From positions 1 to 35,244 of the IMG/VR virus record IMGVR_UViG_3300009551_000087: 35,244 nt of DNA; one strand, written 5' to 3'. Under the pieces are notes generated by a model. That model saw nothing but the letters and a program-made list of their open reading frames with translations, did not search any database and was not told the origin of the DNA. This document shows positions 1 to 35,244 of this stretch, one piece after another (the stretch's first letter is position 1; every line of letters begins with the position of its first letter). Source of the stretch: a virus. The position numbers and the translations under genes are program-made.

Positions 1-80
1 CGGCGTTCTCTTCCATTCCTAATTTCCCACTAGGCCCACGGCAGAGGTCGCGCGGAAATTAGGAATGGAAGAGAACGCCG
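1..80. repeat. 27-bp perfect inverted repeat at the window edge
   Basis: Positions 1-27 and 54-80 are perfect reverse complements, separated by 26 bases. As RNA or single-stranded DNA this would fold into a long hairpin. There is no T-tract after it, so it does not look like an intrinsic terminator. The right arm overlaps the first possible ATG (65) of the small forward gene. Sitting exactly at the sequence edge, it may be an assembly fold-back artefact instead of a real terminal or regulatory hairpin. Confidence 0.9.
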
Positions 81-193
81 TTAGGATTATGGCACGGAGA
101 AGGGGCATACGCAGGCTACCGGAAGCAATGATTGCTATAGCGGAAGAAAAGGCAAAGGTTGAAATTGAAAGGATTATGAAAGATGTCAATTAA
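65..193 (+). CDS. small hypothetical basic/helical protein
   Basis: An ORF of 42 codons from ATG 65, or 34 codons from an in-frame ATG at 89; an upstream in-frame TAA at 20-22 rules out a longer gene. The product begins with an arginine-rich segment (MARRRGIRRL from the second ATG) followed by a charged helix. Its stop overlaps the start of the next gene (ATG at 183), the usual coupling of phage genes, which is the main reason to accept it. GGAA at 54-57 could serve the ATG at 65, while the AGGA at 83-86 lies very close to the ATG at 89. Function unknown. Confidence 0.45.
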   Translation: MEENAVRIMARRRGIRRLPEAMIAIAEEKAKVEIERIMKDVN

Positions 194-506
194 TACTATT
201 CAGACTTTGTACGACGAGCTTTTCGGAACGATCAAAGCCTTACGGGCTGGCAAGATGTCCGTAGAGGATGCCAAGGGGGTTGCGGATGTATCAAACGCTC
301 TAACCAGAGCGATCGAGTGCGAGCTAAAGTGTATCGATAAGATAGGTGCGAAAGGAACGGGAATCATTAGCGAGGCGCATCTAACCCCGAGGGAAGGCGA
401 GGAGGCGACGCGTCCAGCGCTGGTATCCCCCCAGCGCAAGATAGCGGTATCCGTTACGCCAGTGAACAATTGGCCACGCTTATCCAAGGATGGAACTGAC
501 AAATAA
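183..506 (+). CDS. conserved-type phage hypothetical protein
   Basis: A 107-residue product. Residues 1-55 (LYDELFGTIKALRAGKMSVE...AKGVADVSNAL) resemble a small helical protein common in phages of Proteobacteria, whose pattern is LFETLRALKDGK followed by AKAIADVAQ; its role is not known. The second half is low in predicted structure. AAAGGA lies upstream, and the start overlaps the preceding small ORF by 11 bases. A strong terminator follows, so the two small forward genes form the end of an operon that begins at or left of the window edge. The family resemblance is from memory. Confidence 0.75.
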   Translation: MSINTIQTLYDELFGTIKALRAGKMSVEDAKGVADVSNALTRAIECELKCIDKIGAKGTGIISEAHLTPREGEEATRPALVSPQRKIAVSVTPVNNWPRLSKDGTDK

Positions 507-529
507 CGAAGCTGACAGCATCCCCCTTT

Positions 530-564
530 GCCCCGGTGTTGCGATAACCGGGGCTTTTTTTTTT
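530..564 (+). terminator. rho-independent terminator
   Basis: An 8-bp perfect stem (GCCCCGGT, 530-537, with ACCGGGGC, 547-554) and a 9-base loop are followed directly by ten T residues. It ends the small forward operon. Read on the reverse strand it lacks a T-tract, so it does not obviously terminate the convergent primase gene that stops at 568. Confidence 0.95.
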
Positions 565-567
565 GCC

Positions 568-2844
568 CTATGCAGGCTGATCCGGCTCGTCATCCTGCAA
601 AGGCAGCTCCGCAGGGGGCGGGCCAAGCGCCGCAGGACGCCATACCCTGAAGCGTTCCCCGCCTGCCATCACATCATGCTGTAGCCACCCTAGATGCCGA
701 AGCGCAGTCGTGGCGCGGTTCATGAGGGTTTTATCGTAAGCCTGGTGCTTCTCGAGCCCGAGGCCCTCGCGCATGACCTCGTTCAAGGTCACTTGATGCC
801 TGGCGCGCAGATACAGGCGAATGGTGCTCGCAAGGGTGTCTTCGGCGCGGCGCGCATTCTGCTCGAGTTTGGCTTCAGTGTCGGGAACATCCCACCATTT
901 TCGACCGGCCTTGTAGAGCGCCACCGCCTCGGCAAAGAGCTGCTCTCGTTCGAGGGCGAGCCAATCGGTGTCTACGGCCGTACACCGCACGGGCCAGAAG
1001 CGGCGCGCACCGGTGTCATCGCGGTTCCACTCCAGGCTATTGGTGGTCGCAGCGAACGCGCACGAGCGGGGGTGATCGCTGGCACGCCGCTCGTAGGGTG
1101 CGCGGTAGCGATCGTCGCGACACGTGACGATGCCATTGATCCGCTCCATGTCGGCTTTCTTGAAGCTCGAGAGCTCGGAAATCTCTACCAGCATTTTCCC
1201 CTGCAGCACGAGGTAAAAGTCCTTGGTGCTGACGGATTCTTGACACTCCGCATACCAGGGCCCGCCTAGGATTTTCAGGCCCGAGGTTTTCCGGATGCCT
1301 TGCTCTCCCTCGAGGACGGGCATGTTATCGAGCTGGCAGCCTGGCAGGTAAATGCGCGCTACCACCCCGGTCATGAAACAGCGGCCGACCGCGCGCATGT
1401 ACTCGTTGCGTTTGGCCCCAAAGCCACGGATGAAGAGTTGCTCCACGCGCGGCTCGCGATCCCACTTGAGGGACTCGAGCCACTCGAGCACACAATTGCG
1501 CTGGTTCTGGTAGGCGTAGAGCGTCACGGCATCATCGACCGTGGTCTTACGGATGTTGTGGATGCCTAGCCGCGCCTGGAGCTCGCGGAGCAGTTTTAGA
1601 GTGTCCCAGTCTCCCCACTCGCGCAGCTTGCCCTCCTGCCCGGTCATGACCTTCTGGAGAAACACGTCATAGTGCAGGGGATCGTACTGACCGTCTTGGA
1701 CCTTGCCGGAAATGATGGCGGTCGCGTTCGCCATGTTGGCGTGTACCCCCTGCTTGCTGAAGGTGAGCCCATAGCGCGCGGCCAGGGCGTAGGGGGCGGG
1801 GTCCTCGACCTCCTGCGTCTCATGGTTAAGGGTCACGCGCCCCGGGACGGAGGTGGGCCGCTGTACCTCAGAGGGGGCCACAGCGGGCCGCGAGATAAGC
1901 TTTATACGCGGCCGTAGCCACACGTTGATATCGTTCGACTTGACCCCTTCGTGCACAAGGTCCGCCGCATCGAAGCCCTCGGCTAACCCATCGGTGTCAA
2001 CCAGGCTGACCTTGCAGTGTAGGGCTAGCAGGATCGCGGTGAGCTTCTCCATGGCTTTGAACCCTGCCGTGTCGGCATCGGGCCAGAGCAGGCACGGCCG
2101 ACCGGCCAGGGGCGTCCAGTCATTTTGCTTGACCGCGCCCGCGCCGCCCGACCAGGTGGTGACGGCCGCGCGCTCGGACTGCTCGAGCAAGGCATCTGCC
2201 GCCTTCTCGCCTTCGACGATGATCACTACACCCCGCCGCGCCTTGATGATGGGCAGGTTATAGAGCGGCCGCGGGGCGGGAAGCGCTTTAGCGCGCCATT
2301 GGCCATCCTGCCACGTCCAGGGGGCAAACTCCTTCCCTGCAGGGGTGTGGTAGCGGGCATTGACGAAGATCAAGCGGCCGTTTTCATCCGGGTACTCGTA
2401 GGCCCTCCAGGGCAGCCCGTGCTTGATGTGCTTGAAGGCGGGACCGCCGCGGGGCGCGTCCAGGGGGGGGTAAACCCAGGCGATCTCCCGCACGGCCGGA
2501 TCCTCATTTTTCTGCGGCCGGATGGGCGTGACTACGGTTTCCAGATCCCCATAGCCGTACTTGCCGGCGAGCTCGCGGCCGGCCTCGAGCTGCTTGAGCC
2601 CATGGAGCCGCGCATAGAGGGCGGTCATGCCCTTGCCGCCGATCTCCTCCTGGCCGTTGAAATCGCGCCACAGGCCCGTGTTGACGTTGATCTTGAAGGA
2701 ATCCCCGGATTCGCCTTGCAGGCTGCCAGAGCACCACTCATGGCCGACCTTCTTGCCGTTCGGGAACCACTCGCGCCATACCTCGCGCTGCATGAGCCAT
2801 CCGTCCAAGGATGTGAAATCGAAAAATACATTCGACGAAGCCAC
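568..2844 (-). CDS. TOPRIM / VirE-type primase-helicase
   Basis: A 758-residue replication protein. Residues 36-80 have the layout of a primase zinc-binding domain (WCSG...SFKINVNTGLWRDFN...GKGMTALYARL) but keep only one cysteine, so metal binding looks lost. A TOPRIM domain follows, with VEGEKAADAL (E211) and LWPDAD (D256, D258). The C-terminal half is a VirE-family (PF05272-like) P-loop ATPase: Walker A GEQGIRKTS near 513-521, Walker B-like MLVEISE (551-557), sensor FAATTN (597-602) and an arginine pair in GARRFWPV. It probably primes and unwinds at the fork. The start is GTG at 2844 with GGGGAGGGG just upstream. It is the last gene of the reverse early operon, 25 bases after the HTH gene. 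Confidence 0.9.
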   Translation of the reverse strand: MASSNVFFDFTSLDGWLMQREVWREWFPNGKKVGHEWCSGSLQGESGDSFKINVNTGLWRDFNGQEEIGGKGMTALYARLHGLKQLEAGRELAGKYGYGDLETVVTPIRPQKNEDPAVREIAWVYPPLDAPRGGPAFKHIKHGLPWRAYEYPDENGRLIFVNARYHTPAGKEFAPWTWQDGQWRAKALPAPRPLYNLPIIKARRGVVIIVEGEKAADALLEQSERAAVTTWSGGAGAVKQNDWTPLAGRPCLLWPDADTAGFKAMEKLTAILLALHCKVSLVDTDGLAEGFDAADLVHEGVKSNDINVWLRPRIKLISRPAVAPSEVQRPTSVPGRVTLNHETQEVEDPAPYALAARYGLTFSKQGVHANMANATAIISGKVQDGQYDPLHYDVFLQKVMTGQEGKLREWGDWDTLKLLRELQARLGIHNIRKTTVDDAVTLYAYQNQRNCVLEWLESLKWDREPRVEQLFIRGFGAKRNEYMRAVGRCFMTGVVARIYLPGCQLDNMPVLEGEQGIRKTSGLKILGGPWYAECQESVSTKDFYLVLQGKMLVEISELSSFKKADMERINGIVTCRDDRYRAPYERRASDHPRSCAFAATTNSLEWNRDDTGARRFWPVRCTAVDTDWLALEREQLFAEAVALYKAGRKWWDVPDTEAKLEQNARRAEDTLASTIRLYLRARHQVTLNEVMREGLGLEKHQAYDKTLMNRATTALRHLGWLQHDVMAGGERFRVWRPAALGPPPAELPLQDDEPDQPA

Positions 2845-2869
2845 GACCCCTCCCCGCGAGTGCGCGCGG

Positions 2870-3067
2870 TTACGGCTTGTTGAGCTCGAGCTCGAACTTC
2901 AATAGGCGGAGCCTGCCATCTGGGATGACGGGGGATTCCTTGAGCCAGTAAGAAACGGTGTTACGCGCGCAGCCGACCAGCTTGGCGACGCGCAATTGGG
3001 AGAGCCCGTGCCTTTCCATGAGGCGCACGAGTTCCAGTGTACGGGGGTTTTTTGGTTTTGGTGTCAT
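2870..3067 (-). CDS. small helix-turn-helix DNA-binding protein
   Basis: A 65-residue protein. Residues 17-45 (HGLSQLRVAKLVGCARNTVSYWLKE) form a clear XRE/Cro-like helix-turn-helix with the Q..VA...G....VS.WL pattern. The start at 3067 is preferred because its ATG overlaps the stop of the VRR-NUC gene (ATGA) and GGAGGT lies 11 bases upstream. An ATG at 3112, with GAGG 4 bases ahead, would add 15 residues and cannot be excluded. Family members act as Cro-like repressors or as small activators. An imperfect palindrome at 3095-3112 lies just upstream of the start, and a related perfect palindrome lies in the divergent control region, so early transcriptional control is a reasonable inference. 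Confidence 0.85.
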   Translation of the reverse strand: MTPKPKNPRTLELVRLMERHGLSQLRVAKLVGCARNTVSYWLKESPVIPDGRLRLLKFELELNKP

Positions 3068-3435
3068 CGGGTGAGCGTACCTCCAGAGCAGGATATGTTC
3101 AATAATTGACATGCGTCCTCGACTGAGAACGCCACCCCGGCGATGCCGCCCGAGCGCTTGACAGCCTCGATGAAATTTTGCTGCTCAGGCGTCATGCGCT
3201 TGCCGGGCATCTTGGTTTCGATCGCGAGGAAGCGCGCGATCGTCTGGCCCACCATGTCGGGGGTGATGGTCACGGAATGCCAGCCGATCAAGTCGGAGCT
3301 GCCCACGCAAAGCCCGTACTGCACCCAGTTACCGGAACGATCCTGGTAGCGGCCGACGTTGTTCCGGAACAGGCGCGTGCCGATGCGCGCGCCTATTTTG
3401 AGGTGAACGTCGCGGACGAGTTTGGTCTCACCCAT
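3064..3435 (-). CDS. VRR-NUC domain nuclease
   Basis: A 123-residue protein with the whole VRR-NUC fold (PF08774) of the PD-(D/E)XK superfamily: GSSDLIG carries the aspartate, FLAIETKMPGKRMTPEQQNF carries the E-x-K pair and a conserved glutamine, and AVKRSGGIAGVAF is the typical closing strand. Phage stand-alone VRR-NUC proteins are thought to be structure-specific endonucleases in replication or recombination. The ATG at 3435 is chosen because the family starts here and because it overlaps the stop of the upstream 59-residue gene by 8 bases; a longer in-frame ORF to 3516 would add unlike sequence. The 3' end overlaps the HTH gene by 4 bases. Confidence 0.88.
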   Translation of the reverse strand: MGETKLVRDVHLKIGARIGTRLFRNNVGRYQDRSGNWVQYGLCVGSSDLIGWHSVTITPDMVGQTIARFLAIETKMPGKRMTPEQQNFIEAVKRSGGIAGVAFSVEDACQLLNISCSGGTLTR

Positions 3436-3607
3436 GGCGCTTGAGGTAGTCGATTCGATCCTTGATGCGCAGACATTCGAGCGTCTTATCCTGGCGCGTG
3501 AGAGCTGCAAGCTCATACTCGTTGCGAGCCTCGATCTCGACCTTGATCAGACGCATTTCCTCATCTTGGGCCTCTTTAAGTTGGCTCAGAAGCATTTCAA
3601 TCATCAT
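3428..3607 (-). CDS. 59-aa coiled-coil hypothetical protein
   Basis: A 59-residue ORF, almost entirely charged helix (MMIEMLLSQLKEAQDEEMRL onward, ending DRIDYLKRHG), consistent with a short coiled coil. Evidence that it is real: GGAGGT stands 6 bases before the ATG, its start overlaps the stop of the upstream DUF551-like gene by 11 bases, and its stop overlaps the start of the VRR-NUC gene by 8 bases. It fills what would otherwise be a gap in a tightly packed operon. Function unknown; a partner of the nuclease or helicase is possible from position only. Confidence 0.8.
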   Translation of the reverse strand: MMIEMLLSQLKEAQDEEMRLIKVEIEARNEYELAALTRQDKTLECLRIKDRIDYLKRHG

Positions 3608-4016
3608 TGGAACCTCCGGAAAAATCGGGTTGGTTGATATATGCCCAGTGAGTGACTTGATTCAAGGACACCCAAGTGTCTCCATCATCCAGCCACCAGC
3701 CGGGCTGATTCGGGCTATCCATGGTGTACGGGAAAGGCATGTGCAGGGTTCCCGTGGTCATGCGGCCGCGATCGAGATACCTATCGCATACTCTGACTAA
3801 GACCACATCGGATTCTTTGAGGTCACTCTCAACGAGGTTGAGATTCGGAGTGGCGTCCTCGAGCTTGTGCCAATTGATTCCGGGAGCTGCAGATTCGCTA
3901 GCCTCGCGCTCGTCCAGCCACTTGGAAAAATCATTGATAGCTTGCGCCTGCTCGGGGTGCAAGGGAGGCCCTACTACGCCGATGTACTGGATAGAGAGTT
4001 TTTGGTTTTTCTTCAT
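3597..4016 (-). CDS. DUF551-like phage protein
   Basis: A 139-residue protein. The C-terminal half has the DUF551-like order of conserved features: W-H-KLEDATP near residue 50, DVVLVRVCD, a central MTTGTLH strand, W-LDDGDTWVSLNQVTHWAYI and a nearby proline. DUF551 proteins are small phage proteins of unknown function. The first 45 residues are a separate short helical segment. The ATG at 4016 overlaps the helicase stop (ATGA); the in-frame extension upstream lies in helicase coding sequence and is not used. The family assignment is by pattern only. Confidence 0.75.
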   Translation of the reverse strand: MKKNQKLSIQYIGVVGPPLHPEQAQAINDFSKWLDEREASESAAPGINWHKLEDATPNLNLVESDLKESDVVLVRVCDRYLDRGRMTTGTLHMPFPYTMDSPNQPGWWLDDGDTWVSLNQVTHWAYINQPDFSGGSNDD

Positions 4017-5407
4017 ACCGCCACCTTCCGCTGCATTTTGAGTAACCGCCCTTCCCACACATGCTGAGCCCACCCCTCGGGGTTGCGGTAGCCGCGTTTG
4101 CGCGCGAGCTCCACCAGGGCATTCATGTCTTTGGCCATGCCGACCTGGCGCGCCTTGCGCGTCGCCTCGAGGTACTTGTCCGTGAGCTCCTGGAGCTGGC
4201 CGGCGCGCTGCGCGACCTTGCGCTCTTTCACCGGGATGATATGGCCGCAGTCCAGGCACACCCGCACATTGCCGGGGTTGGCGGCAAAGCAGTTTTTGCA
4301 GATTTTGAGCGACGCCAGCCGCTCGGCCTGGCGCGTGGCCCGATACCCTTGCAAGCTGTACTCACGCGGATCAGTCGGGAGCCCGTGGCGTAGGGCGTTG
4401 CCGGCGTGGTCCAGCATGATGGCTTCCTTCTTCCCCTCAAAGGTGCGCAGGATGCGCCCGAACTGCTGGAGCCACAATCCCAGGCTCATGGTGGGCCGCA
4501 GGCTGATCCCGACCTCGATTCCCGGGACATCGAAGCCCTCGGAGATCAAGTCGCAACTGGTCAATATACGTAGTTTCCCTGATCTGAAGTCACGGATCAC
4601 ATCGCGCCGCCAGTCGCGCGGCATGCCGCCATCGATCGCCTGCGCGGGATACCCCGCCTTGTTGAAGTCCTCGGCGACGTCCTTGGCGTGCTTGACCGAT
4701 ACGCAGAAAGCAACTCCACGCTTGCCCTCGGCCAAGCGCTTATAATGGCTCACGGCATCGCCCGTCAGTCCGGAGTGCTCAATGGCCTTCTCAAGTTCTT
4801 TCGCGGAGTAGTCACCCGCTCTTTTATGGACACTCGTAAGGTCAGGGGAGCTCGGGCAAAATACCCTAAAGCGGGAGAGACGTCCCGCATCAATCAACTG
4901 CTGTACCGTTGGGCCCGGGATAAGCGCATTGAAGTAATCATCCAGTCCCTCTCCCCCCATTCGGAAGGGCGTAGCTGTCACCCCCAGGAAGGCTGCTTTG
5001 CGAAACCAGTCCAGCACGCGGCCAAACTTGGTATTACCCGTGCAATGGTGCGCCTCGTCAACGATCAAAAGCGTGGGGGCCATCAACATCCCAAGCCGGT
5101 TCACCGCCGTAAGGACTGAGGCAACCTGAACCTTGTGCTCACGGCTGAAGGGATAATTCGGCGAGACGATGCCGTGCGGCACATCGAATTTATTGAGCGT
5201 CTCTGAGACTTGCTCGAGGAGCTCCTCCCGGTGAACGAGGATCATCACGCGCCCGCCCTTTTGCACGTGCGTGCGCGCGATATAGCTGAAGACGACGGTT
5301 TTACCAAAGCCTGTCGGGGCAACGAGCAACGGGGCGCGGAGCTGCTTGCGGTAGGCTTCCCGGATAAGCTCGACGGTACTTTCTTGTTCTGGCCAGAGTT
5401 GGATCAT
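4013..5407 (-). CDS. DEAD/DEAH-box superfamily 2 helicase
   Basis: A 464-residue SF2 helicase of the type common in phage replication modules. Near the N-terminus are the Q-like region LWPEQ and motif I APTGFGKT; then motif Ia VHREELLEQ, motif II VDEAH, motif III GVTATP, and in the second RecA domain SEGFDVPGIE and motif VI QQFGRILR. A four-cysteine zinc ribbon (CKNC...CLDC) follows, then a basic helical tail. It is the first gene of the leftward early operon. ATG 5407 is chosen because AGG stands about 9 bases before it; a TTG at 5437 would place the start inside the operator-like palindrome. It likely unwinds the origin or recombination intermediates. Confidence 0.92.
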   Translation of the reverse strand: MIQLWPEQESTVELIREAYRKQLRAPLLVAPTGFGKTVVFSYIARTHVQKGGRVMILVHREELLEQVSETLNKFDVPHGIVSPNYPFSREHKVQVASVLTAVNRLGMLMAPTLLIVDEAHHCTGNTKFGRVLDWFRKAAFLGVTATPFRMGGEGLDDYFNALIPGPTVQQLIDAGRLSRFRVFCPSSPDLTSVHKRAGDYSAKELEKAIEHSGLTGDAVSHYKRLAEGKRGVAFCVSVKHAKDVAEDFNKAGYPAQAIDGGMPRDWRRDVIRDFRSGKLRILTSCDLISEGFDVPGIEVGISLRPTMSLGLWLQQFGRILRTFEGKKEAIMLDHAGNALRHGLPTDPREYSLQGYRATRQAERLASLKICKNCFAANPGNVRVCLDCGHIIPVKERKVAQRAGQLQELTDKYLEATRKARQVGMAKDMNALVELARKRGYRNPEGWAQHVWEGRLLKMQRKVAV

Positions 5408-5430
5408 GCTTAAGGACCTCGGTGCGGAGG

Positions 5431-5447
5431 GTGTCAATAGTTGACAC
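5431..5447. promoter_or_regulatory. 17-bp palindrome, probable operator
   Basis: GTGTCAATAGTTGACAC is a perfect palindrome with 7-bp arms and a 3-base centre. It lies between the divergent early operons, overlaps the expected transcription start of the leftward promoter and contains the -35 hexamer TTGACA of a possible rightward promoter. A similar imperfect element stands before the HTH gene. Binding by that HTH protein is an inference. Confidence 0.65.
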
Positions 5448-5469
5448 TAGCATAATCGCGTGCCATGCT
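5441..5469 (+). promoter_or_regulatory. possible rightward promoter for the recombination operon
   Basis: A perfect -35 TTGACA (5441-5446), a 17-base spacer and a weak -10 CATGCT (5464-5469). The -35 lies within the palindrome, so a protein bound there would block it. Transcription would start near 5476, just ahead of the structured leader. The weak -10 keeps this tentative. Confidence 0.35.
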
Positions 5470-5477
5470 CTTGTCCA
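5449..5477 (-). promoter_or_regulatory. predicted sigma70-type promoter, leftward early operon
   Basis: Read on the reverse strand: -35 TGGACA (5477-5472), a 17-base spacer and -10 TATGCT (5454-5449), which match the consensus at 5 of 6 and 4 of 6 positions. The start of transcription would fall near 5442, inside the palindrome, and the helicase ATG lies 35 bases further on. Confidence 0.5.
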
Positions 5478-5490
5478 GCCTGGCGAGTGA

Positions 5491-5553
5491 GGTGCGTCTC
5501 TCGAACCGGGTTAGGGCCGGAGCCCTGACTCCGGCCCGTCCTTCCGACGCACC
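5491..5553 (+). promoter_or_regulatory. structured 5' leader of the recombination operon
   Basis: Two nested perfect stems: an outer 8-bp stem (GGTGCGTC, 5491-5498, with GACGCACC, 5546-5553) and an inner 9-bp GC-rich stem (GGGCCGGAG, 5514-5522, with CTCCGGCCC, 5529-5537) closed by a 6-base loop. No T-tract follows, so it is not a simple terminator. The ribosome binding site of the exonuclease gene (GAGGAA, 5564-5569) is outside the structure. No known riboswitch class is recognised. Confidence 0.55.
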
Positions 5554-5574
5554 CAACGCACACGAGGAACCCCT

Positions 5575-6546
5575 ATGCCTTTGCAATTTCCAAAGTCCGA
5601 ACAAGAATGGCTCGAGCTGAGACACCTGTACGTCTCGAGCACAGAATCATCCGCCCTCTTCGGCTTGAGCCCGTACCAGACTCCGTTCGAGCTCGCGGTG
5701 GAGAAAAAATCCCCGAAGCCCAACGGTATCGGAACCAATAACCGAATGACCTGGGGCAAGCGCTTGCAGGAGGCAATTGCCAAGGGCGTGAGCGAGGACT
5801 ACGGCGTGAAGGTGCGCCGCGTCACAGGGTATGCCGTCAATCCCAACTGCAATATGGGCGCGAGCTTCGATTATGAGATCGTCGGATTGAAGGATGAATG
5901 GGACGATGACAATGATCCCATGCTGCGCCAAATGTACAAGGACCTCGGCCCCGGAGTGCTCGAGATCAAGAATGTCGATTGGCTCGTGTTCAAAAATGAC
6001 TGGAAGCTCGAGGACGGCCAGATCGAGGCCCCGCCTCACATCGAAATTCAAGTCCAGCATCAGCTCCATTGCATCGAGCGCAAGTGGGGCGTGATGGGCG
6101 TCCTAGTCGGCGGCAACGATGCGCAGCTCATTTTGCGCGAGCGCGATCAGGAGGTGGGCAAGGCGATCGAGACCAAGGTGGGTGAATTCTGGGCGTTGAT
6201 CGGCCGCGGAGAAATGCCGCCCGTGAAGCTGCCCGAGGATGTGGATATCATCCGCAAGATTTACCTCTTGGCCGAGCCTGGCAAGCTCCTCGAGCTCCAT
6301 GAGGACGCTGAGCTCGAGCGGTGGTGCCAGGACTATCGCGAGGTGATGCAGCTGCGAGACGCCAATGAGGCGTCGCGTAAGACGATCGGCGCGCGCATCC
6401 TCCAGAAGATCGGCAACGCTGAAAAGGTGCTGTGCAAGGGATACTCCATCCAGGCCAATACCGTTGGCGAGGCGCTGATCGAAGCCTACACTCGCAAGTC
6501 CTATCGTAACCTCACCGTCCGAGTCAAAAAGGCGAACGCGTCATGA
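5575..6546 (+). CDS. YqaJ/lambda-type recombination exonuclease
   Basis: A 323-residue nuclease of the YqaJ viral recombinase family (PD-(D/E)XK fold). An early VSSTESSALFGLSPY segment matches the family's start, followed by WGKRLQEAIAKG (E66), GASFDY (D99), LEIKN (E130 and K132 of the E-x-K motif) and QVQHQL (Q159-Q163). Such enzymes degrade one strand of a duplex end 5' to 3' and hand the exposed strand to an annealing protein, here the RecT homologue encoded directly downstream with a 4-base stop/start overlap. GAGGAA stands 5 bases before the ATG. It opens the rightward operon behind a structured leader. Confidence 0.92.
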   Translation: MPLQFPKSEQEWLELRHLYVSSTESSALFGLSPYQTPFELAVEKKSPKPNGIGTNNRMTWGKRLQEAIAKGVSEDYGVKVRRVTGYAVNPNCNMGASFDYEIVGLKDEWDDDNDPMLRQMYKDLGPGVLEIKNVDWLVFKNDWKLEDGQIEAPPHIEIQVQHQLHCIERKWGVMGVLVGGNDAQLILRERDQEVGKAIETKVGEFWALIGRGEMPPVKLPEDVDIIRKIYLLAEPGKLLELHEDAELERWCQDYREVMQLRDANEASRKTIGARILQKIGNAEKVLCKGYSIQANTVGEALIEAYTRKSYRNLTVRVKKANAS

Positions 6547-7547
6547 ACGAAAACAGAGCATTGGTGCAAGTGACTCAAGCGCTTGCCGACCCTGAAATGC
6601 AGGGTAAATTTGTGCAGATGCTGCCCGCGGAGGTACCCGTCGATCGCTTCACCGAAGTGGTCATGATGGCCATCCGCCAAACTCCTGAGCTTTTGGATGC
6701 CGATCGGCAAACGCTCTACGATAGCTGTCTGTCGCTCGCACGGCGCGGTTTGCTGCCCGATAAGAAGGAAGCGGCCCTGGTGGTCTACAGCACCAACGTG
6801 GCTCCCAAGGGGCAGCAGAAGCGCTACGTGAAGAAGGTCCAGGAGATAGCCATGGTGGGCGGGATCATCAAGGAGCTCGGCAAGGTGGGGATCAAAGCCT
6901 ACGCCGTGAGCGTGTACACCAACGATCAGTTCGACTTTTGGAACGATGACGACGGCCAGCACGTGAAGCACAAGCCGGTGGTCTTTGGCGATCGGGGGAC
7001 GCGGATCGGCGCGTTCGCGGCCGGCCAGCTCCCGGACGGACGCACGTATGTGGAGGCCATGAACATGCAAGAGCTCGAGCGCGTGGCGCTTCGCAGCAAG
7101 CAAGCCTGGAAGGACAAGGAGGGGGTGGCGCACCGCGGTGGGACGTGGCTGAGCGATCCCGAGCGCATGGAGCAAAAGAGCTGCTTGCACCGCTTGCGCA
7201 AGCGCATGCCCGTGGAGCTCCCGCCCGAAGGCGAGGATGACTTCGATCAAACGTCAGAATATGGGTCGCAACCTGAAGCTGCGGATATTCCACCCTCCTC
7301 TGGTGATGCAGCGGAATCCGTGGTGGTTGACTCTGGGACGCAAGCAGAGCGGGCCGTCGATTCGGCCCCGACCCGTCAGAGCAACGGCAAAAAGAGGCCG
7401 CGCGGCCTGCGCGCGGTCATCGATCAGGTAAAGGAGCCGGAGCCCAAGCCCGAGCCAAAACAGCAGCCTGAGAACGAGAGCCAGGAGCAGGAGGAGCAGC
7501 AGGACCTCTACGCTCAGGGCGGAGACTTTGAGGGGGATATCCTGTGA
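6543..7547 (+). CDS. recT: RecT-family single-strand annealing protein
   Basis: A 334-residue protein with the RecT fold pattern: a helical N-terminus (FVQMLPAEVPVDRFTEVVMMAIRQTPELL), the conserved DRQTLYDSCLSLARRGLLPDKKEAALV, then IAMVGGIIKEL and a strand pair DGRTYVEAMNMQELERV. The last 90 residues are acidic and glutamine/proline-rich with repeated EP pairs, likely disordered, as in other phage annealases where the tail contacts partner proteins. It would anneal single-stranded DNA made by the upstream exonuclease. The start overlaps the exonuclease stop (ATGA). Confidence 0.92.
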   Translation: MNENRALVQVTQALADPEMQGKFVQMLPAEVPVDRFTEVVMMAIRQTPELLDADRQTLYDSCLSLARRGLLPDKKEAALVVYSTNVAPKGQQKRYVKKVQEIAMVGGIIKELGKVGIKAYAVSVYTNDQFDFWNDDDGQHVKHKPVVFGDRGTRIGAFAAGQLPDGRTYVEAMNMQELERVALRSKQAWKDKEGVAHRGGTWLSDPERMEQKSCLHRLRKRMPVELPPEGEDDFDQTSEYGSQPEAADIPPSSGDAAESVVVDSGTQAERAVDSAPTRQSNGKKRPRGLRAVIDQVKEPEPKPEPKQQPENESQEQEEQQDLYAQGGDFEGDIL

Positions 7548-8065
7548 GCAGCATGTTCGAGTTTCACGTCGGACTGACCAAGCCCGAAACTGCGGATGAG
7601 GTTCGCGAGCAGTCCGAGATCAATGGCATGCGCGCCACGCTCAATAAGGCGGAGCGTGACCTCGAGATCGTTTCATCGTGCTTTCAGATGGCGTACCACA
7701 GGGGCCTGAGCGGTGAGGACAAGTATGTGCTTCTCGCCTATCACGCGCTCTTGCGGTACGAGGAGACCTTCCAGCAGCTCAACAAGTTCATAAACTTGCA
7801 CCCCGCGCCGCGGAATATCCTCTATAACAAAAACGATGAGAATTACGACTTCACGCCGATCTTCGATAACCTTAAGAAGATACGGGACAAGGATTTGAAT
7901 TTATCGGAGAAAGAGCCGGACGGGTGGCTACATGTTCTGTGCGCGAAAGGCGAGGCGATCGAGGGCAGGCTTTCGTTCCAACCCTCCGATCCATTCGGAG
8001 TGAGCGGACGGCCGGAGTATCAAGTCATCAGCCACCCGCTTTACAGGAACAGACGGCCTGAATGA
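7544..8065 (+). CDS. hypothetical protein of the recombination operon
   Basis: A 173-residue protein not recognised from any family. Residues 20-100 are mostly helical and charged (NKAERDLEIVSSCFQMAYHRGLSGEDKYVLLAYHALLRYEETFQQL), with tyrosine- and asparagine-rich segments after them. The start is GTG at 7544 overlapping the recT stop (GTGA); an ATG three codons later (7553) is an alternative. Position directly after recT suggests a link to recombination or replication, but nothing in the sequence proves it. Confidence 0.75.
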   Translation: MSSMFEFHVGLTKPETADEVREQSEINGMRATLNKAERDLEIVSSCFQMAYHRGLSGEDKYVLLAYHALLRYEETFQQLNKFINLHPAPRNILYNKNDENYDFTPIFDNLKKIRDKDLNLSEKEPDGWLHVLCAKGEAIEGRLSFQPSDPFGVSGRPEYQVISHPLYRNRRPE

Positions 8066-8142
8066 TTTTGGGGCTTGACGCCGCCGCGGTATCCGCGGTC
8101 TGCGGCCAGCGTGACATGGGGCAGCGCACCGGCGAACGCTAG
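8062..8142 (+). CDS. possible 26-aa micro-ORF
   Basis: An ATG at 8062 overlaps the stop of the preceding gene (ATGA) and opens 26 codons beginning MILGLDAAAVSAV. Its only support is the stop/start overlap; no ribosome binding site of its own is clear, and the remaining 35 bases before the J-domain gene are empty. It may be chance. Confidence 0.2.
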   Translation: MILGLDAAAVSAVCGQRDMGQRTGER

Positions 8143-8177
8143 GTAAGCGGGCCCCGCCCCGCCTAAAAGGGTCAAAC

Positions 8178-8768
8178 ATGAAATACTACGAAGCGCTCGG
8201 GGTCGAAAAGGATGCGAACCTGGCTGAGATCAAAAAGGCGTATCGGAGGCGCTCGCGAGAGTGCCATCCGGACAAAGGGGGCGATGTGAACGATATGATC
8301 CTGGTGAACAAAGCGTATGAGACGCTCTCGAACCCTGAGAAGCGGTCCTATTACGACGCGACGGGAGGCGAGAAGCCACTCACGCAGCTCGAGCACGCTG
8401 CACGCCAGATTTTGGTCCAGTGTGCCCTGCAAGCGGCCGTGGCGAGCGATAGCGACGTGAACATCGTCGCAGCCACGCGCATCGGCATCGAGGGGTTTAT
8501 CCAGCAGTTGACCGGGAACCTACAGGAATCTCGCAAGGGCCACGCGCGCGTCCTGCACCACGCCAAGACGATGACTCACGAGGATGACAGCGGGAGCGAC
8601 CTCGTAACCGTCTTCCACGCGCAGGCGATGAAGATAGCCGAGTCGATCGCGCAGATGGAAATGAACATCAAGGCAGCCGTCGAGGCGCGCAAGATTTTGG
8701 ACAAGTACAAGTGCAGCACGATCGAATCGGCGCACCGCATGATGCAGGGTCTTTTCACGACATATTAA
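8178..8768 (+). CDS. J-domain (DnaJ-like) protein
   Basis: A 196-residue protein. Residues 1-63 are a complete J domain: YYEALGV, AEIKKAYRRRSRECHPDKGG with the HPD motif at 30-32, then VNKAYETLSNPEKRSYYD. There is no G/F region and no zinc-finger domain; the remaining 130 residues are helical and unlike DnaJ substrate-binding domains. J domains stimulate the ATPase of host DnaK, so this protein probably recruits host Hsp70 to a phage target, as known for the viral J protein of SV40 large T antigen and, by other means, for lambda replication. AAAGGG lies 7 bases before the ATG. The target cannot be read from the sequence. Confidence 0.9.
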   Translation: MKYYEALGVEKDANLAEIKKAYRRRSRECHPDKGGDVNDMILVNKAYETLSNPEKRSYYDATGGEKPLTQLEHAARQILVQCALQAAVASDSDVNIVAATRIGIEGFIQQLTGNLQESRKGHARVLHHAKTMTHEDDSGSDLVTVFHAQAMKIAESIAQMEMNIKAAVEARKILDKYKCSTIESAHRMMQGLFTTY

Positions 8769-8786
8769 ACGATGAGAGGTGGCTGA

Positions 8787-9107
8787 ATGAACGAGAGAAT
8801 CATAGGCGAGCCGGTGCTGACAGAGGATCAGCAGAAGGCTAAAGAGCGGTGTCTTCACGCGAGCGAGGACTTCTCGCGCGCGGTGGGACGAAAGCTCGAG
8901 AAGTCTGCCGGCGTGGACATCGCGCAGATGTTTTTGATAATCCAGATGCTCCAGGCGCAACTGGAGGTAATCCTCGTGATCCTCGGGGATGATCATGCGG
9001 ATTTTCGCGAGCGGTTTTGGAACCATTTGGCCGACATGTTCGACAAGATGACGTCCCAGACGCTCAAAGAGTTGATTGTCGTCGCACAACCCGCTAGAAA
9101 GCAGTAG
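8787..9107 (+). CDS. small helical hypothetical protein
   Basis: A 106-residue protein, predicted largely helical, with charged ends and a hydrophobic middle (VDIAQMFLIIQMLQAQLEVILVILGDD, about residues 43-69) that could be a buried helix or a membrane segment, though interrupted by glutamines. GAGAGGTGG precedes the ATG at good distance. It follows the J-domain gene by 18 bases and belongs to the same rightward operon. No family is recognised. Confidence 0.75.
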   Translation: MNERIIGEPVLTEDQQKAKERCLHASEDFSRAVGRKLEKSAGVDIAQMFLIIQMLQAQLEVILVILGDDHADFRERFWNHLADMFDKMTSQTLKELIVVAQPARKQ

Positions 9108-9135
9108 TCACCACCACCACCTCGGGGAGTCTCAC

Positions 9136-9498
9136 ATGTTGAAGCGTTTCGTGTTTTCTTTACTTGCCCTTGCCCTGACTTTATCGGTCTACGCAGCAGG
9201 GCCCACCGCGACCGTCTCTTGGACGCCGCCCACCGCCTACATCGACAATAGCGCTCTGCCGGCATCCGACATTGCGAGCTATACGGTGAGCTGGAATGGA
9301 GGCTCGAAGACGATCGCCGCGCCGGCCACGACCACCACGGTGCCGGTGCCTTGTGGAAGTCAGACGTTCACGGTCCTGGTCACCACGACCTCGAGCGCGA
9401 AGTATCCGGCCACGTCCTCGGACCCCTCGGCTCCGATTACCTATGCGAGCGGGGTGACGTGCCGGCCAAACCCTCCGGGGGCGGTCACAGCCAACTGA
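9136..9498 (+). CDS. secreted fibronectin III-like protein
   Basis: A 120-residue product from ATG 9136, with GGGGAG before it. Residues 1-20 (MLKRFVFSLLALALTLSVYA, cut after A-x-A) form a Sec signal peptide, which decides this start over the longer in-frame ORF. The remainder has the beta-sandwich pattern of a fibronectin type III domain: TATVSWTPP, SDIASYTVSWNGGSKTIAA, TTVPVPCGSQTFTVLVTTT, with two cysteines that could pair after export. A secreted phage protein of this kind may act in the host periplasm or at its surface. A hydrophobic helix is encoded in the -1 frame across the stop codon (see findings). Confidence 0.8.
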   Translation: MLKRFVFSLLALALTLSVYAAGPTATVSWTPPTAYIDNSALPASDIASYTVSWNGGSKTIAAPATTTTVPVPCGSQTFTVLVTTTSSAKYPATSSDPSAPITYASGVTCRPNPPGAVTAN

Positions 9499-9551
9499 TC
9501 GTTTGGTTGCTGGCCGCGTTGGCCGCGATAGGTTTTTTGTTCCACCACTAG
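9459..9551 (+). CDS. possible 30-aa membrane micro-ORF or frameshifted C-terminus
   Basis: In the -1 frame relative to the secreted protein, a GTG at 9459 opens 30 codons. The second half (QLIVWLLAALAAIGFLFHH) is one clear membrane-spanning helix. It could be a separate tiny gene, or a C-terminal anchor joined to the secreted protein by slippage on the G-run near 9476-9481. No separate ribosome binding site is evident. Confidence 0.3.
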   Translation: MPAKPSGGGHSQLIVWLLAALAAIGFLFHH

Positions 9552-9561
9552 GAGAAAGACG

Positions 9562-9675
9562 ATGGATGGGCTGAACGACCTCAATGAGATCGAAGAGATT
9601 GGAACGGTATCAGAGGACACCCACGGAGGAACCCATGGGTTCACCTGGGATGCGGCAGGCTGGAAGCTGCCGTAA
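9562..9675 (+). CDS. 37-aa hypothetical protein, last gene of the rightward operon
   Basis: AGGAG stands 7 bases before an ATG that opens 37 codons (MDGLNDLNEIEEIGTVSEDT followed by a glycine/histidine-rich stretch and WDAAGWKLP). The product is acidic in its first half and resembles nothing recognised. The stop codon is followed at once by a strong terminator hairpin, which supports the gene being the end of the rightward operon. Confidence 0.55.
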   Translation: MDGLNDLNEIEEIGTVSEDTHGGTHGFTWDAAGWKLP

Positions 9676-9708
9676 AAAAGACGGGGCCGAAAGGCCCCGT
9701 TTTCATTT
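9675..9708. terminator. bidirectional rho-independent terminator
   Basis: A perfect 8-bp stem ACGGGGCC (9681-9688) / GGCCCCGT (9693-9700) with a GAAA tetraloop. T-rich sequence follows on the forward strand (TTTCATTT) and six T residues follow on the reverse strand. It separates the convergent rightward recombination operon and leftward late operon. Confidence 0.92.
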
Positions 9709-9894
9709 AGCCGGAGGTTTCCAGCTCTGGATTGCAGCGTGCGCCGCATCCGAGCCGCTTTTTAGTGATTGAATTTCGGCGTCCGTCAGAGAATTCCCGG
9801 CCTTCTCTCGGGCGATGATGTCTTGGACTTGCATCCACAGTTTCTCACCGACTAACAGAAGGCTTTCGATGAGCTCGAGGGTCGCGGGATTCAT
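9703..9894 (-). CDS. small helical phage protein, end of late operon
   Basis: A 63-residue protein (MNPATLELIESLLLVGEKLW, then a charged helix with SLTDAEIQSLKSGSDAAH) of mixed helical character. Its ATG overlaps the stop of the lipoprotein gene by four bases (ATGA), so it is translated as the last member of the lysis cluster. No family or role is recognised; its first helix is amphipathic and does not look like a membrane span. The bidirectional terminator lies directly after it. Confidence 0.75.
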   Translation of the reverse strand: MNPATLELIESLLLVGEKLWMQVQDIIAREKAGNSLTDAEIQSLKSGSDAAHAAIQSWKPPAK

Positions 9895-10211
9895 TTCGCA
9901 GTCTCCGTGGCTAGGATGGTGATCGCCGGCAACGCCACAGTGAGCGCGCCCTGCAAGGCATCAGCGCTCTTTGGGTCCGCCCGGTAGGCGACGATCGCCG
10001 AGAGCAGTGCATCGGCCACGGGCTTGGCTGCGGCATCGGCAGATTTGATCTGCGCTTTCACGCTGTCGGAGACCTCCGAGGATTGCACCAGGCTTGCTCC
10101 AGCCTGTTCTGCGGCGACGAATGTGCCATAGGTGGCTTCAGCCTTGGATTCGAGAGAGAGGCCCTGGCACGCTGTCAGGGCGAGCGCTACGAGACATAAG
10201 AGGGATTTCAT
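9891..10211 (-). CDS. small lipoprotein, possible outer spanin
   Basis: A 106-residue protein from ATG 10211 with a lipoprotein signal: MKSLLCLVALALTACQG, lipobox LTAC with the lipidated cysteine at residue 15. The mature part is alanine-rich helix and ends hydrophobic (TVALPAITILATETAK). ATG 10211 overlaps the holin-like gene's stop, and the signal peptide begins there; the longer in-frame ORF adds unlike sequence. Within a lysis cluster, small lipoproteins are often outer-membrane spanin subunits, but the proline-rich stretch usual for them is absent, so this role is only a possibility. Confidence 0.75.
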   Translation of the reverse strand: MKSLLCLVALALTACQGLSLESKAEATYGTFVAAEQAGASLVQSSEVSDSVKAQIKSADAAAKPVADALLSAIVAYRADPKSADALQGALTVALPAITILATETAK

Positions 10212-10438
10212 TGTTTCACTCCGGGAGGGGGATTCAAGAGAGCGGCCTTGTCTTGCGCTGCCGTGGTGTTCTGGAAGCCTCGCAGGAACGTGAGTAGTCC
10301 TCCGATCACAACGGCGACTGCCGGCCCGTGAGTCCCGAAAAGGCTCGTCAGAGTGTCCTGAGACACCGTGGTGAAGATGCCGAGAACGGTGATGAGGGTG
10401 CCCAAGATTTTGGTGCCGTGATTTTTCCAAAGGTTCAT
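10208..10438 (-). CDS. holin-like small membrane protein
   Basis: A 76-residue protein with two hydrophobic segments, about residues 11-26 (ILGTLITVLGIFTTV) and 39-54 (PAVAVVIGGLLTFLRG), a short basic N-terminus and a hydrophilic tail. The size, the two spans and the position directly after the M15 endolysin gene fit a class II holin, which would make pores that let the endolysin reach the peptidoglycan. Starts and stops overlap by 4 bases with both neighbours. Holins are diverse, so the assignment rests on topology and context. Confidence 0.65.
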   Translation of the reverse strand: MNLWKNHGTKILGTLITVLGIFTTVSQDTLTSLFGTHGPAVAVVIGGLLTFLRGFQNTTAAQDKAALLNPPPGVKQ

Positions 10439-10779
10439 GCGCGTAACCCATCCGGTGTAATTGAGAAATGATTTCCATCGGGACGGGTGTGGAAGTCTCC
10501 CCCCCAGCGATATTTATCTCCTAGGGACTTCCACCACGCTCCGATATCGGCCAATTTTGATCCGTCCGTGATGAGTTGTCCATCCTTAAAGAAATTGAGG
10601 TCTATAGCCAGCCGTTCGATATGCAGACTATGGGAAATGCCCGTACCATGGTCGGCGTCCCATTGGGCCTGCTGAGGGGATCGCCAGGCTTCTCCGAAAG
10701 TTACCGTGTAGCCAAACTGAGCGGCCTGCTGTATCAGCTTGGAAGCTGACTGGCAGAATTCTTCTTGGAGCAAACTCAT
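10435..10779 (-). CDS. M15-family peptidoglycan endopeptidase (endolysin)
   Basis: A 114-residue VanY/D-carboxypeptidase-like zinc peptidase of the T5 endolysin type. It has the zinc motif S-LHIERLAIDLN (H53 and D60 spaced as H-x6-D), a closing WGGDF (92-96) with the catalytic region, and the third zinc ligand in GNHFS (H104). It has no signal peptide, so it needs a holin, and the holin-like gene follows immediately. It probably cuts the peptide stems of the cell wall at the end of infection. The length is slightly shorter than the usual 130-140 residues but all ligands are present. Confidence 0.88.
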   Translation of the reverse strand: MSLLQEEFCQSASKLIQQAAQFGYTVTFGEAWRSPQQAQWDADHGTGISHSLHIERLAIDLNFFKDGQLITDGSKLADIGAWWKSLGDKYRWGGDFHTRPDGNHFSITPDGLRA

Positions 10780-10985
10780 TTTTTGAGCACCGAGATCAGA
10801 TAGAGAATGGCGGAAATAGTGCCGATGACGCCTAGAGAATAAGAAACCGTTCGCTCGATGAAGCGAATGCGCTTTTCGTGGTCCTGGGCGGCGGTTCTAA
10901 TCACTTCAATCAATCCTGCCACCCGCTCATTGATGACAGACTGTTCGGCGCCATTGTCAATGAGCCGATGAAGCTGTTCCGTCAT
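10776..10985 (-). CDS. single-span membrane protein of the lysis cluster
   Basis: A 69-residue protein with an N-terminal charged helix (EQLHRLIDNGAEQSVINERV) and one C-terminal membrane span (about residues 48-66, SYSLGVIGTISAILYLISVL) with a KK end. Such tail-anchored small proteins occur next to phage lysis genes and may regulate the holin or serve in the membrane. The 3' end overlaps the endolysin start (ATGA). Function not proven. Confidence 0.75.
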   Translation of the reverse strand: MTEQLHRLIDNGAEQSVINERVAGLIEVIRTAAQDHEKRIRFIERTVSYSLGVIGTISAILYLISVLKK

Positions 10986-10987
10986 GA

Positions 10988-11062
10988 CTAAGCACGGCGA
11001 CGCCGAGCGCTTGCATAGCGGATCAAGCGGCGACGATTGTAGCGGGGACGCTTAGCGGCCAT
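10988..11062 (-). CDS. 24-aa arginine-rich micro-protein
   Basis: ATG 11062 opens 24 codons starting MAAKRPRYNRRRL and ending ARRRRA; 11 of 24 residues are arginine or lysine. GAGGAG stands 6 bases before the ATG, and the start overlaps the stop of the upstream membrane-protein gene by 11 bases; without it the late operon would have a 66-base gap here. A peptide this basic probably binds nucleic acid or acidic membrane surfaces. Tiny basic proteins that bind packaged DNA are known in other phages (for example the J protein of microviruses), but no homology to them can be claimed. Confidence 0.6.
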   Translation of the reverse strand: MAAKRPRYNRRRLIRYASARRRRA

Positions 11063-11333
11063 GGCGATTCTCCTCGAGGTGGATACCGTTCTCCGCCAGG
11101 TAATCATTCATGATGCGCGTCTCCGTTTGCGCCTGGATAACCTGGTCTTTGAGATCGGCAACGGCCATGATCACAATAGTGAGTGCGACCAGAGAGAAGC
11201 TCAAAGCGATGATGCTGACCAGGAGCCCGGTGCGATCATGAATGACCGCGGTCGATCGAGATGCGGTCGAGCCACCAACGGCGCGCATGGCTTCGTTGGG
11301 GGATTTTTCAACGTGGGCGGGAAACATTTTCAA
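11052..11333 (-). CDS. single-span membrane protein with coiled coil
   Basis: A 93-residue protein: about 33 polar residues, one membrane span (LLVSIIALSFSLVALTIVIMAV, about 37-58), then a charged helix that could form a coiled coil (DLKDQVIQAQTETRIMNDYL). The start is uncertain: TTG 11333 has GGAG five bases before it, while ATG 11327 is two codons further with longer spacing. The architecture is like that of the next upstream gene and of inner-membrane spanins, but no role is proven. Its 3' end overlaps the start of the arginine-rich micro-ORF. Confidence 0.7.
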   Translation of the reverse strand: MKMFPAHVEKSPNEAMRAVGGSTASRSTAVIHDRTGLLVSIIALSFSLVALTIVIMAVADLKDQVIQAQTETRIMNDYLAENGIHLEENRHGR

Positions 11334-11574
11334 TGAGTCTCCGGAGGTCTGCGACTTGCTCTTTGAGATTATTCACGTCCGCGCCCATTTCGGCAACCTT
11401 TCCGTAAACGCCGAACGCTCCGACGATGGTGGACACCGCCAGCGCTGCAAACACACCTAGCAACCACTTAAGTAAAGAACCATTCCCGTTGCGCTCGATG
11501 TAGAAGACATTTTTGCCTTCCATCGGAAGGTCATCGAAAGCAGGAAAGCCATCAGGTTCTCTGTGCCTGGTCAT
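11308..11574 (-). CDS. single-span membrane protein with C-terminal coiled coil
   Basis: An 88-residue protein. A polar N-terminus is followed by one membrane span (about residues 35-56, LKWLLGVFAALAVSTIVGAFGV) and a heptad-like helix (VAEMGADVNNLKEQVADLRRLIENV). This topology fits an inner-membrane spanin-like or other small phage membrane protein. It overlaps the next gene by 26 bases. With the two following membrane proteins it makes three consecutive single-span proteins before the endolysin. Confidence 0.75.
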   Translation of the reverse strand: MTRHREPDGFPAFDDLPMEGKNVFYIERNGNGSLLKWLLGVFAALAVSTIVGAFGVYGKVAEMGADVNNLKEQVADLRRLIENVSRPR

Positions 11575-11589
11575 GTGAAGCGTCCATCA

Positions 11590-11952
11590 CTATAGACCTT
11601 CCCCGAAGGTCAGGATTAGGGTGTTCGATGCGCCAACTGGCGCGATCGTGTTAACCGAAACGCTCGCTTTTCCACCCCCGAATTCGAGGGAGAATACCTC
11701 CACCGAGTTGGGAAGGATAGGACGCTCGTATTGAGGGGTGCCTGCTGTCGGCACTACCGCAGTCTGCGCGGCCTCGCTGAAAGAGAGGTAGACGGTGTTG
11801 GCCGAGGCGTTGAACACGCGGCATTGATCCGGGATTGAGCCCAATCCCAAACTTGTGGCGGTGACCGAGGCCGAGGAAGCGGTATTCTGCGTGCCGTTGG
11901 TGACAACGGCCGCAGATTTGCCCATCGCACGGAAAGAGCTGGTGGTAGCCAT
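11590..11952 (-). CDS. small beta-rich structural protein
   Basis: A 120-residue, beta-rich, cysteine-poor protein with many Ser/Thr/Ala residues (TQNTASSASVTATSLGLGSIPDQCRVFNASANTVYLSFSEAAQTAVVPT...SVEVFSLEFGGGKASVSVNTIA). The pattern is that of small virion decoration or fibre-associated proteins encoded among phage late genes. It starts with ATG 11952 ahead of its own ribosome binding site region GGAAATACC. A structural role is inferred from composition and from position in the late operon. Confidence 0.6.
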   Translation of the reverse strand: MATTSSFRAMGKSAAVVTNGTQNTASSASVTATSLGLGSIPDQCRVFNASANTVYLSFSEAAQTAVVPTAGTPQYERPILPNSVEVFSLEFGGGKASVSVNTIAPVGASNTLILTFGEGL

Positions 11953-11961
11953 GGTATTTCC

Positions 11962-12165
11962 TTAGCGAGTGGGCCGGCCGCCGGCATTGGTGGTGCGCAA
12001 CGGCTCGTACTCACACTGCGCGATCTTGTCGGGAACGATCTGCCGCTGCATGCCGTACCGGTGCGTCATGTTGGTGAACTTGCGTGAGAGTCCGCCCGGG
12101 GTGGTCTCTCGCAAGGTCGTGATTCGGGAAACCTGCAATACTTTTTTGTCAGTCGTGATGCCCAT
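11962..12165 (-). CDS. small hypothetical late protein
   Basis: A 67-residue basic protein (MGITTDKKVLQVSRITTLRE at its start, ending NAGGRPTR). The ATG at 12165 is chosen because AAGGGG is exactly 6 bases upstream; the ATG at 12171 touches the same AAGGGG with no spacing, and the longer ORF to 12285 runs into the previous membrane-protein gene. It overlaps that gene by 17 bases. No family recognised. Confidence 0.65.
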   Translation of the reverse strand: MGITTDKKVLQVSRITTLRETTPGGLSRKFTNMTHRYGMQRQIVPDKIAQCEYEPLRTTNAGGRPTR

Positions 12166-12388
12166 GGACATCCCCTTTTGTGATGGTCCGCCAAAGGACC
12201 GGGAGAAACACCGACAGAGCGAACCCGCCTGCCGAGGCGAAACTGACCCACGTTCCCGCCCAAAGCGCCCAGGAGAATAACCCAAAGGTCATTATTAGCG
12301 CCAGAAAGCACAATAGACGTGCGGAAAGCAGGCGGATCATGACCTTCGCCACGCTGAAAATAGCTTCAGGACTCAACTCTGAGCTCAT
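12149..12388 (-). CDS. small membrane protein with two hydrophobic segments
   Basis: A 79-residue protein with two long hydrophobic segments, about residues 23-45 (LLCFLALIMTFGLFSWALWAG) and 48-66 (VSFASAGGFALSVFLPVLW), and a histidine-rich hydrophilic end. Its ATG overlaps the stop of the 59-residue gene upstream (ATGA). It could be a second holin or an antiholin, since it is a two-span protein upstream of the lysis genes, but nothing in the sequence decides this. Confidence 0.7.
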   Translation of the reverse strand: MSSELSPEAIFSVAKVMIRLLSARLLCFLALIMTFGLFSWALWAGTWVSFASAGGFALSVFLPVLWRTITKGDVHGHHD

Positions 12389-12564
12389 GACTCCTCCTCC
12401 GTGCGGAAGGCTGACCCTGTTTGGCCTTCGCGATCTTTGATCTCGAGCGCGCGGAATTTAAGGATGCGATCGGTGATCGAGAGCTTCTTGTCGAGGTCCG
12501 TTTCATCCTCCGCCCGCTTGAGCAAGTCCTGGATCAATTTGTCCAGCGCCGCCTTGGTTTTCAT
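12385..12564 (-). CDS. 59-aa charged helical protein
   Basis: ATG 12564 opens 59 codons of charged helix (MKTKAALDKLIQDLLKRAED... LSITDRILKFRALEIKDREG...GSAF). AGGG stands about 7 bases before the start, the stop overlaps the next gene's start (ATGA), and the start overlaps the 3' end of the ejection protein gene by 62 bases in another frame. The DRILKFRALEIK...GSAF pattern resembles a small protein encoded near terminase or tail genes in other short-tailed phages, from memory and with unknown function. Confidence 0.7.
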   Translation of the reverse strand: MKTKAALDKLIQDLLKRAEDETDLDKKLSITDRILKFRALEIKDREGQTGSAFRTEEES

Positions 12565-15136
12565 TTTCGACCCTTTGTGTTGGAACGTCAGTCATTTGGT
12601 CGAACGACGCTGCGCGCGTTAGACCCTCAAGAATGGTAGCCGTTTTGTCTATCCACGGCGTTTTGGGATCGCGCCCAGTAACCACCCAACGGGCAATCGT
12701 TGGATGGAGCGCGATGAATCTTGTGATAGCGGCAATCGCCTGCTTATAAAGCCGCTGCTTGAGAGGCTTCTCGAGAATGGCACCCGCGTGCATTCCGGCC
12801 ATACCGACGTCCCGCTCCACCCCGGATTTGAAGGGGTAGATGAACTTGATCGTTTTGGCGAGCTCTCGAAGGTCATCGGCAAAGCCTCCCGGGAACAGTA
12901 GCTCCTGCTGCTTTTTGGTGAAGCCCAGGAGCGCATCCTCGAGGGAGCGGCTGCCTTTGGCGTTGATCGCGTTGATGTTCGCATTGCGTGCCAGCTCCTC
13001 GAGGGCAGCCTGGCGGACCTCGAACATCTGCGGGGATTTTTCCCCGAAGCGGCGCGCCACCTCCATGATGCGCGTTTCCTTCCCCGGGGTGACCACCCAG
13101 CGGTACACCTCCTCCGGGGTGCGGCTCGTGTCGGCGAGCTCGGCGAGCAGGTTCTTTTTGAGGTGATTGTCGAGCGCGCGCTCGGCCGCTTTCAGGTAGG
13201 TAAGGGCCTGCTTGACGTTGCCGTCCTTCAATTGTTCCACGTGAATCGTCCCTTTTCGCGCGGCCAGCATTTCCCCGAGCTCCTTGAGCTCGATGGCGGT
13301 TGCCTTGCCGTGAACGGCTTCGGTCATCGCGCCGGGCCGGTTCAGGTAGTCGAGGAGCTTCATGCCATCGACCACGCGAGTGCCGACCACGTTGACCGTG
13401 CTTGTGCGGTCGAGGATGTTCTGGAGGTCCGCGCTATGCACGCGCTTCCACACCTCCTCGCCGAGCATTTTGCGCATCACGCCGACTTTGGCGGTTTGAC
13501 CGGGCTGCAGCATCATGCTCGCGATCTTCTGGGGGTCTGGCGGCATCCCCGATCGGACGGACTTCACGATCTGCTTGAAGGTGAGGTCATTGAACTTGGC
13601 GATCCCGCGCTTGTACTGGCCATCGACGGTGCGCAAGGCACGGATCGCCGCGGTGGCCGAGGGGTCCTCTTCCGCCGCCTGGATCGCATCATCGACAGCG
13701 TTGGCCAGAAACAAGTGGTCTCCCTTGACCGTGCTCCGCGTGAGCGCCGCAGCGTCGCCCTTCTCTCGCAGGAGGGTGCGGATGCGTTGGGCGTCCTTCA
13801 GGCTGATCTTGTCCCCCTTGGGCAGCTCCACCCCGAATTCCTTGAACAGCATGGCATCCTCCTCCGTGATGTCCGCCTTGCCGAGCGCCTCCATTTCGCG
13901 CGTCATCGCCGAGACGGCCGTCTTGGGCAGCATGCCCTTGATCTGGCGCGCAGCCTCGCGGATCGGCTCCACCGGAACCACCTCGCGCCCGCCGAGCATG
14001 GTGTCGATCTTCCCGTAGGCGTCCTTCGCCCAGGCGGAGAATTGAGTCTTGGCGTTGCGCGTCATCGCCGCCACGTCCTCTGAGAGCGCGCCTGGCGGAT
14101 TCTTATCGATGATGTGCTCGATGTTGGAAATGCGGGTGTCGAGCTGCTTATCGACGAGCTCGCCAGCCTGCTTGACCGTCTCCTCGAGGACCTCGCCGTG
14201 CGCGCGCACCGAATCTTGGACCGCCTTGCCCGCCTTCGCGCCGGAGAAGGCGAAGGTGGGGTCTTTGAGCTGATCCATGAGCTCCGAGATATAGGGGCTG
14301 GGAATACCCTGATCCTCGAGGCGCTTCCTCACCTCGTTCAGCACATACGCCTGGTTGCGGGTGTCCTGAGCGGCGTACTTGCCGGTGAGCTTTTCGGCAT
14401 CGACCTCGATACGAGAGAGTTTTCGAGCATCAGGTGCCATAGACGCATACGGAGGCCGCGCGCCGCCTTTCCAGGCTTGCAGGGTGCGAGCTCGGCTCTC
14501 ATCGGTCGCGCCCGTAAAAGCGCTCGGCAAGCGCCCAGAGAGCACCTTGCGCGCGCCGGCTCCGACGATCTTGCCCGCGCCTTCGCCCCCTGCACCGAGG
14601 AGCGCTTCCTTGCCGGTCTGCTTGGCGAGCTCCTGGGGTGTCTTGGCGAACGTGCCGGCGACTTTCTTGGCCCCCTCTTCGATCAGATGCCCGCCGCCCG
14701 CACCGATCCCCGCCCCTATCACGCCGCCTGCGACCGTGCCTAGTGGACCAAAGGCTGATCCCACCCCGGCTCCGAACTCCGCGCCTGCGCCCGCGCCGGC
14801 CATTTCCGTGCCTTGGGAGGCGATCTCGGCCGAAGTCCCGAGGCCCGAGCTATCGACGTGGATTTGTCGGCCGTCCTTGGTGACGACGAACTTGGGGTGA
14901 CCATCATCGCCCCACTCGCGACGCACGTTCGTCTTGCCGTACACCTTCTGGAGATAGAGCTCTTTCTCCTGATCGGTGTCATGGGCAGCGAGCGCCACCT
15001 TGTCGAGCCAAGAGAGGCCCTCGTTAGGCTCGCCCCAATCCCCGCTCGCCCCATGGCTGCCCTGTACGACGGGATCGTTCTTCCAAGCCCCCGCTGCAGG
15101 AGCCGGTGTCACGACCGCATCATCTTGCCAGCCCAT
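12503..15136 (-). CDS. large internal virion / DNA ejection protein
   Basis: An 877-residue protein of the ejection-protein type. Residues 110-160 form an alanine/glycine zipper (GAGAGAEFGAGVGSAFGPLGTVAGGVIGAGIGAGGG) typical of phage proteins that insert into or cross membranes. The rest is long charged helices. It is the third of three consecutive large helical genes downstream of the tail fibre, the order expected of P22- or T7-like ejection proteins, which leave the capsid ahead of the DNA to build a channel. No peptidoglycan-cutting motif is visible. The assignment rests on composition, size and position. Confidence 0.75.
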   Translation of the reverse strand: MGWQDDAVVTPAPAAGAWKNDPVVQGSHGASGDWGEPNEGLSWLDKVALAAHDTDQEKELYLQKVYGKTNVRREWGDDGHPKFVVTKDGRQIHVDSSGLGTSAEIASQGTEMAGAGAGAEFGAGVGSAFGPLGTVAGGVIGAGIGAGGGHLIEEGAKKVAGTFAKTPQELAKQTGKEALLGAGGEGAGKIVGAGARKVLSGRLPSAFTGATDESRARTLQAWKGGARPPYASMAPDARKLSRIEVDAEKLTGKYAAQDTRNQAYVLNEVRKRLEDQGIPSPYISELMDQLKDPTFAFSGAKAGKAVQDSVRAHGEVLEETVKQAGELVDKQLDTRISNIEHIIDKNPPGALSEDVAAMTRNAKTQFSAWAKDAYGKIDTMLGGREVVPVEPIREAARQIKGMLPKTAVSAMTREMEALGKADITEEDAMLFKEFGVELPKGDKISLKDAQRIRTLLREKGDAAALTRSTVKGDHLFLANAVDDAIQAAEEDPSATAAIRALRTVDGQYKRGIAKFNDLTFKQIVKSVRSGMPPDPQKIASMMLQPGQTAKVGVMRKMLGEEVWKRVHSADLQNILDRTSTVNVVGTRVVDGMKLLDYLNRPGAMTEAVHGKATAIELKELGEMLAARKGTIHVEQLKDGNVKQALTYLKAAERALDNHLKKNLLAELADTSRTPEEVYRWVVTPGKETRIMEVARRFGEKSPQMFEVRQAALEELARNANINAINAKGSRSLEDALLGFTKKQQELLFPGGFADDLRELAKTIKFIYPFKSGVERDVGMAGMHAGAILEKPLKQRLYKQAIAAITRFIALHPTIARWVVTGRDPKTPWIDKTATILEGLTRAASFDQMTDVPTQRVENENQGGAGQIDPGLAQAGGG

Positions 15137-15138
15137 CG

Positions 15139-16260
15139 TTATTTCCTCTTGGTGCGCACAGACGCGTCGGGCGCAATGTACTCTGTGCCAGCCGGCAGCG
15201 CATTGTAGTCAGCGTCATTGGTGACGCGCTTCAAACCGGTGTCCGCAGGCTCCCCGAGCTCTTGCTGCAAGATGCCCTTCACCACGTCGAGCTGCTCGCT
15301 GGCAATGCGATTGTTGGTGAACGTGCGAAGCCCGTCCGCAGCCTGCTCGAGCTTCTGGCGCTGATCCTTGCCCGTGCGGGAGGACATCTTCTCGATCACG
15401 CCGGGCAGCTCGGCCAGGAAGAGGTTATTGGAGGTCTGGAAGCGGTGCGCGGCATCGTCGGTATCGAAGCCCGCCGTGCTCGCCGCCCATTCTCCAATGC
15501 GACGGATGCCACCGGCCCCGCCCGCGAGGAATTTGCTGTCCTTGAGGGACTTCTGCATGGTCTCGATCTGCGCGAGGACGTTTTTGATCGCCTGGTCATT
15601 GCCGGCCTTTTTAGCCGACTGCTTTTCCTTGACCTCGCTCGTTCGCTCCCACTTGACGGCGTTGTCCTGCTCCCACTTCTGCCAGCGATGATGGGCGTCT
15701 TCCGTCTTCAAGGACATTTCCTGAGTCCAGCGCCACTGCTTGAGCGCTTCCTCGTCGATCTTGCCCTGGTAACCGGTTGCGCGCAGCGCGATCTCGAGCG
15801 CCTTTAGGTCCGAGTTGGCCTGGCCCTTATAGACCTGCTGCATTTCCTTATAAATTTGCAGTTGCTGCTTGTACTTATCCATGTACCGCTGGTAGGCATC
15901 GTTATAACGCTGCTTGGCGTCCTCATAGGCTTGCTGGTTGCCCTTGATCAACCCCTGCATCATCCCGTTGGTCGCGCCCAGCATCACGCGCGGGTGAAGC
16001 CCTGCGATCTTCCCCCCGAGGGTCGAAAGACCGATCAGGAGGGGAGCCATGCTCATGAAGCCCTGGCGATTGACCTGCGGGCCTTGAGCCATTTCCTGCT
16101 GAGGGTCGAATTGCGGAATGCTCGCAATGTCCTTACCCACTCCATCGAGATTGGCCTCGTCCTGCTGATAGTTCGAGAGTGCCTGAGAGCCGCTTCCGGA
16201 GAGCGTTGAGAGTGCTCCCTGAAGATCGGAGCTTGCAACGGGTGGAGCTTCATCAGCCAT
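15139..16260 (-). CDS. internal virion / ejection protein
   Basis: A 373-residue protein: a polar N-terminus, a short hydrophobic glycine-containing segment (about residues 68-90, FMSMAPLLIGLSTLGGKIAGL) and long charged helices rich in Gln, Lys and Tyr (NQQAYEDAKQRYNDAYQRY...). It overlaps the preceding ejection protein gene by 8 bases and is followed two bases later by the third. The three genes together resemble the ejection-protein set of short-tailed phages. Function inferred from composition and context. Confidence 0.7.
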   Translation of the reverse strand: MADEAPPVASSDLQGALSTLSGSGSQALSNYQQDEANLDGVGKDIASIPQFDPQQEMAQGPQVNRQGFMSMAPLLIGLSTLGGKIAGLHPRVMLGATNGMMQGLIKGNQQAYEDAKQRYNDAYQRYMDKYKQQLQIYKEMQQVYKGQANSDLKALEIALRATGYQGKIDEEALKQWRWTQEMSLKTEDAHHRWQKWEQDNAVKWERTSEVKEKQSAKKAGNDQAIKNVLAQIETMQKSLKDSKFLAGGAGGIRRIGEWAASTAGFDTDDAAHRFQTSNNLFLAELPGVIEKMSSRTGKDQRQKLEQAADGLRTFTNNRIASEQLDVVKGILQQELGEPADTGLKRVTNDADYNALPAGTEYIAPDASVRTKRK

Positions 16261-18451
16261 ACATGAACGCCTGCGGTTGAGTGGGGATCGAGCTCCTGGA
16301 CTGCATGCTCTGGAGCACCTGGGTCAAGGAGGGGATTGCAGCATACCCCGATCCTTCGCCATCGTAATTTTCCGCGTTGCGGCTGATCGGCTGACCGGTC
16401 ATCGCGCGGTCAACGAGGTCCGTGATGATCTTCTTCTGCGGCGCACCCCAAAACTGACCGTTCTCGATCGTCATGTTAGAGCCGGTGGACTTCCAATACT
16501 GATTCATCGCGGGCGCGATGTAGGATTGGAAAATCTGCTGGCTGTCCATGCCCTGCTTGATCTTCCCGCTCGAGATGCCTTGCGCGAGCTGCTGCGTGAT
16601 CCAACCTTTGAACCCTTCGGCGTTGCCGCCGTGCTTTCCGCCACCATCCATTTTGGTGAAGGTGGAGAGCGCCGATTGGTTGCTCTGCCAAAACCCGAGG
16701 AGTGACTCCTCGAACGCCTTGGTGGGAATCTGCGCGCCCTTAAGATCAGCGGCCATTGCCTTCCCTCCCTCCTGGCCCCAGTAGAGCTGCTCCCAAGCCT
16801 TGTGCGAATCGGATTCCTTGCCGGGACCAAAGGCGCTCGAGATCGCGCCCACCGCGGCTCCGATCACGCCGCCCACAACGGTACCCACGCCTGGCAGGAT
16901 CGCAGTGCCGACCGAGGCCCCCGCCTCCGCGCCGCGAATCGTGTCGCCCTTCGTGTCACCGGACTGCCAATTTTCGACGGCGTTATAGACCGACAGCGGC
17001 GCAGCCACGTACCCGGCTGCCTGGCCCACTCCCTGACCGAACACTCCAAGCTGGGAGCCGAGCTTCGTGGCATCGACGGCCGCAGTGCCGTACCCCATGA
17101 CACCACCCTGCTTGATGCCCGAGTAGATGCCGGCGACGTCATTGACGATGCCAGCGGTGCCGCCGAGGGGGTTGGCGGCTTGCCCGCCAGCGCCGTTAAA
17201 ATTGAACACCTTGCCGGCAAGGCCCACCAGGTTGCTCGCGGCGTTCACCCCCGAGACGATCTGAGAGACCGTGCTCGCAGAGCCGCTCGAGCCTCCACCC
17301 CCGCCGCCTCCGCCTCCTCCCGGGCCCGCCCCGCCCGTCCTGGGACCGGCCGCGGCGTAGGAGTATGCGGCTGCCAGGTTGCCGAGCAATTGGTTCACCT
17401 GCTGCGAGAGCTCCTGATCCGATTGAATCTGAAGCTGGATCGCTTGCATGGCGGGCTGCATGCCCTCGTTGCCGAGACCCAACGAATCATTGAGCATCTG
17501 CTCAAACTGCTGAGTCGCGAACTGCTGGCCCTGGAGCTTCAACTGCTGGCCTTCGGTCGTGGTTTTGAGCCAGGAGTCATACGCCTGGTTTCCGGTGGCG
17601 AAACGAGCGTCCAGGAGCTGCTGGCGCATGATGGTCGCCTGATTGTCGATCTGCTGATCCTGCGCGGTGAGTACCGAGGAGTCGGTGATCCCCTGAGAGG
17701 CGAGCGTCTGACGAACCTGCTGCTTTTGAGCTGCAATCTGGTTTTGAAGATTGAGCTCGTCGGCCTGGTTGAGCTTGCCAGAGTTGTAGTCAGCGAAGGC
17801 GCTCTGCGCGATCTGCTGCAAAGGGGTCGCCGCCGCCTGGAGCTGATCGCCATACTGGTTCGACAGATTGACGAAATTCTGCTGCGTCGGCGTCAACTGC
17901 TGATTCTGGTACTGCTGCAAGAGCTGCTGGCTGGCAGAGAGATACGGCTGGCCGAGCTGCGCCATTTGGCCCGCTTCCTGTTTGGCCTGGTTCTGAGCAT
18001 CCTTCGCCTGACTGATCCCGAGTGCGCCCACGGCCGCGTAGGGACCGAGGCCCGAGAGTCCGCCGTTCGCTGGGTTACCGCTCCACAGATTGTTCAAAAA
18101 TCCCGCAAGGCCACTCCCCGAGGTGGCCGGGGTCGTGGACGTGCCGCCCGAGCTACCCGCGCCGGCCAGAATCGAGGGTAGGCTGCCCCAAATGGAGGGG
18201 GTGGAGCTGATCTGGCCGCTCACCGGATCGTAGCCGGTGGGCAGATTGGTCCCGAAGACAGAGCCCGGATCGTTGGGCATCGTCGAAGGGCTAAAATCCC
18301 CTCCGCCACCGGAGCTCGGGGTCCCGAAGGTCCCCAGGCCAGTCGTGGCATCGTACCCGCCGCCGCCAAAAATGCTCGTGCTGCTCGTATCCGGGAAATT
18401 CATTTCCGGGATTTGAACCTGACCGTCTAAACCTGCGAGATCGTCTGCCAT
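16253..18451 (-). CDS. large internal virion / ejection protein
   Basis: A 732-residue protein. The first 160 residues are Gly/Ser/Pro-rich and likely disordered. A central glutamine-rich helical region (about 165-365, QQLLQQYQNQQLTPTQQN...) is followed by a run of ten glycines (about 376-390) and a glycine zipper (GASVGTAILPGVGTVVGGVIGAAVGAI, about 507-535) that could insert into a membrane. Such architecture is typical of phage ejection proteins. It is the first of the three large ejection genes. Confidence 0.72.
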   Translation of the reverse strand: MADDLAGLDGQVQIPEMNFPDTSSTSIFGGGGYDATTGLGTFGTPSSGGGGDFSPSTMPNDPGSVFGTNLPTGYDPVSGQISSTPSIWGSLPSILAGAGSSGGTSTTPATSGSGLAGFLNNLWSGNPANGGLSGLGPYAAVGALGISQAKDAQNQAKQEAGQMAQLGQPYLSASQQLLQQYQNQQLTPTQQNFVNLSNQYGDQLQAAATPLQQIAQSAFADYNSGKLNQADELNLQNQIAAQKQQVRQTLASQGITDSSVLTAQDQQIDNQATIMRQQLLDARFATGNQAYDSWLKTTTEGQQLKLQGQQFATQQFEQMLNDSLGLGNEGMQPAMQAIQLQIQSDQELSQQVNQLLGNLAAAYSYAAAGPRTGGAGPGGGGGGGGGGSSGSASTVSQIVSGVNAASNLVGLAGKVFNFNGAGGQAANPLGGTAGIVNDVAGIYSGIKQGGVMGYGTAAVDATKLGSQLGVFGQGVGQAAGYVAAPLSVYNAVENWQSGDTKGDTIRGAEAGASVGTAILPGVGTVVGGVIGAAVGAISSAFGPGKESDSHKAWEQLYWGQEGGKAMAADLKGAQIPTKAFEESLLGFWQSNQSALSTFTKMDGGGKHGGNAEGFKGWITQQLAQGISSGKIKQGMDSQQIFQSYIAPAMNQYWKSTGSNMTIENGQFWGAPQKKIITDLVDRAMTGQPISRNAENYDGEGSGYAAIPSLTQVLQSMQSRSSIPTQPQAFMYG

Positions 18452-18452
18452 G

Positions 18453-18794
18453 TCAGTGTACCTGTAGCGCCTGATCGAGACGCGTGTGCAGCAAATTGTG
18501 CATCCGGTGCCAGTTTTGGAACTGAGCCTCGGAGCCCATTGGGTCTGCCGAAAGCGCCTGGGAGGAGATACTCCTATCCGGGATAATTAAGCGCAAGAGA
18601 CCCATGTGATGCAAATAGTGAAGACGAACCCACTCCAGGGAAACCTGAGAGAAAAGCGGTGCCGGCGAGAGAGAAATTCCATTCCTCGAGAGCGCCTTAC
18701 GCAAGGTCTCATGCCGAGTGCCGTGCGCAGCCAGCCACTGCAAGCTCATGGGCTTGCTTTTATAGTCGAGGTCCCCGAATGGGGTCACGATCAT
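18453..18794 (-). CDS. hypothetical protein between fibre and ejection genes
   Basis: A 113-residue protein. ATG 18794 overlaps the tail-fibre gene's stop (ATGA), which decides the start; the in-frame extension to 18866 lies inside the fibre gene. The product has short hydrophobic helices and several histidines near the end (HRMHNLLHTRLDQALQVH). No family is recognised. Small genes at this position in other podovirus genomes are often tail or injection accessory proteins. Confidence 0.7.
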   Translation of the reverse strand: MIVTPFGDLDYKSKPMSLQWLAAHGTRHETLRKALSRNGISLSPAPLFSQVSLEWVRLHYLHHMGLLRLIIPDRSISSQALSADPMGSEAQFQNWHRMHNLLHTRLDQALQVH

Positions 18795-19882
18795 ATCGGC
18801 TCCGCGATGAGGTAAGCACCGAGCTCCACGGAGGTGGCGCTTCCGTTGTTCGTGTTGACCGCCCACTGAATGGAAAGGGTGCCGCCTGCATTGGTTGAGA
18901 TAAACCCCGTGTAGGTTATGACGTTGGTGTAGGCGGTGGTGCCGATCTGAGTCCAGAAGGAGTTGGAGGGAGTGTGCAGGAACTGCTCATAAAGCTGAGT
19001 GGTTCCAAACACAAAGGCGTTGGCCATAGCGACCGTACCCGAACCCGTGATGCTGCCGGTGTAGTTCCACCCGATCGAAAAACCCTGGTTTCCCGTACCG
19101 GTGGAGGAGTAAAACGGGATCAGAGCCGTGACCTTGTACATGGTATTGGCCGCAAGAGTCAGTTTGAGATCGGGATCGTCAGACTTAACCGCAGAGGTAC
19201 GCGCAGTGTCTGATCCTTTCTTGGCGGAGAGCCGTCCGACGACCGGGACTGAATTCAAACTAGCCGATCCATCTGGAGCGATGACAAGGTTATTGTTCCC
19301 TTGGGTTCCTAGGGTCAGGAAGCCACCGGTCTCGAAGTTTTTGAGATATGCGTTGTTTGAACCGTTCTGCTGAAGCAAGAGTCCCCGACTGGGAGGGAGA
19401 ACCCCTGCTCCAGCAAGATACAAAGTGGCTGCATTCCCCGGTTCGCCTGCCGAGAAAATAGTCATTGTATTGATGAGAGAGGAGGTGGTGGCATCCGCGA
19501 TGCGGAAAGCCGTCCCATCGTATATAAGAGAGACTATCCTTCCTGCGATGAATTGCCCGTCAACCAGAGGGTTTCCGTCAGGATTGGTGACGTTCCTGTT
19601 ACCCAATCCATTGACGTTGATGTTCACTGGGATTGCGGTGTTGGTGTTGGCAATCTTGACATTAAGGGGGACGCCCTTGGTGTAGGTGAAGATCAGGGGG
19701 GAGGGAACCGTAACGGTTATCTGGTTGGCGGCGCCACTTGAGTCCTCAAAATAATTTGAGGACAGCAAGAGATTGTTGATGAAGTTGGAGAGCGCCGAAA
19801 AATTGGCGTCCAACTGAGCCAGAGGGATAGGACCTGTCTGAGCAGCGAATGTATTAGGAACGGAAACGCCAGTACCGGGCAT
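18791..19882 (-). CDS. tail fibre protein
   Basis: A 363-residue beta-rich protein. The N-terminal segment (VPNTFAAQTGPIPLAQLDANFSALSNFINN, about residues 8-39) is a common anchoring motif at the start of phage tail fibres. The middle has repeated short strands and turns rich in Gly, Asn and Thr (NVNGLGNRNVTNPDGNPLVDGQFIAGRIVSLIYDGTAFRI), and the last 150 residues look like a compact receptor-binding or trimer domain (KLTLAANTMYKVTALIPFYSSTG...). It follows the nozzle gene by three bases. Its job is probably to attach the phage to the host surface. Confidence 0.78.
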   Translation of the reverse strand: MPGTGVSVPNTFAAQTGPIPLAQLDANFSALSNFINNLLLSSNYFEDSSGAANQITVTVPSPLIFTYTKGVPLNVKIANTNTAIPVNINVNGLGNRNVTNPDGNPLVDGQFIAGRIVSLIYDGTAFRIADATTSSLINTMTIFSAGEPGNAATLYLAGAGVLPPSRGLLLQQNGSNNAYLKNFETGGFLTLGTQGNNNLVIAPDGSASLNSVPVVGRLSAKKGSDTARTSAVKSDDPDLKLTLAANTMYKVTALIPFYSSTGTGNQGFSIGWNYTGSITGSGTVAMANAFVFGTTQLYEQFLHTPSNSFWTQIGTTAYTNVITYTGFISTNAGGTLSIQWAVNTNNGSATSVELGAYLIAEPI

Positions 19883-19885
19883 AAG

Positions 19886-21442
19886 TCACCACGAAGCTTT
19901 GAGTTTGTAGTCAAGGTAGACGCCGCTCAATTCGATCTGCGCCTGGCCCTGACCGGAAAGACCAATGTATTTGGCATAGCCACCCGGGGACGAACCGCTG
20001 TAAAGAAGAAGCTGTCCTGTGAACCAGTTGACCAGAGAGAGGGAATTGTTCTGCCACCCAACGATCTGGGCAGAATTGTTCTGCCAGGATACATATCCGG
20101 CAGCGCTGATCCCGGCAAAAGGGATAGAACTATTAGGGGTGTCGAGGGAGACCGTGAACTGCTGCAAGAGGGAGATCACTTGGACCTCGAACCCAGCGCG
20201 CACCGCCTGCTTGTCTTGCAAGGGATCTTCCATAGGCCACAGAGCCGTCATCCACTTGAAGGCGCGGGACTGATCCGTGCGTGCAAAGAGCTGATAGAGC
20301 TTATTGCCCACGAATCCATAGAGCTGCTGCACGCCTCCGCGAATGATTGGAACAAGTATCGTCACGGTGCCAAAGTTGGCAAACCACCATTTCTTGTCCC
20401 AGTACATGCACAAGATGGTGTTCGATCCAAAAATAGGATCATTCAATCGCTTCATGAGGATGCAGCGAGTGAGGATATTGTTGATCGAGACCGATCCTGC
20501 CCAGATGGGCTGGGAGAAGTCAGCGTACTGCCACGTGCCATCGATATCCGCAGAGAGCCTTTCGTGCAATACACCCTGCACAGCGTAGATGCCCGTCTTG
20601 TTGGCAAAGGTGAGCTCGCGGTTGAAGGAGAAAACGCTGCCAGGCTGATCGGTCCCGAGGTCCGCCTGGATGTTCAGGTTGCTGAATACCGGCGTGGGCG
20701 GCGAGGCCCCCTGTGGGACATAGACGTCGCTGATAACGTTGATCGAGCTTTCGCCAAAGAAGTAGAGATAGCCGTCTGCGGCATAGAGTCGGGTGACCTT
20801 GTTTTTAAGAACAGGGTCCGTGAGATTGTCGAATCCCGCGCCGTTGGCGACAGTCCAGTAATTGGTGGCGTCAGGAATTGCCGGCGCACCGCCGCCAAAG
20901 CCATCAGCGCCGCTGAATAACAATACTCGTCCCTGAGCGATCCAAACGCGGCCAAAGGCCACGGCAATATCGTCTCCGGAGGAGGGGACTCCGGTCCCGG
21001 TGAGCTTGGCAAAGGTGGTTCCATCCCAGTAGTAATAGCCGCTCGAGTCTATGATCAAGAGGATTTGATTCTTCCACTGATCCATCCTCGAGGCCGATCC
21101 TGAGAGAAGCGTTCCGCCGCTATTGATCTGCGCGGAGGTCCCTGCTCCAATGTTATAGGCGAACACCTTGCCATTGGCTGCAAAGCTTACAATGTAGTCA
21201 GTCCCGCCAATGTTGATCGAACGAGACCAATAGATGGAGTCCGCGCCATAATCGTTGAGGGAGGAGGAAATGTCATTGACGGAATGGATGTTGGCCGGGC
21301 CGATCGGCTGCAAATTCTCAAGATGCGCCCAGGCGTCCTCCGGGATCGCATTGCGAGAGGCTTGCGTGACAACGCCGCGCCACTCCCGAAATTCCTTGCG
21401 GCGTAGCGGTTCCTCCTTCTTGTCTTCAACGGGATTGCTCAT
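19886..21442 (-). CDS. tail nozzle/hub beta-propeller-like protein
   Basis: A 518-residue protein. After a charged N-terminus it runs through repeated beta blades with YIVSFAANGKVFAYNI, WKNQILLIIDSSGYYYWDG, DIAVAFGRVWIAQGRVLLFSGADG and RLYAADGYLYFFGESSINVIS, the character of the P22 gp10/T7 gp12-like nozzle or packaged-DNA stabilisation protein. These proteins close the portal exit under the adaptor ring and bind fibres. The gene lies between the adaptor and fibre genes, as expected, and overlaps the adaptor's stop (ATGA). The exact family is not certain. Confidence 0.75.
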   Translation of the reverse strand: MSNPVEDKKEEPLRRKEFREWRGVVTQASRNAIPEDAWAHLENLQPIGPANIHSVNDISSSLNDYGADSIYWSRSINIGGTDYIVSFAANGKVFAYNIGAGTSAQINSGGTLLSGSASRMDQWKNQILLIIDSSGYYYWDGTTFAKLTGTGVPSSGDDIAVAFGRVWIAQGRVLLFSGADGFGGGAPAIPDATNYWTVANGAGFDNLTDPVLKNKVTRLYAADGYLYFFGESSINVISDVYVPQGASPPTPVFSNLNIQADLGTDQPGSVFSFNRELTFANKTGIYAVQGVLHERLSADIDGTWQYADFSQPIWAGSVSINNILTRCILMKRLNDPIFGSNTILCMYWDKKWWFANFGTVTILVPIIRGGVQQLYGFVGNKLYQLFARTDQSRAFKWMTALWPMEDPLQDKQAVRAGFEVQVISLLQQFTVSLDTPNSSIPFAGISAAGYVSWQNNSAQIVGWQNNSLSLVNWFTGQLLLYSGSSPGGYAKYIGLSGQGQAQIELSGVYLDYKLKASW

Positions 21443-21834
21443 GGCTGGTTGAAGAAGTTCACCGGGTTGCTGACAAAGAGCTGGAAGGAGCGGGCCGCTC
21501 GAGCAAGCTCCTTTTTGTACTTGGTCTCGAAGATGTCACTCTCGCCCATGGCCTGCTCCTTGTACTTGGCGAGGTGAGCAGCCCAAAACTGCACCACATC
21601 GAGGTAGGGAACCACCAGCTCCTCCGTCGAGGAGTCATTCACCAGGGGATTGGGATAGATAGCGATGTCCCAATCGGTCACATAGTTTTGGTCCGGGGTG
21701 TAGCCCACGTATATCGTGAGCGCGCCCTGGCGCGTGAAGACGGTGGGGCGCGTCTGCATCTGCGAGTAAAAGCGCATGTTGCGGCTGAAGCCGTCCAGGG
21801 CGCATAGAACATGGGGTAGCGCGTGTTTCCCCAA
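21439..21834 (-). CDS. tail adaptor protein, C-terminal part (frameshifted)
   Basis: This reading frame carries the missing half of the adaptor: from about 21795 it reads GFSRNMRFYSQMQTRPTVFTRQGALTIYVGYTPDQNYVTDWDIAIYPNPLV and then EELVVPYLDVVQFWAAHLAKYKEQ, the typical end of the adaptor-type proteins. The ORF's own first codon (TTG 21834) has no good ribosome binding site and its first 13 residues are chance sequence; the next ATG is at 21777. A -1 change joins it with the upstream frame to a protein of about 215 residues. It overlaps the nozzle gene start by 4 bases (ATGA). Confidence 0.75.
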   Translation of the reverse strand: MGKHALPHVLCALDGFSRNMRFYSQMQTRPTVFTRQGALTIYVGYTPDQNYVTDWDIAIYPNPLVNDSSTEELVVPYLDVVQFWAAHLAKYKEQAMGESDIFETKYKKELARAARSFQLFVSNPVNFFNQP

Positions 21835-22088
21835 TAAAGATCGATGCCAATGACCCCGACCACTCTGCCTTGGAACTGGGAGTGGACGGTCGAGTTGATC
21901 GGATAGCTCTCAACCCCCTGAAGGATGTTGATCCCGGGGTCGAGCTGGCGCAGGCAATAGGTGTCAGAGGCGACGCGCCGGCGAGCGGCGTTGATGTAGT
22001 CGGTCAGCTCCGCGTCAGAGAAGTTCTGCGCGTTTGGATCGTGCAGAAGGCGACGGACCTGCGTCAGATAGGTCGTAAGCTGGCCCAA
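21678..22088 (-). CDS. tail adaptor protein, N-terminal part (frameshifted)
   Basis: A 136-residue ORF from TTG 22088 with GGAGG 8 bases upstream. The first 97 residues (LTTYLTQVRRLLHDPNAQNFSDAELTDYINAARRRVASDTYCL... VVGVIGIDLYWGNTRYPMFYAPWT) match the common phage adaptor/connector pattern for head-tail joining. After residue 97 the sequence turns into an arginine-rich stretch without sense, while a continuous-looking C-terminus lies in another frame from about 21797 onward. The gene is therefore interrupted by a one-base frameshift near 21795. Whether that is real or a sequence error cannot be told here. Confidence 0.75.
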   Translation of the reverse strand: MGQLTTYLTQVRRLLHDPNAQNFSDAELTDYINAARRRVASDTYCLRQLDPGINILQGVESYPINSTVHSQFQGRVVGVIGIDLYWGNTRYPMFYAPWTASAATCAFTRRCRRAPPSSRARARSRYTWATPRTKTM

Positions 22089-22106
22089 TCGCCTCTCCTC
22101 CCACGG

Positions 22107-22529
22107 TTATTTCCCGTGCTTCTTACCCGCTGGGGGTTCAACAGCTCCCGCGCCTTGAGTCGCGGGAGCTGCATTCCCACCCGGAGCAATGGGTCGAGAG
22201 CCCGAGTTTCGATCCGGCATGAGCTCGCCGGCAGACGCTTCCGCGGCTTCCTCTTCTGGCTCGTATTCCACAAGAGGCGGGGCTTCCGCGAAACGCACCG
22301 CGCGCAGCCGCTCAAGCGCTTGCGCGTTCTGGTCAGAGGAAGTGGCCCACCCCAAGCGCGCGAGCGCTGGCGTCTTGTCATCTTTGCCGAAGCCGAAGAT
22401 GTGAGCCGCTGCCAAAGCGGAGATCGAGTTGGGTATGCCAGGGAGGAATTCAAAGTCCTCCCCGTCGTACCGACCGACGATCTTCTCCCGCGTGCTGGTG
22501 ACCTGCACGTGATCAGGACGTTTGATCAC
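22107..22529 (-). CDS. small virion protein with disordered C-terminus
   Basis: A 140-residue protein. Residues 1-80 are a mixed fold (IVGRYDGEDFEFLPGIPNSISALAAAHIFGFGKDDKTPALARLGW), the rest is acidic then Ala/Pro/Gly-rich and likely disordered, ending KKHGK. It begins with GTG at 22529, overlapping the stop of the gene upstream (GTGA). The segment FGFGKDDKTPALARLGW is typical of small proteins found after the capsid gene in short-tailed phage genomes; I cannot name the family. A structural or head-joining role is inferred from position. Confidence 0.65.
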   Translation of the reverse strand: MIKRPDHVQVTSTREKIVGRYDGEDFEFLPGIPNSISALAAAHIFGFGKDDKTPALARLGWATSSDQNAQALERLRAVRFAEAPPLVEYEPEEEAAEASAGELMPDRNSGSRPIAPGGNAAPATQGAGAVEPPAGKKHGK

Positions 22530-23209
22530 GCGAGCACCGACACGAAGCTATTGGCCGTGGTGCCGTTCGCCCAGATGGCCACGTTGGGTTCTGAGCCCAC
22601 GCAGAGCTCCGTGGTGGAGGCCGGCGCAAGGTCGCGCCACGTGGGAGCCACGGCCGGCGTGCCACCGAGGGCGCTGGTGCTGGCCTGGTCCAGAATGACC
22701 GCCTTCTGATCCGGGTTGTACCGCACCGCGCAGTTGGCCCCAAGGCTCGCAATGAAAGCGGACTTGGTGAGATTGGGCGGTGGGAAGGGCGTGACCACCG
22801 AGGAGATGGTCTGCGTCGGACCTGTGCCGATCAAGCTCGAAGCGCCGCTCGCAGTGAAGGGCGGGAAAAAGACCGGGATGCCCGTCAACGAGGTGATGGT
22901 AGCCGCGGTGATCGTGGTGTAGATCGTGATCGCCGTGGTGCTCGGGATCGAGAGGATGCGGAAGATATTTCCGACCAGCACACCCGTGCCAGACAATCCC
23001 GAGGTAGAGCCGCCGAAGGTGATGAAATAGTTCGGCGGAACACCCGCTGCAGGCTGAAGCGTCAGACCGTGGGCGGCGTTGAACGTGATCGTGGCGATGT
23101 TGTTCGAGGCGGCAAAAGTCGCACCCGCACCGGCAGGAATCACGAATTGGGCAATGGTCAATTCGGACTGATAGTTCAGCCCATCGACCGGAAGTGAACC
23201 TAAGCTCAT
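22526..23209 (-). CDS. beta-rich virion protein (decoration or head fibre)
   Basis: A 227-residue beta-rich protein, dense in Thr, Ser, Gly and Ala with alternate hydrophobic residues (TIAQFVIPAGAGATFAASNNIATITFNAAHGLTLQ). It lies 12 bases downstream of the major capsid gene, the usual place of a decoration or head protein. The final third includes a hydrophobic segment and a single cysteine pair (NCAVRYNP, ELCVGSEP). A virion structural role is inferred from composition and position only. Confidence 0.65.
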   Translation of the reverse strand: MSLGSLPVDGLNYQSELTIAQFVIPAGAGATFAASNNIATITFNAAHGLTLQPAAGVPPNYFITFGGSTSGLSGTGVLVGNIFRILSIPSTTAITIYTTITAATITSLTGIPVFFPPFTASGASSLIGTGPTQTISSVVTPFPPPNLTKSAFIASLGANCAVRYNPDQKAVILDQASTSALGGTPAVAPTWRDLAPASTTELCVGSEPNVAIWANGTTANSFVSVLA

Positions 23210-23221
23210 GGCGAGCGCTCC

Positions 23222-24232
23222 TCAGATGTTATTGAAGGTATAGCCCGTCACGCGGCCGCAGGTTTTGGGCTTGGTGAGCGCCATTTCCGCGATGGTGAGG
23301 ACTACGCCTTGGTAGCCAATCTGATTGTTGGGGATCAGCGAGTGGAACCCCGAGAACGCGAAAGCCGCCTTCTCATGCACGTACAGATTGACATAGTTGG
23401 TGTTGATCACATACATCAACCCTTCCGGGCAGTACGGATCAGCGAACACCGGAACGCCTGCGACGTCGAGCGCGCGGAAAGCCGACCGCGGCCGATCGTT
23501 ATCCGCATCGAACCCCTTGCCGGGCTGAATCTGATAGGACTCGGAGCCGACGAAATCTTGCGCGAGCTTGCTCCACGTGCCGAAGCCCATCACGGCAAAG
23601 GAGGGCATTTCCGCGCCCGCTTTCTGCACACCAGCGAGGTATTGCAGCACCGTCGATCGAGTGGGAGCCACCGAGCCCGCGGCGTACACCTTGGATTGGA
23701 ACCAAGTGTTCGAGTTGCGGTTGATGTTACCGTAGGTAACCAGGTTGGTCCCGTCATCGATCGCACCGGGGAAGCCGATGATGTTCTGATTGTCCGTGTA
23801 GTTATTGAACAACGCATTGGACAGGAAATCGACCATGTTATTGGTCGAGTCGTTCATGCGCGCTTCGATCAGCGGAACCACCGCATGATCCATCTGCAGG
23901 GCGCCTTCCATGCCGAGGAAGAGGATGGGGGTGATCAATCCCTTTAGATTGAATTCACCGAGAGACGCGCCTTGCTGCGCGGTGGGCTGCTGGAAAGAGC
24001 CCGAGAAGTTCGTGGTCTGAGTCGTGACGAACGGCTGGCCCTGAACCGGGATCGAAATGGAGCTCACACCACCGGTCGCCGGCTGCGAGTTGGCCATCAG
24101 GGATGCGATCGTGGGAGACGCATTGTAAATTTGCACGACCATCTTCGGGATGAACGCGCGGCGAGTGACAGCGGTAAGTTCGTTTGCGATCGAACCTGCT
24201 GCTGGCACGATGCCTTGGCCTAAAACCGGCAT
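23222..24232 (-). CDS. major capsid protein
   Basis: A 336-residue protein of the HK97-like major capsid class found in short-tailed phages. Near the N-terminus it has a helix of the type ELTAVTRRAFIPKMVVQIYNASPTIASLM, and then the patterned strands VSSISIPVQGQPFVTTQTTNFSGSF, ALQMDHAVVPLIEARMNDSTNNMVDFLSNALFNNY and the P-domain-like AGVPVFADPYCPEGLMYVINTNYVNLYVHEKAAFAF typical of capsid proteins. It lies directly after the scaffold-like gene. GGAG stands 8 bases before ATG 24232. It would form the icosahedral shell. Confidence 0.85.
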   Translation of the reverse strand: MPVLGQGIVPAAGSIANELTAVTRRAFIPKMVVQIYNASPTIASLMANSQPATGGVSSISIPVQGQPFVTTQTTNFSGSFQQPTAQQGASLGEFNLKGLITPILFLGMEGALQMDHAVVPLIEARMNDSTNNMVDFLSNALFNNYTDNQNIIGFPGAIDDGTNLVTYGNINRNSNTWFQSKVYAAGSVAPTRSTVLQYLAGVQKAGAEMPSFAVMGFGTWSKLAQDFVGSESYQIQPGKGFDADNDRPRSAFRALDVAGVPVFADPYCPEGLMYVINTNYVNLYVHEKAAFAFSGFHSLIPNNQIGYQGVVLTIAEMALTKPKTCGRVTGYTFNNI

Positions 24233-24292
24233 GTTTTATTCTCCAAAAACGCGCGCACCTTACGATGCCGCAAGACCCATTAAAATCAAATT

Positions 24293-24811
24293 CTACGCTG
24301 CGCGAGAGCGCATGATCTCCGAAACGACCTTGTGAGCTTCGCGCTTGGCCCAATTGTTGGGGTCCTTCGCGATCTCCTTGGCGTGCTCCGGGAGCTCCAA
24401 AGTGTAACTCAGTGAATCGGGCGTCGGCTCTGCGAGCTTCGCCTCGTTGGCCATGAAATCCATGGCGGTGTCGGGATTCAAGATGCCCCGATCGGTCATG
24501 ACTTTCTTCACGTCATCGACCTTGAAACCGCGGCTCTCCATCCGCTTGCAAGCCGATTCCCATTCGGCATTTGACCGGCTCACCCGCTCGCGCTCCTCGC
24601 GCTCGCGTTCCTTGTTGGCCTGCTCCTGCTTGAAAGCCTCGAAGCGCTCATCCATGTCCACATCGGGGAACTGGAGATTCGGATCGATTTTCTTGAGCAG
24701 GCGCTTGGTCTCGCGGCTCACTTCCGGAGAGCTCAAAAGCTGGTGTGCAGTGCGAGCAAGCTGCTCGCGTTGCGCTTCGGTATAGCCCTCGAGACTGGGG
24801 TTGGCCGGCAT
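24293..24811 (-). CDS. scaffold-like protein
   Basis: A 172-residue protein dominated by charged helix, with an unbroken acidic/basic segment (VDMDERFEAFKQEQANKEREREERERVSRSNAEWESACKRM, about 52-92) that should form a coiled coil. Size, charge and position directly before the major capsid gene fit a scaffolding protein, which directs capsid assembly and leaves or is degraded afterwards. The ORF ends 60 bases before the capsid ATG. No sequence family is claimed. Confidence 0.72.
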   Translation of the reverse strand: MPANPSLEGYTEAQREQLARTAHQLLSSPEVSRETKRLLKKIDPNLQFPDVDMDERFEAFKQEQANKEREREERERVSRSNAEWESACKRMESRGFKVDDVKKVMTDRGILNPDTAMDFMANEAKLAEPTPDSLSYTLELPEHAKEIAKDPNNWAKREAHKVVSEIMRSRAA

Positions 24812-24824
24812 GGTCGATCTCCGC

Positions 24825-25022
24825 TCAGGTTACCGGCTCGCGGCGCGTGCTCGCACCGGGGCGCACGATGCCCATCGAGTTTTTCTTGATGCCGCGGTTG
24901 ACGCTGGAGAAGCCTCCCAGCTCGGCCATCCGCGGAGGATTCACGATATTGCCGTTCTGCTGCGCGTTCGAGATAGGGTCTCGGCGGGCAGAGTCGGCAG
25001 TCGGACGAAACATATCGGCCAT
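24825..25022 (-). CDS. small hypothetical head-region protein
   Basis: A 65-residue protein from ATG 25022 (MADMFRPTADSARRD...), with AAGGAG 6 bases upstream, which decides the start. It is polar, rich in Arg, Asn, Pro and Gly (SVNRGIKKNSMGIVRPGASTRREPVT) and probably unstructured or a binder of nucleic acid or capsid. It lies between a Pro/Gly-rich protein and the scaffold gene. Function unknown. Confidence 0.7.
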   Translation of the reverse strand: MADMFRPTADSARRDPISNAQQNGNIVNPPRMAELGGFSSVNRGIKKNSMGIVRPGASTRREPVT

Positions 25023-25032
25023 AGCAGGCTCC

Positions 25033-25476
25033 TTACATCGGCGGTGGCGCACCGCCACCAGGGGGACCACCAGGCGGAGGTCCGCCAGGGGTTTGACCAG
25101 GACCAGCGAGACCTTGCATGAGCTGCTTGATCTCGGCCGGCATTAATTCTTCGTTCTCGCCCCCATCATTCCCGAAGATTTTCTCCAAGGATTTGATGGC
25201 TCCCATGACCGCCTTGAACTCGGGAGTCCCCGGCTCGAAGGAACCCAACTGCTGGGTCAGGACTTTCACCGCCATGGCCACACCGACTTTTCCGCCAGCG
25301 ATTTTCCCTTGCGGGGACTGCGGCGTCATCATGCCTGCGGCGTTGGGCGGAGGCGCTCCCCCGGGAGGTCCCCCAGGCGGCGCGCCACCGGGCGGGGCTC
25401 CGCCAGGAGGGGGTTGCTGCATGGGTGTGGGCATTGGCACGGGCGGAGTGTGGGCAAAAGACTTATTTTTTGTCAA
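25033..25476 (-). CDS. protein with PPGG-type repeats at both ends
   Basis: A 147-residue protein. The ends are low-complexity: residues 21-45 (repeats of PPGGA) and 128-147 (PPPGGPPGGGAPPPM). Between them lies a normal helical core (VGVAMAVKVLTQQLGSF... FKAVMGAIKSLEKIFGN... PAEIKQLMQGLAG). It begins with a TTG at 25476; GAGGG lies 5 bases before it. The next ATG is at 25434 with no ribosome binding site, so TTG is preferred. The GAGGG pairs inside a hairpin (25482-25506), so initiation may be regulated. Possibly a head accessory protein. Confidence 0.65.
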   Translation of the reverse strand: MTKNKSFAHTPPVPMPTPMQQPPPGGAPPGGAPPGGPPGGAPPPNAAGMMTPQSPQGKIAGGKVGVAMAVKVLTQQLGSFEPGTPEFKAVMGAIKSLEKIFGNDGGENEELMPAEIKQLMQGLAGPGQTPGGPPPGGPPGGGAPPPM

Positions 25477-25481
25477 CTACA

Positions 25482-25544
25482 CCCTCGGAGGATCATCCTC
25501 CGAGGGCGCTTTTAGGGTCTTATCCCCAAGCGATTACCGCTTGG
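25482..25544 (-). promoter_or_regulatory. two hairpins before the head-assembly genes
   Basis: Read on the reverse strand: a 7-bp stem CCAAGCG/CGCTTGG (25544-25538 and 25532-25526) whose 5-base loop carries the stop of the 13-aa micro-ORF, then a 12-bp perfect inverted repeat (25506-25495 and 25493-25482; in practice 11 pairs and a 3-base loop). Neither is followed by a T-run, so they are not simple terminators. The second encloses the likely ribosome binding site of the TTG-started gene. Confidence 0.6.
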
Positions 25545-25622
25545 ATTTACGACCACGGCGCTTTCGACGCGACATGATGCTCTCCTCTTCTGGTTGTGTA
25601 GACCGACCCATTCAGTAGCCAT
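25512..25622 (-). CDS. possible 36-aa micro-ORF
   Basis: ATG 25622 opens 36 codons beginning MATEWVGLHNQKRRA, with AAGGGG about 8 bases upstream. It contains, in another frame, the whole 13-residue arginine-rich ORF. Only one of the two may be translated, or both. It is neither recognised nor conserved as far as can be seen. Confidence 0.35.
   Translation of the reverse strand: MATEWVGLHNQKRRASCRVESAVVVNPSGNRLGIRP
25534..25575 (-). CDS. 13-aa arginine/lysine-rich micro-protein
   Basis: ATG 25575 opens 13 codons reading MSRRKRRGRKSKR, nine of them Arg or Lys. GAGGAG stands about 7 bases before the ATG, which makes the start among the best placed in this stretch. It lies between the portal gene and the head-assembly genes in a 196-base interval without any longer gene. 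So small an ORF can occur by chance, but its composition is like the 24-residue ORF at 10988-11062. A nucleic-acid-binding role in packaging is speculation. Confidence 0.45.
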   Translation of the reverse strand: MSRRKRRGRKSKR

Positions 25623-25654
25623 CGCTCTCACCCCTTGCGAGATGGTGCGGTGTG

Positions 25655-25672
25655 GCTCTCCAAAGGGAGAGC
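25655..25672 (-). promoter_or_regulatory. hairpin after the portal stop codon
   Basis: A perfect 7-bp stem GCTCTCC/GGAGAGC with a 4-base loop begins one base after the portal gene stop. No T-tract follows on either strand, so it is more likely an mRNA processing or stability element than a terminator. Confidence 0.5.
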
Positions 25673-27310
25673 TCAAGCCTTTTTACCTTGCTGGTGTTTC
25701 AATTGCAAGATTTTCTCATCCTGAGCGGCTTTCGCCTCGGCAGGCTCGATCTTGGTTTTGAGTTTTTTCTTGAGCAGTTGCTTCATCGGGATGTCAATGA
25801 GGTCGATCAGCTCCTCACGGTCGATCGCCTTCGCCTTGAACAGCTCAAACGCTTTCTGCTCCACCTCATCCATGAAGATAGGGCTATTGGAGTGAGCATC
25901 GACCTTGACGTTGAAGTCCTTGGTGAACTGGTCTAGCACGAACGGAAGCCCATCATCGCCTTTGTACTTGGTGGCGGAATACTTCTGCATCAATTTCAAG
26001 TCAAGAGAGGCAAGTCTCTCGAGAGAATCCTCCACGATAAGCGCGCGCTTTTTAGCTCGAGACGAACCGAGCTTGGCAAGCTGGTTGGCGTGGCCCTCGC
26101 TCCTGACACCCTTCTCTCCCCTGCCAGATAGCACATTGTTGATACCGCTGGTTTCCTCGAACATGGTGTCCATTTCGCGAATCTCCGCGAAAAGGTCCTC
26201 GGGAATCGTCGGCTGGTAGGGGTCCACCTTGGCTTGAGGATTGTCGGAGATTACCACTCCATCCGGAGTATCGAAGGCATTGGCGATCTCATCTGAGACC
26301 GCATCGAAGCCGGAGAAAGACTTGGGAGGCTGGGCCTGCCGGTCCATCATTTTACGGACCTGGTTCAAGCGCTTGTTGCGCATGGTCTGAAGCGGGATCA
26401 GACGCTCAACCTCGCTGTACCCCCAGAAATAATCCGGAGTGGGGTTCGGAGCCACCTGGGTGAAAGGATGCTCGTTTTTGATCAGCATCTTCTCAATCGG
26501 CCTATCGTAGATGACGATCGAGGGATCGGCCATCGTGACGATGATATAGTCTTTGGCTTCATTGTCGTATATATACAGCTCGTACATCTGGATCAAGGGA
26601 GTCAGGACTTTGGGCTGGTAGCGAGTCAACTGCATCAGATTGACGTCCCAGTTGCCGACGATCATCGGAGAGACGGAGCTGATCACGATATTTCCGACCT
26701 GGAGGTCCTTGGTGGTATCGAGCGCACCATTGGGAACCACGTGGCTCAAAATATCGTTGAGGCGAGGGTGCTTCGCGATCGTGAGCTCTCGCTCGAGCTC
26801 GCTTTGGGTGGTGAGGTAGCAATGCACGAAAGCCTCCTGCCGATCGAGCATTGGCACATCCTCGCGGATCACGCCAAAATTGTGAGGCTCCACCACGGAA
26901 GTTTCAGTTTGCCGTCCATTCCAGCGTGTTTTGAGGAACATGCTGCCGTAGACGAACGACCACGTGAGGGCGGTGCCGAAGATGATGTCCGTGTTGGAAT
27001 CGTGCCACTCATTGTTGAGGGCCTCGTTTACCGAGGGAACCTTATCGAGCTCGGCATCTGACACGCTGGGAGGGATGGTGACCGCGAATTTCGTGGTCTC
27101 CTGCGCGTACATGAAGCTCGTCAATTGATCGATGTGCGGATAGATTTTATTGACCGCAGTGCCGGGGTCTCCATCCCAGGCGCATCCGTGCATGTAATAC
27201 CGGCGCATCTCGTTATAGAACGTCTTCCTCTCATCCCGAGTCAGCAAGCATTGCTGCAAGATGTCCTCGAAAAAATTGCCCCGAGCTACAGCGTCCGAGG
27301 GAATCTTCAT
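25673..27310 (-). CDS. portal protein
   Basis: A 545-residue portal of the short-tailed-phage type. The first 60 residues (RYYMHGCAWDGDPGTAVNKIYPHIDQLTSFMYAQE) match the start of podovirus portals; then comes a central fold with GYSEVERLIPLQTMRNKRLNQVRKMMDRQ and the helix-rich stem and crown (RAKKRALIVEDSLERLASLDLKLMQKY). The C-terminus is a Lys/Glu-rich helix. Twelve copies would form the ring through which DNA enters and leaves. Its ATG overlaps the previous gene's stop (ATGA). Confidence 0.85.
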   Translation of the reverse strand: MKIPSDAVARGNFFEDILQQCLLTRDERKTFYNEMRRYYMHGCAWDGDPGTAVNKIYPHIDQLTSFMYAQETTKFAVTIPPSVSDAELDKVPSVNEALNNEWHDSNTDIIFGTALTWSFVYGSMFLKTRWNGRQTETSVVEPHNFGVIREDVPMLDRQEAFVHCYLTTQSELERELTIAKHPRLNDILSHVVPNGALDTTKDLQVGNIVISSVSPMIVGNWDVNLMQLTRYQPKVLTPLIQMYELYIYDNEAKDYIIVTMADPSIVIYDRPIEKMLIKNEHPFTQVAPNPTPDYFWGYSEVERLIPLQTMRNKRLNQVRKMMDRQAQPPKSFSGFDAVSDEIANAFDTPDGVVISDNPQAKVDPYQPTIPEDLFAEIREMDTMFEETSGINNVLSGRGEKGVRSEGHANQLAKLGSSRAKKRALIVEDSLERLASLDLKLMQKYSATKYKGDDGLPFVLDQFTKDFNVKVDAHSNSPIFMDEVEQKAFELFKAKAIDREELIDLIDIPMKQLLKKKLKTKIEPAEAKAAQDEKILQLKHQQGKKA

Positions 27311-27786
27311 GACCAGGCCCCCGGCTCAGGGTTGGGAGGATTCACGAAGACGGGAGCCTTGGGCTTCATCGTCTTGACGATCGAGCTTGCGTGGTTTTCT
27401 CCAGGAGTGCCGATCAGGCTTGAGGCCGAAACTTTGCTCGCCTTCTCGCCTCGCTGGCTCCATCCCGGAGCGGAGTGCTCAATGGGAACGGTGTAGGGCG
27501 CGACTTGAACCTCTTGCCCTTGGACGTTGATCGTTCCCGGCTTACCCTTCTTCAAGGTCTCCATGACCGATTCGCCATCCTTGCCGTTTCGGATGTCGCT
27601 CAAGCCGAAGTCATTGGCCAGGCCCTGGAGCTGCTGGTCTACGAACTTAGTTTTGCCGTGCTTGATGCGCGGAGGAGTGCGGAATTCCTGCGTCACAAAG
27701 CCATCGGGGCATCCCCACAGGCATTTTTTTTCGTGGTTCTCAAAGGGACCGTGCGCGACACAGCGCAATTCAAGGGTGATGGCCAT
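27307..27786 (-). CDS. small protein with N-terminal zinc-ribbon-like motif
   Basis: A 159-residue protein from ATG 27786 (MAITLELRC...). The N-terminal 32 residues have C-x2-H ... C-x3-C (CVAHGPFE...KCLWGCP), consistent with a small zinc site. The middle is basic (PRIKHGKTKFVDQQLQGLANDFGLSDIRNG), the end Pro/Lys-rich. An ATG at 27798 is an alternative start; neither has a clear ribosome binding site, but translation can pass from the overlapping upstream gene. Genes between terminase and portal in this order often aid head assembly; the role is unknown. Confidence 0.65.
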   Translation of the reverse strand: MAITLELRCVAHGPFENHEKKCLWGCPDGFVTQEFRTPPRIKHGKTKFVDQQLQGLANDFGLSDIRNGKDGESVMETLKKGKPGTINVQGQEVQVAPYTVPIEHSAPGWSQRGEKASKVSASSLIGTPGENHASSIVKTMKPKAPVFVNPPNPEPGAWS

Positions 27787-28273
27787 GGCGGGAAGCATGG
27801 CGAGGAGGATGCAATTTCGTCAAGTCCAGCCCCACCGGATAGAGCTTCGGGCCCAGGCGCGTCATGCGCAGGGCATACTCCGGTTGCGCCTGGTGGCGAG
27901 GGACCCCTTGCAAGGGAGTGCCATCCGGCGTGTACACCATGATGGCCCGCCCGGAGCGTCGCTCATCGGGGTCAAACCGGACCTTGCCCTCGAGCACCAT
28001 TAGGATGCTCTTGGAGACCGCAGTCTGCAATCGCCTCGAGACGAATTCCATATCATAGGGCGGGATAAAGACCTGACGGAAATGTTGGCGACTGACGTTG
28101 CAAGAGTCCATAAACGCCCCGAGCGCCCCCTCCACGTCCATGAGACCGTACAGGGGATTGGTCCTGAATAGTTGGATATATCGTCGAATGTCATCCAAGG
28201 AGAGGATGCCTGGCCCGCGCGCGGGGTTGGGGTTGCGCACGTATCGCATTTGTTCATAGGGAATCCTCCTCAT
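27770..28273 (-). CDS. hypothetical protein between terminase and portal
   Basis: A 167-residue basic protein (pattern MRRIPYEQMRYVRNPNPARGPGILSLDDIRRYIQLFRTNP at the start). The later half contains VRFDPDERRSGRAIMVYTPDGTPLQ. Start overlaps terminase stop (ATGA), and its end overlaps the zinc-motif gene. No family known; location suggests a packaging or head role. Confidence 0.7.
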   Translation of the reverse strand: MRRIPYEQMRYVRNPNPARGPGILSLDDIRRYIQLFRTNPLYGLMDVEGALGAFMDSCNVSRQHFRQVFIPPYDMEFVSRRLQTAVSKSILMVLEGKVRFDPDERRSGRAIMVYTPDGTPLQGVPRHQAQPEYALRMTRLGPKLYPVGLDLTKLHPPRHASRHGHHP

Positions 28274-30084
28274 GGCTTGAATCCTATCTGTTTGAACAAA
28301 TCTTGAACGAGCCGAGAGGTCATATTATTGGACGAAGCCTTCCTCTGCTGCGACCTGACCTGATCACGAACCTCTTCCTTCTCGTACCAATGACCCAGGA
28401 TTTGAAGCTTGACCATCAGCATTTCAGACCATGCGGTCACCGCCAAGGATGCCGCGGACACCCGATCGTCCTTGGTGCGAGAGGAGGCTTCGGGAGCCGA
28501 GCCGTCCTCGCGCGTGATGCCTTTCATTTCGTTGACGAGCTCGTAGCTCACAGGCACAGCAATGCCGCGCTCGAAGTAGCTTCGATAGGTCCCCATGGCT
28601 CGCTCCTTGGAAGAGAGGGACGTCTTCCAGTGCATCGCGTTGGCCTGCCCTGAGATTTGATCCACCTGCTTGTAGAGGAAGTTCCTCATGTTGCGCAGCA
28701 CGTTGAAGACGGAGACCTGATCGGAGGGGGTTTTGCGAAAAAGCGCAACCTTGCGCAGATTCCTCACCTCGTTGAAAACCGCCTCACCGGGCCCGGTGAT
28801 CTCGAGGTTCACCAGGCACGGGTCATACAGGCCCGCCAGATAGCACATGGCCCACGCGCACCCATAGGTGGCAAGGTCCGCATCGCAGAATTCGGCGACC
28901 TGCACCACCTTATCCCCGTAGCAGCGCCACACTGAAATGCTGTGATTATCGTGCTGCGACGAGGAGCCGTAAGCCGGGTCGCACCCGAGCACATACTGCG
29001 TGGTGCCAAGAGGCTGAGGCCCTTCCCAGATTTTGAGCGTCGCGAGGCGCTTGTTGGACACCACCACCTGCGTGTCCCAGAAGTTAGCCAAAAATTCCAT
29101 GCGGTAGTAGCTCGGCTCGTCGGCCGACTTGGTGCGCTTGATCGCATCGGATATCGAGCGGGTGCTGAAAAACTGCGTGCCGGTCGCAAGAAAGGCGTGG
29201 TTTTCGGTGGCGGGAAACTCCTGCTGCACCGTGTCGATATCGCCCGCATTGTCAGCAATCTTCCAGCGGTACCAGGCGATCTGCTCGTCATCGACTTGCA
29301 CGCCATAGAGGAGCTTGACATCGCGCACCCAGGACTTTTCCTCCGGGGTCATGCGGCCGCTTTTACCCCAGAAGCTCTGCCACTCCATGCTTCCGCGCTT
29401 CAGTCGATAATTCTCGTTGGCCCAGAAGGAGACGAAGATCGGGACCTGCGTCACCGATTTCTTAGCCTCCTCCCACATGTCATAGAACAGGTTGAATCCT
29501 CTGGCGGTGGACTCCCAGTGATAGAAACGAATCGGATTAGTTTCGGCAAGCGCAGAGCGCAAGGATACTATGCCCTCCTGATCTCCCCAGGAAGACATCT
29601 CCGTAGCGTGCAGGAATGCGAGCGCAGAGGATCGCCCTAAGCTACCTGAAGATTTTTTGGCTGTGGTACCCGCCACCTTGAACTGCAAACGAGAGCCGTT
29701 TCCGAAAACCATGTGGTGACGGTTATGGCTCGTGATGTTCTGCCGCCAATGATTGGGTAAACCTCCGTGGTACATCGTCAAGCTCTGCCTGAATTGCTCT
29801 CGAGCTCCGTCCTCATGCACCACCAGGGAGCCTGAGAGAGCGTCGTTCCTGAACATCCAATAAAGGTCGAATGCAAGGCTGATCGTTGAGATACCGATCT
29901 GGCGGCATTTCAAAGTGACGAAGTTGCGCTTGCCGTCCTCGAGTCCCTTGACGATCTCTTTCATGACCCAACGCTGGGTTCCGAGCATGTTCTGCTCGGA
30001 CAAATTCATGATGCCGCACTCCTTGGAATCGATGCGAAGCGCGCTACAGAATTGCATGAAATGACTTAAATCAAACTTGCTCAT
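28270..30084 (-). CDS. terL: terminase large subunit
   Basis: A 604-residue packaging motor. Motif I is LKCRQIGIST (residues 58-67, the CRQ-x-G-x-S/T type of Walker A), the Walker B-like region is FLHATEMSSW (157-166), and WESTARG (190-196) is the coupling motif. The nuclease domain has GCDPAYG (D369), the acidic LEITGPG (E428) and DDRVSAASLAV at the third acidic position. The protein would pump DNA into the capsid through the portal encoded downstream and cut it. Starts and stops overlap neighbouring genes by 4 bases. Confidence 0.93.
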   Translation of the reverse strand: MSKFDLSHFMQFCSALRIDSKECGIMNLSEQNMLGTQRWVMKEIVKGLEDGKRNFVTLKCRQIGISTISLAFDLYWMFRNDALSGSLVVHEDGAREQFRQSLTMYHGGLPNHWRQNITSHNRHHMVFGNGSRLQFKVAGTTAKKSSGSLGRSSALAFLHATEMSSWGDQEGIVSLRSALAETNPIRFYHWESTARGFNLFYDMWEEAKKSVTQVPIFVSFWANENYRLKRGSMEWQSFWGKSGRMTPEEKSWVRDVKLLYGVQVDDEQIAWYRWKIADNAGDIDTVQQEFPATENHAFLATGTQFFSTRSISDAIKRTKSADEPSYYRMEFLANFWDTQVVVSNKRLATLKIWEGPQPLGTTQYVLGCDPAYGSSSQHDNHSISVWRCYGDKVVQVAEFCDADLATYGCAWAMCYLAGLYDPCLVNLEITGPGEAVFNEVRNLRKVALFRKTPSDQVSVFNVLRNMRNFLYKQVDQISGQANAMHWKTSLSSKERAMGTYRSYFERGIAVPVSYELVNEMKGITREDGSAPEASSRTKDDRVSAASLAVTAWSEMLMVKLQILGHWYEKEEVRDQVRSQQRKASSNNMTSRLVQDLFKQIGFKP

Positions 30085-31373
30085 TGACTGGTGCCTGTCA
30101 AACGACGGCGCATTGGGTTCACGCCTGGCACGCTAGGCTGAGGTCCTAAGCTGATCGTGATGACCAAGTGAGCTTGAGGGGTAACGGGAGTATCGGGAGC
30201 GGGAGACTGGCTGACGACGGTTCCCAGAGGGGAGACCGGATCGTAGAGGTACCGCAAATCATCGACGATCAGATTGGCAGACTCGAGCACAGCCACTCCG
30301 GTTTCCACCGAGGTTCCCAGGACATTAGGGGTGAGGCTCGAGCTGATCACAAGGTCGAGAGACGAGCCTGTGGAGACCAGGGTTCCCGGAACCACCGACT
30401 GGTTGAGGACCAGGCCCGAGTTGACCCCATCGATATAACGATAGTCTGTGCCGGTGAGACCCACCACAGAGCGATCCACATCGGCGATATCTTGCGAGAT
30501 GCCAATCAAATTGGGAACGAGGATTCCACCGGCTCCCAGGGAAAGGGTGATTTCTACAGCGCCTCCCGGGACCAAGGCAGTCCCTGCGGGCGGGAACTGT
30601 GCCGCAACCAAACCGTTGGCGACCGTGTTGCTCTGCGAGGTATTGATCGGCGTGCCGACGACTAACCCCGCGGCCTGGATGGCGCTCGTTGCCGAAGCCT
30701 GGCTCATCCCCACGACGTTGGGGACGTTGACGGTGGAGGGAGGGTCCTGGAAAGGCAGCGTGACATAGGCGCTGAGCTTGGTGCCATCTTGCGCCGCGGC
30801 ATCGACGGAGGTGACGTTGGTGCCTGCGCCGCTGCTGGCCGTCACCTTGATGACCCCCTGGCCGGTCATGGTCACATCGGAGATCGTAGGAGACGGCGTG
30901 CCGGTACCCTGCACGTTTTTGAACCGCACCTCATCGCCCAACTGCAAATCTGGCAAGGAAGCGGCTCGGCTCGAGGGATCGCCTAAATTTTGCTGCGTGA
31001 TCGCAAACGCAGATTCCCCGGTCTTTGAGGCAATGGTGGTCGTGATGGCATTGGTCTGCACACCCCCGGCCGTGGTGACATAGATCGAGACGGGCTGGGT
31101 GAGCTTCAGTCCCGAGGTGTCGAGCGTCGCCGAGGTGATCGAAGTGGTGCCTTCGGAGCTCACCGGAACGGTGAGAAGGTTTCCGCCCTGAGAGACCGTG
31201 ATCGTGTTACCAGAGGCCGAGAAATTGGTCCCGGTCAGATTGAGCGCAGCCCCATCGGTCGGCGTCCCGACAGAGGTCAACGTGGGAGACGTCGAGCCGG
31301 TCGGGGTGAGCCGATCGAAGGCCACCTTGGTCGTGGCGACCGTCAGGCGGTCAAAGACAACGATCTCGCTCAT
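30081..31373 (-). CDS. virion protein with IPT-like and three PASTA-like repeats
   Basis: A 430-residue protein. Residues 29-113 look like an IPT/TIG or Ig-like domain (PTLTSVGTPTDGAALNLTGTNFSASGNTITVSQGG). From 215 come three PASTA-like repeats at about 215-280 (VPNVVGMSQASATSAIQAAGLVVG), 285-345 (VPNLIGISQDIADVDRSV) and 348-410 (TPNVLGTSVETGVAVLESANLIV). PASTA modules in bacteria bind peptidoglycan muropeptides. In a phage they could hold the virion at the cell wall or extend a fibre. Placed among surface proteins upstream of the terminase, it overlaps both neighbours by 4 bases. Confidence 0.72.
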   Translation of the reverse strand: MSEIVVFDRLTVATTKVAFDRLTPTGSTSPTLTSVGTPTDGAALNLTGTNFSASGNTITVSQGGNLLTVPVSSEGTTSITSATLDTSGLKLTQPVSIYVTTAGGVQTNAITTTIASKTGESAFAITQQNLGDPSSRAASLPDLQLGDEVRFKNVQGTGTPSPTISDVTMTGQGVIKVTASSGAGTNVTSVDAAAQDGTKLSAYVTLPFQDPPSTVNVPNVVGMSQASATSAIQAAGLVVGTPINTSQSNTVANGLVAAQFPPAGTALVPGGAVEITLSLGAGGILVPNLIGISQDIADVDRSVVGLTGTDYRYIDGVNSGLVLNQSVVPGTLVSTGSSLDLVISSSLTPNVLGTSVETGVAVLESANLIVDDLRYLYDPVSPLGTVVSQSPAPDTPVTPQAHLVITISLGPQPSVPGVNPMRRRLTGTSQ

Positions 31374-32680
31374 GAGTAGCTCGGCGTGATCTGGTAGCCC
31401 GTGGCGAGTGTGGCTGCCTTACTGGCGTTACCCTTCCAGGAGTAGAACACCACATCGGAGGGTGTGGCAGGGTTGAGCACACTCGCATCCGCAAGCGTCT
31501 TGCTCCAGGAGAAGTTTCCGCTGCCATCGGTGGTGCCGGCGTTGCCCGAATCGAAGGCCGTGACCAGCACGCTTGTGGTGGGATAGACCACCCACGTGAT
31601 CCCCGAGAGGCCCGATTGGTTGGCGCTGCCGGCGATGTTAGCGAGCTGAATCGTGAAGGACGCAACGCTTCCACGCTGAACGACGAAGCCCGAGGAGTTG
31701 GTGTTGCTCGCGCTGTCGGTAGCGAACACGAATAGGTTCGTGAACCAGCCGAAGGTGGATCCCGGGAAGGCCCCCATGGTGATGGTGGTGGAGGTCTGGG
31801 AGCTGATCGGCCAGTTGACCGCGCCGGCATCGGCAGGGTTGTTCGACGGGGAGAGCTTGACGGAGCTCCACGATGCGCCGCTCTTGGTGCCGGTCAGCAC
31901 GATGCCCGTGGTGCCGTTGATGATCGGCGTCGAGCCGCTAGATATCGAGGACAACAGCACGCCAGCGCCGACTTCCTTGAACACGTTGAAAATCCAAAGT
32001 CCCGAGGAGTAGGTAGGGGTCTGCTCGTTGACGGGGTTTCCGGTAGCGCCTGCCACCGTCAAGTCCTTGGTGAGTGTCGAGAGCGACATGGATCGACCGC
32101 CAGAGGGGTCGGTCACGCGATACTGAGACGCGAATGGATTGGCCCACCCTGAAGCGCCGCTTTTGTTGGTCCACACGTTGTTCAGGAGGCTTGAGAACAC
32201 CACATGCGCCATGGTGCTGGCCGCGACCGTAGTGCGGCCCCCTGTGGCAGTGATATCTCCAGGAGTCACCGGCGCATTGAAAGTATGGAACTGCTCAGGA
32301 GAGTCTACCGAAACGAGGTTGGTCGAGACGGTGGGCGGGAAAATTTCCAGCATCATCTGCATCACGACGGTGCTCGAGAGCACGGAGTTGATGCCGATAT
32401 CTCCGGACATCGTGCCGTTGTACTGGCAGGTAAAGACCGCCACCGTATGCGAGCCGGTTTGCCTTTGCGTAGGCGTGTTCCAACTCTGCCCGCCTGTCTT
32501 GGCGGGGTCCATGACGATCGAGTTTGAGCCGCGCCGCGCGACGGTCAGGACGAACCAAGCCCCCGAGGGCGGGGTCACGGCATTGATCTGCGCAGCCGTG
32601 ATGAACCGCTCCTGGCTATCGTATAGCGAGGTGTTGTCGGGTGGATTGGTGACGACTGCAAAAGTAGTAAAGCCACTCAT
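31370..32680 (-). CDS. beta-rich surface protein of unknown fold
   Basis: A 436-residue protein. The N-terminal part (FTTFAVVTNPPDNTSLYDSQERFITAAQINAVTPPSGAWFVLTVARRGSN) has jelly-roll character; the middle and C-terminal parts have Ig/FN3-like strands (GIVLTGTKSGASWSSVKLSPSNNPADAGAVNWPISSQTSTTITMGAFPG...). Nothing enzymatic is visible. It belongs with the two adjacent beta-rich genes in a cluster of likely adhesins. It overlaps both neighbours by 4 bases. Confidence 0.6.
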   Translation of the reverse strand: MSGFTTFAVVTNPPDNTSLYDSQERFITAAQINAVTPPSGAWFVLTVARRGSNSIVMDPAKTGGQSWNTPTQRQTGSHTVAVFTCQYNGTMSGDIGINSVLSSTVVMQMMLEIFPPTVSTNLVSVDSPEQFHTFNAPVTPGDITATGGRTTVAASTMAHVVFSSLLNNVWTNKSGASGWANPFASQYRVTDPSGGRSMSLSTLTKDLTVAGATGNPVNEQTPTYSSGLWIFNVFKEVGAGVLLSSISSGSTPIINGTTGIVLTGTKSGASWSSVKLSPSNNPADAGAVNWPISSQTSTTITMGAFPGSTFGWFTNLFVFATDSASNTNSSGFVVQRGSVASFTIQLANIAGSANQSGLSGITWVVYPTTSVLVTAFDSGNAGTTDGSGNFSWSKTLADASVLNPATPSDVVFYSWKGNASKAATLATGYQITPSYS

Positions 32681-34542
32681 GGGATACCGCTCGGCTTTTG
32701 AATGTGAGTTAGGGGATTGCCGTTGATGACTTGCAGCACGGAATTCCAGTTACCTGGATTGACGCCCGTGTTGGTTCCGGTGCCAGGGTAAGCGGGTACC
32801 GGAGGATTGGTCGCTCCGATATCCAATATGACCCATTTCATGTGGCTCTGATGCAAGACTTGATCGCACCATTGGAATACGGTCATGGGAGTGGGTGGGC
32901 CGTACTTGGCAGCCGTGATATCGGGAGCCTGAGTGTCAGAGGAGGAGCCCATCACGCCGCGAAGGTCAGGCCCCGTGAAAGAGGCGTTTGGCGTAAACCC
33001 TGGCCAGACGATCTGGCTTTGCGCCGCGCCGATCATCGCCGCTTGTCCCCATCCTAGGTGACCGGGGATGGTATCGGGACTTCCCATGATGGCGCGGTTA
33101 TTAGCCGCATAGGTGGTCAGGGTCTGAGTCTGCGCCTGATTGTCCGTGAAATTGATGTTGCACATGAACAAGGTGTTGGGGAAGGCCACCTGGCACGCGC
33201 TGATCAGCCGCTCGTACTGAGTGACGATGCCGTTTCCGTTGTATGTGCTGCCCGGGTCGATCGCGATCGAGGTTTCCCCGAAGCTGATTTGCTCCACGAA
33301 CGGGTCCTGATCGACGGTCAATCCGGTGGCGGGGTTCACCGCGGCCGCAAGGGCCTGGAAAACCCCGATACACCAATCCATTTCCTTCTGGTTCCAAAAT
33401 GCGATCACGGTCTCGAGACCACCGTTAGCGCTCCACCAGCCGAATTTTCCGGCAGTCGGTGAGGCGCTATAGGTATTGTTATTGTAGACCTCAGAGGGCA
33501 GAAGGTCCGCATAGTCATTGCCGCTGCCGAAAATCTGCGGCATGAGCTGGATGTGCAGACGCTTGCCGGCCGCGCGCATCTTGTTGAGATCGCGGAAAAT
33601 CTTCGAGAAGTCATACGGCGCGTTGCCGAAGCACCCCATCGTGTAGAACATCTCGATCCCGAGCACGTTGACACCGCTGTTTATGACGGTGTTCTGCTCT
33701 TGAATCTGATTGGTGAGGTGGCGATCGTTCGGGAAGGTGATGTTATTGCTTGCGCCGTAGTGGCCCGGGTTCCACTTCACTCCGGTGGTGGAAGGGACTT
33801 GGATGTTGACCGTGGCCTGAGTGTTTCCGGTGGAGGGGTTGATATTCCCGGAGAGCGCAGTCACAGAGACTATCGAGAGTAGTCCGCTCGAGTTGGTGAG
33901 GACCTGTCCCGCGGTCGATTGAATGAACTGAGTCCCGTTGGAGCCTGCCGGAAAGGTGAGAAATCCGTTCCCGGGAGAGGGCATGCCCTGGTTGAAGTTT
34001 GAGAACTGCCACGTCACGGTGCAGCCAGGGGAGGCGGAGCCGGCTCCGGAGAGCGTGACCGCCACGGAGATCGGCTGTCCTTCTTGGACATTCAGGCTTG
34101 TGACGCCGAGGGTGACAGTACCCGGTGCAAGCTGCTGCGAGGTGGGAACCGTGGTGACAGTGACGATCTTCGAGTAGCTCGAGGACAGGCCCGCATAGTT
34201 GTGGTTTTTGATGCGAAAGTCATAGGCGCTGTTCGGTGAGAGTCCAGTGACGACAGCGGAAACGCCCTGCCCTGCGTTATAGGGAATGAGACCAAACACA
34301 GTCCATTGCCCGAGCGTCGAAGGCGAATACTCCACCTGAGTATCGAGGATTCCCGAGTCCGGGTCCTGTCCGTTGACCCAGTTGAGCGTCACCTGGCTGA
34401 CGTCTGGCACGGGAGGGGAGGTGGGAAAATCCGACGTGCCTCCCAGGGCCGGGGTCGTGGGCGGGGTCGTGTCTGGCGTGCGCGTCGCCCGCTGTCCCGC
34501 GACGATCGGGACCTTGTAAGTGGTCGCGATGATTTGCTTCAT
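32677..34542 (-). CDS. FN3/Ig and TIM-barrel-like virion protein
   Basis: A 621-residue protein from ATG 34542, overlapping the stop of the 57-residue gene (ATGA); the in-frame extension to 34560 adds only six residues. A fibronectin type III domain spans about 27-131 (VTLNWVNGQDPDSGILDTQVEY... AYDFRIKNHNYAGLSSSYSK), an Ig-like domain about 139-250, and residues 255-621 form an alpha/beta domain like a glycoside-hydrolase barrel: NVLGIEMFY, FRDLNKMRAAGKRLHIQLMPQIF, ISFGETSIAI (E417 and E423 are candidate acids) and HMKWVILDIG. It may bind or cut a surface polysaccharide. Enzymatic activity is not shown. Confidence 0.68.
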   Translation of the reverse strand: MKQIIATTYKVPIVAGQRATRTPDTTPPTTPALGGTSDFPTSPPVPDVSQVTLNWVNGQDPDSGILDTQVEYSPSTLGQWTVFGLIPYNAGQGVSAVVTGLSPNSAYDFRIKNHNYAGLSSSYSKIVTVTTVPTSQQLAPGTVTLGVTSLNVQEGQPISVAVTLSGAGSASPGCTVTWQFSNFNQGMPSPGNGFLTFPAGSNGTQFIQSTAGQVLTNSSGLLSIVSVTALSGNINPSTGNTQATVNIQVPSTTGVKWNPGHYGASNNITFPNDRHLTNQIQEQNTVINSGVNVLGIEMFYTMGCFGNAPYDFSKIFRDLNKMRAAGKRLHIQLMPQIFGSGNDYADLLPSEVYNNNTYSASPTAGKFGWWSANGGLETVIAFWNQKEMDWCIGVFQALAAAVNPATGLTVDQDPFVEQISFGETSIAIDPGSTYNGNGIVTQYERLISACQVAFPNTLFMCNINFTDNQAQTQTLTTYAANNRAIMGSPDTIPGHLGWGQAAMIGAAQSQIVWPGFTPNASFTGPDLRGVMGSSSDTQAPDITAAKYGPPTPMTVFQWCDQVLHQSHMKWVILDIGATNPPVPAYPGTGTNTGVNPGNWNSVLQVINGNPLTHIQKPSGIP

Positions 34543-34712
34543 GTGAAGAGGCGATCCCACGCCGCGGCGAGCGCGAGCAGGATCAAGCTTGCGAAGCGTA
34601 CCCGTGGGCGGCGCAGGACTCGCCCGCCACCGATGCCGGGAACGGTGTCGAAGTCAAACGCGCTCGTTGAAAATGAGTTTTCGTCGAACGCGGCCGCAGC
34701 GAACGAGGCCAT
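34539..34712 (-). CDS. 57-aa protein with FD-rich head and C-terminal membrane span
   Basis: ATG 34712 opens 57 codons: MASFAAAAFDENSFSTSAFD with an AFD repeat pattern seen in small phage tail or fibre accessory proteins, then glycines, a basic patch RRPRVR and a hydrophobic segment (FASLILLALAAAW) near the end. It starts directly after the stop of the upstream gene and its stop overlaps the next start (ATGA), which supports that it is real. The role is unknown. Confidence 0.65.
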   Translation of the reverse strand: MASFAAAAFDENSFSTSAFDFDTVPGIGGGRVLRRPRVRFASLILLALAAAWDRLFT

Positions 34713-35244
34713 TTATGCACCCCTCCAGAGGTCACCCACGACACCGGTGCCGATGACACCATGAGAATTCATCTGCGTGGTGTTGGCGGCGATCGGCGTG
34801 GAGCTCGCGGCCGAGAGCACGCCGGCCGCGATCTCCGTCACGGCATCGGTGGCGAGCGCCGAGGCGGTCAAGGAGTTGGCCGCGAGGTCACCGGCTGCGA
34901 TCGTCGAGGGGACTTTTCCGCTGGCGACGTTGACCTGTCCAGCGGCGGTACCGACTGAGACTTTCACGCCGTTGGCCGCATCGACGGTGGGCAATCCGCC
35001 GTTGGCCGCGGCCGCGGCGTTGGGCAGCGCGGTCATGCCGGCGCGCACCGAGTCGTACAAGTCCACCGCGGTCACGATGATCTTCAGGGTGTGGGTCTCC
35101 ATGTTGGCCGCACCGTTGAAGGTGATATTGCACTCGCCGGCCGCGGCGATGCAGGCGTTGGGGATATCGAAGCGGTACTGACCTGGTGCGTTGGTCGAAC
35201 TGATCTCCACGAATCCGCCCGAGGAGTACGCGCCGCCCACGGTC
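34713..35244 (-). CDS. phage structural protein, 5' end cut by the window
   Basis: At least 176 residues; the N-terminus lies beyond the right edge, so the apparent start near 35240 is not the true one. The visible start (GGAYSSGGFVEISSTNAPGQYRFDIPNACIAAAGECNITFNGAANMETHTLKIIV) has the pattern common in phage virion proteins of short-tailed and siphovirus genomes: W/F-V-E--ATN-PG-Y-F-IPNA....GA..V.....GAANM....L.I. The rest is an Ala-rich region with repeated short helices. It seems a late structural or fibre-associated protein. It is followed directly by the 57-residue gene. Confidence 0.65.
   Translation of the reverse strand, partial: TVGGAYSSGGFVEISSTNAPGQYRFDIPNACIAAAGECNITFNGAANMETHTLKIIVTAVDLYDSVRAGMTALPNAAAAANGGLPTVDAANGVKVSVGTAAGQVNVASGKVPSTIAAGDLAANSLTASALATDAVTEIAAGVLSAASSTPIAANTTQMNSHGVIGTGVVGDLWRGA

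Follow-up and report, generated by a model that had tools for sequence, protein, structure and literature searches.

The PASTA module is otherwise known from bacterial proteins that sense the cell wall. PknB binds DAP muropeptides through its extracytoplasmic PASTA array (PMC3145798), B. subtilis PrkC requires Arg500 to recognise muropeptides and the PASTA arrays of kinases are linear (both PMC3601408), and the PASTA domain of PonA2 is described as binding neither muropeptides nor beta-lactams (PMC6151718). Because of the PonA2 case, the PASTA fold alone is no proof of function. Here we describe a 430-aa protein with three PASTA repeats that is encoded in a linear virus record of 35,244 bases (IMG/VR record IMGVR_UViG_3300009551_000087); this whole stretch is hereafter called the window.

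The gene of the 430-aa protein (30081..31373, minus strand) is present as originally described and overlaps the gene on each side by 4 bases. The protein matches the Pfam PASTA family PF03793 with 89.8 bits (E = 1.1e-25) in three stretches. When scored one by one, all three copies exceed the curated cut-off of 23.2 bits: copy 1 (residues 216-280; 30534..30728, minus strand) reaches 55.4 bits, copy 2 (residues 285-345; 30339..30521, minus strand) 26.1 bits and copy 3 (residues 348-410; 30144..30332, minus strand) 31.0 bits. The scores of the whole protein and of each copy rule out a chance similarity. The nearest solved sequences are the extracellular PASTA domains of Staphylococcus aureus PrkC, with 3py9 matched at 5.2e-7. 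Copies 2 and 3 share 28-30% identity with copy 1, and the copies are therefore not recent duplicates. With 15 aligned sequences, AlphaFold modelled residues ~211-410 confidently (ten-residue pLDDT blocks mostly 82-97, lowest 76; blocks of 87-97 in copy 1), and each copy has the helix and three strands that a PASTA domain requires. A Foldseek search against the PDB gave 26 matches at E ≤0.001, every one a kinase or penicillin-binding protein with PASTA. Individual copies can be superposed on PASTA domains of known structure (3ouv, Z 11.4, 1.4 angstrom over 67 residues; 5e0y, Z 9.5, 1.6 angstrom over 65; 1pyy, Z 8.6, 2.0 angstrom over 57). These matches and superpositions rule out a fold other than PASTA. 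The original prediction had named three PASTA-like repeats and proposed a profile search and a structure prediction as checks; the former returned three copies above the cut-off and the latter the PASTA fold at ~1.4-2 angstrom per domain. The three repeats are genuine PASTA domains.

The remainder of the protein is less certain. The N-terminal part (residues 28-212; 30738..31292, minus strand) is beta-rich. Modelled alone, it is all-beta at low confidence (mean pLDDT 38), and the whole-protein model likewise gives strands only. No Ig family was matched there in Pfam up to E = 10, the single match, at chance level (E = 5.5), being to a non-Ig family; PHROGs gave no family up to E = 10 for this part and none for the whole protein. 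The Ig-like domain that had been proposed to precede the repeats thus retains an all-beta model of low confidence and finds no counterpart among the Pfam Ig families, and it is possible that the N-terminal part is Ig-like. The absence of a signal peptide and of a kinase part, also proposed originally, was borne out. Averaged over 12 residues, Kyte-Doolittle hydropathy peaks at 1.28 within residues 1-40, with no hydrophobic leader, and Pfam gives PASTA alone, without any kinase, transpeptidase or transglycosylase domain. The protein accordingly has neither the kinase domain and transmembrane segment of a PASTA Ser/Thr kinase nor the transpeptidase or transglycosylase domain of a PASTA penicillin-binding protein.

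We further investigated the gene neighbourhood, all on the minus strand. The gene order runs from a 627-aa protein (32677..34560) through a 436-aa protein (31370..32680) and the PASTA protein to the terminase large subunit (28270..30084), and is followed by portal and capsid genes. These four genes form a chain with 4-base overlaps, terminase last. The terminase was identified by phrog_2 (1.7e-10) and shares 45% identity with the protein annotated as terminase in MW202753. The 436-aa protein is of low charge (Lys+Arg 3.9%) and without a family in Pfam or PHROGs. The 627-aa protein is tailspike-like by eye and carries a fibronectin-III-like domain (PF25059 at 7.3e-6, below the curated cut-off); a search for its relatives found only the same contig. 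Before this chain lies the end of a fibre-like gene (34713..35244), cut by the window edge. A second contig, L001, is 99.98% identical to the window over 12,605 bases and is the only one in which a close whole-protein relative of the PASTA protein was found (the gene is identical). It reaches 1,728 bases past the window; this extra stretch has two complete ORFs and supplies the start of the fibre-like gene, which is whole at L001:1538-2260. The gene chain, together with the PF03793 match and the model, agrees with the original placement of the array among fibre-like late genes, and position, composition and architecture point to a virion protein. Elsewhere in the window, a phage DnaJ-domain protein (8178-8768, plus strand; PF00226 at 5.3e-19) is encoded near YqaJ and RecT genes, and the extreme left end (1-80) holds a hairpin with a 27-base perfect arm (z -9.2), which may be real or may stem from fold-back during assembly of the reads.

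We then sought relatives of the phage itself. The terminase has six further relatives at 52-60% identity, and none of these six records, searched whole, holds a PASTA domain; four of them are fragments of 5-6 kb. No terminase relatives were found in genome_contigs. The major head protein (23222..24232, minus strand; phrog_9953 at 5e-29) served as the clade marker and belongs to a common environmental clade, with at least 564 relatives among at least 599 stretches. Of 50 clade records searched whole, a single one has PASTA, and the other 49 are without it. This record, L200 (IMG/VR 3300035696_000115), has a major head protein 66% identical and a terminase 51% identical to those of the window. 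Its 470-aa protein (L200:3155-4567) resembles the window protein in having three PASTA copies and in immediately preceding the terminase, whose gene its own overlaps by 4 bases as in the window, but differs in that a recognisable He_PIG Ig domain (6.9e-7) precedes the copies, in an N-terminus without significant BLAST similarity, and in an identity of 29% over the repeats. Upstream, one gene encodes a cellulase-family domain (4.8e-8) and another, of fibre type (L200:2510-3151), is akin to that of the window (1.1e-6). Such divergence is as expected of a contact protein that evolves fast. Other clade members have unrelated genes in this slot: in L176, L252, L180, L219, L229 and L177, the ORF preceding the terminase is by eye glycosyltransferase-like, radical-SAM-like or short. 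The slot before the terminase is thus variable, PASTA proteins filling it in two members of the clade.

These results suggest, with a probability of roughly 0.55, that the 430-aa protein belongs to the exterior of a tailed phage, docked by its N-terminus and contacting the host surface with an exposed PASTA string. The N-terminal part would probably dock to the virion or a fibre, the three PASTA domains would form an exposed string on the particle, and this string would take part in host-surface contact, by analogy with the Ig-like and fibronectin-III strings of other phages. Its presence in the particle, the exposure of its PASTA end and binding to some partner on the cell are our inferences. 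What supports this reading is the fold of the repeats, the chain of overlapping genes, the gene with three PASTA copies at the syntenic place in L200 and the grafts on other virion proteins described below. It is weakened by the rarity of PASTA among relatives (1/50 clade records and 0/6 other terminase-related records) and by a docking part for which Pfam and PHROGs give no recognised family and AlphaFold no confident model.

It was then asked how widely PASTA occurs in viral contigs. Census seeds came from two DNA patterns run over viral contigs, which select canonical VPNV[VI]G starts; the scan with the second pattern returned at least 120 stretches, and 80 of 120 were taken as loci. A local 10-repeat profile gave PASTA-like matches in 87 of the 115 listed loci; grouped at 60% identity, the corresponding 88 proteins fall into 46 clusters. 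L032, which duplicates the window, and two fragments of L039 were dropped and the window and L200 were added, leaving 45 representatives, of which 43 contain PF03793. Their partner domains include a DUF2612 tail protein (5), a laminin-G-like lectin (4) and an HK97 capsid (1), and their PHROGs labels include structural protein, baseplate wedge subunit, distal tail protein, major head protein and superinfection exclusion. Some of the 45 are probably not phage; L035 and L050 are one contig, with a teneurin/RHS-like protein by eye. Among other architectures, one protein (L036:469-1515, minus strand) combines DUF2510, PASTA and two stretches of Ltp, a host cell surface-exposed lipoprotein family, and two others (L044, by Pfam; L047, by the local profile) combine PASTA with FTFTP repeats and a hedgehog/intein-like C-terminus, both by eye.

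Two of the fusions involve conserved virion proteins. The protein at L048:525-1922 (minus strand) is an HK97-type major capsid protein (2.9e-22) with one C-terminal PASTA domain (3.2e-11), and its named isolate relatives align to residue 390-392, short of PASTA (25 listed of 443 records). Similarly, the relatives of L079 align to its DUF2612 end alone, from residue 496-502 (25 listed of 147 records). Since the listed relatives of both proteins align without the PASTA part, PASTA was probably added to conserved virion proteins. We also noticed that two tail proteins that are close homologues differ in copy number, with two PASTA copies in L102 and one in L132. This variation could be explained if the PASTA domains were an inert, stiff rod that serves only to space the N-terminal domain, or a fibre partner, from the particle, and so could the linear arrays of kinases (PMC3601408) and the 28-30% identity of the window copies to copy 1, which indicates that the fold rather than the surface has been kept. 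In both the window and L200, however, the array is C-terminal and nothing large lies past it to be held out, and we regard a purely spacing role as unlikely. The Ltp stretches of the viral-contig PASTA protein L036 and the superinfection exclusion label among the 45 proteins would also be compatible with a protein outside the virion, made late and active in the infected cell as a host-modifying or exclusion factor. The 430-aa protein, however, lacks a signal peptide or membrane stretch, and its gene is embedded in and coupled to fibre-like genes and the terminase, which makes such a role very improbable.

Part of this distribution is already visible in databases. Several uncultured-phage proteins in BFVD are named 'PASTA', and PASTA in tailed-phage proteins is hence on record as database names; in the open-licence PMC literature searched, no paper describing a phage virion protein with PASTA was found. 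Among isolate phages, seven 'phages' records matched by the repeats at E ≤10 were rejected as evidence of phage PASTA. Four of them were examined (L017-L020, i.e., MT838740, MT836719, OR847153 and MT835987; the remaining three are Listeria records). These four are deposited as phage, but by eye they look like bacterial chromosome with PASTA-kinase loci: three hold a PrkC-type kinase, L017 holds a PASTA fragment at the record edge, PP2C-type or RsgA-type neighbours are present in L017, L019 and L020, and L018 has other cellular genes. Given these kinase loci, the four records are taken as mislabelled or contaminating DNA.

The charge composition bears on what the array might bind. Lys+Arg make up 3.7% of the PASTA protein, within the range of the capsid, tail-type and neighbouring outer proteins of the same phage (2.2-6.9%), and about 12-15% of its enzymes, portal and terminase; since two large proteins without an assigned role (12503-15136 and 15139-16260) also reach about 13%, this composition is supportive only. 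Within the array, copy 1 has no Lys and no Arg, copy 2 has two Arg and copy 3 has one. Among 61 phage-side repeats (unique, >20 bits and ≥50 residues, with L032, L035, L050, L036, L023, L039 and L114 left out), the mean Lys+Arg content is 1.4% and 28 repeats have none. The kinase repeats average 10.6% and none of the 13 is without basic residues, this comparison set comprising just 13 whole or partial repeats of four kinases.

It had been proposed that the phage may have acquired a wall-binding module for attachment. Such an anchor would bind the host wall through its stem peptides or glycan strands, either on attachment or once the outer membrane has been breached. Kinase PASTA domains are the nearest in sequence and fold, and the PknB array binds DAP muropeptides (PMC3145798). 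Against this, copy 1 lacks Lys and Arg, as do 28/61 phage-side repeats, and Arg is scarce in copies 2 and 3 (two and one), although low basic content is general in the outer proteins of this phage; muropeptide binding is also not universal among PASTA domains (PMC6151718). The fusion of PASTA to a phage capsid protein (L048) makes little sense for a wall anchor. The peptidoglycan of Gram-negative bacteria sits beneath an outer membrane, and the host is probably Gram-negative: the window encodes an M15 endolysin (1.3e-6) adjoined, by eye, by holin-like and lipoprotein-like ORFs, lysis genes from which a Gram-negative host is suggested. The five MAG contigs with major head protein relatives in genome_contigs carry mixed labels (two beta-proteobacteria, Balneolaceae, Saccharibacteria and Alphaproteobacteria) and thus point to no clear host. 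Wall binding for attachment was not supported, and an anchoring role appears rather unlikely.

The recurrent addition of PASTA to virion proteins of tailed phages is more interesting than the single protein. It is about an even chance that tailed phages use PASTA generally for display, next to Ig-like and fibronectin-III domains. The module would then have been grafted repeatedly on capsid, baseplate, distal-tail and fibre-type proteins, would have lost its basic residues and would bind, on the host or in its surroundings, a ligand other than muropeptides. A PASTA domain tends by default to be taken for a wall sensor. If phages do use PASTA as a generic surface module, it would be unsafe to read stand-alone PASTA proteins as wall sensors, and phage PASTA arrays would be small testable binders.

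Compared with known systems, the window protein shares family and fold with the PASTA kinases (PrkC/PknB/StkP) and PASTA penicillin-binding proteins, and has three tandem copies as in S. aureus PrkC. In contrast to these proteins, it has no kinase, transpeptidase, membrane segment or signal, contains few basic residues, and is set in a late gene chain. The proteins named 'PASTA_pknB domain containing protein' from uncultured Caudovirales phage (e.g., A0A6J5NDH4) likewise carry PASTA (best Foldseek E = 7.8e-16), a likeness that comes from the fold search and database names and covers 209 aligned columns, i.e., part of the protein. Hoc-type and Ig-like phage decorations are similar in being strings of small domains on a virion-type protein that change fast between relatives (PMC10385173); they have the Ig fold, whereas the window protein, a probable virion protein judging from its genomic setting, has the PASTA fold.
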